NCBI RefSeq assembly: GCF_001281315.1
Contig: NZ_CP012479.1
Location: 1,674,001-1,738,000 of the forward strand
DNA length: 64,000 nt
Reading direction: 5' to 3'
Source of the DNA: Arthrobacter sp. ERGS1:01
GTDB taxonomy: Bacteria > Actinomycetota > Actinomycetes > Actinomycetales > Micrococcaceae
Under the pieces are notes generated by a model. It saw nothing but the letters and a program-made list of their open reading frames with translations. It was not told where the DNA came from and made no database searches. Shown here piece after piece: positions 1 through 64,000 of this stretch. The position numbers and the translations under genes were made by a program. The first letter of the stretch is position 1, and every line of letters starts with the position of its first letter.

Positions 1-186
1 CTGTTGATCCTGCTGCACAAGGGTCGCGGCGGTGGCTTGTCCGACATGTTCGGTGGCGGCATGAGCTCCAGCCTTGGTTCCTCGGGCGTTGCCGAGCGCA
101 ACCTCAACCGCTTCACCGTGGTCCTGGGCATCACCTGGGGCGTCGTCATCATCGGCCTCGGCCTGATCATGTCCTACGCGACGTAA
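1..186 (+). CDS. secG: Preprotein translocase subunit SecG, 3' part
   Basis: This is the C-terminal 61 residues of SecG, the small membrane subunit that assists protein export through SecYEG; the frame is open to the window edge, so the start lies outside. What is visible is the end of the first membrane segment, the Gly/Ser/Met-rich cytoplasmic loop (HKGRGGGLSDMFGGG), then a second hydrophobic segment and a short tail. That loop is the family hallmark, and the length suits a SecG of about 80 residues. A strong terminator follows 14 bases after the stop. SecG beside the tkt-to-pgl block is a common actinobacterial order. Confidence 0.9.
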   Translation: MLILLHKGRGGGLSDMFGGGMSSSLGSSGVAERNLNRFTVVLGITWGVVIIGLGLIMSYAT

Positions 187-200
187 CAGCACCCCTGACT

Positions 201-248
201 TACACAAAAGGTCCCGTCCGGAATGTTCCGGACGGGACCTTTTGTGTA
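201..248 (+). terminator. Rho-independent terminator after secG
   Basis: A perfect 21-bp stem (201-221 with 228-248) closes on the loop AATGTT. The right arm contains TTTTGTGT, which can serve as the U-rich part. The stem begins with CACAAAAGG, so it has A/T-rich outer ends on both strands and could also stop transcripts coming from the pgl side. Confidence 0.85.
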
Positions 249-316
249 GGTCGAGCTTGTCAAGACCTGGATCTCGACAAGCTCGACCACCGAACCGTTG
301 GTCGAGCTTGTCGAGA
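249..316. repeat. CTCGAC-type palindromic repeat, three half-copies
   Basis: Three copies of a 17-base unit, GGTCGAGCTTGTCGAGA, lie in alternating orientation: 249-265 (one mismatch), 272-288 (inverted) and 300-316. The last two form a perfect 17-bp inverted repeat with an 11-base spacer. A near-identical core occurs in the 58-bp palindrome at 18348-18405, so this is a dispersed family within the window. It lies between secG and pgl, which converge here. Confidence 0.75.
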
Positions 317-317
317 C

Positions 318-1124
318 TTAGGAGTCCCGGCGCATGAGCTGCTCGGGGACCTTGGCTGCGGCGTCCTGGTCGATCAACCACAGCGTCTTGCCAACGCCGT
401 GCGCTCCCGACGCCGGAACCTGCACGGGGTTTGCTCCGGCCAGGCCGAGGCACACGGCCGCCGCCTTGTCGGCGCCTGCCGCAACGATCCAGATCTCCTG
501 GGCCGAGTTGATGGCCTCCAGGGTCAGCGAGACGCGCAACGGCGGGGGCTTGGGCGAATTGTTCACGGCCACGACCGGCACGCCCTGGGTGCGGATGCCG
601 GCCAGGTCCGGGAACAACGAGGCGATGTGCGCGTCCGGGCCGAGGCCCAGCAGCAGCACGTCGAAACGCGGCACCGTGGGCACCTGCGGCGAGTCGGCGT
701 CGTCGTCGTTCTCCCACTCAAGGCGCGCGGCCTCGGCAAGCTGGGACGTGTAGTCGGCGGTTGCCGCGGCAAGGTTGGCGACCTCGTCCGAGGCGGCCAT
801 GAGGTGCACCCGGGCGGGGTCGACGTCGATGTGGTCAAGCAGCGCCGCGGCGGCCTGGCCGGCATTCCTGTCCGCCGAGGCGGTTTCGACAAACCTGTCG
901 TCGCCAAACCAGAAGTTCACCTTTGACCAGTCCACGGCGAGCCGGGCCGGTGACTCGGCGACGGCCTTGAGCGTGGCAATGCCCACGCTGCCGCCGGTCA
1001 GCACCACGGTTGCCTCCCCGCGTTCGCTCTGGACATCCAGGAGCCGGGTGATGAGCCGGGCCGCCGTGGTGGCGGCCAGGACATCGAAGGAGGGGTGCAA
1101 GGTGATGCGAACGTTTCGGCTCAT
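318..1124 (-). CDS. pgl: 6-phosphogluconolactonase
   Basis: Hydrolyses 6-phosphogluconolactone to 6-phosphogluconate, the second oxidative step of the pentose phosphate pathway, in the cytoplasm. The 268-residue protein has the SugarP-isomerase/lactonase fold, with LTGGSVG near residue 43 and a WFGDDRFV segment near residue 72 typical of the DevB/Pgl family. Its ATG overlaps the opcA stop in ATGA, so the two are probably translationally coupled. It is the last gene of the tkt-tal-pgi-zwf-opcA-pgl block. Confidence 0.92.
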   Translation of the reverse strand: MSRNVRITLHPSFDVLAATTAARLITRLLDVQSERGEATVVLTGGSVGIATLKAVAESPARLAVDWSKVNFWFGDDRFVETASADRNAGQAAAALLDHIDVDPARVHLMAASDEVANLAAATADYTSQLAEAARLEWENDDDADSPQVPTVPRFDVLLLGLGPDAHIASLFPDLAGIRTQGVPVVAVNNSPKPPPLRVSLTLEAINSAQEIWIVAAGADKAAAVCLGLAGANPVQVPASGAHGVGKTLWLIDQDAAAKVPEQLMRRDS

Positions 1125-2074
1125 GCCGTGACAACCTTTTCGTCGGCCAACAGTTTCCTCATGCCCTCGGTGAGCACCTCACCAAAGACCTCGTCCGGGT
1201 CGAGCCGGCGCAGTTCCTCGGCCAGGCAGTCCTGGAGGGAGCGGCGCGGCAGGGAGATCCTTTGCACCGGCTGGCAGGGCTGGGTCAGGATTGCCTCGGT
1301 GGTGCCGGGGCGGTGCAGCTCGACGTTGCCGTTGTCCCGTTCGAGGATGACGCGGCGGATACCTGTGCCGCGGGGATCCTCGATGACGGTGATCGGCACA
1401 TTGAGGGCCTGGTGCAGCCAGGACGCCAACAGCAAGGTACTGGGGGAGTCGCTGGCGCCTTCCACCTGCAGGCCGGTGATGGGCGCGCTGGTGATGAACT
1501 GGTCCAGCACCGCCGCCAGCTGGATCCGCCAGTTGGTCAGGCGGGTCCAGGCCAGGTCGGTGTCGCCGGCGGCATAGGTGTTGGCCATGTGTTCAAGCGC
1601 CGCGCGGGGATCCTCCTCGTTGGAGGAGTCCGTGATGCGACGGTGCGCAATCCGGCCCACGGGGCTCGTGCTGGGCGACTCGGGGGCGTGGTTGGGCCAC
1701 CAGGCGACGATGGGTGCGTCCGGGAGCAGCAGCGCCGAGACCACGGATTCGTTCTCCGCGGCCAGTTCGCCGAAGCCGCGCAGCACGATCACCTCGGAGG
1801 CGCCGGCGTCACCGCCCACCCGGATCTCGGCGTCAAGGCGCGTGGGCTCGTCGGCGGAACCGGCGGCCAGCACGATGATGCGGCAGGGGTGTTCGCGGCT
1901 GGCCAGGTTGGCCGCCTCGATGGCTTCCTCCTCGAGCCCGTTCTTGGTGATGACCACCAAGGTCAGGACGCGGCCCAGGGTGACGACGCCGCCCTGTTCC
2001 CGCATCTTGACAATGCGCTTGGTGATTTTGGAGGTGGTGGTATTGGGTAGGTCAACGATCACGGTCGACGCCAC
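1121..2074 (-). CDS. opcA: Glucose-6-phosphate dehydrogenase assembly protein OpcA
   Basis: OpcA is an accessory protein needed for full activity or oligomerisation of glucose-6-phosphate dehydrogenase in cyanobacteria and actinobacteria. The protein is 317 residues, the normal size, starting at GTG with the conserved beginning VIVDLPNTTTSKI; the IVAWWPNHAP segment is also characteristic. It overlaps the end of zwf by 16 bases and the start of pgl by 4, so the three are almost certainly co-translated. No catalytic motif is expected. Confidence 0.93.
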   Translation of the reverse strand: MASTVIVDLPNTTTSKITKRIVKMREQGGVVTLGRVLTLVVITKNGLEEEAIEAANLASREHPCRIIVLAAGSADEPTRLDAEIRVGGDAGASEVIVLRGFGELAAENESVVSALLLPDAPIVAWWPNHAPESPSTSPVGRIAHRRITDSSNEEDPRAALEHMANTYAAGDTDLAWTRLTNWRIQLAAVLDQFITSAPITGLQVEGASDSPSTLLLASWLHQALNVPITVIEDPRGTGIRRVILERDNGNVELHRPGTTEAILTQPCQPVQRISLPRRSLQDCLAEELRRLDPDEVFGEVLTEGMRKLLADEKVVTA

Positions 2075-3603
2075 GTCCTTCCGTCTCGCTTCAACAGTTC
2101 ATCGGCCGACGCCGGTCCCCAGCTGCCGGGTTCATAACTTTCGGGCTGCACGTTCTCGGCAGCCCAAAAGTCCTCGAACGGGTCCAGGATCTTCCAGGAC
2201 AGTTCCACTTCCTGGTGGCGCGGGAACAACGGCGGTTCACCGAGCAGCACATCCAGGATGAGGCGTTCGTAGGCTTCGGGGCTCGATTCGGTGAACGCAT
2301 GCCCGTAGCCGAAGTCCATTGTGACATCGCGGACTTCCATCTGCGTGCCCGGCACCTTGGACCCAAAACGGATCGTCACACCCTCATCGGGCTGGACCCG
2401 GATCACCACGGCGTTCTGACCGAAGTCATCCTCCGCATGATCCGTGAACAACAAGTTCGGTGCCCGTTTGAACACGACCGCGATCTCGGTGACGCGCCGC
2501 CCCAGCCGCTTACCGGCCCGCAGGTAGAACGGGACCCCGGACCAGCGGCGGGTATTGATATCCAGCCGGATCGCGGCAAAGGTCTCCGTGGTCGAATCGG
2601 CCGGAATACCCTCCTCCTGCAGGTAACCGAGGACCTGCTCACCGCCCTGCCAGCCGCCGGCAAACTGGCCGCGCGCCGAATGCGTCGACAAATCCGCCGG
2701 CAGCTTCACGGCGGCGAGGACTTTTTCCTTCTCCGCACGCAGGTCCTCGGCGTTGAAGGAGATGGGCTCCTCCATGGCCGTCAGGGCCAACAACTGCAGG
2801 AGATGGTTTTGGATGACGTCACGGGCCGCGCCCACACCGTCGTAGTAACCGGCCCGACCACCGGTGCCAATGTCCTCGGCCATCGTGATCTGCACATGGT
2901 CCACATAGTTCGCGTTCCAGAGCGGTTCAAAGAACTGGTTCGCGAAGCGCAGCGCCAGGATGTTCTGGACCGTCTCCTTGCCCAGGTAATGGTCAATCCG
3001 GAACACGGCATCGGGCGGGAACACCGATTCGACGATGCTGTTCAACGTCCGGGCCGATTCGAGGTTGTGCCCGAACGGCTTCTCGATCACCACCCGGCGC
3101 CACTTCTCACCCTCGGCCTGGGCCAGGCCGTGCTTGGACAGCTGGCGGCAGACCAGTTCAAAGGCCTTCGGCGGGATCGAGAGGTAGAACGCATGGTTAC
3201 CCTGCGTGCCCCGCTGCTCATCCAGTTCGGCCAGGGTCGTCTTGAGACGCTCAAAGGCGTCGTCGTCGTCGAACTCGCCCTGGACGAAGCGGATGCCTTC
3301 GCTGAGCTGGTTCCACACCGCCTCGTCAAAGGGGGTGCGGCAGTGCGCCTGCACGGAGGCCTTCACCTCGGCGGCGAAGTCCTCGTTCGACCAGCTGCGG
3401 CGGGCAAAACCCACCAACGCAAAACTGGGCGGCAGCAAGCCACGGTTCGCCAGATCGTACACGGCTGGCATGAGCTTCTTGCGCGAGAGGTCGCCGGTGA
3501 CTCCAAAGAGCACCAGCGACGACGGGCCCGCCACCCGGGACAGCCGACGGTCTCGGCTATCCCGGAGCGGGTTGGCGTGTTGCGTTGGGGCATGTGTGGG
3601 CAT
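2059..3603 (-). CDS. zwf: Glucose-6-phosphate dehydrogenase
   Basis: Oxidises glucose-6-phosphate to 6-phosphogluconolactone and reduces NADP, the entry step of the pentose phosphate pathway. The 514-residue protein has the nucleotide-binding motif GVTGDLSRKKL near residue 34 and the catalytic RIDHYLGKE motif near residue 203. No Shine-Dalgarno is seen; a TAGATT box sits six bases before the ATG, so zwf may have its own leaderless promoter in addition to readthrough from pgi, whose stop is only 15 bases upstream. It overlaps opcA by 16 bases. Confidence 0.96.
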   Translation of the reverse strand: MPTHAPTQHANPLRDSRDRRLSRVAGPSSLVLFGVTGDLSRKKLMPAVYDLANRGLLPPSFALVGFARRSWSNEDFAAEVKASVQAHCRTPFDEAVWNQLSEGIRFVQGEFDDDDAFERLKTTLAELDEQRGTQGNHAFYLSIPPKAFELVCRQLSKHGLAQAEGEKWRRVVIEKPFGHNLESARTLNSIVESVFPPDAVFRIDHYLGKETVQNILALRFANQFFEPLWNANYVDHVQITMAEDIGTGGRAGYYDGVGAARDVIQNHLLQLLALTAMEEPISFNAEDLRAEKEKVLAAVKLPADLSTHSARGQFAGGWQGGEQVLGYLQEEGIPADSTTETFAAIRLDINTRRWSGVPFYLRAGKRLGRRVTEIAVVFKRAPNLLFTDHAEDDFGQNAVVIRVQPDEGVTIRFGSKVPGTQMEVRDVTMDFGYGHAFTESSPEAYERLILDVLLGEPPLFPRHQEVELSWKILDPFEDFWAAENVQPESYEPGSWGPASADELLKRDGRTWRRP

Positions 3604-3615
3604 GTGGGAAATCTA
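3604..3615 (-). promoter_or_regulatory. Putative -10 box for leaderless zwf transcript
   Basis: TAGATT at 3615-3610 is followed by six bases and then the zwf ATG. The same spacing recurs before several other genes of this window. No convincing -35 is seen, so this rests on the -10 and the lack of a ribosome binding site. Confidence 0.45.
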
Positions 3616-3618
3616 GCC

Positions 3619-5254
3619 TTATGCGTCGGTGTGCCGGCCGGCGAGTGCAGCCACCACAGTCTTTAGTTGTTCAACACCTGCTGCGACGTCCGTCAGGTGC
3701 AGGCGCAGCACGGGGCGGCCGTGGTTGGCCAATACCTGTGCGTCTCCTGCCGCCTGGGCGGAAATCAGCTCCCCAAACGTAAACGGGCGGTCGGGGATTG
3801 CCAAATCCGTGGCTGCGGCACCCGTCACCTGAAGGAATACTCCCACGGCGGGGCCGCCCTTGTGGAACTGGCCGGTCGAGTGCAGGAACCGCGGGCCCCA
3901 CCCAAAGGTGACCGGGCGGCCCGTGGTTTCGGCCAGTTCGTCGCGCACCTCGGCGAGCGACGGGTTGGCCAAACGGTCCAGGTATGCCTGGACGCTCAGG
4001 TAGCCGTTGGCCGGCAGGGTGCCGTTCAGGGCCGTGAGCGCCTCGGTGAGGGTGCTCGCCCCGGCCAGCCAGCCGGCGTCATCGTTGGCGGTGCGAACCT
4101 CAACGAAGCCGTCGGTGAAGATGGCCGGGGTGGGTGCCGGGTGGCGTCCAGCAGGCCGCGGGCGGCCGACTTGGCGGCCTCCACGTCGGGCTGGTCGAAC
4201 GGGTTGATGCCCAGCAGGCGTCCGGCCACGGCCGTGGCGAACTCCCAGACCATCATCTGTGCGCCCAGGTCACCGGCAATCGAGACTTCGTTTTCACGAA
4301 GTTCGACGTCGGAGTCCCCGGCCACCAGCCGAACCACCAGGACGTCGGAGGCGCCGCCGGTGACCTCGGGGAGGACGGGCCGGCCACGACCGGCAGGACG
4401 CCGGTGCCGAGCTTGCCCGTGGATTCGGCGATGAGCTGTTCGGCCCAGTCGGCGAAGCCCACGATGCCGGATCCCTCATCGACAATGACGATCTTGTCGC
4501 GCAGCGGCGACGTCCCGCCCAGGGCGGCGGCGAGGCGCAGGCCGATGTTGTCGGCGTCGTCCTCGCGCAGGAATTCCCCGGCCTCCTCGGCCGAGTCCAG
4601 CAGCGCCTGCACGTCCACGCCGGCCAGGCCGGAGGGGACCAGGCCAAACGCGGTCAGCGCCGAGTAGCGGCCGCCCACATTCGGATCGGCGTTGAAGACC
4701 TTGCGGTAGCCGGCCTCGCGGGCCGACTTGTCCAAGGGGGAGCCCGGGTCGGTGACGATGATGATGCGTGACTTCGCATCGATGCCCGCCGCCGTGAACT
4801 CCTGCTCGAAGATGCGCCGCTGCGAATCCGTTTCCAGCGTGGAGCCGGACTTGGAGGAGACCACCACGGCGGTCTGCGCCAACCGGTCGGCCACGGCCGC
4901 ACGGACCTGGCCGGGCTCGGTGCTGTCCAGGACGGTCAGTTCAACCCCGGCCGTGGCCGTGATGACCTCGGGGGCCAGGGATGAACCGCCCATGCCGCAC
5001 AGCACGATGTGCGTGATGCCCTCGGCGGCCAATTCGTCGCGGAGTGCGTTGATGTCGGGTACGAGTGCGGAGGACACCTCGGGTGCCTCCACCCAACCCA
5101 GACGGATCGCGGACTCGGCCTCGGCGTCGGGACCCCAAAGGGTCGCGTCCTTGGCGAAGATCCGCGACGCAACCGCGTCGGCCACGAGCGTTTCAAGGTG
5201 GGCCGCTCCGGCGGCCTGTGCGGCACCCGTGGCCGCGAATGCGAGGGACGTCAT
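3619..5254 (-). CDS. pgi: Glucose-6-phosphate isomerase, with two single-base frameshifts
   Basis: Interconverts glucose-6-phosphate and fructose-6-phosphate. The protein is complete only when three frames are joined: 5254 to about 4370, about 4370 to 4140, and 4140 to 3619. Both joins need one extra G/C, in the gggg run at 4368-4371 and the ggg run at 4139-4141. With both restored the product is 545 residues, a normal length, with SKSGST (sugar-phosphate site) and uninterrupted similarity across the joins (PEVTGGASDVLVVRLVA; TPAIFTDGFVEVRTAN). Conserved sequence on both sides and the homopolymer position favour base-calling errors over gene decay. It starts 4 bases after tal. Confidence 0.88.
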
Positions 5255-5258
5255 GGAC

Positions 5259-6380
5259 TTATGCTTCCTTGCCGGCGGCGTCCAGGGCTTCCTGGACGTG
5301 GTTCAGGAGGTCCTTCCAGCTGGCAACGAATTTCTCGAGGCCTTCGGACTCCAGCAGGCCCACAACGTCGTTGTAGGAGATGCCCAGGCCCTCGAGGCGG
5401 TTCAAGAGTGCGTTGGACTCCTCGTAGGTGCCCGTGATGGTGTCGCCGGTGACGACGCCGTGGTCGAAGGTCGCGTCGAGCGTCTTCTCCGGCATGGTGT
5501 TGACAACGTTGGCCGCGGCCAGTTCCGTCACGTACAGCGTGTCGGGGTAGGCCGGGTCCTTCACGCCCGTGGAGGCCCACAGGGGGCGCTGGGGGAGTGC
5601 GCCGGCACCGGCCAGCAGGGCCCAGCGCTCGGAGGCGAAGGTCTCCTCGAAGGCCTGGTAGGCGAGGCGGGCGTTGGCCAGGCCGGCCTTGCCCTTGAGC
5701 TCCTTGGCTCCATCCGTGCCGAGGGCGTCGAGGCGCTTGTCGATTTCGCTGTCCACGCGGGAGACGAAGAAGGATGCCACGGAGTGGATGTCGGCCAGGT
5801 TGTGGCCGTTGGCCTTGGCCAGCTCGATGCCGCTGATGTAGGCGTTCATGACGGCGCGGTAGCGCTCCAGCGAGAAGATCAGGGTCACGTTGACGCTGAT
5901 GCCGGCGCCGAGGGTTGCCGTGATGGCTTCCAGGCCTTCCAGCGTTGCGGGGATCTTGATGTAGACGTTCTTCTTGTCGACCTTGGCGTAGAGGCGCTTG
6001 GCCTCGGCGATGGTGCCCTCGGTGTCCCAGGCCTTGCGGGGGTCGACCTCGATCGACACGCGGCCGTCGACGCCCTTGGTGGACGCGGCAATCTCGGCGA
6101 ACACGTCGCAACCGGCGGCGACGTCGGCCGTGGTCAGTTCAAAGACTGCCTCTTCGGCGGCGATGCCCTTGGCGGAAAGCTCGGCCAGCTCGGCCTTGTA
6201 GGCGTCGCTCTTGGTGATGGCGGCCTCGAAGATGCTGGGGTTGGTGGTCACGCCAACAACGTTCTTTTCGGCGATGAGTTCTTGCAGGTTGCCCGTGGTA
6301 AGGCGCGTGCGGGACAGGTCGTCGAGCCAGATGGATACTCCGGCGGCGGAAAGCTGTGCGGTGGGGGTTTCGTTGGTCAT
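5259..6380 (-). CDS. tal: Transaldolase
   Basis: Transfers a dihydroxyacetone unit between sugar phosphates in the non-oxidative pentose phosphate pathway, through a Schiff base on lysine. The 373-residue protein starts at the ATG of [10 protein letters not shown]. It shows [13 protein letters not shown] near residue 47 and [11 protein letters not shown] with the probable catalytic lysine, plus a C-terminal helix typical of the long actinobacterial form. The same frame remains open upstream into tkt, but the upstream translation is Arg-rich antisense-type sequence, so the ATG at 6380 is chosen. A hairpin lies in the 107-base gap to tkt. Confidence 0.95.
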
Positions 6381-6420
6381 GTCTTCAACTTCTTCCTGGG
6401 AATGAGCTACAGGTGCCGTG

Positions 6421-6464
6421 GTTTGTGCGCGGCGGGCCGGACAGCCGGCCGGCCGCGCACAAAC
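6421..6464. other. Long GC-rich hairpin between tkt and tal
   Basis: Arms 6421-6440 and 6445-6464 pair over 20 bases with a single mismatch, closing on ACAG. In the direction of transcription (minus) no U-run follows, so it is not a standard terminator. It could reduce readthrough from tkt into tal or protect a processed 3' end. On the plus strand ATTTTT follows, but no gene is read that way here. Confidence 0.5.
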
Positions 6465-6487
6465 ATTTTTACTGCTGTGCCGGAGGG

Positions 6488-8613
<2,126 letters not shown>

Positions 8614-9001
8614 GTACTTAGTCCCTCTCGTTGGGTGCATGCAAAACAAGCCTTGGCGTGCGGCTGGCGCCGGCTGCGAACGAGTCGGTGCGCCGGTGGG
8701 CTGGACGCTTCGGCGGTGAAACTTTCAAGTTCCTTCAGCTTAGTGCCACTGGTACGGGGGACGTCCAACCCATGGTGGTGCGTTGGATTCATAAAGGCGG
8801 GGCCGCGGAGACAAGTGCTCATCTTTGACGTAACTTGGCGCAAATCCTTGACTTACGCCCCTTCACGCCTTTTCAGCCGCGTGCGGGTATGATATTTAGA
8901 GGTTTGAGAGCTTCCGAACGACGCCCGTTCCAAACGTACGTGCGCCCGCGCCAAACCGCAGCCGTGGACCAATGAACACGCTGTGAACCAACGATTAGAA
9001 C
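8614..9001. other. Gene-free region between divergent tkt and ctaB
   Basis: This 388-base stretch separates the two start codons and must hold both promoters. The ribosome binding site of tkt is at 8622-8626. TTGACT (8848-8853) and TATGAT (8888-8893) are each good hexamers for ctaB but are 34 bases apart, so they do not form one promoter. No open frame with coding character and no repeat was seen. Confidence 0.5.
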
Positions 9002-9976
9002 ATGGTGACATTACACGTGAGTGCAACGCATACACCGATCGCAGGAACAAGCCCCCAAGCGCCTGTGGGGTTTGCCGACAAAGCCAAAGGGTATTTGGCC
9101 CTGACCAAGCCGCGTGTGGTGGAACTGCTGCTTGTCACCACGCTCCCCACCATGTTCTACGCGCAGGGATTCTCCGGCAAGGGCGGCGTGCCCGGCCTGT
9201 GGCTGATCGTGGCCACCATGGTGGGCGGCGCCCTGGCCGCGGGAGCCTCGGGCGCGTTCAACTGCTACATTGACCGCGACATCGACAAGGTCATGCACCG
9301 CACGTCCAACCGCCCCCTCGTGACGGGCGTCATCACCCCGCGCGAAGCGCTCGTCTTCTCCTGGATCCTGACGGTGCTGGCCGTCGCGTTGCTGTGGAGC
9401 ATCAACCCGCTGACCGGCGTGCTCGGCATTGGCGCGATCTTCCTCTACGTGGTGGTTTACTCGCTGATCCTCAAGCGCCGCACCACGCAGAACATTGTCT
9501 GGGGCGGTGCCGCCGGCTGCATGCCCGTGCTGATTGCCTGGTCCGCCGTCACGAACTCCGTGCAGTGGCCGGCCGTCATCCTCTTCATGATCATCTTCCT
9601 GTGGACCCCGCCGCACTACTGGCCGCTGTCCATGCGCTACGGCGACGACTACAACGCCGCCAACGTCCCCATGCTGGGCGCCGTGGCCGGTTCACGCACC
9701 GTTGCCGTGCAGGTTGTCCTGTACACATGGGCCATGGTGGCGTGCTCGCTGCTCATGATTCCGCTGGGTGGCGCCGGCATCGTCTACACGGTGACCACGG
9801 CGGCCGCGGGCGTCTGGTTCCTGTTCGAGGCCCACACCCTGTACAACAACGCCAAGAAGGACCTCGTCACCAAGAAGAACGCCATGAAGGTGTTCCACGC
9901 CTCCATCAGCTACCTGACCCTGGTGTTCCTCTCCCTCGCCGTGGACCCGTTCGTCGGCTCCGCGCTGATGGGCTGA
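9002..9976 (+). CDS. ctaB: Protoheme IX farnesyltransferase (heme O synthase)
   Basis: Adds a farnesyl group to heme B to give heme O, the precursor of the heme A of cytochrome aa3 oxidase. This integral membrane UbiA-family prenyltransferase of 324 residues has the family motifs: [19 protein letters not shown] near residue 90 (first Asp-rich, prenyl diphosphate/Mg site) and [12 protein letters not shown] near residue 216 (second). It starts [16 protein letters not shown] after a short N-terminal extension. The ATG at 9002 has no clear ribosome binding site; GTG at 9019 is an alternative. CtaA, the next enzyme, is encoded nearby on the other strand. Confidence 0.94.
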
Positions 9977-10302
9977 CACCCTCCCCAAGCACGACGACGG
10001 CACTCGCCCCACCGGGGCGGGTGCCGTTTCGCTTTCCGGGTGGGTGCGCAGTTATGGCGACTCCCACGGACCGGGAGTCGCCATAGCTGCACATCCGGCG
10101 GGCCGGGCTCGGGTGCGCACCACAGAGATCGCCCTCCACAGCGCCTCCGCGGCTCAATCCGGCGCCCGGTGCGCACATAACGCGCCTTAGCGAGTGGGAT
10201 AACCGCGTTAGCTGCGCACCCGGCACCCCTCGAACAGGGCCTTAACGACGACGGCCCCGCACCTTATCGAAAAGGTGCGGGGCCGGGATTCGCTATTGAG
10301 CG
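9977..10302. repeat. Intergenic region with two related palindromic hairpins
   Basis: This 326-base gap between the convergent ctaB and ctaA genes holds no gene. It contains two hairpins of similar plan. Element 1 (10048-10090) has a perfect 13-bp stem (10053-10065 with 10073-10085) preceded by TGCGCA. Element 2 (10168-10220) pairs 8 bp (10168-10175 with 10213-10220) and 7 bp (10178-10184 with 10204-10210) around a 2x2 internal loop. Both left arms begin GGTGCGCA and both right arms contain TAGCTGC. A terminator-like hairpin lies at 10253-10284. Confidence 0.6.
10253..10284 (-). terminator. Hairpin terminator after ctaA
   Basis: A perfect 13-bp stem, GGCCCCGCACCTT (10253-10265) with 10272-10284, closes on a six-base loop 18 bases after the ctaA stop. 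The U-tail is poor on both strands, so termination strength is uncertain. Confidence 0.6.
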
Positions 10303-11274
10303 CTAGGCGCTGACACGGTCCTTGCCGCGGCGCAACGCCAGGTCGACGATGTTCGTGCCGGCGGCCAGCATCAGCGAGGAGCCGAGCATGTGGAAGCCCA
10401 CCAGTACGCCGGGCAGGCCGGTGAAGTACTGCCAGTAGCCGATTGCGCCCTGGTACAGCACGGCGGAAAAGAGCAGGAGTGAGGCGATGCGCAGCAGGTC
10501 GCCCTTGCCGCGGCGCCACAGCAGCACCACCAGGAGAGCCGAAACGGCCACCAGAATGTACACGGGCACCACATGCAGGCGTGTGATCAGGTACGGGTCG
10601 AGATCGTTGCGGGGTGCGTTGGCGTCGCCGGCGTGCGGGCCCGAGCCGGTAACCATGGTGCCGATCACCACGGCCAGGTACGTGCACACGGCCGCAACAA
10701 CGCTGAGCTTGCGGATCGTGGCGCGGGGGCGCACGACGTCGGACGGGGCGGTGGCTCCGGTGCGGCCGTAGGTGCGGTTCACCAGCAACATGGAGAAGAC
10801 CACCAAGGCCGCCGACACCAGGAAGTGCAGGCTCACCACGTACGGGTTCAGGTGGGTCAGCACCGTGATGCCGCCAATGACGGCCTGGGCGGGGATGCTG
10901 GCCAGCAGGGCGAAGGCCAGCCAGAACAGGTCCTTGCGTTCCTTGCGCAGGTTCCACAGCATGACCAGCATGGCGACGGCCACTGCTGCCAGCACGAAGG
11001 TCAGGGTCCGGTTGCCGAACTCAATGAGGCCGTGGATGCCCATGGCCGGGGTGTTGGTCAGGGATTCGGCCGTGCACTTGGGCCAGGTGGGGCAGCCCAG
11101 GCCGGAACCGGTCAGCCGGACCACGCCGCCGGAGACGATCAGCACGCCCTGGCCGATCAGGGACGCCACGGAGAGCCGGCGCAGGGCCGGAGTGATGGAG
11201 GTGGGCAGCCTGTCGTTCCAGGATCGCTTCACCGCGTTGCTTTGAGTCACTTGATTCACGTCTTTCAGTTCCAT
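10303..11274 (-). CDS. ctaA: Heme A synthase (COX15/CtaA family)
   Basis: Oxidises heme O to heme A for cytochrome aa3 oxidase; an integral membrane protein with eight predicted helices in two related halves. The N-terminal half has GGVVRLTGSGLGCPTWPKC (conserved Cys pair and heme-region motif), and conserved histidines sit in HGLIEFGNR and HFLVSA. Start chosen at ATG 11274, with AGTGG upstream; GTG 11283 in frame is possible. It overlaps the end of the exporter permease by 10 bases, so it is probably co-transcribed with the exporter. Confidence 0.92.
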   Translation of the reverse strand: MELKDVNQVTQSNAVKRSWNDRLPTSITPALRRLSVASLIGQGVLIVSGGVVRLTGSGLGCPTWPKCTAESLTNTPAMGIHGLIEFGNRTLTFVLAAVAVAMLVMLWNLRKERKDLFWLAFALLASIPAQAVIGGITVLTHLNPYVVSLHFLVSAALVVFSMLLVNRTYGRTGATAPSDVVRPRATIRKLSVVAAVCTYLAVVIGTMVTGSGPHAGDANAPRNDLDPYLITRLHVVPVYILVAVSALLVVLLWRRGKGDLLRIASLLLFSAVLYQGAIGYWQYFTGLPGVLVGFHMLGSSLMLAAGTNIVDLALRRGKDRVSA

Positions 11275-12035
11275 TTGAACCACTTGATTGCGGCCACTGA
11301 TCCGGCAACTGCCCAGGCCAGCAGGATGACAATTGCAAAAACATCGATCCGGCTCTCCAGGAGGGCCCCGCGCATCAGGGTGCCAAGGGCTCCGGACGGC
11401 AGCCAGTTCACGATCCCGGCCATGGTGTCGGAGAACTTCGACGCCGGCAGCACGATCCCGCCGAGTGCGGCGAATAGGATCCAGCCCAGGTTGGTGATGG
11501 CCAGCGTGGCCTCGGGTCGCACGGTGCCGGCGATCAGCAGGCCAAGAGCGGTGAACGTGGCAGCGCCGAGGATCAGCAGGGGGATGCCCAGGAGCACGCC
11601 GGCCACGGGGGGCCGCCAGCCAAGGAACGCCGCAACGGTGGAGATGATCACGACCTGGATGGCCAGCGCGGCCAGCACGGCGATGACCTTGCCGGCAATC
11701 AGCCCGGCCTTGCCCAATGGCGTCGTGGCCAGGAAGCGCAGCACACCGTAACGGCGGTCAAAGCCCGTGGCGATGCCCTGGCCGGTGAAGGCCGTCGAGA
11801 GCGCGCACAGCGCCAGGATGCCGGGGGTGGCGACGTCGATCCTAGAGTGCCCCAGTCCGTCGAGGATGGGAGTGACGGCAAGGGCGATCAGCCCCAACAG
11901 CGGCATCACGATCATCAAGACCAGCTGCTCGCCGTTGCGCAGCATGGTGCCGGCCTCGTACCTGCCCTGGTTCAGGACGCGCCGGGTGAGCGACGCCGGC
12001 CGCCCGGCCGGGGCGTCGTGGAAGAGCGTGCTCAT
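11265..12035 (-). CDS. ABC transporter permease (ABC-2 type)
   Basis: Membrane part of an ABC exporter, 256 residues, about six hydrophobic segments, with an N-terminal cytoplasmic stretch (LTRRVLNQGRYEAGTMLRNGEQ) typical of ABC-2 permeases. Its ATG overlaps the stop of the ATPase gene (ATGA), so the pair is translationally coupled. In several actinobacteria an exporter of this kind sits between the suf and ctaA genes; the substrate is unknown and nothing in the sequence identifies it. Confidence 0.85.
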   Translation of the reverse strand: MSTLFHDAPAGRPASLTRRVLNQGRYEAGTMLRNGEQLVLMIVMPLLGLIALAVTPILDGLGHSRIDVATPGILALCALSTAFTGQGIATGFDRRYGVLRFLATTPLGKAGLIAGKVIAVLAALAIQVVIISTVAAFLGWRPPVAGVLLGIPLLILGAATFTALGLLIAGTVRPEATLAITNLGWILFAALGGIVLPASKFSDTMAGIVNWLPSGALGTLMRGALLESRIDVFAIVILLAWAVAGSVAAIKWFKWN

Positions 12036-13009
12036 GAGTTCTCCGTTTCCAGGGCTGCGGACGCGCCTTGGGACACGGCCAGGAACACATCCTCGAGTGA
12101 CTGGGACGCCAGGTGGACCGACGTCGGCATGACCGAGCGTTCGGCACACCAGTTGCCAAAGCGGGCAAGGTCGGCCGGTTCCAGCGAGCCGGCCAGGCGG
12201 TAGCTGCCGGGCCGCGTTTCGTCACAGGCCAGGCCCTCGCGGCGCAGCGACGCCGTATCCAGGTCCGGCGCCGCCTCGAAGGTCATGACGCGCTGGGTTT
12301 GGGCGGCGGTGGACTGGCTCAGCAGCTGCGGAACCGTGCCCTCCGTGACGGATTCGCCGTGATTGACGATGTAGACGTAGTCGGCCAGGCGTTGGGCGTC
12401 GTCGAGTAGATGGGTGGTGAGCACAATGGCCTTACCGGCGTCGCGCAGTTCACGGATCAGCTCGAACACCATCAAGCGGGACTGCGGATCCAGGCCGGCA
12501 CTGGGCTCGTCAAGGAACACGACGTCGGGGTTGCCCAACAGGCTGGCAGCCAGCGCAACGCGCTGCTTTTGGCCGCCCGAAAGCCGGCGGATGGTGGTGG
12601 CGGAAAACTCGCCAATGCCCAGCCGATCGACCAGCGCGTCCACGTCCAGCGGATTCTCGTAGAGGCCGGCCAGGTGGCGCAACAGGGCCACCGGGCGGGC
12701 CGACGGCGGCAGGCCGCCGTCCTGCAGCATGACGCCAACCCTGGCCCGGAGCGCCGCATCGGCGGTTTCGGGGTCCTGGCCCAGGAGTGAAATGGTGCCG
12801 CCCGTGCGCTTCTGCAGACCTTGGGCGCACTCGATGGTGGTCGTTTTACCGGCTCCATTGGCACCCAACAGGGCCGTTACGGCACCAAAGTGGGCTTGGA
12901 GACTAATATTGGAAATGACCCTTTTCATGCGGCCGTCAAGTGCCGGGACGGGGCCGACATCCTTGATGAGCCCAACAATGTCCAGGGCGGGGGAGGGAGA
13001 CTGTGTCAC
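12032..13009 (-). CDS. ABC transporter ATP-binding protein
   Basis: ATPase of the exporter, 325 residues. Walker A is GANGAGKTTT near residue 49, the signature is LSGGQKQR near residue 143, and Walker B is VVFLDEPSAGLDP just after, followed by the switch histidine in TTHLLDDAQ. A C-terminal region of about 90 residues beyond the ATPase core is usual for ABC-2 drug/lipid exporters. The start is GTG at 13009; there is no Shine-Dalgarno, but TAGAAT lies exactly six bases upstream, suggesting a leaderless message. It is divergent from sufR. Confidence 0.88.
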   Translation of the reverse strand: MTQSPSPALDIVGLIKDVGPVPALDGRMKRVISNISLQAHFGAVTALLGANGAGKTTTIECAQGLQKRTGGTISLLGQDPETADAALRARVGVMLQDGGLPPSARPVALLRHLAGLYENPLDVDALVDRLGIGEFSATTIRRLSGGQKQRVALAASLLGNPDVVFLDEPSAGLDPQSRLMVFELIRELRDAGKAIVLTTHLLDDAQRLADYVYIVNHGESVTEGTVPQLLSQSTAAQTQRVMTFEAAPDLDTASLRREGLACDETRPGSYRLAGSLEPADLARFGNWCAERSVMPTSVHLASQSLEDVFLAVSQGASAALETENS

Positions 13010-13021
13010 GGCCCTATTCTA
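13010..13021 (-). promoter_or_regulatory. Putative -10 box for leaderless ABC exporter operon
   Basis: TAGAAT at 13021-13016 is followed by AGGGCC and then the GTG start of the ATPase gene, with the six-base spacing seen at several other genes of this window. Confidence 0.45.
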
Positions 13022-13170
13022 CGCGACGTAGTATGTGTCCGCGGCGCTCACCGTCCCGCATGCCCGTGACGGGTGCGTGGGTAGGCTCACCTTAGTGGAT
13101 TGTCACACCGAATTACGACATACTTGTGTTGTTTATTAATGAACGATGAATTTCAGGTAGCGGAGGTGTC

Positions 13171-13944
13171 ATGAGCACGCAAGTGGATCCGGGGCAGATG
13201 CATGGCGTCGACCCGGACGAGCGCACCCGCGACCGCGTCCTGACGGCCGTCCTGGAACACGGCCCCATCAGCGCAGCGCAGATGGGCACCATGCTCCGGC
13301 TGACCCCGGCCGCCGTCCGCCGGCACCTTGACACCCTGTCCCGCCAGGGCGTGATCGAGGTCAAACTGATCAGCAACGCCAAGAGCGGGGCCGGACGCCC
13401 GGCCCGCCGCTACGTTGTCTCCAAGCAGGGCCAAAGTGAAATCGGCGACGACTACCTTGAGATTGCCCGGCTTGCCCTGTCCGAGATTGCCGATGTCAGG
13501 GGAGCGCGCGGTGTGGCGGAGTTCGCCGAACGCCGCTTTGCGAAGATGGAGGCCAAGTACCGGCCCGCGGTTGACGCGGCCGGCTCCGACGTCGCCGCAC
13601 GGTCCAAAGCCCTCGCAACCGCACTGAATGCCGACAGGTTCGTGGCGACGTCGAACTCCCTGAACCCTGACTCGGCCATGGCTGCCGAGCAACTGTGCCA
13701 GGGCCACTGCCCCATCCAGGAACTTGCCACCACGTTCCCCGAATTTTGCGACGCCGAAACGGAAGTCTTCTCCAGGCTCCTCGGCGTCGACGTCCGGCGG
13801 CTCTCCACCCTTGCCAGTGGCGGACACGTCTGCACGACCCACGTACCAACGGGGCGGGCGGTGGTCCGCAAGCGCATCAGCGTGGGACCGGACTCCGCCC
13901 CCGCGTCAAAGAGTATTTCCAACCATCAGCAAGAAAGGCCGTGA
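13171..13944 (+). CDS. sufR: SufR-type iron-sulfur transcriptional repressor
   Basis: Regulator of the downstream SUF operon. The 257-residue protein has an N-terminal winged helix ([30 protein letters not shown], residues 31-60) and a C-terminal cluster-binding domain with four cysteines: Cys176 and Cys180 in CQGHC, Cys193 in EFC, Cys221 in HVC. In SufR of cyanobacteria and mycobacteria such cysteines hold a cluster that is needed for repression; loss of the cluster derepresses the operon. GGAGG precedes the ATG. The stop overlaps the start of sufB by one base. A role as autoregulator is inferred from family and position. Confidence 0.9.
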
Positions 13945-15419
13945 TGACGGATCAACTAGCGCACGATGTACGCGCGGATGGTGCGGTGGAAGATGCCACC
14001 AACCACGACATCCTCGAAAGAAACCCGGAGCTGGAGGGCTTGGGCAACTACGCCTTCGGCTGGTCGGACAAGAACGCCGTCAGCGACAACGCCCGCCGCG
14101 GCCTGAGCGAAGAGGTCGTCCGCGACATCTCCGCCAAGAAGGGCGAGCCCCAGTGGATGCTGGACATGCGCCTGAAGGGCCTGAAGTACTTCGACCGCAA
14201 GCCCATGCCCACCTGGGGTGCAGACCTCTCCGGCATCGACTTCGACAACATCAAGTACTTCGTGCGCTCCACGGAGAAGCAGGCCGGCACCTGGGAAGAG
14301 CTTCCCGAGGACATCCGGAACACCTACGAGAAGCTGGGCATTCCGGAAGCCGAGCGCAACCGCCTGGTCGGCGGCGTCACGGCCCAGTACGAGTCCGAGG
14401 TTGTCTACCACCAGATCCGTGAGGACCTGGAAGCCCAGGGCGTCATCTTCACCGACACCGACACCGCGCTGCGCGAACACCCGGAAATCTTCCAGGAGTA
14501 CTTCGGCACCATGATCCCGGTGGGCGATAACAAGTTCGCCTCGCTGAATACGGCCGTCTGGTCCGGTGGCTCCTTCGTCTACGTCCCGCCGGGCGTCCAC
14601 GTGGAGATCCCGCTGCAGGCCTACTTCCGCATCAACACGGAAAACATGGGCCAGTTCGAGCGCACGCTCATCATCGCCGACGAGGGCAGCTACGTCCACT
14701 ACATCGAAGGCTGCACGGCCCCGATCTACACCTCGGACTCCCTGCACTCGGCCGTCGTCGAGATCGTGGTCAAGAAGAACGCCCGCGTTCGCTACACCAC
14801 CATCCAGAACTGGTCCAACAACGTGTACAACCTGGTCACCAAGCGTGCCATTGCGCACGAAGGCGCCACCATGGAATGGGTCGACGGCAACATCGGTTCC
14901 AAGGTCACCATGAAGTACCCGGCCGTCTACCTGGTGGGCGAGCACGCCAAGGGCGAGACCCTGTCGGTTGCTTTTGCCGGCGAGGGCCAGCACCAGGACA
15001 CCGGTTCCAAGATGGTCCACATTGCGCCGAACACGCAGTCCTCCATCATCTCCAAGTCCGTGGCCCGTGGCGGCGGCCGTGCCGCTTACCGCGGCCTGGT
15101 CCAGATCCGCGAAGGCGCCACGCACTCGGCCAACACCGTGCGCTGCGACGCCCTGCTGGTGGACAACATCTCCCGCTCGGACACGTACCCGTACGTGGAC
15201 GTTCGTGAAGACGATGTCTCCATGGGCCACGAGGCCACCGTGTCCAAGGTGAGCGAGGAGCAGCTGTTCTACCTGCAGTCCCGCGGCATGCCTGAGGACG
15301 AGGCCATGGCCATGATCGTGCGCGGCTTCATCGAGCCGATCGCGAAGGAACTGCCCATGGAATACGCGCTGGAACTGAACCGCCTGATCGAACTGCAGAT
15401 GGAAGGGGCCGTCGGCTAA
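13944..15419 (+). CDS. sufB: Fe-S cluster assembly scaffold SufB
   Basis: Core of the SufBC2D scaffold on which Fe-S clusters are built in the cytoplasm. The protein is 491 residues from the ATG that overlaps the sufR stop. It has the beta-helix core with [14 protein letters not shown] and the C-terminal [14 protein letters not shown] and LFYLQSRGM segments characteristic of SufB. There is no intein, unlike many mycobacterial SufB proteins, as judged from length and the uninterrupted core. sufD follows with no gap. Confidence 0.96.
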
Positions 15420-16736
15420 ATGACCGAGCTCAAGCAAGAACAAGCAACAGAAGAAAAAGTTTGGTCACAGGGATTCATCAAGGGCATGACGGAGGAGGGC
15501 GAGCAGCTTTCCGAAATCAACCCGGAGACCGGCCCGCTCGGCGGCAGCGCCGCCCAGGCCCACAGCCACGGCGGCGACAGCCACGGTGGGGGCGTCGGCA
15601 TCCCGGACAGCTCCCGCGCCGGCCGGCTGACCTCCTACAAGCTGGCCGACTTCCCGCTCATCACGGGCCGTGAAGAGGACTGGCGCTTCACCCCGCTCAA
15701 GCGCCTGCGCGGCCTTGACCGCGTGGGTGTCAAGGGCCAGGAGCTCAACGGCGCCGCCCCGACGGTCGAGGTTTCCAAGCCCGACGCCGTCACGGTGGAG
15801 ACCGTGGGTCGCGACGATGCCCGCATCGGCACCGGCGGCATCCCCGAGGACCGCGTTGCGGCAGCCGCGTGGGAGAACTTCACCGAGGCCACCGTTGTCA
15901 CCTTGCCGGCCGAGTTTGCCGGCACGGACGACGACGTCACCACGCTGACGCTGACCGGCACGGGGGACACCCCGGCCGCCTCGCACATCGTGGTGCACGC
16001 GAAGAAGTTCGCCACCGGCGTCGTGGTCCTTGACCACCGCGGCAGCGCAGTGCTCAGCGAAAACGTCGAGATCGTCCTCGAGGACGGTGCCAACCTGACC
16101 GTCGTCAGCATCCAGGACTGGAACGACGACGCCGTGCACGCCAGTGCCCAGCACATCTCGGTGGGCCGCGACGCCCACGTCAAGCACGTCGTCGTCAACC
16201 TTGGCGGCAACCTGCTGCGCACCACGCCGTCGGCCCGCTACACCGGCACCGGTGGCGACGTGGAAATGTACGGCCTGTACTTTGCCGACGCCGGCCAGCA
16301 CCTGGAGCAGCGCCTGTTCGTTGACCACTCCACGAAGAACTGCAAGTCCCGCGTCACCTACAAGGGCGCGTTGCAGGGCGACGGCGCACACGCCGTGTGG
16401 ATTGGCGACGTGCTGATCCGCAAGCAGGCCGAAGGCACCGACACCTACGAGATGAACCGCAACCTGATCCTGACCCAGGGGGCCCGCGCCGATTCGGTGC
16501 CGAACCTGGAGATCGAAACGGGCATGATCGAGGGCGCCGGGCACGCAAGTGCAACGGGCCGCTTCGATGACGAGCAGCTGTTCTACCTGCAGTCGCGCGG
16601 CATCCAGGAAGACGTGGCCCGCCGTTTGGTGGTGCGCGGCTTCCTCAACGAGGTCATCCAGCACATCAAGGTTCCCGCCCTGGAAGAGCGCTTGCGCGAC
16701 GCCGTGGAACGTGAGCTGGCAGCAGGGGCACTGTAG
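15420..16736 (+). CDS. sufD: Fe-S cluster assembly protein SufD
   Basis: Partner of SufB in the SufBC2D complex. The 438-residue protein shares the C-terminal beta-helix and [14 protein letters not shown] with SufB. Its ATG abuts the sufB stop. An unusual His/Gly-rich stretch (AHSHGGDSHGGG, residues 47-58) precedes the conserved start of the domain (EEDWRFTPLKRLRGL); it could bind metal, but this is speculation. The stop overlaps the start of the Rieske gene by one base. Confidence 0.94.
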   Translation: MTELKQEQATEEKVWSQGFIKGMTEEGEQLSEINPETGPLGGSAAQAHSHGGDSHGGGVGIPDSSRAGRLTSYKLADFPLITGREEDWRFTPLKRLRGLDRVGVKGQELNGAAPTVEVSKPDAVTVETVGRDDARIGTGGIPEDRVAAAAWENFTEATVVTLPAEFAGTDDDVTTLTLTGTGDTPAASHIVVHAKKFATGVVVLDHRGSAVLSENVEIVLEDGANLTVVSIQDWNDDAVHASAQHISVGRDAHVKHVVVNLGGNLLRTTPSARYTGTGGDVEMYGLYFADAGQHLEQRLFVDHSTKNCKSRVTYKGALQGDGAHAVWIGDVLIRKQAEGTDTYEMNRNLILTQGARADSVPNLEIETGMIEGAGHASATGRFDDEQLFYLQSRGIQEDVARRLVVRGFLNEVIQHIKVPALEERLRDAVERELAAGAL

Positions 16737-17092
16737 TGGCCGAAACCTCCGCGCCCGCCGGCGTCGTGGTCTGCCAGGACGGCGACGTCGAGGTGAAGTC
16801 GGCCCTCCTGGTGGAGATCGACGACATCCCAGTTGCCATCGTCAGGGACTCCTACGGTGAGCTGCACGCCATCGGGGACACCTGCTCGCATGCGGAAATT
16901 TCGCTCAGCGAGGGCGACGTGGAGGACTGCACCATCGAATGCTGGGCACACGGCAGCTCGTTCGATTTAAAAACGGGCGAACCGCTGACGTTGCCGGCGT
17001 TCGAACCGGTGCCCGTCTTTGCCCTGGCCGTTCACGGCAGCGACGTCTACGTTGACGTCACCAACATTCTTAACGGCGTCAGCCCGCAGTAG
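16736..17092 (+). CDS. Rieske [2Fe-2S] ferredoxin
   Basis: Small soluble Rieske-type ferredoxin of 118 residues, starting at GTG overlapping the sufD stop. The cluster motif is intact: CSH near residue 45 and CWAH near residue 63, giving two Cys and two His ligands. It belongs to the non-heme-iron oxygenase ferredoxin group (NirD/BphF-like). In actinobacteria it is regularly embedded between sufD and sufC. It may donate electrons for cluster assembly, or be matured by the system; neither is shown by the sequence. Confidence 0.9.
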   Translation: MAETSAPAGVVVCQDGDVEVKSALLVEIDDIPVAIVRDSYGELHAIGDTCSHAEISLSEGDVEDCTIECWAHGSSFDLKTGEPLTLPAFEPVPVFALAVHGSDVYVDVTNILNGVSPQ

Positions 17093-17128
17093 CGGCGCAC
17101 GCACACATATTTTAGGAGAAAATAGAGT

Positions 17129-17896
17129 ATGTCTACTCTGGAAATCAAGGACCTGCACGTCAGCATTGAGACCGAGCAGGGCGTCAAGCCGATCCTCAAG
17201 GGTGTCAGCCTGACCATCAACACCGGTGAGACCCACGCCATCATGGGCCCCAACGGTTCCGGCAAGTCCACCCTGGCCTCCACGATCGCCGGCCACCCGC
17301 GCTACACCGTGGACAGCGGCTCCATCACCCTCGACGGCGAAGACGTCCTGGCGATGACCGTGGACCAGCGCGCCCGCGCCGGCCTGTTCCTGGCCATGCA
17401 GTACCCGGTTGAAATCCCCGGCGTCACCATGACCAACTTCCTGCGCACCGCCAAGACCGCGGTCGACGGCGAAGCCCCCAAGCTGCGCACCTGGACCAAG
17501 GACGTCAAGGCCGCCATGGCGCAGCTGCGCATCGAGCCCGAGTTCGCCGAGCGCAACGTCAACGAAGGTTTCTCCGGTGGCGAGAAGAAGCGCCACGAGA
17601 TCCTCCAGCTTGAGCTCCTGAAGCCGAAGTTCGCGATCCTCGACGAGACCGACTCCGGCCTCGACGTCGACGCACTGAAGGTTGTCTCCGAGGGCGTCAA
17701 CCGCGCCATCGACGCCGGTGGACTGGGCACCATGCTCATCACCCACTACACCCGCATCCTGCGCTACATCAAGCCCGACTTCGTGCACGTCTTCGTCGAT
17801 GGCAACATCGCCGAGCAGGGCGGCCCGGAACTGGCCGACCGCCTCGAAGCTGAAGGCTACGACCGCTACCAGGTTGCCGAAACGGCCACGGCCTAA
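17129..17896 (+). CDS. sufC: Fe-S cluster assembly ATPase SufC
   Basis: ABC-type ATPase that drives conformational change in the SufBD scaffold. The 255-residue protein has Walker A GPNGSGKST near residue 38, the SufC-specific signature FSGGEKKRHEI near residue 150, Walker B FAILDETDSGLDVDAL and the switch histidine in LITHYTRIL. The ATG has the ribosome binding site AGGAGAA. It lacks any membrane-domain partner, as expected for SufC. Confidence 0.96.
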   Translation: MSTLEIKDLHVSIETEQGVKPILKGVSLTINTGETHAIMGPNGSGKSTLASTIAGHPRYTVDSGSITLDGEDVLAMTVDQRARAGLFLAMQYPVEIPGVTMTNFLRTAKTAVDGEAPKLRTWTKDVKAAMAQLRIEPEFAERNVNEGFSGGEKKRHEILQLELLKPKFAILDETDSGLDVDALKVVSEGVNRAIDAGGLGTMLITHYTRILRYIKPDFVHVFVDGNIAEQGGPELADRLEAEGYDRYQVAETATA

Positions 17897-17950
17897 CCGC
17901 CGCTCCCCGTTCAACAACCTTACCGATCCATCGATCGCGAAGAAGGAACC

Positions 17951-18301
17951 ATGACTGACATCAGCGAATCAAACGCCGCCCCGGCGGGTGCGCAGACCGA
18001 CCTCGAGGACGTTGAAGAAGCCCTCCGGGACGTCATCGACCCCGAACTCGGCGTCAACGTCGTCGACCTGGGCCTGCTGTACGGCCTGCGCTACGGCGAG
18101 GACGGCGCCCTGCTGCTGGACATGACGCTGACCACAGCGGCCTGCCCGCTGCAGGACGTCATCGAGGAACAGGTTGAGAACTCCCTCGGGCCCATCGTGG
18201 ACGAGTGGCGGATCAACTGGGTGTGGATGCCGCCGTGGGGTCCCGAGCGGATCACCGACGACGGCCGCGACCAGATGCGGGCCCTCGGCTTCAACATCTA
18301 G
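17951..18301 (+). CDS. sufT: Metal-sulfur cluster assembly factor (SufT/MIP18, DUF59)
   Basis: A 116-residue single-domain DUF59 protein, with the family motif VIDPELGVNVVDLGLLYGL near residue 30 and the conserved cysteine in TTAACPL. SufT/MIP18 proteins help transfer Fe-S clusters to target enzymes. It is the last gene of the SUF operon, 54 bases after sufC, with AAGGAA upstream of the ATG. The gene called paaD-like in other genomes is related, but the suf context decides here. A 58-bp palindrome follows. Confidence 0.88.
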   Translation: MTDISESNAAPAGAQTDLEDVEEALRDVIDPELGVNVVDLGLLYGLRYGEDGALLLDMTLTTAACPLQDVIEEQVENSLGPIVDEWRINWVWMPPWGPERITDDGRDQMRALGFNI

Positions 18302-18347
18302 TCCCCACCGCCTCGGCCGCTTCGCAGCCGGGCCGTCCGCGGGCTGA

Positions 18348-18405
18348 AGGCCCGGGTCTCGACAGGCTCGACCACCGGTGGTCGAGCCTGTCGAGACCCG
18401 GGCCT
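18348..18405. repeat. 58-bp perfect palindrome, CTCGAC family, between convergent genes
   Basis: The sequence is a perfect palindrome with its centre between 18376 and 18377 (ACC/GGT), core GTCTCGACAGGCTCGACC and outer arms GGCCCGG. It shares its core with the repeat at 249-316. It lies between the convergent sufT and metallopeptidase genes, 23 bases from the latter's stop, and could work as a bidirectional terminator, although no U-tail is present. Confidence 0.85.
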
Positions 18406-18424
18406 CTTCGCGTGACCGGGCTCG

Positions 18425-19339
18425 CTAGACCTTGGGCACGGCGAAGGTGTCCCAGGCCTTGAGGTCCGCTTTCTGGTACCCCGTGTACATCCATTTTTGG
18501 CGTTGGGCGCTGGAGCCGTGGGTCCAGGACTCGGGGTTGGTGCGTCCCGTGGCGGCCTGCTGGATCCTGTCGTCGCCCACCGATGAGGCCGCGGAGAGCG
18601 CGTCGTTGAGGTCCTTTTGGGTCAACGGCGCCAGGAACGGTTGGGAACTGCCCGGAGCCGGTGTGGTGGACGCGTACCGCATCCAGATTCCGGCATAGCA
18701 ATCGGCCTGCAGTTCGGTGCGCACGGCGGCCGATTGGGCGCCGTTGGGGTCCCGCTGGGCATTGCCGATGGTGCCGATGAGGTTTTGCACGTGATGGCCG
18801 AACTCGTGGGCCACCACATATTCCTGGGCCAGCGGACCGCCCGAGGACCCGAACCGGGTCTCGAGCTCGTTGAAGAACGACGGGTCAAAATAGGCCTTGT
18901 TGTCCGCGGGGCAGTAGAACGGGCCCACGTCGGTACTTGCCGCCCCGCACGCGGTGTTTACCCGCGAGGAGAAGATCACGGTCCTGGGCTGGGTGTACTT
19001 GACCTTGTACCGGCTCAGGTAGCCGGGCCAAAAGCTGTTGAGCGAATTGGTGGTGCCCAGGATCCGGCAATCCAGCCGGTCGTTGGCGTCCTTGCCCGTC
19101 AGGCACGATCCCAGCGCCGAACCGGCCGTCTGTTCAATGGCCGGCGGCTGCCCGCCCGTGTCACCTACAAGGCCAGTGAGCAGTTCCGGGTTGATGCCCA
19201 GCAGTGCCCCGATGAGCACCACCAGTCCGCCGCCCAGGCCAAGGCCCACCTTGCCTCCGCGGCCCATCCCGCCGCCCGATCCGCCCCGCTGGTCCTCGGC
19301 TTGTGATGGATCAAGCCGCGCCCCCTCATTAAAAGTCAT
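18425..19339 (-). CDS. Neutral zinc metallopeptidase, YpfJ family
   Basis: Membrane-anchored putative metalloprotease of 304 residues. After a Gly-rich cytoplasmic N-terminus, one hydrophobic segment (VGLGLGGGLVVLIGALLG, near residue 35) anchors it, with the catalytic domain probably outside. The zinc site is HEFGHH near residue 180, and ELQADCYAG downstream gives the third ligand region. Start chosen at MTFNEGARLDPS, where a TACCCT box lies six bases upstream and no Shine-Dalgarno exists, so it is probably leaderless. Substrate unknown. Confidence 0.85.
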   Translation of the reverse strand: MTFNEGARLDPSQAEDQRGGSGGGMGRGGKVGLGLGGGLVVLIGALLGINPELLTGLVGDTGGQPPAIEQTAGSALGSCLTGKDANDRLDCRILGTTNSLNSFWPGYLSRYKVKYTQPRTVIFSSRVNTACGAASTDVGPFYCPADNKAYFDPSFFNELETRFGSSGGPLAQEYVVAHEFGHHVQNLIGTIGNAQRDPNGAQSAAVRTELQADCYAGIWMRYASTTPAPGSSQPFLAPLTQKDLNDALSAASSVGDDRIQQAATGRTNPESWTHGSSAQRQKWMYTGYQKADLKAWDTFAVPKV

Positions 19340-19351
19340 GGGATCAGGGTA
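19340..19351 (-). promoter_or_regulatory. Putative -10 box for leaderless metallopeptidase gene
   Basis: TACCCT (19351-19346) fits TANNNT and is followed by six bases and the ATG. A -35 is not evident. Confidence 0.4.
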
Positions 19352-19396
19352 GCGGCTCCGGGCCCGCCGCGGGACAGTTGGCCCGCTTCGTTTACG

Positions 19397-20818
19397 ATGA
19401 AGGCAATGCCTTTCATCAACCAGCTCCAGCATTGGGCCCGGACCAGGCCCCAGCACCCGGCCGTCATCGTCGGAGCCGATTCACTCAGCTTTGAACAGCT
19501 CAGCCAGGCCGCCGCAGCGCTTCATCGCCATGAAGGCGCCGACGGTGTCCACGTCATCGACACTCCCACGAGCACCTCGCTGGCGGTGGAGTTCTGCGCG
19601 GCCGTGGCCGGCACGGGTGTCGCAGCCGTGGTTGACGCCTCCTGGCCGGACACCCTCAAGGCCGGTCTCGAGGCAAAGGTGGGCGATTGGGCCCGCGACC
19701 GCGAGATACCTCCTGCGCCGGAGCCGGGTTTCACCGACGGCCCGCCGGACACCACGTTCATGCTGGGTCTGTCCTCTGGCACCAGCGGCCTGCCGAAGGC
19801 ATTCACCCGTTCCCGCGAGTCCTGGCGGGAATCTTTCGTGCGCAGCATCGCCTACTTCGGCGTAGGCCCCGATGACGTAACGCTGGCTCCCGGGCCCTTG
19901 GCCGCCAGCATGAACCTTTACGCCCTCGGAGAATCGCTGTTTGCCGGGGGCACCTTCGTGGCCCTGCCCTCCTTCAGCCCGGACGCCGCCATTGGCGCCA
20001 TCAAGAACGACGGCGTGACCCGGCTGGTCCTGGTACCCGCGGTCCTGGGGTTGCTGGCACAGCGTGGGCTCGACACGGACCAAGGACCCGGCGCTGTACG
20101 GGCAATCGTCTGCGCGGGCGCCGCCCTGCCGCCCGCGATTGCCGCGCTGGCCCGCCGCTGGGCGCCCGAGGCAACCATCCAGCAGTATTACGGTGCGTCC
20201 GAGCTGGGCTTCGTGGCGGCGTCGGCAGCGCCTCTTCCCGACAACGGCACCGCGGTCGGGGCGGCGTTTCCCGGCGTCGAACTGGCCATCCTGGATGCGG
20301 ACGGGGAGCCAACCATCCAGGGAGAGCCAGGCAGCATTTGTGTGCGAAGCTCGCTGGTCAGCGACGGCTATGCGTGGGGCGACGACGGGCTGGCCTTCAC
20401 GGCCCTCGACGGCGACTGGCATACGGTCCACGACCAGGGCTTCCTGGACGGTGACGGGATCCTGAACGTGCTGGGCCGGGCGTCCGACATGATCGTGACC
20501 TCGGGCGCGAACGTGTACCCGCAGCTGGTGGAGCGCGCACTGGAGAGCTCGGAAGATGCCGGAACCGTGGTGGTGACCGGTGTCGCGGACCCCCTGCGCG
20601 GGCAGCGCGTGGTGGCCGGAATCCTGGCAGGGCAGATGCCCATTGAGCAGTTCCTGACTGATTGCCGCGCCCGGGCCAAGCAGTTGCCCGCCGCAGCCCG
20701 GCCCACCCAATATTTCGCCTTGTCCGCGGCCCCCGTGACCGGCGGCGGCAAGCTCAGCCGGGCGCAACTTCGGGACTGGATCATGGAAGGGGACGCTCGT
20801 GCCCAACGCCTCGCCTGA
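19397..20818 (+). CDS. AMP-dependent acyl-CoA synthetase/ligase
   Basis: Acyl-adenylate-forming enzyme of 473 residues, short for a fatty-acid CoA ligase. The phosphate-binding motif is LSSGTSGLPKA near residue 130, and QYYGASELGF near residue 263 is the A5-type motif. Adenylate contact DGDW, hinge GRASDMIVTSG and C-terminal GGKLSR are all present with the catalytic lysine. The thiolase starts within its 3' end, so both are one operon. The size and pairing resemble vraA-vraB of staphylococci; the substrate is unknown. ATG 19397 is used; ATG 19406 is equally possible, and neither has a good ribosome binding site. Confidence 0.82.
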   Translation: MKAMPFINQLQHWARTRPQHPAVIVGADSLSFEQLSQAAAALHRHEGADGVHVIDTPTSTSLAVEFCAAVAGTGVAAVVDASWPDTLKAGLEAKVGDWARDREIPPAPEPGFTDGPPDTTFMLGLSSGTSGLPKAFTRSRESWRESFVRSIAYFGVGPDDVTLAPGPLAASMNLYALGESLFAGGTFVALPSFSPDAAIGAIKNDGVTRLVLVPAVLGLLAQRGLDTDQGPGAVRAIVCAGAALPPAIAALARRWAPEATIQQYYGASELGFVAASAAPLPDNGTAVGAAFPGVELAILDADGEPTIQGEPGSICVRSSLVSDGYAWGDDGLAFTALDGDWHTVHDQGFLDGDGILNVLGRASDMIVTSGANVYPQLVERALESSEDAGTVVVTGVADPLRGQRVVAGILAGQMPIEQFLTDCRARAKQLPAAARPTQYFALSAAPVTGGGKLSRAQLRDWIMEGDARAQRLA

Positions 20819-21980
20819 GCTTCGTACGCTTCCCGACCGTACGCCCGTCATCGTCGCGGCCCGGCGTCTGCCAACGGCCAAGGCAGGCGGCGCCTATAAG
20901 GAACTCCGTGCCCATCAACTCGCGGCACCAGTGCTGGCAGCGGTGCTGGCCGATTCCGGTCTGGCCGCCGCCGATGTCGACGACGTCATCCTGGGCAACG
21001 CCACCGGCGGGGGCGGCAACGTGGCACGGCTGGCAGCGCTGACGGCCGGCCTCGGTGACCGCGTCCCCGGGCTGACGGTGGACAGGCAGTGCGGCTCCGG
21101 TTTGGAGGCCATAGTCCTGGCCTGTCGGTTGGTCCAGGCCGGCGCCGGGGACACCTATGTTGCTGGGGGAGTAGAGAGCATCAGCACCGCCCCGGCGCGT
21201 GCCCATCGACGGGCCGACGGTTCGCTGGACTTCTTCGACAGGGCCCAGTTCGCGCCGCTGGAGTCCGGCGATCCCGATGCCGGGGTCGCCGCGGAAAACG
21301 TGGCGGGCCATTTCGGGATTGGCCGCGAACGCCAGGACGCCTACGCTCTCGAAAGCCACCGGCGTGCCAACGCCGCTGACACGGCCGGCCGCTTCTCGAA
21401 GGAATTGCTTCCGCTGGCCGGTCTCATTGCCGACGAGGGCCTGCACCGCCACCTCACGCCTGCACTCATGGCCCGATTCCCTGCAGCGTTCGTTGACGGA
21501 GGCACAGTCACGGCGGGAAACTCCTGCCCCTACAGCGACGGTGCAGCGGCCGTAGTGGTCACGACTGCCGCACGGGCTCGCTCACTGGCCGCCGAAGGCT
21601 TAGCGTTCGTGGACAGTGCGGTTGCCGGCACGGACCCCAACTTGCTGGGCGTGGGCGCCGCCCATTCAACCCTGGCGCTCATGAAGCGCACGGGGCAGGA
21701 CGCCGCCGCCCTCAACAGCGGGCTGATCGAATTCAACGAGGCCTTTGCCGCCCAGGTGCTGGCCACGGCAGACCTGGCTGGCCTCGATCCCGACGCCTTC
21801 AACCTCGACGGCGGCGCCCTCGCGCTGGGGCATCCTTATGGTGCGTCGGGAGCGGTATCGGTGGTGCGGCTCTTTGCCCAGTCCGCGGCCCGTACCGAAC
21901 CGGGCCTGGGTGCCTTGGCCATGATCAGCATGGCCGGCGGCATGGGAATCACGGCCCAGTTCCGGTGGAGTCTGCTGTAG
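20799..21980 (+). CDS. Thiolase-family protein lacking the second catalytic Cys
   Basis: A 393-residue thiolase-fold protein, starting at GTG 20799 with GAAGGGG six bases upstream, overlapping the ligase gene by 20 bases. The nucleophile loop is intact (RQCGSGLEAI, near residue 91), as are NEAFAAQ and GHPYGASG. The C-terminal motif that normally reads CxGGGMG reads SMAGGMG, so the second cysteine, the general acid/base of true thiolases, is serine. It may be a weak or altered condensing or thiolytic enzyme. With the ligase it probably activates and then condenses or cleaves an acyl chain; the pathway is not evident. Confidence 0.85.
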   Translation: MPNASPELRTLPDRTPVIVAARRLPTAKAGGAYKELRAHQLAAPVLAAVLADSGLAAADVDDVILGNATGGGGNVARLAALTAGLGDRVPGLTVDRQCGSGLEAIVLACRLVQAGAGDTYVAGGVESISTAPARAHRRADGSLDFFDRAQFAPLESGDPDAGVAAENVAGHFGIGRERQDAYALESHRRANAADTAGRFSKELLPLAGLIADEGLHRHLTPALMARFPAAFVDGGTVTAGNSCPYSDGAAAVVVTTAARARSLAAEGLAFVDSAVAGTDPNLLGVGAAHSTLALMKRTGQDAAALNSGLIEFNEAFAAQVLATADLAGLDPDAFNLDGGALALGHPYGASGAVSVVRLFAQSAARTEPGLGALAMISMAGGMGITAQFRWSLL

Positions 21981-22102
21981 AAAGCGGGGTTGTTAATCGT
22001 TGAAAACCTACCAGGGCTTTTGGGTGGTCGCCACGCCGTGACCTGCGGTGGATGAGGCCATAGGGCAGCCGCGGTTCGGCACGTGGCCTGACGCGCTGTG
22101 TG

Positions 22103-22402
22103 TCAGGAACAGGTCAGCGTCAGGCCGTTCCACTGGTGGACGCCCGGCCCCAGATTCCCGCACTGGCTATTGATTGCGGTGAGACCAATCAAGGTTGCTC
22201 CGCCCAGGACCACAAAGAGTACGGCCCCGACGATGATGGCAGCCACGGCCCAGCCATTCTTTGCACCGGCCCTGCGAGAGATGACGAGGGCGATGATGCC
22301 CACGATCAGTCCAACAATGTTCAACAGGATGGCCAGGATCAGCGCCGTGATACCTAGGCCGCGCCCCTTGTGGCTTTCGGATGTGGCTTGAATGTTGTTC
22401 AT
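22103..22402 (-). CDS. DUF4190-type small membrane protein
   Basis: A 99-residue protein with two membrane segments (LGITALILAILLNIVGLIVGIIALVIS and WAVAAIIVGAVLFVVLGGATLIGL) and a short outer tail with two cysteines (QCGNLG, LTCS). The arrangement matches DUF4190 proteins, whose function is unknown. AGGAAAGAG precedes the ATG. It sits just downstream of the response regulator, 118 bases away in the same direction, and may belong to the same envelope-stress unit. Confidence 0.7.
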   Translation of the reverse strand: MNNIQATSESHKGRGLGITALILAILLNIVGLIVGIIALVISRRAGAKNGWAVAAIIVGAVLFVVLGGATLIGLTAINSQCGNLGPGVHQWNGLTLTCS

Positions 22403-22520
22403 GGCTCTTTCCTGGAAGTGGAAGGGTGCTGCTAGGGGTGATCCGTTTCAACACAATAACCCAATGCGCGGCGTCCCGGCAGTGCGCCCCGCGCACGCCA
22501 CGATGGAAGGTGGGTGTTCA

Positions 22521-23186
22521 TCACTGGTGTTCGAGCCAGGTGAGAATTGCCTTGACGCGGCGGTTGTCCTCGCCAGGTGGCATGCCGAGCTTCAGGAAAA
22601 CGTTGGCAACGTGTTTGCTGACCGCTGCGTTGGACAAGTAGAGCGCATCGGCGATGTCCTTGTTCGATTCCCCCTCGGCCATCATGGTGAGGACTTGCGT
22701 CTCTCGGGCAGTCAGGCGACTCAGCGGTCCGGTGGGAGAGTCCGGCCTGGTGACGTGTCGTACCACCTCCGGGTCGACGACGACGCCGCCACCTGCGACG
22801 ATCTCGACAGCCCGGAGGAAATCTCCGACGCGACCCACCTTCTCCTTGAGAAGGTATCCGACGCCTGCGTCGGCGCCGGGACCATTGAGTAGCTCCTTGA
22901 TGTACGGCCCGGTGACGTAGGCCGACAGCACCAGAATCGGTAGGTGGCGATGTCGGTCCTGTAGATCGATGGCTGCCCGCAAACCGTCGTCGGTATTTCC
23001 CGGAGGCATCCGCACATCGGTGATCACCAGGTCCGGCAGCCCAACTGTGAGGGCCATGGCATCAACGGCGGAAACAAGGGAGGGCGCGTCCATGCATTCG
23101 CGGACCACGTCATGCCCGCTTGATTGAAGGATCTCCTTGATTCCGGCCAGGATGAGTGCCGCATCATCGGCCAACACTATTCTCAT
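22521..23186 (-). CDS. LuxR/NarL-family response regulator
   Basis: Two-component response regulator of 221 residues. The receiver domain has the acidic pair near residue 7 and the phospho-acceptor Asp57 in LVITDVRM, and the output domain is a LuxR helix-turn-helix (LTARETQVLTMMAEG ... NKDIADALYLSNAAVSKHVANVFLKLG). The ATG at 23186 is preferred over 23201 because AAGGAA lies 7 bases before it. It follows its kinase by 37 bases. The likely target is the divergent ABC transporter operon, where a 20-bp inverted repeat is found. Confidence 0.9.
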   Translation of the reverse strand: MRIVLADDAALILAGIKEILQSSGHDVVRECMDAPSLVSAVDAMALTVGLPDLVITDVRMPPGNTDDGLRAAIDLQDRHRHLPILVLSAYVTGPYIKELLNGPGADAGVGYLLKEKVGRVGDFLRAVEIVAGGGVVVDPEVVRHVTRPDSPTGPLSRLTARETQVLTMMAEGESNKDIADALYLSNAAVSKHVANVFLKLGMPPGEDNRRVKAILTWLEHQ

Positions 23187-23223
23187 TGTCTTTTCCTTCA
23201 TAGTTGTCTGCAGCTTTGCATCG

Positions 23224-24402
23224 TCACCACTGTGGCTCGGCGGGGGCGGTGATCTTCACCGTGGTGCCACTACCCGGCGGGCTGGTGACCCTGATGTCGC
23301 CGCCGATGCTCCGCATCCGTTCGCGGAGTCCCAGGAGCCCGGTACCTGTGCCTTTGCCGAGTTCCACGCCGCCGATTCCGGTGTCGATGACGCGGGCTCT
23401 GACGCCGTCCTGCGTGCAGTAAAGCTCCAACCTGACGTGGTCGACGCCGGCATGCTTGGCGACGTTGGTCAGTGCCTCGGATACAGCGAAGTAGACCGCC
23501 CCCGCGGATGGGGAGGAGAGTGAAGAATCATCGGTGTCCTCCGCCACCACTTCGACGTCCAATGGCGAACGGGAGGCCACCTCGCGGATTGCGGCCACGA
23601 GTCCCAAGTCGCTGAGTTCAGGCGGGTGGATCCCGCGCACTGTGTCGCGCAGGCGCCGCAGCGCCCGCTCCGCCTGATCCTGGGAGCGCAATGCCAGTGC
23701 CTGGATGCGGTCCTTGTCCGCCCCGGAGCTCGCGGCTGATTCGAGCAGGCCAAGACTGAGCACCACGGCCACGAGGTCCTGCTGCGCGCCGTCGTGCAGG
23801 TCGCGTTCGATGCGGCGGCGCTCCTGCTCGAAGGCTTCGGTGAGTGAGGCACGGCTGTTGCGCACTTCCTTCAACTGCGCTTGGAGGTCCAGGTCATGCC
23901 GGCTGGAAAAACCGAGCAGTGCAGCGTCACGCACTTTCGAAAAACCGACGAGCAATGCCGCGGTCACCAGGGCCAGTCCTGCGCCGGCGGGGACGGCCGC
24001 CAACGACTGCCCAAAGGAGGTGGGCGTGAAGGGGCCCACCTGTGCCGCGACGCCGAAGGCCCAGAGCACGGGGGAGGTCACCAGTGCCAAGGCGCCGATG
24101 AAACCGAAGAAGACTACGAGTAACGAAAGCAGGCCGAGAAGGAGTGCCGTGAGGAATATGGGCAGGTCCGTACGCCACAATCCCGAGGTGCGCACCCGGG
24201 CACGGCACCATGTGGTCCAGGATTGGTGGGCCGGGCGCAACCGTGAGCTCGGTGCACCGCAGGCACGCGCCCGCAGCCTGTCGATCTCCGCGACGGTGAC
24301 GGCCGTCAGCGGCAGTAGCGGCAGCAGCACAAGCATCAGCGGAGTCAGTGCTGCGGCCACAACCTCCGTCAGCACCCTTCGGAGCAGGATCGATGGTGGC
24401 AT
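23224..24402 (-). CDS. Sensor histidine kinase (HisKA_3 family)
   Basis: Membrane sensor kinase of 392 residues. Hydrophobic segments cover about residues 10-38, 80-122 and 135-156 with very short loops between, as in kinases that sense within the membrane. The phosphorylation site is His203 in RRRIERDLHDGAQQD, and the ATPase domain has NVAKHA, DTGIGG and GTGLLGLRERM. Lack of a large outer domain and the neighbouring ABC transporter suggest it senses envelope stress or an antimicrobial, perhaps through the transporter. Divergent from that transporter. Confidence 0.9.
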   Translation of the reverse strand: MPPSILLRRVLTEVVAAALTPLMLVLLPLLPLTAVTVAEIDRLRARACGAPSSRLRPAHQSWTTWCRARVRTSGLWRTDLPIFLTALLLGLLSLLVVFFGFIGALALVTSPVLWAFGVAAQVGPFTPTSFGQSLAAVPAGAGLALVTAALLVGFSKVRDAALLGFSSRHDLDLQAQLKEVRNSRASLTEAFEQERRRIERDLHDGAQQDLVAVVLSLGLLESAASSGADKDRIQALALRSQDQAERALRRLRDTVRGIHPPELSDLGLVAAIREVASRSPLDVEVVAEDTDDSSLSSPSAGAVYFAVSEALTNVAKHAGVDHVRLELYCTQDGVRARVIDTGIGGVELGKGTGTGLLGLRERMRSIGGDIRVTSPPGSGTTVKITAPAEPQW

Positions 24403-24440
24403 GCCTCAACTCTCCCACACGGCCGGCACACCGAAACGAA

Positions 24441-24460
24441 AGGTAGACCTGGCTCTACCT
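24441..24460. promoter_or_regulatory. Inverted-repeat operator before the ABC transporter operon
   Basis: AGGTAGA-CCTGGC-TCTACCT is a perfect 7-bp inverted repeat with a 6-base spacer, 55 bases before the transporter start and 38 bases before the kinase start on the other strand. Size and place suit a dimeric LuxR-type response regulator; that the neighbouring regulator binds it is inferred. Confidence 0.55.
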
Positions 24461-24514
24461 GTCTCGGGTGACAGCACCAGTGCGTGTGCGTTTCAGAAAC
24501 GGTGGAATGGATAT

Positions 24515-25294
24515 ATGCCTATCGAATCCAACTCCGCCAACCTTTGTGTACGAGTACGGGGCCTGCACATGGCGTTCCCAGTTCCCGGACGCGGCAAGGA
24601 GAGCGCCCGAATTCTGCACGACATCGACCTCGACATCCCCGAGGGTCGGCTGACCGCCATCGTCGGTCCATCCGGCTCCGGCAAGTCAACCCTGCTCTTC
24701 TGTGCCGCGGGGCTTGAAGAGCCCACCGGCGGCACCATCGAAGTGCTCGGAGTGGAGCTCGGTTCCCTCAACCCGCGTCAGCGTGCCACCTTCCGCAGTG
24801 AACACATCGGCTTCGTCTTCCAGGACTACAACCTGGTCAGCTCCCTCACCGTGGAAGAGAACATTGCGCTCCCGGCCCGCCTCGCCGGCCACAAGGTGCC
24901 CAAGAAGCGCATTCGCGACGCGATGGAGCGCCTGGGCATCGGAAAACTTGCCCGGCGGCGCCCGGACAGGCTGTCCGGCGGCGAACGTCAACGTGTCGCG
25001 ATTGCCCGGGTTGTGGCCAACCAGCCGCGCATTGTGTTCGCCGATGAACCCACCGGCGCCCTTGACCTGCAATCGGGCCATGTTGTCCTCGATTGGTTGC
25101 AAGCTCTTCCGGCCCAGGGAACCACCGTTGTGATGGTGACCCATGATCCTCTCGCCGCAGCCAGGGCGGACCAGGTGGTGGTCATGGGTTCCGGTCACAT
25201 CCACCAGGTCATGGCTGGTGGGGATAGCCACGCGATTGCCGATGCCATCCTTGCTGCGCAGGCCGTTGCCGATTCCGCGGAGGTGCCGGCGTGA
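24515..25294 (+). CDS. ABC transporter ATP-binding protein (MacB/BceA type)
   Basis: ATPase of 259 residues. Walker A is GPSGSGKST near residue 48, the signature is LSGGERQR near residue 155, Walker B is IVFADEPTGALD, and the switch His is in VTHDPLAAA. FVFQDYNLVSSLTVEEN and the overall form are those of the MacB/BceA/LolD group, which pair with FtsX-like permeases. The start is ATG 24515, with GGTGGA upstream. The permease GTG overlaps its stop. With the two-component system it resembles peptide-antibiotic detoxification modules. Confidence 0.9.
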   Translation: MPIESNSANLCVRVRGLHMAFPVPGRGKESARILHDIDLDIPEGRLTAIVGPSGSGKSTLLFCAAGLEEPTGGTIEVLGVELGSLNPRQRATFRSEHIGFVFQDYNLVSSLTVEENIALPARLAGHKVPKKRIRDAMERLGIGKLARRRPDRLSGGERQRVAIARVVANQPRIVFADEPTGALDLQSGHVVLDWLQALPAQGTTVVMVTHDPLAAARADQVVVMGSGHIHQVMAGGDSHAIADAILAAQAVADSAEVPA

Positions 25295-26631
25295 TCCGCC
25301 TGGTGATGGCCGACGTCCGCCGTCAAGCTGCAATGTGGCTGTGGACCGTCCTGTGCGCCACAGTTGGTGCAGCATGTTCGGCGGGCTCGGTGATTGCCAT
25401 GTTTACCGCCCTGGGTGCAGCCCGGCATGCAGGGGACGCCAACATGGCAACGGCTGCGATTGCGCTCGGGGGAAATATTGTCTTCTTCACGGTGCTGGCC
25501 TCGGTCGGGGTAGTCGCATCCACCGTGAGCTTGACGCTGACAAGCCAGCGCCGCGAACACGCATTGTGGCTGGTGCTGGGCGTCCCTCGCGGGCGTGTGC
25601 GCAGCGTGCTGAACGCCGAGCTAACAGTTCTGGGCTTGGTAGCAGGGGTCCTCGCACTGCCGCTGGCGCTCTTGGTCGCTGCCGTAGCGCTGGTTCAATG
25701 GACCAATTCCGGCCTTGACCTTCACGGAGCCGGCATCGCCTTCCAGCCGTGGCACCTTGGCGCTGCAGTGGCGGCAGGAGTATTTCCCTGTTTTGTGGGT
25801 GGTTGGGGTGCCGCGCGACGCGCGTCGAAGACCCCGGAGATGCGTGCTTTCCGCGAGAACGCAGACCCGGGCGTGCGGCCCGGTGTCGGCCGGAGCATTC
25901 TGGCATTCTGCCTGTTCGCCGGTGTAGTAGGCATGTGGATCCCCGGTTTGGGTCTGGAACTCAGCGGTGGATTTGAACAGCGCACGGCCTTCGCCTTCGC
26001 CGGCAATCTCTTCTTGGTGTGCCTGTTGCTGGTCATGGGGCCCTGGGTTCTTACGCCCCTGATGTCGTTGTGGACAGCAGCGGTACCGGCCAACAACGTG
26101 GCATGGCGGCTGGCTGTCCACTCCTGCCGAACCCGTGCGGCCCGCAGCGTCACCACCGTGTTGCCCTTTGCTTTGGCCCTGTCCATGGTGGGCCTGTTCA
26201 TGGTGATCGGAAACGCGATGCCCGGTGGCACAGCCGGCGTTGGCGATGTGCTCGTCGTCCTGGGCTGGGTCTTTGTTGTCTCGTGGGTCGGGGGCCTGGC
26301 CGTCATCGCACTGGTGGGACGCGAGCGGCACCGAGACTCCGCTCTCCTGAGTGTGGCCGGTGCGCGCCCCGGCGTCATCGCCCGGTCAACCCTGTACGAG
26401 GGGCTCATCTATGCGATCACTGCGATCCTCTTCGGCCTCATCACTTTGGTGATCGCTTGCTGGACCGTCGCCATTGGCGCCCGTGTTTCCCAGCTCGAAA
26501 TAGTGTCCGGTCTGCCCTGGGTCACGCTCTGCGGACTCGCTGCCTTGACGCTCGCCACTCCCTGCGCGGCATTGCTATGGCCAGCCATTGCAGCATCCCG
26601 CACCAACGTCCCCAACGCGCTTCGCAGCTGA
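25291..26631 (+). CDS. FtsX-like ABC transporter permease
   Basis: Membrane component of 446 residues, start GTG overlapping the ATPase stop by 4 bases. It has about eight to ten hydrophobic segments in two halves, each carrying an FtsX-type core (SQRREHALWLVLGVPRGRVRSVLNAE and RERHRDSALLSVAGARPGVIARS). It lacks the large extracellular domain of BceB and MacB. A role in export or removal of a membrane-active compound is inferred from the kinase-regulator-transporter layout. Confidence 0.85.
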   Translation: MIRLVMADVRRQAAMWLWTVLCATVGAACSAGSVIAMFTALGAARHAGDANMATAAIALGGNIVFFTVLASVGVVASTVSLTLTSQRREHALWLVLGVPRGRVRSVLNAELTVLGLVAGVLALPLALLVAAVALVQWTNSGLDLHGAGIAFQPWHLGAAVAAGVFPCFVGGWGAARRASKTPEMRAFRENADPGVRPGVGRSILAFCLFAGVVGMWIPGLGLELSGGFEQRTAFAFAGNLFLVCLLLVMGPWVLTPLMSLWTAAVPANNVAWRLAVHSCRTRAARSVTTVLPFALALSMVGLFMVIGNAMPGGTAGVGDVLVVLGWVFVVSWVGGLAVIALVGRERHRDSALLSVAGARPGVIARSTLYEGLIYAITAILFGLITLVIACWTVAIGARVSQLEIVSGLPWVTLCGLAALTLATPCAALLWPAIAASRTNVPNALRS

Positions 26632-26723
26632 CGCGCCGCTGCGGCTACACGACTAACCACCCCTTCTCCAAGAAGTTCAACGGCATGCAGCACTGCATGC
26701 CCCCAGAAATAAGGAATCACACT

Positions 26724-27428
26724 ATGACTACCAAACCACGCACCCTGCTCGCCCTTGGCGGGATCGTTCTCCTGGCCCTTGTCGCCACCGGTTGCGGCAG
26801 CGAGAGCGGCACAGCCAACGCCACCGTGGAGACGAAGTCGTTCTCGTTCAGCGGGGAGAACCTCATCGTGACCTCACACTCCTCCGACCTTGAACTCATC
26901 TCCGCAGACGTCGACGAGATCCAGGTCGAGCGGGCGAGCAGCGGGTCAATGATCGGCGCAGAGCCCAAGTCCGTATGGCAGCTGGACGGGAACACCCTGA
27001 CACTGGACCAGAGCTGCACAGGTATCTCCATTAATTGCGGCGCCCGGTTCACCGTAAAAGTACCGCGAAACGTCACTCTTTCCGCTGAAAACGGCGGCGG
27101 CCGCATCAAAGCGACCGGATTCACTACCGAGCTGAGCTTGATGACCATGGACGGAGATATTGACGCGGAGAAGATCTCGGCCAAGTCAGTGACGGCGAGC
27201 AGCAGGAACGGCAAGGTTCAGCTCGAGCTTGGCGCAGTGCCCGACCTCGTCAACGTACAAAGCCAGGACGGAATCATCCAACTGGCCCTTCCACAAGCGA
27301 CGTATGCAGTCGACACGTCCGCGAAGAAGGGGAGGATCAGCGTGAACGTGGCCACGGACGACGGCAGCGCCCATGTGGTGAAAGCCCATTCCCGCAACGG
27401 TGACATTTCCGTCGAAAAGGCGCCGTAA
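26724..27428 (+). CDS. Lipoprotein with DUF4097 adhesin-like domain
   Basis: A 234-residue lipoprotein. The signal peptide (LALGGIVLLALVATGC) ends in a lipobox with the lipidated cysteine near residue 24. The mature part is rich in beta repeats with regularly spaced phrases such as NGGGRIKATG, MDGDIDAEKI, RNGKVQLELG, KKGRISVNVA and RNGDISVEK, typical of the DUF4097 beta-helix. ATG 26724 is chosen, with AAGGAA upstream. Related domains occur in LiaG of the Bacillus envelope-stress locus. It probably shares the transporter message (92 bases downstream). Confidence 0.82.
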   Translation: MTTKPRTLLALGGIVLLALVATGCGSESGTANATVETKSFSFSGENLIVTSHSSDLELISADVDEIQVERASSGSMIGAEPKSVWQLDGNTLTLDQSCTGISINCGARFTVKVPRNVTLSAENGGGRIKATGFTTELSLMTMDGDIDAEKISAKSVTASSRNGKVQLELGAVPDLVNVQSQDGIIQLALPQATYAVDTSAKKGRISVNVATDDGSAHVVKAHSRNGDISVEKAP

Positions 27429-27487
27429 CTCCCGCGGCGTTAACGAGTGACCAGTTGAAAAGTGGCGAGAATTTAGTCTCACGCACC

Positions 27488-27504
27488 GGCGGTTCGAATC
27501 CGGC
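27488..27504 (+). other. tRNA T-arm-like fragment
   Basis: GGCGG-TTCGAAT-CCGGC has the invariant TTCRANY loop and pairs 4 of 5 stem positions. No acceptor, D or anticodon arms can be built around it, so it is not a tRNA gene. It may be a relic of a tRNA 3' end, the usual attachment site of integrating elements, or chance. Confidence 0.3.
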
Positions 27505-27507
27505 AGG

Positions 27508-28173
27508 CTACGGCCGGTCAGCTTCGGGCAGATCCGGCTCGGTTTCCCCCAGACCCCGGGCCACCAGCGCCTCGCCGGTGGCCTGGGCGTAGCCGACCGT
27601 GGCAATCACAACAGGCAAGGACCGGGCCAGCAGGTTCCGTTCCAGTCCACGAGCCCGGGCGGCATCGCGGACGTCGCTGAACGCGCCAATCACAAAGGGG
27701 ATGCTGCGCAGCATGAGCGCCACGGTCAGCGAAAACCGTTCGGGATCCGCGCCGAACCGCTCCAACGGGCGCACCATGGCGTCGAGACCGTCCAATAGTT
27801 CGTCGACGGGCGTGGTCGCGGTGAGCACGTTGGACGCCAGCACGGTGGCAACGATCGCCGCTATCACCTGCCAGGCCACCACCGGGCCGTGCTGCCACCA
27901 CTGGTAGGCCGCGATGAGCACCAGGAACACAATCATCATGCGAAGGGCGCTCCACAGCCTCCGCCAGGGCAAGCCCGCAAGGGCATGGGACGCAACCACC
28001 ATCACCAGGACGAAGGTCGTGACGGCGGCCCCGATTCCCACCGGTATGGCGGGGGAGGCCAGGCACAGCACGGCCACTAAAAGCAGCAGGACTGCTTTTA
28101 GCCCCAGCGGCATGCGGTGGACAAAGGAGGTGCCGGGAATGTACCCGGCCACCAAATGGGCGTGCCCGCGCAT
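27508..28173 (-). CDS. bioN: ECF transporter transmembrane protein (EcfT/BioN)
   Basis: Energy-coupling membrane subunit of an ECF vitamin transporter, 221 residues. It has about five membrane segments, and the CbiQ-family coupling motif appears as DAARARGLERN near residue 172 with a second ARG in VARGLGE near residue 207. Order bioY-bioM-bioN and coupled starts make biotin the expected substrate. It overlaps bioM by one base. Its 3' end converges on the lipoprotein gene. Confidence 0.87.
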   Translation of the reverse strand: MRGHAHLVAGYIPGTSFVHRMPLGLKAVLLLLVAVLCLASPAIPVGIGAAVTTFVLVMVVASHALAGLPWRRLWSALRMMIVFLVLIAAYQWWQHGPVVAWQVIAAIVATVLASNVLTATTPVDELLDGLDAMVRPLERFGADPERFSLTVALMLRSIPFVIGAFSDVRDAARARGLERNLLARSLPVVIATVGYAQATGEALVARGLGETEPDLPEADRP

Positions 28174-28892
28174 CAGCCCACCAAGGCCCGGTACCGGTCC
28201 ACGGCCTCGGCGGCCGGACCGTCAAAGGCGATGCCGGCGTCGTCGACCACCAGGATCCGCTCAAAGGTGGCGGCCAGGGACAGGTCATGGGTGGACATGA
28301 TGATCTGTTGGGGCAGTTGCTCCAATCGTTCGCGCAGCAAACGCGTGTTGCGCAGGTCCAGCAGCGTGGACGGCTCGTCGAGGACCAGGATGGAAGGCTC
28401 CACGGCCAGCACCGCAGCCAACGCCACCAGCTGGCGTTCGCCGCCGGAGAGCTCGTAAACGCTGTTGCCGGATAGGTGCGCCAGCCCATAGGACTCCAGG
28501 ATGGATTCGGCCTTGGCGCGCCGTTCTTTCTTGCCCAGCTTGAGCCGGCGCAGGGACAACTCCACGTCCTCCACGGGCGTGGGCATGACGAGCTGCGACA
28601 ACGGGTCGGTGAAGACAAAACCAACCGTGCGACGCACGGCCGAACCCTGGGTGCGGGTGTCGAGGCCGTTGACGCCAACGGTGCCCGTAGACGGAAGCAC
28701 CAGCCCGTTGAGCAGGCGCAGCAGCGTGGACTTGCCGGAGCCGTTGGCGCCGATGACGGCAATCCGCTGTTCGCGCAGCTCCAGGGAAAGCGGCCGGAGG
28801 ATGGTTTTCGGAGCAGTGTCCCGGGCATCGGCCGGGGGAATGGAAACCCCGGCCGCCGACAGGACGATTGAACGTGATGCTGGGACGGTCAC
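28173..28892 (-). CDS. bioM: ECF transporter ATPase (EcfA/BioM)
   Basis: ATP-binding subunit, 239 residues. Walker A is GANGSGKST near residue 49, the Q-loop-like segment is GFVFTDPLSQLVMPTPVEDV, the signature is LSGGERQLV, and Walker B is ILVLDEPSTLLDLRN. The DPLSQLVMPTPVEDV segment is typical of ECF-type ATPases. Its ATG overlaps the bioY stop. A single ATPase gene suggests a homodimer, as in BioMNY of other actinobacteria and proteobacteria. Confidence 0.88.
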   Translation of the reverse strand: MTVPASRSIVLSAAGVSIPPADARDTAPKTILRPLSLELREQRIAVIGANGSGKSTLLRLLNGLVLPSTGTVGVNGLDTRTQGSAVRRTVGFVFTDPLSQLVMPTPVEDVELSLRRLKLGKKERRAKAESILESYGLAHLSGNSVYELSGGERQLVALAAVLAVEPSILVLDEPSTLLDLRNTRLLRERLEQLPQQIIMSTHDLSLAATFERILVVDDAGIAFDGPAAEAVDRYRALVG

Positions 28893-29545
28893 CGGCGGCG
28901 TCGCACCAACACATCGGGGAAAGCACGGTGCAGGCTCAGCGCGATGGCCACGGCAATGACGTTCTTGAGGATGTCACCGGGCAGGTAGATGGCGTCGGCA
29001 CCGATGGCCGCCGGCAGGCTCATGCCCTTGATGACGAAGCCGATGATCCCGCTCGCGTGGATGACCACCATGCCGGCCAGGGCGGCACCGAACAGCGCTG
29101 CGGCGCGGAAACGGCTGCGCACGGCCCAGCTGGCCAACAGGCCCACCACGGCCACGCCAAAGATGAAGCCGATGATGTAGCCGGCCGACGGGCTGGCCAA
29201 CACGGCCGGACCGGCACGGAAGCCGCTGAAGATGGGCAGGCCAATCAACCCCAGGAGGATGTACAGGCCGACGGCGGCCGTGCCGCGGGCAAATCCCAGA
29301 ACGAGCCCGCACAGGCTGACCACCAGGGTCTGCAGCGTAATCGCCACACCCAGCGGGCCCACATTGATGCCGGGCACCGCGATGGAGGCGGCAAGGAGTG
29401 CGGCGAAAACGGCGATCAGGGACAGGTCAACCGCGGTGAAACGGCGTCGTCCGGCAGTCACGGAAGACTGCAGGGGGGCCGGTGCCGCCGTCGAATCCGT
29501 CGCAGGGACAAGCTTTTCCTGCTGCGGGCGTGATGTTCGATTCAT
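28889..29545 (-). CDS. bioY: Biotin transporter substrate-binding subunit BioY
   Basis: Integral membrane S-component that captures biotin, 218 residues. Six helices follow a Ser/Ala/Pro-rich N-terminus. The family pattern is visible: PLGVAITLQTLVVSLCGLVLG, GLPIFSG, GPAVLASPSAGYIIGF and the C-terminal YLPGDILKN. ATG 29545 is favoured over GTG 29551 because GGAAAG lies 8 bases upstream of it. No biotin-repressor site was recognised in the upstream 145 bases. Confidence 0.9.
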   Translation of the reverse strand: MNRTSRPQQEKLVPATDSTAAPAPLQSSVTAGRRRFTAVDLSLIAVFAALLAASIAVPGINVGPLGVAITLQTLVVSLCGLVLGFARGTAAVGLYILLGLIGLPIFSGFRAGPAVLASPSAGYIIGFIFGVAVVGLLASWAVRSRFRAAALFGAALAGMVVIHASGIIGFVIKGMSLPAAIGADAIYLPGDILKNVIAVAIALSLHRAFPDVLVRRRR

Positions 29546-29690
29546 TCTCACTACTTTCCGATGCCTGGGGATTTTTGTTGTGCCGGAACCTCGCTAGACT
29601 GGACAGGTTGTTCAACGCAAGTCCTGCCAGTATTTAAGGGGCAGACGTTCGTTTCGCGGCACTTACCCACTTACGTGAAAGGTTACTACG

Positions 29691-31289
29691 TTGATTACGG
29701 TCCAAGACCTTGAGTTACGCGCCGGGGCGCGACTGCTCATGGACGAAGTGTCATTTCGGATCGACAAGGGTGACAAGATCGGCCTGGTGGGACGTAACGG
29801 TGCCGGCAAGACGACGCTGACCCGCGTCCTGGCAGGGGAGGGCCTGCCTGCCGGCGGCAAGGTCACCCGCAGCGGCGAGATCGGCTACCTGCCCCAGGAT
29901 CCCCGCACTCCCGACATGGAACAGCTGGCGAAGGACAGGATCCTTGCCGCCCGCGACCTGGACAAGGTCATCACCAAGCTGCGCGCCGCCGAGCACGACA
30001 TGGCCAGCGAGGACAACAACGTCCGGGACAAGGCCATGCGCCGCTATGACCGGCTCGAGCAGGAATTCCTGGCCGGCGGGGGCTATGCTGCCGAGGCTGA
30101 GGCCGCCGCCATCTCCTCCAACCTGGCCCTGCCGGAGCGGATCCTGAACCAGCCGCTGAAGACGCTCTCCGGTGGTCAGCGCCGCCGTGTGGAACTCGCC
30201 CGGATTCTTTTCTCCGGCGCCCAGACCATGCTCCTCGATGAGCCCACGAACCACCTTGACGCCGACTCCATCGCCTGGCTGCGGGACTTCCTCAAGAGCC
30301 ATCAGGGCGGGCTGATCGTGATCAGCCACGACACCGATCTGCTCGAGGCCACGGTGAACAAGGTCTTCCACCTGGACGCCAACCGCGCCACGATCGACCA
30401 GTACAACCTGGGCTGGAAGAAGTACCTGGCCCAGCGCGAGACCGACGAACGGGCCCGACGCCGGGAACGCGCCAACGCGGAAAAGAAGGCCGGAGTCCTC
30501 ATGGAGCAGGCCAACAAGATGCGTGCCAAGGCCACCAAGGCCGTCGCCGCCCAGAACATGGCCAAGCGTGCCGAACGCCTGCTGGCCGGCCTGGAGGACG
30601 TCCGGGCCCAGGACAAGGTTGCCGCGCTGCGCTTCCCGGACCCCTCACCGTGCGGGAAGACCCCGCTCATGGCCGAGGGCCTGAGCAAGTCCTACGGCTC
30701 GCTGGAAATCTTCACCGACGTCAGCCTGGCGATCGACCGCGGCTCCAAGGTGGTCATCCTGGGCCTCAACGGTGCCGGCAAGACCACGCTCCTGCGCATG
30801 CTGGCCGGCGTGGCCAAGCCGGACACCGGGGAGATCATCCACGGGCACGGGCTCAAGGTGGGCTACTACGCCCAGGAGCACGACACCCTCGACGTCACCC
30901 GCACCGTGCTGGAAAACATGCGCTCGGCCGCCGGTGACATGAACGACGCCGAAGTGCGCGGGATCCTCGGATCCTTCCTGTTCTCCGGCGACGACGTCAA
31001 CAAGCCGGCCGGGGTTCTCTCCGGTGGTGAGAAGACCCGCCTGGCGCTGGCCACGATCGTGGCGTCCTCGGCCAACGTGCTGCTCCTCGATGAGCCCACG
31101 AACAACCTTGACCCCGCCAGCCGCGCGGAGATCCTCGGCGCCCTGAAGAACTACAGCGGAGCCGTGGTCCTGGTCAGCCACGATGAAGGCGCCGTGGAGG
31201 CACTCGATCCCGAGCGCGTGGTCCTGCTGCCCGACGGCGACGAGGACCTCTGGAACCCGGATTACCTGGACCTGATCACCCTGGCTTAG
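29691..31289 (+). CDS. ABC-F family ATP-binding protein
   Basis: Soluble protein of 532 residues with two ABC ATPase domains and no membrane domain, the ABC-F plan; such proteins act on ribosomes. Domain 1 has GRNGAGKTT near residue 34, LSGGQRRR, and LLDEPTNHLD; domain 2 has GLNGAGKTT near residue 361, LSGGEKTR, and LLDEPTNNLD. Between them is a charged coiled-coil linker (about residues 238-305) with many Arg/Lys/Ala. Start codon TTG at 29691, supported by GAAAGG nine bases upstream. Whether it gives antibiotic protection or has a housekeeping role cannot be told. Confidence 0.92.
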   Translation: MITVQDLELRAGARLLMDEVSFRIDKGDKIGLVGRNGAGKTTLTRVLAGEGLPAGGKVTRSGEIGYLPQDPRTPDMEQLAKDRILAARDLDKVITKLRAAEHDMASEDNNVRDKAMRRYDRLEQEFLAGGGYAAEAEAAAISSNLALPERILNQPLKTLSGGQRRRVELARILFSGAQTMLLDEPTNHLDADSIAWLRDFLKSHQGGLIVISHDTDLLEATVNKVFHLDANRATIDQYNLGWKKYLAQRETDERARRRERANAEKKAGVLMEQANKMRAKATKAVAAQNMAKRAERLLAGLEDVRAQDKVAALRFPDPSPCGKTPLMAEGLSKSYGSLEIFTDVSLAIDRGSKVVILGLNGAGKTTLLRMLAGVAKPDTGEIIHGHGLKVGYYAQEHDTLDVTRTVLENMRSAAGDMNDAEVRGILGSFLFSGDDVNKPAGVLSGGEKTRLALATIVASSANVLLLDEPTNNLDPASRAEILGALKNYSGAVVLVSHDEGAVEALDPERVVLLPDGDEDLWNPDYLDLITLA

Positions 31290-31314
31290 TCCCCACGCCC
31301 GGCAGCGACGGCGG

Positions 31315-31806
31315 TCAGCGGACCGCCGTCGGCACCGCGCCGGTGACCCACAACAGTTCCTCATACGTGAGGGACAACATGGCCTGATGGCTTCCCGCGC
31401 CCGCCCACAGGAGCGGGAAGCGGGCCAGGTCCGTGTCCAAAAATGCCCGGATGGGTGCCCGGTGCCCCAAGGGGGCGACACCACCCACCGGCTGCCCGGC
31501 GTGCTCCAGCACGAACTCGGGGGTGGCCCGGCCAATCTTGGGCAAACCGTGCTCCCTGGCCACCAGCTTCGCGTTGACCTTCGCGGCCCCGCTGGCCAGG
31601 ATCAACAACGGTTCGCCGCCGCATTCAAAAATCAGGCTGTTGGCGATTGCGCCCACCTCACAACCCAGGGCTGCTGCAGCTGTGGCCGCCGTCGCGACGG
31701 TTTCCTCCACGACGATGACCGTGTCGGGGAGCCCCGCGGCCAGCAGCGCCCGGCGCACGTTCTCGACGACGGGATTGGCGGTTTCCGGGGTTGCTTCAGC
31801 ACTCAT
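31315..31806 (-). CDS. YbaK/EbsC family aminoacyl-tRNA deacylase-like protein
   Basis: A 163-residue single-domain protein of the YbaK/ProX editing family, which hydrolyses mischarged tRNAs such as Cys-tRNAPro. Conserved features are the Lys in KVNAKLVARE near residue 80 and the GGVAPLGH loop near residue 108. It starts at ATG 31806; TAGACT lies six bases upstream and no ribosome binding site is present. Its terminus converges with the ABC-F gene. The exact tRNA specificity is not visible. Confidence 0.85.
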   Translation of the reverse strand: MSAEATPETANPVVENVRRALLAAGLPDTVIVVEETVATAATAAAALGCEVGAIANSLIFECGGEPLLILASGAAKVNAKLVAREHGLPKIGRATPEFVLEHAGQPVGGVAPLGHRAPIRAFLDTDLARFPLLWAGAGSHQAMLSLTYEELLWVTGAVPTAVR

Positions 31807-31818
31807 GGTCCCAGTCTA
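31807..31818 (-). promoter_or_regulatory. Putative -10 box for leaderless ybaK-like gene
   Basis: TAGACT (31818-31813), then GGGACC, then ATG: the six-base spacing found for other leaderless candidates here. Confidence 0.45.
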
Positions 31819-31856
31819 TGGGCAATGTCACAGCCTCCACACAACCGCGCTTACGT

Positions 31857-31928
31857 CGCATAACGGCGGTTTCCCGGCTTATGGGCGGTTCCTGACCCGC
31901 CGATAAGCCCGGAAAGCGCCGATATGCG
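31857..31928. repeat. Imperfect intergenic palindrome
   Basis: A long imperfect hairpin spans the gap between SURF1 and the ybaK-like gene. GCATA (31858-31862) pairs with TATGC (31923-31927), and GGCGNTTTCC and GGCTTAT pair with the opposite arm near 31902-31920, with a few mismatches. The outer part (CGCATAACGGCG against CGCCGATATGCG) resembles the arms of the hairpins at 10048-10220. It may also end the SURF1 transcript. Confidence 0.5.
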
Positions 31929-31938
31929 TCAAATACGC

Positions 31939-32832
31939 TTAGAAGCCCTGAGAATCCAGCAGCGCGTCTTCCTCTTCCTCGGCCGAGGCGCGGGCCCCGG
32001 GCTTCTTGACCTTCTTCAGCCGACGGGGGTGGAATGCGGAACCGCGGCCATAGATTTCCTCGACCGGGATGCCGGTCTCGGCAGCCTCAAGTTCGTCGAA
32101 TTCGTCATTGCGTCGCTGCATCCGGGCGGCGTAGCCGAAGCCCACAAAAGCCAGTACGCCGAAGCAGATCCACTGCATGGCGTAGCTGAGGTGCGAGCCC
32201 TCGTCGATGGACGGGGCGGGGAAGCCAATGGGGTTGACCGCCGCGGCGGGGGATTCGGTGGCGAGCTGGGCATACGCGCCGGTCTTGATGGGGTAGCTCA
32301 GCTGAGTCGCGTAGTCGCCGAGCTCAATGGAGGCCAACTGGCCCGCCGGGGCGCCACGGTTGAGTTTGGCCTCGGCCGGCCGCAGCCTGGCCACCACCGT
32401 GACCTCTCCGGACGCCGGTTGCGGGACGGAGTCCGGGTGCCCGGGGTCCTTGTCGCCAATGGGCAGCCAGCCGCGGTCGATGATGACGGTGTCGCCATTA
32501 TCCAGGGTCAGGGGCACCAGCACCTCGTAACCGGGCTGGCCGTTGAGCGGGCGGTTCCGGACAACCCGTTGGTCGGCCGTCTTGTAAACGCCCTTCATGG
32601 TGACCTGGGTCCACTCCTTAGTGGAGTCAAAGTGCGCGAAGTCGTTCGCCATGGTGCTGTACGGAACGGGCGCGGAGGAGTAGTTGGCGGTGATCTTGGC
32701 GATGTCCGCCACGACCTCATTGCGCCGGTTCATCTGCCAGTTGCCCAGGGCCACGCAGGCGATGGCAAAGATCAGCGCCATCACAAAATAGCCGGCCCAC
32801 TTGCTGGAAAACAGGAACTTGTACGTCTTCAT
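31939..32832 (-). CDS. SURF1 family cytochrome oxidase assembly protein
   Basis: Membrane protein of 297 residues with the SURF1 plan: one helix at residues 12-30 followed by the ALGNWQMNRR motif, a large outer domain, and a second helix near residue 228 (AMQWICFGVLAFVGFGYAA). Conserved segments include GQPGYEVLVPL and IDRGWLP. SURF1 helps insert heme A into cytochrome oxidase, consistent with ctaA and ctaB elsewhere in the window. A charged tail with an EEEED stretch extends the C-terminus. Confidence 0.9.
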   Translation of the reverse strand: MKTYKFLFSSKWAGYFVMALIFAIACVALGNWQMNRRNEVVADIAKITANYSSAPVPYSTMANDFAHFDSTKEWTQVTMKGVYKTADQRVVRNRPLNGQPGYEVLVPLTLDNGDTVIIDRGWLPIGDKDPGHPDSVPQPASGEVTVVARLRPAEAKLNRGAPAGQLASIELGDYATQLSYPIKTGAYAQLATESPAAAVNPIGFPAPSIDEGSHLSYAMQWICFGVLAFVGFGYAARMQRRNDEFDELEAAETGIPVEEIYGRGSAFHPRRLKKVKKPGARASAEEEEDALLDSQGF

Positions 32833-32835
32833 GTA

Positions 32836-33065
32836 TTAGGCGGGTTCCTCATTGGTCATCGGCACGGTTTCCTTCCAGAGGGACCGGCTTTGCAAATAAT
32901 CTTCCAGCCACGCGACATGGTCATCGCAGGCCAGCCATATCTTACGCCGCTCAGGTGTGTGGATACGCGGGTTGTTCCAGAGCAGCTGCGTGGTGGCGGC
33001 GGCGCGGCAGCCCTTGCGGGAGCAGATGGTGGGTGCGGGCTCCGAACCCATCATGTCCAAAAGGT

Positions 33066-33069
<4 letters not shown>
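32836..33069 (-). CDS. Small protein with zinc-ribbon-like Cys/His pattern
   Basis: A 77-residue protein of unknown function. Cys16-x4-Cys21 near the start and Cys48-x2-His51 in the middle (WLACDDHVAWLEDYL) could form one zinc site. It overlaps the DUF3099 gene by 4 bases and ends 3 bases before SURF1, so the three are one unit, which suggests, without proving, a link to oxidase assembly or membrane biogenesis. Confidence 0.7.
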
Positions 33070-34472
<1,403 letters not shown>

Positions 34473-34513
34473 GCCCACCTTTTACTTGTTCATAGAGAAA
34501 CGAAGGATTGTTT

Positions 34514-35254
34514 ATGGGAAAGCTTGACGGAAAGACAGCTATCGTCACCGGTTCATCGCGCGGCGTTGGCGCCGACGTGGCCAAGAACCTGGCCGCGGAA
34601 GGTGCGGCCGTGGTGGTCAACTACCGCCAGAAGGCACCGCGCGCCAACAAGGTCGTGGCACAGATCGTGGAGGCCGGCGGCCGCGCCGTCGCCGTGGGCG
34701 CCGACCTGACCGAGCGCGAGGGCGTGCACGCCCTGGTCAGCGCCGCCATGGAGAACTTTGGCTCGCTCGACCTGCTGGTGCTCAACGCCTCCGGCGGCAT
34801 GGAAGGCGGCATGGCCGAGGACTACGCCCTCAAGCTGAACCGCGACGCCCAGGTCAACCTGCTCAACGCGGCCCTGCCCGTCATGAAGCCCGGTTCCCGT
34901 GTGGTGTTCGTCACGAGCCACCAGGCGCACTTCATCGAAACCACGCCCACCATGCCCGAGTACGAGCCCGTGGCCCGGAGCAAGCGTGCCGGCGAGGACG
35001 CGCTGCGCGCCCTCATCCCCAACCTTGCCGCCGAGAACGTCTCCCTCGTGGTGGTTTCCGCCGACATGATCGAGGGCACCGTCACGGCCACGCTGCTGGA
35101 CCGTGCCAACCCGGGCGCCATCGAGGCCCGCCGCGCCGAGGCCGGACGCCTCTACACGGTGGCCGAGTTCGCCGCCGAGATCACGGCCATGACGACGGCC
35201 GACGTCGAGACCGGCCACACCGAATACGTGGGCGGCGCGGACTCCTTCAAGTAG
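34514..35254 (+). CDS. SDR-family oxidoreductase with altered active site
   Basis: A 246-residue short-chain dehydrogenase downstream of fabG (41 bases apart). It has the cofactor motif TGSSRGVG near residue 12 and the catalytic-serine region VTSHQAHF. Where SDRs have YxxxK it reads VARSK, so the lysine is kept but the tyrosine is not; a tyrosine three residues earlier (PEYEPVARSK) might substitute. NNAG reads LNASG. It may be a reductase with a different mechanism or a non-catalytic protein. GAAGGA lies 6 bases before ATG 34514, preferred over TTG 34508. Confidence 0.8.
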   Translation: MGKLDGKTAIVTGSSRGVGADVAKNLAAEGAAVVVNYRQKAPRANKVVAQIVEAGGRAVAVGADLTEREGVHALVSAAMENFGSLDLLVLNASGGMEGGMAEDYALKLNRDAQVNLLNAALPVMKPGSRVVFVTSHQAHFIETTPTMPEYEPVARSKRAGEDALRALIPNLAAENVSLVVVSADMIEGTVTATLLDRANPGAIEARRAEAGRLYTVAEFAAEITAMTTADVETGHTEYVGGADSFK

Positions 35255-35267
35255 GGCTGCGCAACCA

Positions 35268-35315
35268 ACGCAAAAGCGGCGGTCCCACCAATTGGTGGGG
35301 CCGCCGCTTTTGCGT
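35268..35315. terminator. Bidirectional terminator between SDR gene and serB
   Basis: A 22-bp stem (35268-35289 with 35294-35315, one G-T pair) closes on AATT. The outer arms are ACGCAAAAG and CTTTTGCGT, so both strands read a T-rich right side. Both neighbouring genes end here. Confidence 0.85.
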
Positions 35316-35334
35316 GTTGTCTTGGCGCGGGCCT

Positions 35335-36231
35335 TTAGCGTGCTGCCTGGATTCCGGCCAGGGCCAGGGCAACGTCCAGGTTGGGCAGGTTGATCTGGGC
35401 GTCGGCCACGGCCCGGACGGCGGGCTTGGCGTTAAACGCCACGCCCAGCGCCGCCGCGTTCATCATGTCCAGATCGTTGGCCCCGTCACCGATCGCCATG
35501 GTGGCGTCCATGCCGATCCCGGCTTCCGCGCTCCAGTCGCGCAGCTTGGTTTCCTTGGCCGCCCGGTCGACGACGGCGCCGCGCACCTTGCCGGTGAGGT
35601 GGCCGTCAACGATCTCAAGTTCGTTCGCCAGGGAAAAGTCCAGGCCCAGGCGCGCGGCCAGCGGTGCCAGGATCTGCGCAAATCCGCCCGATACGGCTGC
35701 CACGGTGTGCCCGGCTGCCTTGGCCTCGGCCACGAGGCGTTCGGCGCCCACCGACATCTTGATCTTCGCGCCGACTTCCGCCAGCACGGTCTCGGGCAGG
35801 CCGGCCAGGGTGGCCACCCGGTGATGCAGGCTCTCGGCGAAGTCGAGTTCGCCCCGCATCGCGGCCTCGGTCACCTTGGCGACCTCGGCCTCGGTGCCGG
35901 CATGGGTGGCCAGCAGTTCGATGACTTCCTGCTGGATCAGGGTCGAGTCGACATCCATGATGATGAACTTGCGCCGGGCGCCGCGCAGCGATTCGGGCAC
36001 CACGGCCGTGTCCACGCCGGCCACCGGCGCAGCCGCCAGGGCCGCACGCAGGGCGGGGGCGGCGTCGTCGTCGGCGGAAAGCCCAAAGCTGGCAGTCTCA
36101 AAACCCGGGTGGCTTTCGCGGGACTCGTCCAGGACGGTGCAGCCGTTGGCAAGCAGCAACGCACGGATGGCGGCGACGGATTCGGCGGGAAGCGTTTGGC
36201 CATAGCTGACCGCAGTAAAAGTGGAGGGCAT
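35335..36231 (-). CDS. serB: Phosphoserine phosphatase
   Basis: Last step of serine synthesis: dephosphorylates phosphoserine. HAD-family enzyme of 298 residues: motif I DVDSTLIQQE near residue 92, motif II in VSGGF near residue 180, and motif III GDGANDLDMM near residue 248. About 85 residues before motif I form an extra N-terminal domain common to actinobacterial SerB. TAGAAT lies six bases before the ATG and no Shine-Dalgarno is seen, so a leaderless message is likely. Confidence 0.93.
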   Translation of the reverse strand: MPSTFTAVSYGQTLPAESVAAIRALLLANGCTVLDESRESHPGFETASFGLSADDDAAPALRAALAAAPVAGVDTAVVPESLRGARRKFIIMDVDSTLIQQEVIELLATHAGTEAEVAKVTEAAMRGELDFAESLHHRVATLAGLPETVLAEVGAKIKMSVGAERLVAEAKAAGHTVAAVSGGFAQILAPLAARLGLDFSLANELEIVDGHLTGKVRGAVVDRAAKETKLRDWSAEAGIGMDATMAIGDGANDLDMMNAAALGVAFNAKPAVRAVADAQINLPNLDVALALAGIQAAR

Positions 36232-36243
36232 GGGTCGATTCTA
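36232..36243 (-). promoter_or_regulatory. Putative -10 box for leaderless serB transcript
   Basis: TAGAAT (36243-36238), six bases, then ATG. The pattern matches the other leaderless candidates; a -35 is not clear. Confidence 0.45.
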
Positions 36244-36321
36244 GCGAAACACGGGACGCACTGGCTGCACGGGGCCGCACAGTTCGCGTTGGCCGCCCCG
36301 CGTGGCCTAGGCTCTTTGTTC

Positions 36322-37107
36322 ATGAGTGAAGTTTTGGGTTTGGCCGGTGTCAGCGTGGTCCGCGGCACTAAGACGTTGTTGGATTCCGTCGACTGGCGGG
36401 TTGCCGAAGGCGAACGCTGGGTGGTCCTTGGACCCAACGGCGCGGGCAAGAGCACGCTGCTGCAAATTGCCGGTGCGCGCATGCACCCCACCCGCGGAGT
36501 TGCCGGGATCCTCGACGAAGTCCTTGGCGCCGTCGACGTCTTCGAGCTGCGTCCCCGGATCGGCCTGGCGTCCGCCACGCTGGCCAATCAGATCCCCTGG
36601 AACGAGAAGGTCCTCAACGTTGTGGTGACCGCCTCCTACGGCGTCACGGGCCGCTGGCGTGAGCAGTACGATCGCGACGACGAACGCCGCGCCTTCCACC
36701 TGCTCGAGGACTGGGGCATGTCCACGTTCATGAACCGCACGTTCGTCTCGCTCAGCGAGGGGGAGCGCAAGCGCGTCCAGATCGCCCGCGCCTTGATGAG
36801 CGACCCCGAACTGCTGCTGCTCGACGAGCCCGGCGCCGGGCTTGACCTGGCCGGCCGCGAGGACCTGGTGCGCCGCCTGAGCGAACTGGCCGCCGATCCC
36901 ATGGCGCCGAGCACCGTGCTGGTCACGCACCACCTGGAGGAAGTGCCCCCCGGCTTCACGCACGCCTTGCTGCTGCGCGACGGCGGCGTGGTGGCCCAGG
37001 GACCCATCGAGGACGTCTTGACCGAGGAACACCTAAGCACCACGTTCGGCCTGCCGCTTTCGGTGACGAACAACGCCGGCCGCTACGCGGCAACCGCCCG
37101 CCACTAA
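36322..37107 (+). CDS. ABC transporter ATP-binding protein, orphan
   Basis: A 261-residue ABC ATPase without an adjacent permease gene. Walker A is GPNGAGKST near residue 37, the signature is LSEGERKRV (SEGE instead of SGGQ), Walker B is LLLLDEPGAGLDLAG and the switch histidine is VTHHLEEV. It resembles the YlmA/ModF-like group of stand-alone ATPases, for which no transport substrate is known. No ribosome binding site; TAGGCT at 36308-36313 lies eight bases before the ATG, so it may be leaderless. The methyltransferase gene follows 6 bases later. Confidence 0.82.
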   Translation: MSEVLGLAGVSVVRGTKTLLDSVDWRVAEGERWVVLGPNGAGKSTLLQIAGARMHPTRGVAGILDEVLGAVDVFELRPRIGLASATLANQIPWNEKVLNVVVTASYGVTGRWREQYDRDDERRAFHLLEDWGMSTFMNRTFVSLSEGERKRVQIARALMSDPELLLLDEPGAGLDLAGREDLVRRLSELAADPMAPSTVLVTHHLEEVPPGFTHALLLRDGGVVAQGPIEDVLTEEHLSTTFGLPLSVTNNAGRYAATARH

Positions 37108-37113
37108 GCACCT

Positions 37114-37926
37114 GTGATCATCCATCTGCAGGACTCCGCCGACCCCCGCGTCGACGACTACACCTCCCTGACCGACACCCAGCTCCGCAAGGTCCGGGAA
37201 CCGGCCGAGGGCATGTACATCGCCGAGAGCTCCCGCGTGCTGCGCCGGGCACTCGACGCCGGCCACCGGCCGCGGTCCTTCTTCATGGCGGAGAAATGGC
37301 TGCCCGAGCTGGCTGACGTGATCGACGCCCACCCGGATGTCCCCGTGTTTGTCGGCACCGCGGCCATGCTCGAGGAGATTACCGGCTTCCACCTGCACCG
37401 CGGCGCCATGGCGGCCATGCACCGCCCGGCCCCGGCCGACATTTCCGCCTTGCTGGCGGGAGCCAGCCGGGTGGCGGTGCTGGAGGACATTGTGGACCAC
37501 ACCAACATTGGCGCCATCTTCCGCTCCGCCGCGGCACTGGGCGTGGATGCCGTCCTGGTCAGCCCGCGCTGCGGGGACCCGCTGTACCGCCGCAGCATCC
37601 GGGTGAGCATGGGCACCGTGTTCCAGGTGCCGTGGGCGCGGCTGCCGGAATGGCCCGAGGGCATGGCCTTGCTTGAAGAGGCCGGATTTGCGACGGCGGC
37701 GCTGGCCCTGGAGCCGGATTCGCTGACCATCACCGAACTGGCCGCCCGCAATGACGAGAAGCTGGCGTTGATCCTGGGCACCGAGGGCGACGGCCTGAGC
37801 CCGGCAACCCTGGCCCGCGCGGGCGATTCGGTCATGATTCCCATGTATGCCGGCGTTGACTCGCTCAACGTCGCCGCCGCCAGCGCAGTCGCCTTTTTCG
37901 CCACCCAGAAGACCGCCCCGGCCTAA
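37114..37926 (+). CDS. TrmH/SpoU-family RNA 2'-O-methyltransferase
   Basis: SAM-dependent RNA methyltransferase with a trefoil knot, 270 residues, start GTG. The N-terminal ~100 residues form a substrate-binding domain. The SPOUT motifs are NIGAIFRSAAALG near residue 131, LILGTEGDGLS near residue 220 and IPMYAGVDSLNVAAASAVAFF near residue 243. Whether rRNA or tRNA is the substrate cannot be told. It is probably co-transcribed with the upstream ATPase. Confidence 0.88.
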   Translation: MIIHLQDSADPRVDDYTSLTDTQLRKVREPAEGMYIAESSRVLRRALDAGHRPRSFFMAEKWLPELADVIDAHPDVPVFVGTAAMLEEITGFHLHRGAMAAMHRPAPADISALLAGASRVAVLEDIVDHTNIGAIFRSAAALGVDAVLVSPRCGDPLYRRSIRVSMGTVFQVPWARLPEWPEGMALLEEAGFATAALALEPDSLTITELAARNDEKLALILGTEGDGLSPATLARAGDSVMIPMYAGVDSLNVAAASAVAFFATQKTAPA

Positions 37927-37950
37927 CAGCGGCCTCCCAAGGGGCCGGGG

Positions 37951-37956
37951 TAGGCT
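37951..37956 (+). promoter_or_regulatory. Putative -10 box for leaderless bcp transcript
   Basis: TAGGCT lies exactly six bases before the bcp ATG, the spacing seen for other leaderless candidates; there is no Shine-Dalgarno. Confidence 0.45.
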
Positions 37957-37962
37957 GACACC

Positions 37963-38421
37963 ATGAAAATTGGTGACGTTGTTGCAGACTTTGAACTGCC
38001 GGACCAGCACGGCAACCCCCGCACGCTTTCGGCCCTGGCCGCCAACGGACCGTTGGTGATCTTCTTCTACCCGCTGGCCAGCAGCGGCGGCTGCACCAAG
38101 GAGGCCTGCCACTTCCGCGACCTGGAGAAGGAATTCGCCGCAGCCGGGGCCTCCCTGGTTGGCATCAGCACCGATTCCCCGGCCAAACAGCTCGCCTTCG
38201 CCACCGAAAACCACTTCGACTACCCGCTGCTGAGCGATGCCAAGGGGGCCGTTGCGGACCAGTTTGGGGTCCGCCGGCACCTGCTGGCCAAGACGCTTCC
38301 CACCAAGCGGGCAACGTTCATCGTTGACTCGTCCCTGACGGTGCGATTCCAGGTCAGCAGCGAAACCAACATGGACGTCCACGCCGACAATGCGCTGGCG
38401 GCCCTGGCCACGTTGGCCTGA
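37963..38421 (+). CDS. bcp: Thioredoxin-dependent thiol peroxidase (Bcp/PrxQ)
   Basis: Peroxiredoxin of 152 residues that reduces peroxides using thioredoxin. Peroxidatic Cys44 and resolving Cys49 are in CTKEAC, the spacing of the PrxQ group. The catalytic PxxxTxxC motif reads PLASSGGC, with Ser in place of Thr, an accepted variant. The remainder (ATFIVDSSLTVRFQV) is typical. It stands alone, 36 bases after the methyltransferase gene. Confidence 0.9.
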   Translation: MKIGDVVADFELPDQHGNPRTLSALAANGPLVIFFYPLASSGGCTKEACHFRDLEKEFAAAGASLVGISTDSPAKQLAFATENHFDYPLLSDAKGAVADQFGVRRHLLAKTLPTKRATFIVDSSLTVRFQVSSETNMDVHADNALAALATLA

Positions 38422-38443
38422 CGCGCCGGAACGGCGGCCCGGC

Positions 38444-38473
38444 TTGGTTAAAACGGTGCGGAACCGGTAAAGT
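38444..38473 (+). promoter_or_regulatory. Putative promoter of rpmE2
   Basis: TTGGTT (38444-38449) and TAAAGT (38468-38473) are separated by 18 bases, which leaves a leader of about 65 bases before the GTG. No zinc-repressor box was recognised near it. Confidence 0.4.
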
Positions 38474-38547
38474 TTGTAGCTGGCCCGCGTGGCCATAACA
38501 TTCATCAGCCTGGCAAAAACCAGGCGATCACACTTTAGAGGTAAACC

Positions 38548-38802
38548 GTGAAGCAGAACACCCACCCCAAGTATGCCGCCATCGTTTTCAACGACCTGGC
38601 CTCGGGTACCAAGTTCCTGACGCGCTCCACCGCGACGTCAAGCAAGACCATCGAGTGGGAAGACGGCAACACCTACCCCGTGATCGACGTTGAAATCTCC
38701 TCCGAGTCGCACCCGTTCTACACGGGCAAGCAGCGCATCATGGACAGCGCCGGTCGCGTGGAGCGCTTCAACGCCCGCTTCGCAGGCTTCGGCAAGAAGT
38801 AA
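38548..38802 (+). CDS. rpmE2: 50S ribosomal protein L31 type B
   Basis: Ribosomal protein L31 of the zinc-free type, 84 residues: [15 protein letters not shown] at the start, HPFYTGKQR near residue 55 and RVERFNARF near the end. No CxxC pairs are present. In many bacteria this form replaces the zinc-binding L31 during zinc shortage. Start GTG with AGAGGT upstream. A terminator follows 25 bases after the stop. Confidence 0.95.
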
Positions 38803-38827
38803 TACTTCTTTCCACCAGTTTTACGCT

Positions 38828-38859
38828 CAGCGGTCCGTTCCTTCGGGGGCGGGCCGCTG
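38828..38859 (+). terminator. Rho-independent terminator after rpmE2
   Basis: CAGCGGTCCG (38828-38837) pairs with CGGGCCGCTG (38850-38859) through ten positions, one of them G-T, and is followed by TTGTTT. Confidence 0.75.
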
Positions 38860-38924
38860 TTGTTTAACCCTGGCGGGTTGCGCGCGACTTTGCCTAAGTC
38901 CCGCCCTGTTGAAAGACTGAAACC

Positions 38925-39986
38925 ATGGCACATACCTTGCATGGCGAATACAAAGTCCACGGCGGCAAACTCGTGGTGGTCGACCTCGCGGTGACGGACG
39001 GCCGGCTGGCCGAGGTTTCCGTCAGCGGCGACTTCTTCCTGGAACCCGATGAGGCCCTCGATGACATCAACGCGGCTCTGACGGGCCTCTCCAGCGACCT
39101 TCCGGCGGCCGAGCTGGCCGCCGCCATCACGGCCGGCCTGCCCGACGGCGTCGTCCTGTTTGGCTTCTCCGCCCAGGCCGTTGCCGTGGCCGTGCGCCGC
39201 GCCCTGGCGAAAGCCACGAGCTGGCACGACCACGAGTGGGACATCATCGCCCCCACCGTCCTGCCCACCGCCGTCAACGTGGCCCTCGACGAGGTGCTCA
39301 CGGAAGAAGTGGGCGCGGGGCGGCGCAACCCCACGCTGCGTTTTTGGGACTGGGACGAACCCTCCGTGGTGATTGGCAGCTTCCAGTCGGTGCGCAACGA
39401 ACTGGAACCGGCCGGCGTCGAAAAGTACGGCATCAACGTGGTGCGCCGGATCAGCGGCGGCGGGGCCATGTTCATGGAGGCCGGCAACTGCATCACCTAC
39501 TCCCTCTACCTGCCGCAGTCCCTGGTGGACGGGTTGACGTTCGAGGATTCCTACAAGTTCCTGGACAGCTGGGTCATGGCCGCCCTTGAGTCCGTGGGCG
39601 TGCAGGCGTTCTATGTGCCGCTGAACGACATTGCCACGGACCAGGGCAAGATTGGCGGGGCCGCGCAGAAACGGCTCAGCAACGGCGGCATGCTCCACCA
39701 CGTGACCATGAGCTACGACATCGACGCCGACAAGATGGTCCAGGTGCTGCGCATCGGCAAGGAGAAGCTCTCCGACAAGGGCACCCGGTCCGCCAAGAAG
39801 CGCGTGGACCCGCTGCGCCGCCAAACGGGGTTGGGCCGGGGCGAGCTGCTGGCCCACATGATGGCGACGTTCGCGGACCGCTACGACGCCAAGGCCTCGT
39901 TCCTCACGGCGGCGGAGCTGGCCGAGGCGGAGCGCCGCGTGGACGCAAAGTTTGGCACCGACGCCTGGCTCAACAGGATCCCGTAA
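38925..39986 (+). CDS. lplA: Lipoate-protein ligase A family protein
   Basis: Attaches lipoate (or octanoate) to acceptor domains of 2-oxoacid dehydrogenases or the glycine cleavage H protein. The 353-residue protein has an N-terminal accessory domain of about 95 residues (EVSVSGDFFLEPDEALDDI), which resembles the accessory domain usually found at the C-terminus of LplA, followed by the catalytic domain. In the latter, RRISGGGAMF near residue 171 and DQGKIGGAAQKR near residue 236, with the catalytic lysine, are intact. No ribosome binding site is obvious at ATG 38925. Confidence 0.86.
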   Translation: MAHTLHGEYKVHGGKLVVVDLAVTDGRLAEVSVSGDFFLEPDEALDDINAALTGLSSDLPAAELAAAITAGLPDGVVLFGFSAQAVAVAVRRALAKATSWHDHEWDIIAPTVLPTAVNVALDEVLTEEVGAGRRNPTLRFWDWDEPSVVIGSFQSVRNELEPAGVEKYGINVVRRISGGGAMFMEAGNCITYSLYLPQSLVDGLTFEDSYKFLDSWVMAALESVGVQAFYVPLNDIATDQGKIGGAAQKRLSNGGMLHHVTMSYDIDADKMVQVLRIGKEKLSDKGTRSAKKRVDPLRRQTGLGRGELLAHMMATFADRYDAKASFLTAAELAEAERRVDAKFGTDAWLNRIP

Positions 39987-39991
39987 CGGCA

Positions 39992-40023
39992 GGGAGGCGC
40001 CGGAAGCAGGCCCGGCGCCTCCC
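39992..40023. terminator. Bidirectional terminator between lplA and the hydrolase gene
   Basis: A perfect 12-bp stem, GGGAGGCGCCGG (39992-40003) with 40012-40023, and an 8-base loop lie between the two convergent stop codons. Neither side has a strong U-run. Confidence 0.65.
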
Positions 40024-40041
40024 CATTCACGGCACCTATGG

Positions 40042-42516
40042 TTAGGGACGCCCCAGCTCAGCCACAGCCCTGAGGATCCACGTCCGGAACTCCACCGCGA
40101 AATGCTCCAGGTGCTGCCGGATCACGTCCTGCCCGCAGGCGGCCGGCAAGGTTACCGACAGCGTCGCGGTGAAGCCGTTGGCTTCCTCGTCGAAAACGTT
40201 CTCGATCGTGCCCACCAAGGTGCCGTCCGCGAGGAGCATCTGGGATCGGCGGCCGGCCGGCTTCGCGCCGGCGTCGGAAGGCGCCTGTGCCACCACGCTG
40301 TCATCCCACTCGCGCATGAAGAACGAGCAGACATACTCCCCGAGGGTCTCGACGATGTTGACGTTCTGTCCAGGCTGCGCGTGGATCGAGTAGTGCTCCG
40401 GATGCCCGGCCAGCATGACGTCGTTGCGGCCGAAGGCGCGACCGAGCCACCCTGTGAACTGGGCCGCCGTGATGCCGTGCGCACTCAGCCGCGTGGTGCC
40501 GGCAATCTCCTGGCCGCCGGAGCGTTCGACGCCGTTCCGAAGGAAGGCGTCGCCGGCCGCGATCTCCTCGTCCAGGAGCACCAGGAGGCGTTCGCGTCCG
40601 AGTTTTCCCTTGAGTAATCCCAGTGCCCTGCGGGCCGAGAACAGTTCGAAGCCGTCGATGCTTGCATCGGCGTCCTCTCCTTCCAGGCGCACCCAGTGCT
40701 CAGGGGTGGATTCCGCGGGCGCGTTAGTGCCGGTGGTCATGGTGTTCGGTTCGTCCTGCGAGTGGTTCGGCTGCGGCTCGAGGTTGTGGATGGGCAGTTG
40801 CAGGTAGGAGGCGTGCCGTCCGCCGGTGTGGATGATGTGCCTGCCGCTGTTGACTCCCACGTATTCACGGATGCCGGGCATCAGGGTTCCGAGCAGGTTC
40901 CGGGAGCTGACGATGAAACGCAGTTGTTCACCCGGGTGGAACGCGAGACCCATGGGGAGCAAGTCGATTTCGATCTCGACGATCTCGCCCGGAGTGAGCT
41001 TTTCAATCCGGTCAAAGCTGTGCGCGGGAACGTCGTCGCTGGAGAGTGCCCCGTCCAGCTTGCGCGCCGACACGCGGAGCCGCCCGTCGGATCCCTTGTA
41101 CCGCAGGATGCTCGCGCCGTGATCGGTGAGGTCGTGCGCCGTCGCGCTGTGGTTGGGGACGGTGAAAGCCTGCAGCGGGGTGCCGTGGGCGTCGAGCTTT
41201 TGCACCAGGACGAACAGGTCCATGTCGTCGGCGCCGTCGGCCTCGACCCAGAGGCGTGCCTTCGGGTAGCCGACCATCACGGTTTCCTGATCGAAGCGGG
41301 CCAGGAACGAGACCGCGTTCGGGTTGGCGGTCACGGCGTAGCCGGCCTGGGCCGCCCCGGCAGGCGTCTCGGTGGTCAGGGTGCGGGTGCGGGCGTCCAG
41401 GTAGAACTTCGTGGACACCACCTCCTGTGGCGGAAATGCGTCCGCGGCCACTCCGGTCCGGTCGCCGCCCGCGAGGTCCAGGACTGAGTAGCGGACACGT
41501 GGCGTGGCTTCCCAGCCGTTGTCCGCATCCTTCAGGTAGCGGTCAAAGAACATGCGCAGCTCCGCCACATTGGCTTCGTCGTAGTAGTCCGGCCATTCCT
41601 GCCCATTGTGGATCCGCAGCCATTTCTCCTCCGACGCGATCCGGCGCCAGGCCCGGAACGTGCCCGCCGTATGGAGCGTGTTCGAGTAGCTGGCCACGAT
41701 GTATGCCGGGACGGTGATGCGGTCAAAGGCGGGGATCTTGTTTTCCCACAACCCGGTCATCAGGGGGTAGCGCTCGGCCTCGGCAAGGATGTCTTCCTTC
41801 CGGTTCCTGCCGAAGAAGCTGCCGTCCTGCAGTTGCGCGGCAAATCCGGTGTCGGGCATGCCGCCGCGCATCACCAGGTCACGGTAGACGTCGCTCACGC
41901 CCTCCCACGGGTTGATCGCCGCCAGGTGGGGTGGCTGTTCGGCGGCCGTGAACCATTGGGAAACGGCCAGATAGGATGTTCCGCTCATGCCGACCTTGCC
42001 GGTGCACCACGGCTGTTCGGCAAGCCACTCGATCAGGTCGTAGCAGTCAAGACCCTCCTGGCGGTCCCAGAGTACGCTGTCGCCGCCGGAGTCGACGACG
42101 CCGCGGATATCAGGGTTGCAGATCGCGTACCCTTGCGCGCACCAGTAGGCCGGATCCGGGGCCTCGAACTTTTCCAGGCCCGAAACGACGCCGTTGTCCA
42201 GGCCCACAAGACCGAAGACACCCATCACGCTGGCGGAGGTGCCCTGGCCCTTGCCGTACGGGCTCCACGCCACGATGACCGGCACCTGTTCAACTCCGGT
42301 CGGGCGGAACACATCGACGTGGATCCTCACACCGTCCCGCAACCGGACGGCAACATCCTTTTCAAACACCATCCCCACCGGCAGGGGACGGAATTGCGGG
42401 GCTGTCTGGAAGCCCGGCTCCAGGGTTCGGGTGCCCGGATCGAAGCCGGTCAACAGGCCGGTCCGGGCAGCCGGCAACGGATGGGACGGGACAAATATCT
42501 TCTGGTCTTCGCTCAT
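40042..42516 (-). CDS. CocE/NonD-family hydrolase fused to an unknown C-terminal domain
   Basis: An 824-residue protein. Residues 1 to about 590 are a CocE/NonD-type serine hydrolase (X-Pro dipeptidyl-peptidase fold): GxSYxx nucleophile in MSGTSYLAVSQW, and the C-terminal jelly roll ending HIIHTGGRHASYLQLP. These enzymes cleave esters or acyl bonds. The last 232 residues begin MTTGTNAPAES (ATG 40740) and match no family I recognise; they look like a separate protein (see findings). The start is ATG 42516, with AGAGGAGT upstream. Divergent from a TetR gene that probably regulates it. Substrate unknown. Confidence 0.82.
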   Translation of the reverse strand: MSEDQKIFVPSHPLPAARTGLLTGFDPGTRTLEPGFQTAPQFRPLPVGMVFEKDVAVRLRDGVRIHVDVFRPTGVEQVPVIVAWSPYGKGQGTSASVMGVFGLVGLDNGVVSGLEKFEAPDPAYWCAQGYAICNPDIRGVVDSGGDSVLWDRQEGLDCYDLIEWLAEQPWCTGKVGMSGTSYLAVSQWFTAAEQPPHLAAINPWEGVSDVYRDLVMRGGMPDTGFAAQLQDGSFFGRNRKEDILAEAERYPLMTGLWENKIPAFDRITVPAYIVASYSNTLHTAGTFRAWRRIASEEKWLRIHNGQEWPDYYDEANVAELRMFFDRYLKDADNGWEATPRVRYSVLDLAGGDRTGVAADAFPPQEVVSTKFYLDARTRTLTTETPAGAAQAGYAVTANPNAVSFLARFDQETVMVGYPKARLWVEADGADDMDLFVLVQKLDAHGTPLQAFTVPNHSATAHDLTDHGASILRYKGSDGRLRVSARKLDGALSSDDVPAHSFDRIEKLTPGEIVEIEIDLLPMGLAFHPGEQLRFIVSSRNLLGTLMPGIREYVGVNSGRHIIHTGGRHASYLQLPIHNLEPQPNHSQDEPNTMTTGTNAPAESTPEHWVRLEGEDADASIDGFELFSARRALGLLKGKLGRERLLVLLDEEIAAGDAFLRNGVERSGGQEIAGTTRLSAHGITAAQFTGWLGRAFGRNDVMLAGHPEHYSIHAQPGQNVNIVETLGEYVCSFFMREWDDSVVAQAPSDAGAKPAGRRSQMLLADGTLVGTIENVFDEEANGFTATLSVTLPAACGQDVIRQHLEHFAVEFRTWILRAVAELGRP

Positions 42517-42601
42517 GACGGACTCCTCTTGGCTCGTACCCGGGGTCAATACCTCGTTCGAAGCGAGCGTACGCCGCACCAGGGCATTAAATCAACAGGC
42601 G

Positions 42602-42630
42602 TTGAGAAAATGCCCGGCACGGACTAGATT
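42602..42630 (+). promoter_or_regulatory. Promoter of the TetR gene, leaderless
   Basis: TTGAGA (42602-42607), 17 bases, TAGATT (42625-42630), then six bases to the ATG. This is one of the few leaderless candidates here with a good -35 as well. Confidence 0.6.
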
Positions 42631-42636
42631 TGAGGC

Positions 42637-43254
42637 ATGAGGATCAAGGACGACACCGTACACAAGGCGCGCCGAGGGCGGCGGCCGGGACCGTCGAACA
42701 CCCGCCAGGACATACTCGAGGCCGCCCGTACCCGTTTTGCGAACGACGGCTTTGCCGCCACCACGATTCGGCTCGTCGCCGCCGACGCCTCAGTCGACGC
42801 CTCCCAGGTGATGCAGTTCTACCGCTCCAAGGACGAGCTCTTCGCCGCGGTCATGGCCATTCCGCCCGAGGCACTTGCGCAGTTCGACACGGCCTTCGAA
42901 GGGCCCGACGACGACCTGGGGGAGCGGGTGGTTCGAGCCTACCTGAGCGCGTGGGAGGGCACGCACGAGGCATCCGAGCCGCTCATGGCCATGTTGCGCG
43001 GCGCGATCGTCAATGAGAGCGCCGCCGAGCAACTGCGCAGCTTTATCCAGTCCCGACTCCTCGAGGGAACCCGCGAACGCACGGATACGGACGCAGCGCT
43101 GCGGGCGGGCATCGCCTCGGCCATGCTCGTCGGGGTCGTGACAAGCCGGCAGATCATCGGCGTGCCCGTACTTCACACGGCCGAAACCGAGGAATTGGTC
43201 GCCGTGCTTGCCCCGGCCATCCAGCAGGTGCTGGTGCCGCAGAAACAGCCTTGA
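42637..43254 (+). CDS. TetR-family transcriptional regulator
   Basis: DNA-binding repressor of 205 residues. The helix-turn-helix domain covers residues 20-66 (NTRQDILEAARTRFANDGFAATTIRLVAADASVDASQVMQFYRSKDELFAAVM); the rest is the ligand-binding dimer domain. The recognition helix ending in MQFYRSK, where YF is more usual, fits the family. The promoter is leaderless. It probably controls the divergent hydrolase gene 120 bases away; the ligand is unknown. Confidence 0.88.
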   Translation: MRIKDDTVHKARRGRRPGPSNTRQDILEAARTRFANDGFAATTIRLVAADASVDASQVMQFYRSKDELFAAVMAIPPEALAQFDTAFEGPDDDLGERVVRAYLSAWEGTHEASEPLMAMLRGAIVNESAAEQLRSFIQSRLLEGTRERTDTDAALRAGIASAMLVGVVTSRQIIGVPVLHTAETEELVAVLAPAIQQVLVPQKQP

Positions 43255-43278
43255 CCCCGGCCGGAAGCCGGGGTCAAG
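43250..43278. terminator. Hairpin overlapping the end of the TetR gene
   Basis: CTTGACCCCGGC (43250-43261) pairs perfectly with 43267-43278, loop CGGAA. The left arm includes the TetR stop codon. pepN ends 5 bases beyond, so the hairpin serves both convergent genes. Confidence 0.65.
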
Positions 43279-43282
43279 GAAG

Positions 43283-45943
43283 TTAGAGCTGCCCGGCCCC
43301 TGCCGCCTGCGCGCGCAGGGACCGCACCAGGTGGTCGCGCTGCTCCACCACAAGCCGGCGCAGGCCCCTCGCTGCATCGGCATGCCCGGCCAGCCAGGCA
43401 TCAGCCCGCACCACCACCGGGTGGTCCACCGGATCGGCACCGGCTGCGGCGTCCTGGTGGGCGGGGAACAGGCCTCGCACTATGCGTCCGGCAATCTCGA
43501 TGCTGCGTTGCGCCCAGATCGTGTCGATCACGGCGAAGTACGGCTCAACGTAGGCGTCGAGGAGCTCGTGGCCGCCCATCATGAAGCCGTCGATCGTGGC
43601 CGAGAGCAGTTCATTGGTCAGCTCGGTACCGTCCACGGCATCCGCCCAGGCCGTGGCCTTGACGCCGGCCTCCGGGAACGCCGCTCCAGCGGTCAACCTG
43701 CCCACCCGGGTCTGGGCCGTGGTTGCCGCTGCCAGTTCCGCGTCCAGCTCGGCTTCCGTGGCCATGCCGCGCGCGGCCAGTGCCTGCCAGAGTAGCCAGC
43801 GCAGTTCGCTGTCAACGCTCAAGCCGGCAGGCACGTCGACGCCGTCCAGGAGTGCGCGGATCCGTGCGGCGGGAGCGTCGGAGCCCCGGCCCAGGGCCGC
43901 AAACGTCCGGGCCCACACCAGTTGTTCGTCGCTTCCTGGTACCGCGGCGTCAAGATGGCGTTCGACGGCGGCCCGGAGCGCTGCGCCCAGCTCACCGCGG
44001 GCGGCGGGCGGGCAGAAGTCGGAGAGGGCGTGGCGGGCGTTGTCCGCCAGCGACTGGAGCAGGGCGATGTCTGCTTCGCCGGCCGCGTGGTCGCACACGG
44101 CCTGGACATAAAGGTTGGCGGGCAGGACGGCGTCGCGGACGGCGTTCCACAGCGAGGACCAGACCAGGCTGCGCGCCAGGGGATCCTCGATCCTGCCCAG
44201 CGAGGCCAGGGCCGTGGTGAGGGAGACCTCGTCCAGGCGGACCTTGGCGTAGCTGTAGTCACGGTCGTTGACCACGGCCAGCGCCGGGACGGGGAGCCCG
44301 GCAAGTTCGGCCACCACCGTCACGGCCCCTGCCACATCGATCGTGACGGAGTGCGTGCGCACCAGCCGCCCGGCGTCGTCGTGGTTGAACAGGCCCACGG
44401 CCAAACGGTGGGGGCGCAGGGCCGGCTTCCCCGTGACCGGGTCCACGGCCTCCTGGGTGATGGTGAATTCGGCGATGGAGCCGTCCGTGGTGGTGATGGT
44501 CGGGGTGAGCGTGGAGATGCCGGCGGTCTGGAGCCATTGGGCGGCCCAGGCGGCCAGGTCCCGGCCGGAGGCCGTGCTGAGCGGGACCAGGAGGTCGCCG
44601 AGTGAGGTGTTGGAGAATTCGTGGGCGCGGAAGTAGTCGCGGGCGCCGGCCATGAACGCATCCTGGCCCACATACGCCACCAACTGTTTGAGCACCGAGG
44701 CGCCCTTGGCGTAGGTGATGCCGTCAAAGTTCTGCTTGGCGGCCTCAAGGTTGGGAATGTCGGCGACGATCGGGTGCGTGGTGGGCAGCTGGTCCTGCAG
44801 ATAGGCCCAGGTCTTGCGGCGGCTGGCAAAGAGCGTCCAGGACTTCTCGCCCCACGGCGTCGCCTCGGCCACGGCCAGGTGTCCCATGAAGTCGGCAAAG
44901 GACTCCTTGAGCCACAGATCGTCCCACCAGCTCATGGTCACGAGGTCGCCAAACCACATGTGCGCCATCTCGTGCATGATGGTGTTGGCCCGCTGCTGGT
45001 ACTGGGTGTCCGTGGCGCGGGACGCGTAAATGTACGATTCCGTGAATGTCACGAGGCCCGGATTCTCCATGGCGCCCAGGTTGTATTCGGGCACGAACGC
45101 CTGGTCGTACTTGCCAAACGGGTACGGGTAGTCGAAGAGCTCGTTGAAGTACTCCAGGCCGGCCTTGGTGACGGCGAAGATCGGCTCGGTGTCAAAGGCC
45201 TCCGCCAGGGACGCCCGGCAGTACGCCGCCAGCGGGATCTCCAGGACCGTGCCGGCGTGGCTGCTGTCGGCACCGTACGTCATGGTGAAGGAGTCCTCGG
45301 CCTTGAAGTAGGGGCCGGCCAGGATGGTGGTGATGTAGGTGGAGATGGGAAGCGTGGGGGCAAAGTCCCAGCATCCGGTGACGGCCGTGCCACCGACGTC
45401 CGTCGCGACGCCGGCGTAGCCGGTCACGGCCTGGTTTGACGCGACCTCCCACCCGGCGGGAGCGGTGACGTGGAAGGTGAACACGGCCTTCAGGTCGGGC
45501 TGTTCAAAGTTGGCGAACACGCGGCGGGCATCGGCCGGCTCATATTGCGTGTACGTGTACACCCGGCCGTCGGCCGGATCCTGGAACCTGTGCAGGCCTT
45601 CGCCGCTGCGCGAGTACGCGGCCGTCGCCTTGACGGTGACCTCGTTCTCCAACGCAAGGTTGGGCAGGTGGATGCGGGCGTCGTCCACCACGGCCGCCAC
45701 GTCAAGGGCGACGCCGTTGAGCACCACGGATTCCACGCCGAGGCCGATGAAGTCCAGGAACGTCGAGGCTCCGGCGGTTGCGGCACTGAAGGTGATGGTG
45801 CTTTGGGTGGCGAAACCGGGGGCGGACAGCTCGGCGGCATTGCCGACGTCGACGCGGACATCGTAGTGGTGGACAGTGATCACTTGTTTGCGCGCGGCTG
45901 CTTCGGCACGGCTCAGGTTGGAATTTGACACCGTTTCATTCAA
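43283..45943 (-). CDS. pepN: Aminopeptidase N (M1 family)
   Basis: Zinc aminopeptidase that removes N-terminal residues from peptides, 886 residues, a normal length for actinobacterial PepN. The exopeptidase motif GAMEN is at 290-294, zinc ligands HEMAH at 324-328 and Glu347 in LWLKESF, exactly the HExxH-x18-E arrangement. An M1 beta domain precedes, and a long ERAP1-like helical C-terminal domain follows from about residue 530. No signal peptide, so cytoplasmic. Confidence 0.96.
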   Translation of the reverse strand: MNETVSNSNLSRAEAAARKQVITVHHYDVRVDVGNAAELSAPGFATQSTITFSAATAGASTFLDFIGLGVESVVLNGVALDVAAVVDDARIHLPNLALENEVTVKATAAYSRSGEGLHRFQDPADGRVYTYTQYEPADARRVFANFEQPDLKAVFTFHVTAPAGWEVASNQAVTGYAGVATDVGGTAVTGCWDFAPTLPISTYITTILAGPYFKAEDSFTMTYGADSSHAGTVLEIPLAAYCRASLAEAFDTEPIFAVTKAGLEYFNELFDYPYPFGKYDQAFVPEYNLGAMENPGLVTFTESYIYASRATDTQYQQRANTIMHEMAHMWFGDLVTMSWWDDLWLKESFADFMGHLAVAEATPWGEKSWTLFASRRKTWAYLQDQLPTTHPIVADIPNLEAAKQNFDGITYAKGASVLKQLVAYVGQDAFMAGARDYFRAHEFSNTSLGDLLVPLSTASGRDLAAWAAQWLQTAGISTLTPTITTTDGSIAEFTITQEAVDPVTGKPALRPHRLAVGLFNHDDAGRLVRTHSVTIDVAGAVTVVAELAGLPVPALAVVNDRDYSYAKVRLDEVSLTTALASLGRIEDPLARSLVWSSLWNAVRDAVLPANLYVQAVCDHAAGEADIALLQSLADNARHALSDFCPPAARGELGAALRAAVERHLDAAVPGSDEQLVWARTFAALGRGSDAPAARIRALLDGVDVPAGLSVDSELRWLLWQALAARGMATEAELDAELAAATTAQTRVGRLTAGAAFPEAGVKATAWADAVDGTELTNELLSATIDGFMMGGHELLDAYVEPYFAVIDTIWAQRSIEIAGRIVRGLFPAHQDAAAGADPVDHPVVVRADAWLAGHADAARGLRRLVVEQRDHLVRSLRAQAAGAGQL

Positions 45944-46019
45944 TCACGGACGCCCCTTCCGTGCCGCCCGGCCCCGATGCCGGGCCGAGCCGGAGCCCGG
46001 AGCCGATCCGGATGCCGCG

Positions 46020-47093
46020 TTACGCCGACATCAGGTGGACGGCGCCCAGGGCAAGCGCGGCAATGAGCGCCCAGGCGCACAGGGCCATGACGGTGGCGCG
46101 CAGGCCCGTGCGCAGCAGTTCGCGGACCCGCACCGAGGAGCCCAGGCCAAACAGTGCCGCGCCGAGGGCGATGTCCTGTGCCGTGGAGCCGGCTGCGACC
46201 GCGCCGGCAGGCAGCCAGCCGGTGGTGCGCAGCACGATCATGGCGAGGAAGCCGATCACAAAGAGCGGCACGATGGGCGGAAACTTCGTCTTTGCATCCG
46301 TGGCGGCACCGTTTTGGGCGGTGGCGGCCGCGGCGAGCCGGGTGTGGCGGCGCCGTTCGATCCCGCCCACGACCCCCACGATGGGGGCCAGCAGCACCAC
46401 GCGGGTGAGCTTGATGATGATGGCCGCGCTGAGCGCCACGGTGCCGGCGGTCTGTGCCGTCGCCACGACCTGGCCGACGTCGTGCACTCCGGCGCCGACC
46501 CATTGGCCGAACTGCAGGGCCGACAGTCCCAGCGGGTACATGAGCAGGGGGAGCACCCCGATGGCGAGCGTGCCGCACAGGGTGACGAGCGCCGTCGGAA
46601 GTACGGTGTCGCTTTGCTTGGTGCCTTTCACGGCGGCCATGGCGCCGATTGCGGAGGCTCCGCAGATGGAAAAGCCGGTGGCAATCAGCAGGGGAGTGTC
46701 GCCGTCGAGCCTGAACAGCTTGCCGAGGGCATAGGTGCCGGCAAAGCTCAGCAGGACCACGCCGACTACGAGTGCCACCGTGACCCAGCCGAGGGCCGCG
46801 ATGTCACCGAGGCTCAGTTTCAGGCCCAGGAACACGATGCCTACGCGCATCAGGTGCTTGCCGGCGAAGCTCAACCCGGCCCGCAGCGGGCCGTCGCACA
46901 GGGCTGAGGTGCCGGGCAGGTTCACCGCCGCGATGCCCAGCACGACGGCGATGGTCATGGCCGGGAGCACGGGCACCACCTGGTGCACCAGCAGCGCGAT
47001 TCCGGTGGCGGCCAGTGCCGCGGCCAGGCCCGGAACCAGGGGGCGGGTACGGGTGCGCCAGCCGGGCTTGGCGGGCGCTCCGGCCGTTACCAC
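46020..47093 (-). CDS. YeiH/UPF0324 family putative transporter
   Basis: Integral membrane protein of 357 residues with about ten helices in two repeats. Family marks are GLKLSLGDIAALG near residue 94, ICGASAIGAMAAV near residue 147 and GAGVHDVGQVVATA near residue 203. The family is often called putative sulfate exporter, but its substrate is not established. It begins within the last 7 bases of the SDR gene, so the two are coupled. Confidence 0.87.
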   Translation of the reverse strand: MVTAGAPAKPGWRTRTRPLVPGLAAALAATGIALLVHQVVPVLPAMTIAVVLGIAAVNLPGTSALCDGPLRAGLSFAGKHLMRVGIVFLGLKLSLGDIAALGWVTVALVVGVVLLSFAGTYALGKLFRLDGDTPLLIATGFSICGASAIGAMAAVKGTKQSDTVLPTALVTLCGTLAIGVLPLLMYPLGLSALQFGQWVGAGVHDVGQVVATAQTAGTVALSAAIIIKLTRVVLLAPIVGVVGGIERRRHTRLAAAATAQNGAATDAKTKFPPIVPLFVIGFLAMIVLRTTGWLPAGAVAAGSTAQDIALGAALFGLGSSVRVRELLRTGLRATVMALCAWALIAALALGAVHLMSA

Positions 47094-48526
47094 GGGCTCG
47101 GCTTGTAGTCCTTGAGGAACACCCCGTATTGGTCCTCACCGGATTCGCCCATGACGATGGGGTCATAGACACGCGCGGCGCCGTCCACCAGGTCCAGGGG
47201 GGCGTGGAAGCCCTCCTCGGCCAGGCGGATCTTGGTGAAGTGCGGACGCTCGTCGGTGATCCAGCCGGTGTCGACGGCGGTCATGAGGATGCGGTCCTTT
47301 TCCAGCATTTCGGAGGCACTGGTGCGGGTCAGCATGTTCAGGGCCGCCTTGGCCATGTTGGTGTGCGGGTGGCCGGGGCCCTTGTAGGCCCGCGAGAACT
47401 GGCCCTCCATGGCGGAAACGTTCACGATGTACTTCCGGTGCGCGTCCGAGGCGGCCATCGCGGGACGCAGCCGGGACACCAGGAGGAACGGTGCCGTGAC
47501 ATTGCACAGCTGCACTTCCAACATTTCCAGCGGGTCGACCTGCTCCACCACCTGGGTCCAGCTGTTGATGGTGGCGACGTCGGGCACCAGGCCGCCGGCG
47601 TCGATGGCCGTCCCCGCAACAACGCGTTCCAGCGATGCCGAACCCATGGACAGGGCCAGTGCCGCGATTTCGTCGCCCCCCAGCTGCGGGTGCTCGGACA
47701 TTTGGCTGGCCAGCGCGAGCGGGTGCTTGTCGTGGGCGTGGCCAAAGGTGAGCAGTTCCGGCATGGGTGTGTCGGTGGGCAGCGCCTCCAGCTCGGCGTC
47801 CACCAGGGGCTTGTAGGCGTTGCCCGAGCGGCGCACGGTCTGGGCGGCATTGTTGATGATGATGTCCAGCGGGCCGGCTTCGTTCAGGGAATCGGTCAGG
47901 GCGATGACCTGGGCGGGGTCGCGCAGGTCGATGCCCACGATCCTCAGCCGGTGCAGCCAGTCGGCACTGTCCTCCATGGCGGCGAAACGGCGGGCCGCAT
48001 CCTTGGGGAAGCGCGTGGTGATGGTGGTGTGGGCGCCGTCCCGGAGCAGGCGCAGCGCAATGTACATGCCGATCTTGGCACGGCCACCGGTCAGAAGTGC
48101 GCGTTTGCCGCTCAGGTCCGTGCGGGCGTCCCGCTTGGAGTGGTTGAACGCGGCGCATTCGGGGCAGAGCTGGTGGTAGAAGGCGTCGACCTGCGTGTAG
48201 TGCTGCTTGCAGATGTAGCACGGGCGGGAACGCTGCAGCGTTCCCGCCATCTTGCCGGTGGTCGACGTTGTCAACTTATTGCCACGGGTTTCATCATCAA
48301 TGCGGTCCGGGGCCGCCGTGGCGGTTTTAGCAATTACCGCCCGGTCCGCCTCATTAATGGCATCCCTTTTAGATGTTCTACGGTGCCTTTTGACCGCCTT
48401 GAACATTTTTCCCGTAGCACGACGAACTTTTACGTAGTCTTCGTTTTCTTCGTCATAAATATGAATATTTTCCAAAACTTTGATGCAATTTTGGATTTCT
48501 TCCGGAGTCAGGTCAGCTGCAGTCAC
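47087..48526 (-). CDS. SDR oxidoreductase with N-terminal zinc ribbon
   Basis: A 479-residue protein: an N-terminal charged helical region (1-95), a zinc-ribbon (CYICKQHY near residue 103 and CPEC near residue 121), then a short-chain dehydrogenase domain from about residue 137. The cofactor motif TGGRAKIG and NNAAQ are present and the serine is in VNVSAMEG, but the YxxxK position reads TNMAK, with no tyrosine. Reaction unknown. The first 240 bases of the gene are clearly A/T-rich compared with all neighbours. It overlaps glgC by 4 bases and the YeiH gene by 7. Confidence 0.82.
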
Positions 48527-49953
48527 CCACCAATTTTAGCGCCCTTTGACCCGGTCGCCGACGCCATGGCCTCCAACTGGTTGTCAACCACCAGATCCAC
48601 GGTGTCCTGGGAGACCCGGTCGGCGTCGATGGCCAGTTGCAGGGCCTCCGGAAGCTCCGCCGCCGCGGTTGCGGCAAGCGCCCTCTCGGCGGCGTCGGGA
48701 ACCGGCACCACCTGGCCCTTGCTCAGCACGGTGAGCCCGGATTCGGTGATGGTGAAGCCGCGTGCCCGGTCCAGCTCGGGATCCACGCCGATCGTTGCGC
48801 CGGCGGGAATCCGGACGTTCTTGTCGATGATGGCCCGCTTGACCACGGCGCCGGCCCCCACGACCACCTTGTCCATGATCACCGACTCCATGACGCGGGC
48901 GCCGGTGCCCACGTAGACGTCGTTGGAGAGGACCGAGCTTTCCACCACGCCGCCGGAGATGACGACGCCGGCCGCAACGATTGAATCCAGTGCTGTTCCG
49001 ATCGAGTTGTGGTCGCCGCGGACGAACTTCGCCGGCGGGGAAACGGTGCCGCGGGTGTAGATGGGCCATGCGCGGTTGTAGAGGTTGAAGATCGGCATGG
49101 GGGAGATCAGGTCCATGTGGGCGTCGTAGTACGAATCGATCGTCCCCACATCCCGCCAATAGGTGCGGTCGCGATCCGTGGCGTCCGGGATGTCATTGGT
49201 GCTGAAATCGTAGACGAACGCCTCATCGCGGTTCACGAAGTAGGGGATGATGTCCCCACCCATGTCGTTCTTCGTATCAACCTTGGACGCGTCCCGCTCC
49301 AGGGCTTCCACGAGTGCATCGGCGTCAAAGACGTAGTTGCCCATGGAGGCCAGGAACTGGTCCGGCGCATCCGGAAGACCCGGCGTGGAGCTCGGCTTTT
49401 CAACGAACGCCGAAATCTTGTGGGCCCCCGTCACACCGGTATCGATGGACGTGTCCACCTCGATGACGCCGAACTGGTCGGCCATCTCCAAGGGCTGGCG
49501 GACCGCGGCAACCGTGGCCCGGGCGCCCGACTTGATGTGGCTCTGAACCATCTGCTCGAAGTCCATGCGGTAGACGTGGTCAGCTCCGACCACCACCACA
49601 ATGTCCGGCTCGGCATCGTTGATCAGGTTCATGGACTGGTAGATGGCGTTGGCGCTGCCAAGGAACCAGCTCTTGCCACGGCGCTGCTGTGCCGGTACCG
49701 TGGCGACATAGTTACCCAGGTTCTCGGACATCCGCCACGTTTCGGAGATGTGCCGGTCCAGGCTGTGTGACTTGTATTGCGTCAACACCACAATTTTAAG
49801 ATATCCCGAGTTGACAAGGTTTGACACAGCAAAGTCCACAAGTCTAAATCCGGCGAACGGAACCGCCGGTTTGGCCCGGTCTGCTGTCAAGGGCATCAAT
49901 CGTTTGCCCTCGCCGCCTGCCAATACAATCGCAAGAACCTTCTTGACGGACAT
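48523..49953 (-). CDS. glgC: Glucose-1-phosphate adenylyltransferase
   Basis: Makes ADP-glucose for glycogen synthesis from glucose-1-phosphate and ATP. The 476-residue protein has [23 protein letters not shown] near residue 12, [11 protein letters not shown] near residue 116, FVEKPSS and the beta-helix domain with [15 protein letters not shown] repeats. A C-terminal tail of about 55 residues extends beyond the usual 420. Start is ATG 49953, with GGGAGG seven bases upstream; longer in-frame options lack one. Divergent from glgA. Confidence 0.94.
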
Positions 49954-50056
49954 GTGACAACCTCCCACACCTAAAATGTTGCAAAGAATAACCCCCGTGA
50001 CCGGGTAGAACACCTTCACAGTAGAACAATGTGACCGAACAGACTACTTTGAGAGG

Positions 50057-51256
50057 GTGCGTATCGATATTGTGACAAAAGAATTTCCGCCCGAGATATA
50101 CGGTGGTGCCGGCGTGCATGTCGCCGAGCTCAGCCGCGTCTTGGCACAGAAGGTTGATTTGCGGGTCCACGCCTTTGGCGCGGACCGCGATCCTGAGTTC
50201 CACGGGGCGTCTGTTACGTCCTATGGAAACCTCCCGCAACTGGACGGGGCCAATGCCGCGTTGCAGACGTTGGGGGTTGACCTTCAGATTGTGCCGGACG
50301 TTGCCGGGGCCAGCCTGGTCCACTCCCACACCTGGTACGCGAATATGGCGGGCCACCTCGCCTCGCTGTTGCACGGGATTCCCCATGTGCTCAGCGCCCA
50401 TAGCCTGGAGCCGTTGCGGCCCTGGAAGGCCGAACAGCTCGGCGGCGGCTATGCGTTGTCGTCCTGGGTCGAGAAGACCTCCTATGAAGCCGCGGCCGCA
50501 ATCATCGCCGTTTCGGACGGCATGCGCCAGGACATCCTGCGCAGCTACCCGGACGTTGACCCGGAAAAGGTCAAGGTCATCCACAACGGCATCGACGTGT
50601 CCTTGTGGCAGCGGGACGAGAACGTCGACGTCGTCCGTTCCCTGGGGATCGATCCCGACCGTCCCAGCGTGGTGTGGGTTGGCCGGGTGACCCGGCAAAA
50701 GGGCGTGCCCTACCTGTTGAAGGCCGCCGCCGCCCTGCCGCCCGAGGTGCAACTGATCCTGTGTGCCGGTGCGGCGGACACTCCCGAGCTCGGTGCGGAG
50801 GTCAATGCCCTGATCGAGGGGTTGAAGGCCCAGCGTGACGGCGTCGTCGTCATTGAACGGATGCTGCCGCGCAACGAGCTGATCCAGGTACTCAGCCATG
50901 CCACCGTTTTCGCCTGCCCCTCCATTTACGAACCGTTGGGAATCGTCAACCTGGAGGCCATGGCCTGTGGTGCCGCCGTCGTGGCCAGCGCCACCGGCGG
51001 CATCCCCGAGGTGATTGCCCACGGGGAGACCGGCCTGCTGGTGCCGTTGGAACAGGTTTCGGACGGCACGGGGACCCCGTTGGACCCGGAGAAGTTCGTC
51101 GCCGACTTTGCCGCCGCGTTGATCGAGGTTGTTTCCGATCCCGGCCGGGCACGCGCCATGGGGGAGAAGGGCCGCATTCGCGCCCAGGACCACTTCTCCT
51201 GGGAGTCGATCGTGGAGCAGACCCTCGACGTCTACCGCAGCGTTCTCCCGCAATAG
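50057..51256 (+). CDS. glgA: Glycogen synthase, GT4 (actinobacterial GlgA/GlgM type)
   Basis: Glycosyltransferase family 4 enzyme, 399 residues, that uses ADP-glucose to extend alpha-1,4-glucan or to form maltose-1-phosphate. It has KEFPPEIYGGAGVHVAEL at the start, HNGIDVSLW near residue 176, GRVTRQKGVPYLL near residue 215 and the EPLGIVNLEAMACG donor-binding motif with its Glu pair near residue 298. Start GTG with GAGAGG upstream. In M. tuberculosis the homologous gene is divergent from glgC as here. Confidence 0.92.
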   Translation: MRIDIVTKEFPPEIYGGAGVHVAELSRVLAQKVDLRVHAFGADRDPEFHGASVTSYGNLPQLDGANAALQTLGVDLQIVPDVAGASLVHSHTWYANMAGHLASLLHGIPHVLSAHSLEPLRPWKAEQLGGGYALSSWVEKTSYEAAAAIIAVSDGMRQDILRSYPDVDPEKVKVIHNGIDVSLWQRDENVDVVRSLGIDPDRPSVVWVGRVTRQKGVPYLLKAAAALPPEVQLILCAGAADTPELGAEVNALIEGLKAQRDGVVVIERMLPRNELIQVLSHATVFACPSIYEPLGIVNLEAMACGAAVVASATGGIPEVIAHGETGLLVPLEQVSDGTGTPLDPEKFVADFAAALIEVVSDPGRARAMGEKGRIRAQDHFSWESIVEQTLDVYRSVLPQ

Positions 51257-51323
51257 TCCCACCGGCGCATGGCCTTGAACGGGTCTTGCGCCCAGCCTCA
51301 TGCGAGGTTCCCCACTGCAAGCA

Positions 51324-51360
51324 ACGGAGTGTCCCGGTCCCAACGGACCGGGCACTCCGT
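51324..51360 (+). terminator. Terminator after glgA
   Basis: Stem 51324-51340 with 51345-51360 (one bulged base), loop CAAC, followed by CCTATTT. It lies 67 bases after the glgA stop. Confidence 0.7.
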
Positions 51361-51386
51361 CCTATTTCCGGCCACGAGCGGCGGCC

Positions 51387-51650
51387 CTAGCGCAGGAGCC
51401 GTTCCAGCTCCGCCCCGGCTTCCCTGCTCCCGGCGTCGGAGAGCCGCTGGAGCTCGCGCAGATCCCGGTTTTCCACGGCCCGGCGGGTCAGCAGGCGGCC
51501 CGCGTGCTCGCTGCCCTCATCGAGCAGCCCGGACAACCCGTCCAGATCCCCGCGGGAGTCGGCAAGGTCGGCGAGCCTGTCCAACGCGGCCTCGTTGCCC
51601 TCATCCGCCAGTTCGCGGAGGGTGTCCTCGTCAAATCCATGCTCACTCAT
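51387..51650 (-). CDS. Small helical-repeat protein, unknown function
   Basis: An 87-residue protein from the ATG preceded by AGGATGG. It is built almost wholly of Leu/Ala/Glu/Asp helices with a repeating phrase of about 17-18 residues (LRELADEGNEAALDRL, LADLADSRGDLDGL, LLTRRAVENRDLREL), as in short Sel1/TPR-like repeats. No catalytic residues. Its start is 54 bases from the divergent MerR gene, so the two may share control. Confidence 0.65.
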   Translation of the reverse strand: MSEHGFDEDTLRELADEGNEAALDRLADLADSRGDLDGLSGLLDEGSEHAGRLLTRRAVENRDLRELQRLSDAGSREAGAELERLLR

Positions 51651-51665
51651 ATGACCATCCTGCAG

Positions 51666-51698
51666 CCTTGACCTTGGGGCAAGGTCAAGGGCCATAAT
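51666..51698 (+). promoter_or_regulatory. MerR-type promoter/operator
   Basis: A perfect 11-bp inverted repeat, CCTTGACCTTG (51666-51676) with 51680-51690 and a GGG spacer, lies between TTGACC (51668-51673) and CATAAT (51693-51698). The spacer between the hexamers is 19 bases, the length that MerR-family activators need. The ATG of the MerR gene begins 5 bases after the -10, so the transcript is probably leaderless and autoregulated. Confidence 0.8.
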
Positions 51699-51703
51699 CA
51701 ATC

Positions 51704-52444
51704 ATGATCACCATCGGGCAACTCGCGCGGCAGGCGGGTGTGTCCACCAAGACCATTCGCGTCTACCATGCCAAGGGCCTGCTGGCCGAGCCGGATCGGG
51801 ACGCCTCCGGCTACCGCCGCTACGACGCGCAGGCGATCATCGACGTGGCCCGCATCCGTACCCTTGCCCAGGCCGGCGTGCCGTTGGCCCGCATCCCGGA
51901 CATATTGAACGCGGACGCCGGCGAGGCCGCGAAACAAATCGAGAAGATCGATGCCGAACTGCGCCTTCGCATTCGCGAGCTCCGGGACCGCCGGGTTCGG
52001 CTTCAGCAACTCAACCGGCCCGACACGCTGTGCCTGCCGCCCGAGGCCATCGAATACATGGACCGATTTCACGAACTCGGGCTGAGCGACCAGCACGAGC
52101 GCGCGACCCGGGACGGCTGGATTCTTGCCTACACGCTGGCCCCCGAACTCACCCGCGCGATCCTGCCGTCAAGGCGGGCATTGCTCGATCATGACGAATA
52201 CCTCGCGGTCCTGCACGCCTACGACGGTGCCCTCGACTGGAGTCCCGACGGTCCCCGGCTCGGCGCGATCGCCGAAGCGGCCGCAAAGGTTGCGCGGCAC
52301 ATGAGCATGCCGTCCGACCTCCCCGCATTCAAGAACGTCCCGCGCGAAACCCTGGAGCTGCTCACCGGCCACGGCGGAATCGTCAGTCCGGCGTGGCAGC
52401 GCATCGACCTCCTCGTCACGCGACTGCTCACGCCCGCTACTTAA
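51704..52444 (+). CDS. MerR-family transcriptional regulator
   Basis: Regulator of 246 residues. The N-terminal winged helix (MITIGQLARQAGVSTKTIRVYHAKGLL, RRYDAQAIIDVARIRTLAQAGVPLARI) is followed by a dimerisation helix (IEKIDAELRLRIRELRDRRVRLQQL) and a C-terminal domain of about 135 residues that probably senses a ligand; it has one cysteine (TLCLPP), so metal sensing is unlikely. The operator overlaps its own promoter. Its only visible target besides itself is the divergent small helical protein. Confidence 0.88.
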   Translation: MITIGQLARQAGVSTKTIRVYHAKGLLAEPDRDASGYRRYDAQAIIDVARIRTLAQAGVPLARIPDILNADAGEAAKQIEKIDAELRLRIRELRDRRVRLQQLNRPDTLCLPPEAIEYMDRFHELGLSDQHERATRDGWILAYTLAPELTRAILPSRRALLDHDEYLAVLHAYDGALDWSPDGPRLGAIAEAAAKVARHMSMPSDLPAFKNVPRETLELLTGHGGIVSPAWQRIDLLVTRLLTPAT

Positions 52445-52448
52445 GCGA

Positions 52449-52482
52449 CGGCGGCGGCACCCGACAATGGGTGCCGCCGCCG
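52449..52482. terminator. Terminator between MerR and acyl-CoA dehydrogenase genes
   Basis: A 14-bp perfect stem (52449-52462 with 52469-52482) rich in GGC/GCC, loop GACAAT, lies 4 bases after the MerR stop. No U-tail on either side. Confidence 0.55.
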
Positions 52483-52510
52483 CTCAAACCATGGGCCGGA
52501 TGATTATCGG

Positions 52511-54586
52511 TTACTTGCCCGCGTGCGCCCTTGCCTTGTGGATCATGACCTTCTCATCCATCGGCGCGTCCTTGCTGGCCCGCAGCGTGCGGTAGTAGTC
52601 CCGGGCCTCGTCCTGGCGTTCACGCTCGATGCCCGTGGCAATGGTGGCCCGCAGGTGCTCGGGCCCGTAGCCAAACGCATCCACCAGGTCCAGGGCGTGC
52701 GGGCGCAGCTTGGCCAGCAACCGGTTGATGTAGGGCGACAGCGTCCGGGCGCGCTGCATGGAAATCCGGCCGTTCATCAGGTACCAGTCAAGGTGCTTTT
52801 CAATGAGCGAGAGCCCAAAGAGGTCGCGAAGGCGGGTCAGCACCTTTTTGGTGCCGGCGTCGTCAATGGCATGCAGGGCTTCCGTGAACGCCTCCCACTG
52901 CAGCAGCTCGGCGTGGGCGCGCGCGGCTTCGATGAGCTCGTTCTGGTGTGAGTTGAACACCTCGGCGCCCTTTTCCTTGGGCAGCTTCCCCGCACCCTTC
53001 AGGGAGCCGGCAACCTCCGTGACCATGGCCTGGACGCGTTCGGTGAGCATGTCCCGCTGGCTGGCCTCGTCCTTGAGCGCCTTGACGGACTTTTGCGCCG
53101 AGCCGGTGTCGGAGACGAACTGGGCCACCTGGCGCAGGCCCGTCTTGTTGAACGTGAGGTCGGTGGCCTGGCTGACGGCGAAGCGGGCCAGTACGCCGAA
53201 GTCCATGTGCCGGAATTCCTTGCCGTAGTCCGCCAGCAGCCGCTTGGCCACCAGTTGCAACAGCACGGTGTTGTCGCCCTCGAAGGTGGCGTACACGTCA
53301 AGGTCTGCACGCAGGGACGTGAAACGGTTCTCCACCATGAATCCGGCACCGCCGCACGCCTCCCGGCATTCCTGCAGCGTGTCCAGGGCGTGCCAGGTGG
53401 ACAGCGACTTCAGGGCCGCCGCGAGCGTTTCCAGGTCCTGCCGGTCCGCGTCGGTGTCGTGCGCCCCGGAGAAGACGCCGTCGAACTTCTGCAGCAACTG
53501 CTCGTGGGCGAAGGCGGCCGCGTACGTCGTGGCCAGGCGCGGCAGCAGCCGGCGCTGGTGGCGCTGGTAGTCAAGCAGCACCACCTCTTCGGTGTCCGAG
53601 GCCGCATTGAACTGCCGGCGCTCCGACGCGTACTGGATGGCGATCTTCAGCGCCACCTTCGACGCCGCCACCGCGGCGCCGTCGAGCGACACCCGTCCCT
53701 GGACCAGGGTGCCGAGCATCGTGAAGAAGCGCCGGCCCGGGCTGGCGATGGGAGAGCTGTAGCTGCCGTCGGCCGCGACGTCGCCGTAGCGGTTGAGCAG
53801 GTTGGTCCGCGGAATCCGGACGTTGGCAAAGTGCAGGCGCCCGTTGTCGATCCCGTTCAGGCCGCCCTTGAGGTTGTCGTCCAGGCCACCCACGCCGGGC
53901 AGGAACTCCTTGGTGGCCGGGTCGCGCAGCTCCACGTAGAACGCGTGGACGCCGTGGTTGACTCCCCGGGTGATCAACTGGGCGAAGACTACTGCCGCCA
54001 GCCCGTCGACGGCCGCGTTGCCGATGAATTCCTTCCACGCGGCACGGAACGGGGTGTTGATGACGAACTCTTCCGAGGCCGGATCGTAGGTGGCTGTGGT
54101 GGCAATGGACGCCACATCCGAGCCGTGCCCGATCTCCGTCATGGCGAAGCAGCCCGGAATGTCAAGGCTCATGATGCCCGGCAGCCATTTGTCCTGGTGT
54201 TCGGGGGAGCCAAGGTGCATCACGGCGGAGCCGAAGAGCCCCCATTGCACGCCGGCCTTGATCTGCACGGACGGGTCCGCAATGACCAGTTCCTCGAATC
54301 CGGCAACGTTTCCGCCGTGGTCGTCGGTGCCGCCCAGCCGCGTCGGGAACGCCCGGTGCACCCCGTTTTGCTTCACCAGGTATTCCAGCTGGCCGTAAGC
54401 ACGCAGGCGGTGTTCCGTGTGGGAAAGCCCCTCGATTTTGCGCAGCTCCGGCGCACCGGCGAGCGCGCGCGCCTGGATGCGGACCGCCGCCCATTTGCCA
54501 AGGAGGGCCTCGCCAAGCGCCGCTTGGTTCACAGTTGCGCCGTCGCCGTTGGTGGCTGGTGCTGCCGGGGTCAATACGTCAGTCAT
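52511..54586 (-). CDS. fadE: Acyl-CoA dehydrogenase/oxidase-like protein (FadE5/ACOX type)
   Basis: Large flavoprotein of 691 residues of the acyl-CoA oxidase/dehydrogenase fold, for the first step of beta-oxidation. It has FAMTEIGHGSDVASI near residue 148 (flavin/substrate loop), SPGRRFFTMLGTLVQGRVSL near residue 287, and ATFEGDNTVLLQL near residue 440 with the probable catalytic Glu. Its ATG overlaps the TetR stop by 4 bases, with AGAAGGA upstream. Size and neighbours match Rv0244c (FadE5). Whether it passes electrons to ETF or oxygen is not visible. Confidence 0.88.
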   Translation of the reverse strand: MTDVLTPAAPATNGDGATVNQAALGEALLGKWAAVRIQARALAGAPELRKIEGLSHTEHRLRAYGQLEYLVKQNGVHRAFPTRLGGTDDHGGNVAGFEELVIADPSVQIKAGVQWGLFGSAVMHLGSPEHQDKWLPGIMSLDIPGCFAMTEIGHGSDVASIATTATYDPASEEFVINTPFRAAWKEFIGNAAVDGLAAVVFAQLITRGVNHGVHAFYVELRDPATKEFLPGVGGLDDNLKGGLNGIDNGRLHFANVRIPRTNLLNRYGDVAADGSYSSPIASPGRRFFTMLGTLVQGRVSLDGAAVAASKVALKIAIQYASERRQFNAASDTEEVVLLDYQRHQRRLLPRLATTYAAAFAHEQLLQKFDGVFSGAHDTDADRQDLETLAAALKSLSTWHALDTLQECREACGGAGFMVENRFTSLRADLDVYATFEGDNTVLLQLVAKRLLADYGKEFRHMDFGVLARFAVSQATDLTFNKTGLRQVAQFVSDTGSAQKSVKALKDEASQRDMLTERVQAMVTEVAGSLKGAGKLPKEKGAEVFNSHQNELIEAARAHAELLQWEAFTEALHAIDDAGTKKVLTRLRDLFGLSLIEKHLDWYLMNGRISMQRARTLSPYINRLLAKLRPHALDLVDAFGYGPEHLRATIATGIERERQDEARDYYRTLRASKDAPMDEKVMIHKARAHAGK

Positions 54587-55305
54587 GAGATTCCTTCTAC
54601 TTGCAGTGACAGGTTGGGGGAGGCGGCCGCGGTGACTTGGCGTCGCACGCCGTCAAAGAGCCAGGTGGAGATTTGTTCGGCCATGGCCAGGTGGTCGGGC
54701 TTGGCCGGCGACGGCGGGGTTTTCAACCACAGTTCGCCGGTGGTGCGGACCAGCCCGATGGCCGCGGTGGGCCAGTAGCCCAGCAGGGGGGATTCGGTGC
54801 CGCCCAGCAGGTCCCGCAGGGGGTCGGAGATCATGGCGGTCACGGCGTCGAAGAAGCCGCTGAGTTCACCGGTGGGCTGCGGGCTCGCGTCGCCTGGCGC
54901 GGTGACGAAGGTGTAGACGTTCGGGGAGGTCTCGGCCATTTGCAGGTAGGCCGTGACCATGTTGACAAGCCCCTCGCGCGGGGTCCGTGCGGTTTTTCCG
55001 GCCGCCAGGATGGTGTCCTGCATTTGGCCGATCACCACTTTGCCGACGGCTTGCTGCAGCCCGGCCTTGTCGCCAAAGTAGCGGTAGAACACGGATTTGG
55101 ACGTGCCGGCGTTGGCCGCGATGTCCTCCATGGAGGCGTCGGCGCCCAGGTGGTGGATGGCCCGGCGGGTGGCCTTGATGAGCTCACGACGGCGTTGCTC
55201 CCGGTGGGTTTCCCAGCGTGCCGAACGCCCGTCGATCGTGGCGGTGGTGCCGCCGGGGCTGGTGGCGGGCGGGGGAGCGGGGTGCCCGGGTTGCGCTGTG
55301 TTCAC
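54583..55305 (-). CDS. TetR-family regulator of the fatty-acid module
   Basis: A 240-residue repressor-type protein. After an N-terminal Pro/Ala-rich tail of about 35 residues, the helix-turn-helix (RRELIKATRRAIHHLGADASMEDIAANAGTSKSVFYRYFGDKAGL) is classical TetR, followed by a ligand domain. The start is taken as GTG 55305, directly next to the 31-bp palindrome; longer frames cross that palindrome and are less likely. It precedes the acyl-CoA dehydrogenase gene in one unit and is divergent from fadA. Confidence 0.88.
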   Translation of the reverse strand: MNTAQPGHPAPPPATSPGGTTATIDGRSARWETHREQRRRELIKATRRAIHHLGADASMEDIAANAGTSKSVFYRYFGDKAGLQQAVGKVVIGQMQDTILAAGKTARTPREGLVNMVTAYLQMAETSPNVYTFVTAPGDASPQPTGELSGFFDAVTAMISDPLRDLLGGTESPLLGYWPTAAIGLVRTTGELWLKTPPSPAKPDHLAMAEQISTWLFDGVRRQVTAAASPNLSLQVEGIS

Positions 55306-55336
55306 GATACCCAGCGTATCAGGTACGCTGGGTATC
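55306..55336. promoter_or_regulatory. TetR operator, 31-bp perfect palindrome
   Basis: GATACCCAGCGTA (55306-55318) and its exact complement (55324-55336) flank TCAGG. It abuts the TetR GTG and lies 33 bases before the fadA ATG, so one bound dimer pair could repress both directions. The hexamers of the two promoters could not be assigned with confidence. Confidence 0.8.
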
Positions 55337-55369
55337 AGTAATCCACGCCACATTGAAGGAGACCGCTCC

Positions 55370-56701
55370 ATGAGTTCCCCCACGGCAGCAGCCAGTTATA
55401 CGCCCACGGTCCGCAAGGCCGTCATCGTCGGTGGCAACCGCATCCCGTTTGCGCGGGCCGGCGGGGCATATGCGCACTCCTCCAACCAGGACATGCTCAC
55501 CGCCGCCCTGGACGGGCTCGTGGCAAGGTTTGGCCTGCAGGATGAGGTCATCGGGGAGGTGGCCGCCGGAGCGGTCCTGAAGCACTCCCGGGATTTCAAC
55601 CTCACCCGCGAGGCTGTCCTGGGATCGGCGTTGTCACCGACCACCCCCGCCTACGACCTCCAGCAGGCCTGCGCCACCGGCCTGGAGACGGTGATCGGGC
55701 TGAGCAACAAGATCAAGCTGGGCCAGATTGAATCCGGCATTGCCGGCGGTGTCGATTCCGCCTCCGACGCACCCATTGCCGTCAGTGAGGGGCTGCGGGC
55801 CATCCTGCTGGACCTCAACCGCGCCAAGACCCTGCTCGAGAAGGTCAAGGTGGCCGGCCGGATCCGCCCCAAGGACCTGTCCCCGGACGCCCCGTCAACC
55901 GGAGAGCCCCGCACGGGCCTTTCCATGGGTGAACACCAGGCCCTGACCACGGCACAGTGGAAGATCAGCCGCGAGGCGCAGGACGAGTTGTCGCTGGCCA
56001 GCCACAAGAGGTTGGCGGCCGCCTACGACCACCACTTCTTCGACGACCTCCTCACCCCGTACCGCGGCCTGAGCCGGGACTCCAACCTGCGCGCCGACAC
56101 ATCCCTGGAGAAGCTTGCCTCGCTCAAGCCGGTCTTTGGCCGCAACCTCGGCGACGCCGCCACCATGACCGCCGGCAACTCCACCCCGCTGACCGACGGC
56201 GCCTCCACCGCATTGCTGGCGTCGGAGGAATGGGCGCAGGCCCACGACCTCCCCCTGCTGGCCAACGTGGTGGACGGCGAAGCCGGGGCCGTTGACTTTG
56301 TGCACGGCAAGGACGGCCTGCTCATGGCACCGGCCTTTGCCGTGCCGCGCCTGCTGGCCCGCAACGGGCTGACCCTGGCGGACATTGACTACTTTGAAAT
56401 CCACGAAGCCTTTGCCGGCACCGTGCTGAGCACCCTGGCGGCGTGGGAGGATCCGGACTTCGGCAGGGACCGCTTGGGCCTGGATGGCGCGTTCGGTACC
56501 GTGGACCGCAACAAGCTCAACGTCAACGGCTCGTCCCTGGCAGCCGGCCACCCGTTTGCCGCAACCGGCGGACGGATCGTGGCCACACTGGCCAAGATGC
56601 TCCACGAACGCGGATTGGTGGACGGCCGCCCGGCACGCGGGCTGATCTCCGTCTGCGCCGCCGGCGGTCAGGGTGTCGTGGCCCTGCTGGAATCGAGGTA
56701 G
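55370..56701 (+). CDS. fadA: Acetyl-CoA acyltransferase (FadA2-like thiolase)
   Basis: Thiolase of 443 residues for the last step of beta-oxidation. Both catalytic cysteines are present: Cys in LQQACATGLE near residue 102 and Cys in ISVCAAGGQG near residue 432; the histidines are in IHEAFAGT and AAGHPFAATG. Start ATG 55370 with AAGGAG. First gene of the fadA-fabG4-htdX-like operon; homologous order is known around Rv0243 of M. tuberculosis. Confidence 0.92.
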   Translation: MSSPTAAASYTPTVRKAVIVGGNRIPFARAGGAYAHSSNQDMLTAALDGLVARFGLQDEVIGEVAAGAVLKHSRDFNLTREAVLGSALSPTTPAYDLQQACATGLETVIGLSNKIKLGQIESGIAGGVDSASDAPIAVSEGLRAILLDLNRAKTLLEKVKVAGRIRPKDLSPDAPSTGEPRTGLSMGEHQALTTAQWKISREAQDELSLASHKRLAAAYDHHFFDDLLTPYRGLSRDSNLRADTSLEKLASLKPVFGRNLGDAATMTAGNSTPLTDGASTALLASEEWAQAHDLPLLANVVDGEAGAVDFVHGKDGLLMAPAFAVPRLLARNGLTLADIDYFEIHEAFAGTVLSTLAAWEDPDFGRDRLGLDGAFGTVDRNKLNVNGSSLAAGHPFAATGGRIVATLAKMLHERGLVDGRPARGLISVCAAGGQGVVALLESR

Positions 56702-56706
56702 GAACC

Positions 56707-58077
56707 ATGGCAGAGAAGAGGACCGGGGGCCGCGCTCCCGTGGACAAGTACACCGAATTCGTCAGCCGCGGCCTGGGCCGGGACCTTGCCAAGCGCCTGG
56801 GCCTGCCGCAACCGGCCATCCTGCGCCGCTACGCGCCGGGCGCACCGCTGGTGCAGGGTCCCATCCTGGTGGTGGGCCACGGCGACGGTGCCGACGCCGT
56901 CGCCAAGGTCCTGCTCGCATGGGGCCAGGACGTGCGCCGGCATGCCACCCCCAAGGAACGCCTGGGTGCCATAGTGCTGGCCCTCGACGAACTGGCGCAT
57001 CCCGAGCAGTTGTCTGCACCCCTGCGCGAAGTGGGCGCGTCCCTGCGCGATTTGGCCCGCAACGGGCGAGTCTTGAGCATTTCCCGCGCTGCCACGGTTG
57101 ACGACGCTCCCGCGGTGGCCGCGGCCCGCAACGGGGTCGACGGGATCATCCGGTCACTGGCCAAGGAACTCCGCGCCGGCGCCACGGCGAACGGCGTGCT
57201 CCTGGCCAACGGCGTTGCCGCGACATCCCCGGGTGCAACGGCCGCCCTGCGCTTCTTCCTCTCCGCCCGCTCCGCCTTTGTGGACGGCCAGTTCCTCACC
57301 GCATCACTGGAGGGCGCGGAACAGGAGACCGATTGGGACAGCCCGCTGGCCGGTCGGGTCGCCGTCGTCACGGGAGCAGCCCGCGGCATCGGTGCCGCCA
57401 TTGCCCGCACCCTGGCCCGCGACGGCGCGAAGGTCATCGTGGTGGACGTCCCCGCCGCCGGGGACCACCTGGCCGCCGTCGCCAATGAAATTCACGGGAC
57501 CGCGCTGCAACTGGACATCACGGCCACCGAGGCGGGCGCGCGCATCCTTGACCACGCCGCGCAGAGGTACGGCCGGCTCGACATCGTGGTGCACAACGCC
57601 GGCATTACGCGGGACAAACTGCTCGCCAACATGGATCCGGGGCGGTGGGATTCCGTCATTGCCGTCAACATTGCCGCCCAGCTGCGCATGAACCAGGCGT
57701 TCCTGGCCAGCAGCCACTTCACCGACCATCCGCGGATCATCAGCGTGGCGTCCACGAGCGGCATTGCCGGCAACCGCGGCCAGACCAACTACGCCGCGTC
57801 GAAGGCCGGCGTCATCGGCATGGTCCGCTCCACGGCGCCGCTGCTGGCCGAACGCGGCGGCACCGTCAACGCCGTCGCCCCCGGTTTCATCGAAACGGAC
57901 ATGACCGCAAAGATCCCGTTCGCGACCCGCGAGGTGGCGAGGCGGCTGAACAGCCTGCAACAGGGCGGGCTGCCCGGTGATGTGGCGGAGGCCATCGCGT
58001 TCTTTGCCTCGGAGGCCGCCGCGGGCGTCACCGCCAACGTGCTGCGCGTGTGCGGGCAAAACCTGGTGGGGCAATGA
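56707..58077 (+). CDS. High-molecular-weight 3-oxoacyl reductase (FabG4-like)
   Basis: A 456-residue two-domain SDR. Residues 1-210 form a degenerate Rossmann-like domain without the active-site residues; residues 215-456 form a complete reductase: TGAARGIG near residue 223, HNAGITRDK, serine in VASTSGI, YAASKAG near residue 363 and PGFIETDMT. This is the plan of mycobacterial FabG4, which reduces 3-oxoacyl-CoA. It begins 5 bases after fadA and overlaps the dehydratase gene by 4. Confidence 0.9.
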   Translation: MAEKRTGGRAPVDKYTEFVSRGLGRDLAKRLGLPQPAILRRYAPGAPLVQGPILVVGHGDGADAVAKVLLAWGQDVRRHATPKERLGAIVLALDELAHPEQLSAPLREVGASLRDLARNGRVLSISRAATVDDAPAVAAARNGVDGIIRSLAKELRAGATANGVLLANGVAATSPGATAALRFFLSARSAFVDGQFLTASLEGAEQETDWDSPLAGRVAVVTGAARGIGAAIARTLARDGAKVIVVDVPAAGDHLAAVANEIHGTALQLDITATEAGARILDHAAQRYGRLDIVVHNAGITRDKLLANMDPGRWDSVIAVNIAAQLRMNQAFLASSHFTDHPRIISVASTSGIAGNRGQTNYAASKAGVIGMVRSTAPLLAERGGTVNAVAPGFIETDMTAKIPFATREVARRLNSLQQGGLPGDVAEAIAFFASEAAAGVTANVLRVCGQNLVGQ

Positions 58078-59006
58078 GCATGCCGGCGGACACTGAGCTG
58101 AGCGAGATGCCGTCGCTGTCAAAGTTGTATGTGAATGCGGCGGCCACGGCGGCCCGGCAGCGGCTGCTCCGGGCAACGCCGGTGGTGGCCCTGCCGGCCC
58201 GGGCCGTGGAGGTGCGCGGCGTGAGCGCGGACCTTGCCAAGTTGACGGCGTTCGCGCACCTGATGGGCAAGCCCGCCCGCGACGTGCTGCCCTCGGGCTA
58301 CATCCACGCGCTGGCGTTCCCCGTGGCCATGTCCGTCATGGTGCAGGAGGATTTTCCGCTGCCCCTGCTGGGCATGATCCACCTGCGCAACCAGGTGCAG
58401 CACTTCGCCCAGATCCACTTCACCGACGTGTTGCGGATCCGTTCCTGGGCCCGCGACCTGGCCGGACACCGCAGCGGCACCCAGGTGCAACTGGTCGTTG
58501 AGGTCTGCACCGACGACGGCACGGACGTGCTGTGGCGCGGTGTTTCGACGTATCTTGCCAAAGGCGTGTTCCTGCCCGGGCTCGACAAGCCCGCCACACC
58601 ATCCGCGCCGGGGGAGCGGCCGGTCTTCTCGCCACCCCCGCCCACGGCCCAGTGGCAGCTCGGCGTGGACACGGGCCGGGCGTACGCGGCGGTCTCCGGC
58701 GACTTCAACCCCATCCACCTGAGCGTGTTGTCGGCCAAGGCACTGGGATTGCGGCGCTCCATCGCCCACGGCATGTACGCGGCCGCCCGCGTGGTGGGCG
58801 ACATCGGCTCGCCCAAGCCGGTGGGCTTCAGCTGGGACATCAGCTTTGACTCTCCCATCTTCCTGCCCGCCACCGTGTCCTTGCACATTGCCGATTCGCT
58901 GGCCGACGACGGCGCCTGGCTGGGTTCGGAATTCACGGCCTGGAACGCGCGCAGCACCAGGGCATACTTCCACGGGAGCGTTACGGCGGGAGCCGGCGCC
59001 GCCTAA
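58074..59006 (+). CDS. MaoC-like double hot-dog dehydratase (HtdX-like)
   Basis: A 310-residue protein with two hot-dog domains. The C-terminal one carries the hydratase-2 motif: YAAVSGDFNPIHLSVLSAKALGL near residue 206 with the Asp/His pair, then IAHGMYAAA. The N-terminal domain has a degenerate form. It should hydrate 2-enoyl-CoA to 3-hydroxyacyl-CoA (or the reverse), completing the oxidation set FadE-HtdX-FabG4-FadA. ATG 58074 has GGTGGGG upstream and overlaps the previous stop. Confidence 0.87.
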   Translation: MSMPADTELSEMPSLSKLYVNAAATAARQRLLRATPVVALPARAVEVRGVSADLAKLTAFAHLMGKPARDVLPSGYIHALAFPVAMSVMVQEDFPLPLLGMIHLRNQVQHFAQIHFTDVLRIRSWARDLAGHRSGTQVQLVVEVCTDDGTDVLWRGVSTYLAKGVFLPGLDKPATPSAPGERPVFSPPPPTAQWQLGVDTGRAYAAVSGDFNPIHLSVLSAKALGLRRSIAHGMYAAARVVGDIGSPKPVGFSWDISFDSPIFLPATVSLHIADSLADDGAWLGSEFTAWNARSTRAYFHGSVTAGAGAA

Positions 59007-59030
59007 GGACACCACGCCCGCCAACCCGCC

Positions 59031-59071
59031 GACGCTGCCCGCAACCGGTACCACCGGTTGCGGGCAGCGTC
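59031..59071 (+). terminator. Terminator after the fatty-acid operon
   Basis: A perfect 19-bp stem (59031-59049 with 59053-59071) on the loop ACC, followed by GTTTAAG, 24 bases after the last stop. Confidence 0.8.
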
Positions 59072-59102
59072 GTTTAAGTGACGCATCCAACAGCAATGTT
59101 TA

Positions 59103-59145
59103 GTTGTCCTAATCAACGCCGGGAATTATAGTTGTATAAGGCAAC
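59103..59145 (+). promoter_or_regulatory. Exporter promoter with two GTTG-N7-CAAC operator boxes
   Basis: TTGTCC (59104-59109), 17 bases, TATAGT (59127-59132) form a good promoter. GTTG-N7-CAAC occurs at 59103-59117 and again at 59131-59145, one over the -35 and one over the -10. Such paired half-sites are typical of MarR-type or similar repressors. No regulator gene lies next to it in the window. Confidence 0.65.
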
Positions 59146-59223
59146 TTTCTATGCGGCGCCTTGAATGGCATGGCCGCGGCCACATCACTTTCACTCTTTC
59201 AAACGGCAGGACACCCAGGCAGC

Positions 59224-60936
59224 ATGAAAAATAGATCCACCATGGCCCCACCGAACCAGGCGGCCGCAACCCCGAACGAATCAGGGATGACGCACCGCCA
59301 GGTGCTTGAGGCGCTGACGGGCCTGCTGGCCGCATTCTTCACGGCTATTTTGTCCTCCACGATCGTGGCCAACGCGCTGCCCACCATCATGGACCAGCTC
59401 CACGGCACGCAAACCGACTTCGCCTGGGTCATCACCGCCGCGCTGCTCGCCAACGCCGCCACCACGCCCATCTGGGGCAAGCTTGCCGACCTTTTCAACA
59501 AGAAGCTGCTGGTCCAGCTGAGCATCGTCATCTTCGTGGCGGGATCGGTCATGGCGGGTTTCGCCACGACCATCCCGTTCCTGTTGACGGCCCGCGTCAT
59601 CCAGGGTGTTGCGATGGGTGGCCTGACCGCCCTGGCCCAGGCCATCATCGGCACCATCATCCCGCCGCGTGAGCGTGGCCGCTACTCCGGTTACATGGGA
59701 GCGGTCATGGCCGTGGGCACCGCCGGCGGCCCCCTGCTGGGCGGTTACATCGTGGACAGCCCGCTGGGCTGGCGCTGGACGTTCTTTGTCTGCGTGCCGC
59801 TGGCCGTCATCTCCCTGGTGCTGCTGCAGTTCACGCTGAAGATCAAGCACGTGCGCCGGCCCGCCAAGATCGACTGGCTCGGCTCCATCCTGCTGACCTC
59901 CGGAGTCAGCCTGCTGCTGATCTGGGTCTCCTTCGCCGGCCAGGCCGGCTACTACGACTGGGTTTCCCCGCAGTCGGCCCTCATGGTCGGCGGCAGCGTC
60001 CTGTTGCTGGCCGCGCTGATCTTTGTCGAAACGAAGGTTTCCCAGCCGATCATCCCGCTGAAGATCATCCGCCAGCGCACCACGGCCCTGGCCATCGTGG
60101 CTTCGGTCTCCGTTGGCATCGCCATGTTCGCGTCCTCGACGTTCCTGGGCCAGTACTACCAGGTGGCCCGTGGCGCAACGCCCACCGAGGCCGGCCTGCT
60201 GACCCTGCCGATGATCGCCGGCAACCTGATCGGCGCCGTCGTCTCCGGCCAGCTCGTGACCCGCACCGGCAAGTGGAAGCGCTTCCTCGTGGGCGGCGCC
60301 GTCCTGCTGATCGTCGGCCTGGGCCTGGCCGGCACCATGGACCACCAGACGTCACTGACCCTCGTGGGCATCTACACGTTCATCTTCGGCCTGGGCCTGG
60401 GCATGATGATGCAGAACCTGGTCCTCGCCGTGCAAAACACGGTCGAAGCCAAGGACATTGGCTCCGCATCCGGCTCGGTGGCGTTCTTCCGCACCGTTGG
60501 TGGTGCCGCCGGCGTTGCCGTACTGGGCGCCATGATGGGCACCAAGGTCGCCAAGCTGATCACCGAGGGCCTCGCCGGAATCGGCATCAAGGCCCCTGCC
60601 GGCGGCGGCGCGGAACTGGACCTTTCCACGATGCCCGAACCGATCAAGTTGATCGTCCGCGCCTCCTACGGTGACGGTGCCGCCATGATCTTCATGATCA
60701 GCGCCTGCATCGCGGTTGTCGCCCTGATCGCCGTCCTCTTGATCAAGGAGATCCCGCTGCGCCGCACGGTGGAGATGGTGGCAACCAAAAACGACGACGG
60801 CGCAACCGCCGGCGCCTTGGCCGGCCAGTCGGTGGCGGCCGTGGCCGACGTCGTGGTTGATGCAACTCTCATTGAGACAGAAACAGAGACAGAAACCGAG
60901 TCCTCGACGGCCGGCGCCCCGGCCGGGCGGAACTAA
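59224..60936 (+). CDS. DHA2-family (EmrB/QacA) multidrug efflux MFS transporter
   Basis: Proton-driven exporter of 570 residues with 14 predicted membrane helices. Family marks are LSSTIVANALPTIMDQL in helix 1 (DHA2 motif, with Thr/Asn in place of the usual Asp), WGKLADLFNKK in loop 2-3 (motif A), RVIQGVAMGG (motif B) and GPLLGGYI in helix 5 (motif C). The C-terminal tail ends in a repeated TETETETE stretch of unknown meaning. ATG 59224 is chosen; the TTG at 59161 is possible but lacks a ribosome binding site. Substrate range not evident. Confidence 0.88.
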   Translation: MKNRSTMAPPNQAAATPNESGMTHRQVLEALTGLLAAFFTAILSSTIVANALPTIMDQLHGTQTDFAWVITAALLANAATTPIWGKLADLFNKKLLVQLSIVIFVAGSVMAGFATTIPFLLTARVIQGVAMGGLTALAQAIIGTIIPPRERGRYSGYMGAVMAVGTAGGPLLGGYIVDSPLGWRWTFFVCVPLAVISLVLLQFTLKIKHVRRPAKIDWLGSILLTSGVSLLLIWVSFAGQAGYYDWVSPQSALMVGGSVLLLAALIFVETKVSQPIIPLKIIRQRTTALAIVASVSVGIAMFASSTFLGQYYQVARGATPTEAGLLTLPMIAGNLIGAVVSGQLVTRTGKWKRFLVGGAVLLIVGLGLAGTMDHQTSLTLVGIYTFIFGLGLGMMMQNLVLAVQNTVEAKDIGSASGSVAFFRTVGGAAGVAVLGAMMGTKVAKLITEGLAGIGIKAPAGGGAELDLSTMPEPIKLIVRASYGDGAAMIFMISACIAVVALIAVLLIKEIPLRRTVEMVATKNDDGATAGALAGQSVAAVADVVVDATLIETETETETESSTAGAPAGRN

Positions 60937-60974
60937 CAACGCGCCAACCGTCTCCTGCCGGCGCGGTTTGCGCA

Positions 60975-61003
60975 ACGTACAGCCCCTCCACGGGGCTGTA
61001 CGT
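60975..61003. terminator. Terminator after the exporter gene
   Basis: ACGTACAGCCCC (60975-60986) pairs perfectly with 60992-61003 over the loop TCCAC, 38 bases after the stop, followed by CGTTAACG. Confidence 0.7.
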
Positions 61004-61023
61004 CGTTAACGCCTACAACAGGC

Positions 61024-61050
61024 TGAACCAAAGTGGTGCGCGTTCCGTTC
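61024..61050 (+). promoter_or_regulatory. ECF-type promoter of the lipoprotein gene
   Basis: TGAACC (61024-61029), 16 bases, CGTTC (61046-61050). The same -35 and exactly the same spacing stand before the sigma-factor operon and the DUF2231 gene. The leader to the lipoprotein ATG would be about 50 bases. Confidence 0.65.
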
Positions 61051-61106
61051 AAGGGGTGCGGTGGTTGACTGCCGCATCCCTTCGCGGCGAACGGAAGTGC
61101 ATCACC

Positions 61107-61643
61107 ATGAAAAGTCATCTCTGGAAAGTGGCGGCCACGGCCTCCCTGTCGGTCCTGGTCCTGGCCGGTTGCGGCACGGGCGCCGGCTCGGGCGGGTCCG
61201 GCACCACCCCTGCCGCCTCCGCCCCAGGCACGTCCTCGGGCCTGGGCACGGCACAATCGACGCTGGGCACCATCATCGTCAATGGTCAGGGAAAGACGGC
61301 GTACGTCTTTGACAAGGACAAGGCCGGCGCCGGGACCAGCGCCTGCACGGGGCCCTGTGCCACGCTCTGGCCCGCCATCACCTCGACCACCGCCACCCCC
61401 ACGGTCACGGGCGTCACCGGCACGGTGGGCACCATCAGCCTGCCCAACGGCACCAAGCAGGTCACGGTCGACGGGCTGCCCCTGTACACCTATGCACCCG
61501 ACGCCGCAGCCGGCGACGTGACCGGCCAGGGATACGGCGGCATCTGGTGGGTCGTGGCACCCACCGGCAAGAAGATCACCGCCGCCCCGGCACCCGCATC
61601 GTCGGCACCTGCCAGCAGCGGAAGCTACGGCCAAGGTTACTAA
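61107..61643 (+). CDS. Lipoprotein with YxxxxD-type secreted repeats (COG4315)
   Basis: A 178-residue lipoprotein. The signal peptide ends in the lipobox LVLAGC, Cys22 being lipidated; a Gly/Ser/Thr/Ala linker follows. The globular part contains two copies of the secreted repeat: AYVFDKDKAG ... CTGPCATLWPA near residue 64 and LYTYAPDAAAGDVTGQG near residue 130, ending GGIWWVV. The repeat family is widespread in actinobacteria and of unknown function. It stands beside the ECF sigma locus and has a matching promoter. Confidence 0.82.
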   Translation: MKSHLWKVAATASLSVLVLAGCGTGAGSGGSGTTPAASAPGTSSGLGTAQSTLGTIIVNGQGKTAYVFDKDKAGAGTSACTGPCATLWPAITSTTATPTVTGVTGTVGTISLPNGTKQVTVDGLPLYTYAPDAAAGDVTGQGYGGIWWVVAPTGKKITAAPAPASSAPASSGSYGQGY

Positions 61644-61659
61644 GCGGCCCGGCTTGGAG

Positions 61660-62361
61660 CTACGGTGTGGCCGCCAAAAGGGCCACACCGGAGCCCGTCC
61701 TGCGGATAATCACGCTGGCAATGTCCTGCTTCGGCACGCTCGTGGACGCCACCGGATTGACGGTCTCCCCGGGTCCGGCGCTCCAGCTGCCCACCACGGT
61801 GCTCGCGCCCGCACGGGTCACCACCACGAGTTCATAGGCCGACGGGGCGGTGTAGCCGGGTGTTCCGGCAGCCGCATAGCTGCAGCTCCAACTCAACCTG
61901 CTTCCCCACGGCTCGGCGGTCAGGGTGCCCGTGGCCTGCAATGGGCTCGACGTACCGGCGTCGGCAAAATGAAGGGCCGCTCCTGCCGCGACGGACGCCT
62001 GCGGCGGAGCCGACTGCCGGCCAAGCCCCAGGCCCGCCGCACCCATGCCGAGTCCGACGACGAGCACGGCGGCGGCCGCGAGGCCCACCCGGCGGGCCCT
62101 ACGGCGTCGTACCTTTTCGGCATAGAGGGCGTATGGTGCCGGCGGTGCCGACTCCGCCGCTGGGGCAAAGGCCTCCGCCCCCGCAGCCGACAACAAGCCT
62201 GGCAGCCCGGAAACGGCGGCCACCCTGGCCCGGCAGGACGCGCAGCCGGCCAGGTGGTCCTCGAATTCGCGCCGTTCCGCCGGCGGCAGGGCACCAAGCA
62301 CATAGGCGCCGTCCCAGAGCGCGTACGGATCCTGCGCCTCATCGGGCCTTTGACCGGTCAT
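61660..62361 (-). CDS. Anti-sigma factor with zinc-binding ZAS motif (RskA/RslA-like)
   Basis: Membrane-bound anti-sigma factor of 233 residues. The cytoplasmic N-terminus has the HxxxCxxC motif: His36, Cys40, Cys43 in HLAGCASC, which in this family binds zinc and can respond to redox change. One membrane helix covers about residues 92-114. The outer part is a RskA-like domain with GxxTVVGSWSAGPGETVNP. The ATG overlaps the sigma gene stop by 4 bases, so it is produced in step with its partner. Confidence 0.9.
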   Translation of the reverse strand: MTGQRPDEAQDPYALWDGAYVLGALPPAERREFEDHLAGCASCRARVAAVSGLPGLLSAAGAEAFAPAAESAPPAPYALYAEKVRRRRARRVGLAAAAVLVVGLGMGAAGLGLGRQSAPPQASVAAGAALHFADAGTSSPLQATGTLTAEPWGSRLSWSCSYAAAGTPGYTAPSAYELVVVTRAGASTVVGSWSAGPGETVNPVASTSVPKQDIASVIIRRTGSGVALLAATP

Positions 62362-62888
62362 GGCCTGCCCACCCCGTTCTCAGCCAGCGCGAGCTTCAAT
62401 GCCCGCAATCCGTAATGGAGGCGGGACTTCACTGTTCCCGCCGGAATGCCCAAGGCCGCGGCGATGGTGCCGGTGTCCTCGCCGCCAAAATACGCGCGCG
62501 TAATCACCGCGCGATGATCCTCCGTCAGCGTGGCCATCGCCTCCGCCACCAGCCAGGTGTCAAGGATCCTGTCCGTCTGGTCGGGGGCGGCGTTTTCGGG
62601 CAGTTCGGCCCGGGCCCGTTCCAACCGGTGGCGCGCACTGCGCCAGTCATCGATGACCAGGTTCCGCGCCACCGTGAACAACCAGGCCCGCAATGCCCCC
62701 TCCGGGCGCTGCAACACATCCTGGTGCTCCCAGGCGCGCAGCAGGGTTTCCGCCACCACGTCCTCGGCCACCGTTCCCTCGGTGGTGAGCCGGCGGACAA
62801 AGCGGGTGAGCACGGCGGCATAGTCCTCGTGCAGGGCCAACATGGCATCATGCCGCGCCGGCGCCTGGGGTCGTCCTTGCTGGTTCAC
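62358..62888 (-). CDS. ECF RNA polymerase sigma factor (SigL-like)
   Basis: Extracytoplasmic-function sigma factor of 176 residues. Region 2 covers residues about 20-90 (DYAAVLTRFVRRLTTEGTVAEDVVAETLLRAWEHQD, ALRAWLFTVARNLVIDDWRS); region 4 covers about 120-170 (LTEDHRAVITRAYFGGEDTGTIAAALGIPAGTVKSRLHYGLRAL). The start is GTG 62888, with AAAGGAGG five to six bases upstream. An autoregulatory promoter of the TGAACC-N16-CGTGT form precedes it; those hexamers match the reported SigL promoters of M. tuberculosis. Confidence 0.9.
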   Translation of the reverse strand: MNQQGRPQAPARHDAMLALHEDYAAVLTRFVRRLTTEGTVAEDVVAETLLRAWEHQDVLQRPEGALRAWLFTVARNLVIDDWRSARHRLERARAELPENAAPDQTDRILDTWLVAEAMATLTEDHRAVITRAYFGGEDTGTIAAALGIPAGTVKSRLHYGLRALKLALAENGVGRP

Positions 62889-62908
62889 ACATGCCTCCTT
62901 TGCCCTTA

Positions 62909-62935
62909 ACACGAATCACCGGGCGGAACGGTTCA
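62909..62935 (-). promoter_or_regulatory. ECF-type promoter of the sigma/anti-sigma operon
   Basis: Read on the minus strand: TGAACC (62935-62930), 16 bases, CGTGT (62913-62909). Transcription would start just before the AAAGGAGG ribosome binding site of the sigma gene. Confidence 0.7.
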
Positions 62936-62969
62936 ATCACCCTTCACGGCGCCGGGCCAGCCGTCCCAT

Positions 62970-62996
62970 TGAACCCCGCGGGCCCCCGCCCCGTAT
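62970..62996 (+). promoter_or_regulatory. ECF-type promoter of the DUF2231 gene
   Basis: TGAACC (62970-62975), 16 bases, CGTAT (62992-62996), with about 45 bases to the ATG. Divergent from the sigma promoter, with 34 bases between the two -35 boxes. Confidence 0.65.
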
Positions 62997-63041
62997 GAAG
63001 GCTATGAGACCCACCCACCCGATACTCCGGGAGTCGAAACC

Positions 63042-63530
63042 ATGACGTACGAATTTAACGGCCTGCCTCTTCACATTCTCCTCGTCCACGCCGTGGTGGT
63101 CATTGTTCCACTCACGGCGCTCTGTACGGCGGCCACCATGGTGTGGCCCATGGCGCGGCGCCGTCTGGGATTGCTGACCCCGGCCCTGGGGATCGCGTGT
63201 GTGGCGCTGGTGTTTGTCACCATGAAGGCGGGGGAGTGGCTGCTGCTGCGGGTTGCCCAGACGCCGGCCATCCTCCAACATGCCAACGACGGCCGGACCC
63301 TGCTGCCGTGGGCGTGGGCCTTGATGGGCGCGGCGATCGTCGCGTGGTTCTGGCACCGCCTGGCCATGCGCGCCCGGCTGCGGGCGCGGATCGGCCCGCG
63401 GTTTGCCGCAACCGTGGCCGTGCTTGTCACGGTGGCGGTGCTGTTGGCATGTGTTGGCATCACGGCGGACGTGGCGGTCATTGGCGAGGCAGGTTCACGG
63501 GCCGTGTGGGGCGGCCTGCTCGGGTCCTGA
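63042..63530 (+). CDS. DUF2231 family membrane protein
   Basis: A 162-residue protein with four membrane helices. DUF2231 marks are FNGLPLHILLVHAVVVIVPLTAL at the start, HANDGRTLLPWAWALM in the middle and VIGEAGSRAVWGG at the end. The family often sits near heme- or redox-related genes and has no settled function. GGGAG lies 8 bases before the ATG. A shared promoter type links it to the neighbouring ECF sigma factor. Confidence 0.82.
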   Translation: MTYEFNGLPLHILLVHAVVVIVPLTALCTAATMVWPMARRRLGLLTPALGIACVALVFVTMKAGEWLLLRVAQTPAILQHANDGRTLLPWAWALMGAAIVAWFWHRLAMRARLRARIGPRFAATVAVLVTVAVLLACVGITADVAVIGEAGSRAVWGGLLGS

Positions 63531-63545
63531 GCGGCGTAGCGGTCC

Positions 63546-64000
63546 CTAGGACGTCATGGCGTCCTCATACGGGTAGGCGGCGATGACCGCCTGGATCCTG
63601 TCCACGGCCGGCTGGTCCAGGCCGCTGGGGGCCACGTTGTTCCAGGCCTCCACGGCCACGTCGCCGAAGTTGTGCCCGTGGTCGGCCGGCACCGCCTCAC
63701 CCATGAACATGTCGAAGGCCACCTGCAGGTAGGTCACCAACGGAATCCACACCATGGAATCGCTGACGTCGGGTGCCCGGCCGCCCTGGGCGGCGCTGCC
63801 GCCCAGCCAGTCGGGACGCTGCCAGATCAGGGTGGGGGTCAGCCAGCTCACGGCGTCCGTGCCGTGCTGGAGGTACGCCACCCGGCCCGCCTCCCAGGGG
63901 CCCGGCACGCGGGAAAAATCGCCGTGCTTGGACAACCAGCGAATGTGCCGGCCGCCGTCGTACACGGGTTGCCAAACAGGGGAGCCGGCATCACGGGCGG
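63546..64000 (-). CDS. Alpha/beta-hydrolase family protein (Abhydrolase_9), 3' part
   Basis: The C-terminal 150 or so residues of a longer protein; the frame is open to the window edge, so the start lies beyond it. Segments PVWQPVYDGGRHIRWLSKHGDF and RVAYLQHGTDAVSWLTPTLIW match the end of actinobacterial membrane-associated alpha/beta-hydrolases of the DUF2319/Abhydrolase_9 group, where the QH of YLQHGTD is in the catalytic His region. The N-terminal membrane part and the nucleophile are not in the window. Substrate unknown. Confidence 0.72.
   Translation of the reverse strand, partial: ARDAGSPVWQPVYDGGRHIRWLSKHGDFSRVPGPWEAGRVAYLQHGTDAVSWLTPTLIWQRPDWLGGSAAQGGRAPDVSDSMVWIPLVTYLQVAFDMFMGEAVPADHGHNFGDVAVEAWNNVAPSGLDQPAVDRIQAVIAAYPYEDAMTS

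Follow-up and report, generated by a model that had tools for sequence, protein, structure and literature searches.

Organization of the locus

The locus lies in a 64-kb stretch of the genome of the soil bacterium Arthrobacter sp. ERGS1:01 (the window) and consists of a sigma/anti-sigma operon flanked by the genes for a lipoprotein and a membrane protein, with an identical promoter-like element ahead of each transcription unit (Table 1). The stress-type sigma factor (184-aa frame) scores above cut-off for PF04542 and PF08281/PF04545 and contains regions 2 and 4 only. GTG 62888, which is preceded by GGAGG five bases upstream, is the likelier start, because the alternative GTG falls within the −10 box. 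M. tuberculosis SigL and RslA are the closest solved relatives of both proteins: sigma-L (6dv9_F) was retrieved at E 3.9e-44, the next other full-length sigma among solved structures following at 5.6e-14, and RslA at 6.5e-17. The sigma factor also passes, narrowly, NF007227 (PRK09645; 203 bits, cut-off 202), an NCBIfam model that we take to be that for SigL. The assignment to the SigL group, made before in a sequence-only reading of this DNA, thus holds, and the HxxxCxxC motif by which that reading had characterized the partner anti-sigma is found in the translation.

Table 1. Genes and promoter-like elements of the locus (positions within the window).
Feature	Position	Strand	Remarks
SigL-type promoter, lipoprotein gene	61024..61048	+	−35 TGAACC, N16, CGT; exact match
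Secreted lipoprotein, two PF03640 repeats	61107..61643	+	Start ATG 61107; lipobox Cys22
RslA-like anti-sigma factor	61660..62361	−	zf-HC2, PF13490 1.7e-09; H36-C40-C43
SigL-type ECF sigma factor	62358..62888	−	Start GTG 62888 likely; alternative GTG 62912
SigL-type promoter, sigma/anti-sigma operon	62911..62935	−	TGAACC, N16, CGT; exact match
SigL-type promoter, DUF2231 gene	62970..62994	+	TGAACC-N16-CGT; divergent from sigma promoter
DUF2231-like 4-helix membrane protein	63042..63530	+	PF09990 24.3 bits

By hydropathy, the anti-sigma factor has a single hydrophobic segment that begins around residue 92 and is followed by a long part; such a segment is present in 85 of 86 homologues longer than 200 aa, and HxxxCxxC is retained in 90 of 92. 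The same motif occurs in M. tuberculosis RslA, the zinc ligands and redox lability of which have been described and from which H2O2 causes zinc release (PMC2877774, partial text). In contrast to RslA, the position of the fourth zinc ligand, His25, is occupied by Asp (Asp11, owing to the alignment offset), as it is in 65 of the 77 parsed anti-sigma homologues (15 more were unparsed). Zinc motifs of membrane anti-sigmas may be purely structural (PMC7406223, partial text); redox control of the pair, as proposed previously, is possible.

The lipoprotein is a clear member of PF03640 (Lipoprotein_15; 3.3e-28, 97.4 bits, gathering cut-off 24.4). Cys80 and Cys84 are invariant among 61 aligned homologues, and its core was predicted by AlphaFold with a pLDDT above 90. 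It also matches, over residues 29–180 of the long open frame, the NCBIfam model SCO0930_lipo, but at 111.5 bits versus an equivalog cut-off of 275; therefore, it is not the same protein as Streptomyces SCO0930. The latter is listed in the regulon of SigU, a sigma with an anti-sigma gene (PMC6295645, partial text) and different from the SigL-type factor found here. The second protein (pLDDT 94.0) stays below the PF09990 cut-off of 26.4 bits; some of its homologues do carry the domain, and it likely represents a divergent branch of this family. His11, His16, His80, and Trp156 are invariant and Arg153 is nearly so (73 aligned homologues). A sequence search of solved structures yielded no convincing relative for either family, and fold comparison gave no further information.

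Three promoters of one type

An exact-match scan located the three TGAACC-N16-CGT boxes where they had been reported; their starts agreed, whereas the ends given earlier ran two bases beyond CGT. TGAACC is, presumably, the −35 element of SigL-dependent promoters. The window contains no further exact match, and in shuffled versions of it a mean of 0.57 was obtained, with three or more in 3 of 100 shuffles. The whole genome (4.94 Mb) contains 68 matches (reversed control pattern, 21), 56 of them within called genes and 12 intergenic. Restricting the intergenic ones to those with a called start 10–250 bp downstream left five genome-wide, three of which are the boxes of this locus. At the genome-wide rate, at least three boxes within 2 kb have P = 3.4e-6. 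The fourth of the five (L004) probably falls within the N-terminal part of a conserved coding gene. Of 20 loci, 16 could be parsed; three of these, its own included, have an exact match close to the start of that gene, and in one relative the match occupies the same place.

Conservation ahead of a restricted set of partner genes

For comparison, 101 SigL-type loci (1.19 Mb; at least one record is contained twice) were gathered by homology of the sigma factor, not by the motif. TGAACC/CGT pairs in these loci gave a single peak, with 158 pairs at a spacing of 16 and 2–28 at the other spacings between 8 and 24. The exact motif, when sought ≤250 bp before a gene, preceded 79 of 97 genes from nine partner families, four small ones of which had been defined from motif-bearing genes. 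PF03640 homologues carried it in 26 of 34 cases, DUF2231 homologues in 13/17, YceI in 15/17, the thiamine pyrophosphate (TPP) enzyme in 14/14, Rieske proteins in 3/7, FMN_bind in 2/2, 4-TM proteins in 5/5, and DoxX in 1/1. It was absent upstream of the four members of a tenth family, the ABM neighbours, and of all 96 anti-sigma genes, and preceded one of 899 other genes. Within the same distance of the sigma gene itself it was present in 46 of 97 cases; counted by operon, it is borne by 63 of the 96 loci in which a sigma gene was called and is missing from 33, and in 18 of the 96 no exact motif lay within 3.5 kb. Several of the loci lacking it at the sigma operon carry TGAACT-N16-CGT.

Across relatives, the boxes are retained while the letters of the spacer vary. 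The three promoters postulated for Arthrobacter thus proved conserved, and ahead of the same gene families. The description of the locus as self-contained fits its own genome, where searches at E 0.001 found PF03640 in the lipoprotein gene only and DUF2231 at this locus only (below the Pfam cut-off), but not the relatives: away from any SigL-type gene, the motif persists at DUF2231 genes in loci L222 and L223 and at a PF03640 gene in L208.

Elsewhere in the class, both families occur without the motif. In a class-wide sample, it was present at 6 of 30 PF03640 loci (opposite-strand control, 3/30) and at 2 of 30 DUF2231 loci (control, 2/30). These counts, like the many genomic matches inside genes, speak for the view that the three boxes reflect chance or neighbourhood conservation and are not promoters. 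The spacing peak, the near absence ahead of other neighbours, the persistence of boxes between differing spacers, and the association with a residue of the sigma factor described below render that explanation very improbable.

A specificity residue tracks promoter base −11

Besides TGAACC, all three promoters contain C-14 G-13 T-12, which the M. tuberculosis sigma-L promoter shares (PMC6372665, partial text). Base −11 is set by Asp60 of sigma-L according to the same source. Here, Arg61 occupies the position of Asp60, and G(−11), which confers the strongest specificity in M. tuberculosis, is found only at the sigma promoter (CGTG), the other two having T and A. When all 168 alignment columns of the sigma homologues were ranked for association with base −11, column 61, equivalent to Asp60, came first (p 0.0004 for 40 loci collapsed at 75% identity; p 0.003 for 25 loci collapsed at 65%), and of the 70 cases with Arg or Lys in this column, 11 have G(−11). 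Taken together, the spacing peak, the near-restriction to partner genes, and this association argue that the regulon is real and that its promoter motif is read by this group of SigL-type sigma factors. M. tuberculosis SigL is autoregulated (PMC10449499, partial text), and the sigma operon here has a promoter of the SigL type as well. Judged from these sequence comparisons, a SigL/RslA-type regulon very probably exists at this locus.

Partner genes and the sigma factor

The linked targets, PF03640 and DUF2231, differ from those named for M. tuberculosis SigL in the accessible part of PMC13002591 (pks7-pks10, Rv1138c-Rv1139c, and recN). Co-occurrence, the further check that had been suggested, was assessed by Fisher test for PF03640, which is present in 13 of 13 same-genus genomes with the sigma and in 1 of 10 without, and in 18/22 versus 6/36 of all 58 genomes. 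DUF2231 tracks the sigma when orthologues are sought with the protein itself (14/22 versus 6/36) but not by the Pfam model (10/22 versus 11/36). Most of what is known about SigL comes from M. tuberculosis, and the open-access literature searched contained no paper combining SigL, RslA, and TGAACC. The searches of that literature also agree with the earlier remark that the link of this sigma group to the two families is little described. The comparison yields a promoter rule, a matching specificity residue, and a limited set of partner families, and it indicates that the regulator is kept while the output is swapped between lineages.

A candidate function

We propose that the three transcription units form an autoregulated ECF regulon. 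The zinc anti-sigma, anchored in the membrane, would hold the sigma factor until its zinc-thiol site is oxidized, as for M. tuberculosis RslA, or until it is otherwise inactivated; the freed sigma would then transcribe its own operon and the lipoprotein and DUF2231 genes from the TGAACC-N16-CGT promoters. DUF2231, with DoxX or small 4-helix proteins as its counterparts in relatives, might constitute the membrane part of a redox module, and PF03640, in relatives Rieske, FMN-binding, or YceI proteins, its extracytoplasmic part, so that envelope electron transfer would be governed by a zinc-thiol anti-sigma. That the products form such a module is quite possible, if tentative; the explanation as a whole, autoregulated regulon plus redox module, we consider fairly probable. 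DUF2231-Rieske fusions elsewhere (Pfam, four of four scanned proteins) and gene pairs contain the same membrane domain family; in L224, a Rieske lipoprotein gene immediately precedes a DUF2231 homologue. Here, in contrast, DUF2231 is standalone, next to PF03640, and scores below the cut-off.

The lipoprotein and the membrane protein could also be sensor or feedback parts, acting on the anti-sigma from the outer side of the membrane, rather than the circuit's output, given that both genes adjoin the sigma/anti-sigma pair under the same type of promoter and that the anti-sigma has a long part beyond its hydrophobic segment. This is distinctly unlikely, as the copies in L208, L222, and L223 keep the motif with no SigL-type gene nearby, and partners change between lineages while the anti-sigma type is constant.

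It is conceivable, though doubtful, that a genuine regulon responds to thiol-oxidative, metal (copper/iron), or general envelope stress, its products being protective or metal-handling proteins instead of an electron-transfer chain. M. tuberculosis Rip1 and SigL mutants grow poorly in low iron (PMC10449499, partial text), S. lividans mutants in genes labelled SigL and SigL1 are more diamide-tolerant and do not differ significantly toward H2O2 (PMC6295645, partial text), PF03640 proteins have their invariant Cys pair, and, by motif reading, the motif-bearing PF03640 gene of L208 is closely followed by genes resembling those for a copper chaperone and a copper ATPase. These copper genes adjoin one locus, the sole one looked at for them, and the swaps to Rieske, FMN-binding, and YceI proteins, like the DUF2231-Rieske fusions, point to electron carriers.

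Returning to the redox module, the shared promoter code with swapped partners in many actinobacteria points to an unstudied envelope redox circuit, and two families of unknown function, PF03640 and DUF2231, gain a concrete hypothesis. In the Mycobacteriales-type loci the partner is the TPP enzyme (three TPP domains only), a poor fit to an envelope redox carrier. A broader view, rather unlikely at present, would make SigL/RslA the monitor of the envelope or quinone-pool redox state across actinobacteria, one promoter code serving interchangeable electron-transfer modules (a His-conserved DUF2231/4-helix protein plus a Rieske, FMN-binding, YceI, or PF03640 carrier). If so, PF03640 would be a so far unrecognized redox protein outside the cytoplasm and would receive electrons from DUF2231 in the membrane, with heme perhaps held by His11, His16, and His80.

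Exact boxes head the three transcription units of the locus

The region between 61.1 and 63.5 kb of the window comprises four genes, and TGAACC-N16-CGT, the proposed SigL-type promoter, was confirmed at the three start sites for which the sequence-only reading had claimed it: one exact box heads each of the three transcription units (see the table). The end of CGT lies 58 (lipoprotein), 22 (sigma), and 47 (DUF2231) bases from the start codon. A perfect 12-bp hairpin (5-base loop, without a T-run) directly 3′ of the MFS gene ends 20 bases ahead of the lipoprotein −35 box, and is perhaps the terminator of the MFS gene.

Coordinates of genes, boxes, and hairpin (window positions)
Feature	Position	Strand	Remark
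PF03640 lipoprotein gene	61107-61643	+	
Anti-sigma factor gene	62361-61660	-	
ECF sigma factor gene	62888-62358	-	alternative start 62912
DUF2231-like membrane protein gene	63042-63530	+	
Box, lipoprotein unit	61024	+	TGAACC-N16-CGT
Box, sigma/anti-sigma unit	62935	-	TGAACC-N16-CGT
Box, DUF2231 unit	62970	+	TGAACC-N16-CGT
Hairpin	60975-61003		

No further exact match was found in the 64-kb window. When the genome was scanned with the N16 spacing, 68 exact matches were obtained versus 21 for a reversed control pattern; 56 of them lie within called genes, and five others are intergenic and followed by a called start. This group of five consists of the three boxes of the window and two more matches, one of which is probably a chance occurrence in a coding region. 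At the search cut-off, no PF03640 or DUF2231 (PF09990) genes were found elsewhere in this genome.

The motif is conserved and largely confined to few gene families

Loci were collected by sigma homology only, irrespective of the motif, which yielded 101 loci (20 from relatives, the best 80 of 584 from further genomes, and the window's own); many are related, and one record occurs twice (L075 and L118), so that not all are distinct. Over their 1.19 Mb, the distance between TGAACC and CGT showed a single peak, with 158 pairs at spacing 16 versus 2–28 at each other spacing between 8 and 24, and a called start followed 10–260 bp downstream for 128 of the 158. With the five loci lacking a called sigma gene omitted, the exact motif was present at the sigma operon in 63/96 loci and absent in 33, 18 of which had none inside 3.5 kb. 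Several loci without it have an upstream TGAACT-N16-CGT, which in some cases lies between −45 and −56. In another genome of the genus (G003; L049 and L062), the sigma homology is broken across two frames, with neighbors and boxes kept.

When neighbors inside 3 kb were clustered and the motif was scored up to 250 bp upstream, it preceded PF03640 (24/31), DUF2231 (12/16), YceI (15/17), TPP enzyme (5/5), Rieske (3/6), and sigma genes (46/97), no anti-sigma gene (0/92), and 21 of 929 other genes. Read one by one, 20 of these 21 proved to belong to the same or similar small families missed by clustering. A recount within the same distance, using one representative per family and Pfam names, gave 26/34 for PF03640, 13/17 for DUF2231, 15/17 for YceI, 14/14 for the TPP enzyme, 3/7 for Rieske, and 46/97 for the sigma gene itself, with none for ABM (0/4) and anti-sigma genes (0/96). 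The figures for FMN_bind lipoproteins (2/2), DoxX (1/1), and two kinds of small 4-helix membrane proteins matching no Pfam family (3/3 and 2/2) are circular, as their representatives were chosen for having the motif. Outside the families, only 1 of 899 genes carried it (a 510-aa gene in L162). All 14 TPP enzyme genes with a box lie in Mycobacteriales-type loci (L119, L120, L127, L134, L136, L156, L161, L165, L168, L170, L172, L179, L181, and L193).

Base −11 covaries with the sigma factor

According to PMC6372665, Asp60 of M. tuberculosis sigma-L dictates G at −11 and His54 dictates T at −12; the aligned residues of the window's sigma factor are Arg61 and His55. Base −11 was compared in 71 loci having a residue in the Asp60 column and motifs no more than 3.5 kb from sigma, leaving out motifs inside a gene without a downstream start. 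G occurred in 9/13 promoters facing Asp or Glu sigmas, and G or T in 32/35 facing Gln sigmas, whereas Arg/Lys sigmas faced any base (G in 11/70); five promoters faced Ala, Pro, or Asn. After collapse at 75% identity (40 loci), the Asp60 column had the top association with base −11 among 168 sigma columns, and shuffling residues among loci gave p = 0.0004 (0.003 with 25 loci at 65% identity). Shared ancestry contributes to this signal, because other columns come near (z of 7.2 versus 7.8). Even so, the association connects the boxes with this group of sigma factors independently of gene placement.

The anti-sigma factor retains most of the RslA zinc site

The claimed HxxxCxxC motif of the anti-sigma factor is kept in 90/92 homologues, the two exceptions looking truncated or miscalled. 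In RslA of M. tuberculosis the zinc ligands are His25, His50, Cys54, and Cys57, and H2O2 causes loss of the metal (PMC2877774). The latter three ligands are retained here, whereas His25 corresponds to Asp11, and Asp occupies this position in 65 of 77 parsed homologues (15 more were not parsed). Redox control, as the sequence-only reading had considered, is a plausible candidate. In membrane-bound anti-sigma factors the zinc site may, according to PMC7406223, be structural; a strongly hydrophobic segment is present in 85 of 86 homologues longer than 200 aa.

Co-occurrence and unlinked targets

The proposed co-occurrence was assessed in 58 genomes including that of the window (SigL orthologue, E at most 1.4e-46). 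For PF03640 it held: 18/22 genomes with a SigL orthologue had the family versus 6/36 without, and 13/13 versus 1/10 in the same genus (Fisher p = 1.3e-6 and 1.2e-5, kinship being ignored). For DUF2231 the outcome depended on the query. Searching with the window's protein, which scores under the Pfam cut-off, supported it (14/22 versus 6/36; genus, 9/13 versus 0/10), whereas the Pfam model, which overlooks some members of the branch, gave no clear link in the 58 genomes (10/22 versus 11/36). Class-wide, PF03640 matched in 74/197 genomes and DUF2231 in 92/197; among 30 loci fetched for each, the window's included, the exact motif lay upstream in 6 (opposite-strand control, 3) and 2 (control, 2), respectively. 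The motif link is therefore limited to sigma-linked cases and those from Micrococcales; neither family shows it as a general trait.

Two genomes that have no close SigL orthologue contain solitary DUF2231 orthologues with the motif upstream (L222 and L223), and in G051 a motif-bearing PF03640 gene lies 136 kb away from sigL (L208). The latter gene is directly 5′ of copper-chaperone-like and copper-ATPase-like genes (L208:2680-6309; read from GMTCxxC motifs). In five loci (L198-L202), a second ECF lineage, 35–39% identical to the window's sigma and with its own HxxxCxxC anti-sigma factor, stands opposite PF03640 genes with paired TGAACC-N16/17-CGT boxes between them (TGAACT in 1 of 10 boxes).

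Products and previous descriptions

SigL and RslA are already known. The link of this sigma group to both families, presumed little described, indeed appears so within the open-access literature searched. There, DUF2231 was not found together with the terms sigma factor or extracytoplasmic function; it is mentioned only in a cysteine database context, and PF03640 in connection with viruses and repeat-protein modelling. SCO0930 is presumably of the PF03640 type, an assignment based on the NCBIfam match of the window's lipoprotein. SCO0930 is recorded in the SigU regulon (PMC6295645), and its open-access mentions include transcriptome studies.

Lipoprotein Cys80 and Cys84 are invariant across 61 homologues. 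DUF2231 has 13 invariant positions in 73 homologues (among them Gly7, Leu8, Pro9, His11, His16, His80, Gly148, Gly151, and Trp156) and its predicted structure is a bundle of helices modeled with confidence (pLDDT 94.0). Judging from the Arg39-41 stretch, the helix 1–2 loop may be cytoplasmic, which would place His11, His16, and His80 at the outer face. As Rieske, FMN-binding, and YceI proteins replace PF03640 beside the sigma gene, electron transfer is the most economical reading of the products' candidate role; the TPP enzyme of Mycobacteriales-type loci does not fit it. In 7 of 16 DUF2231 loci elsewhere (L210, L212, L213, L215, and L217-L219), the long open frame that encodes DUF2231 also includes a Rieske-type motif, placed C-terminally, and the fusion was Pfam-confirmed in all four scanned (L210, L212, L215, and L219). 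Class-wide, a Rieske-motif gene adjoins DUF2231 in 5/30 loci, with a Pfam check at the L272 place (= L224) only; in L276 and L279, DUF2231, Rieske motif, and sigma are co-directional.
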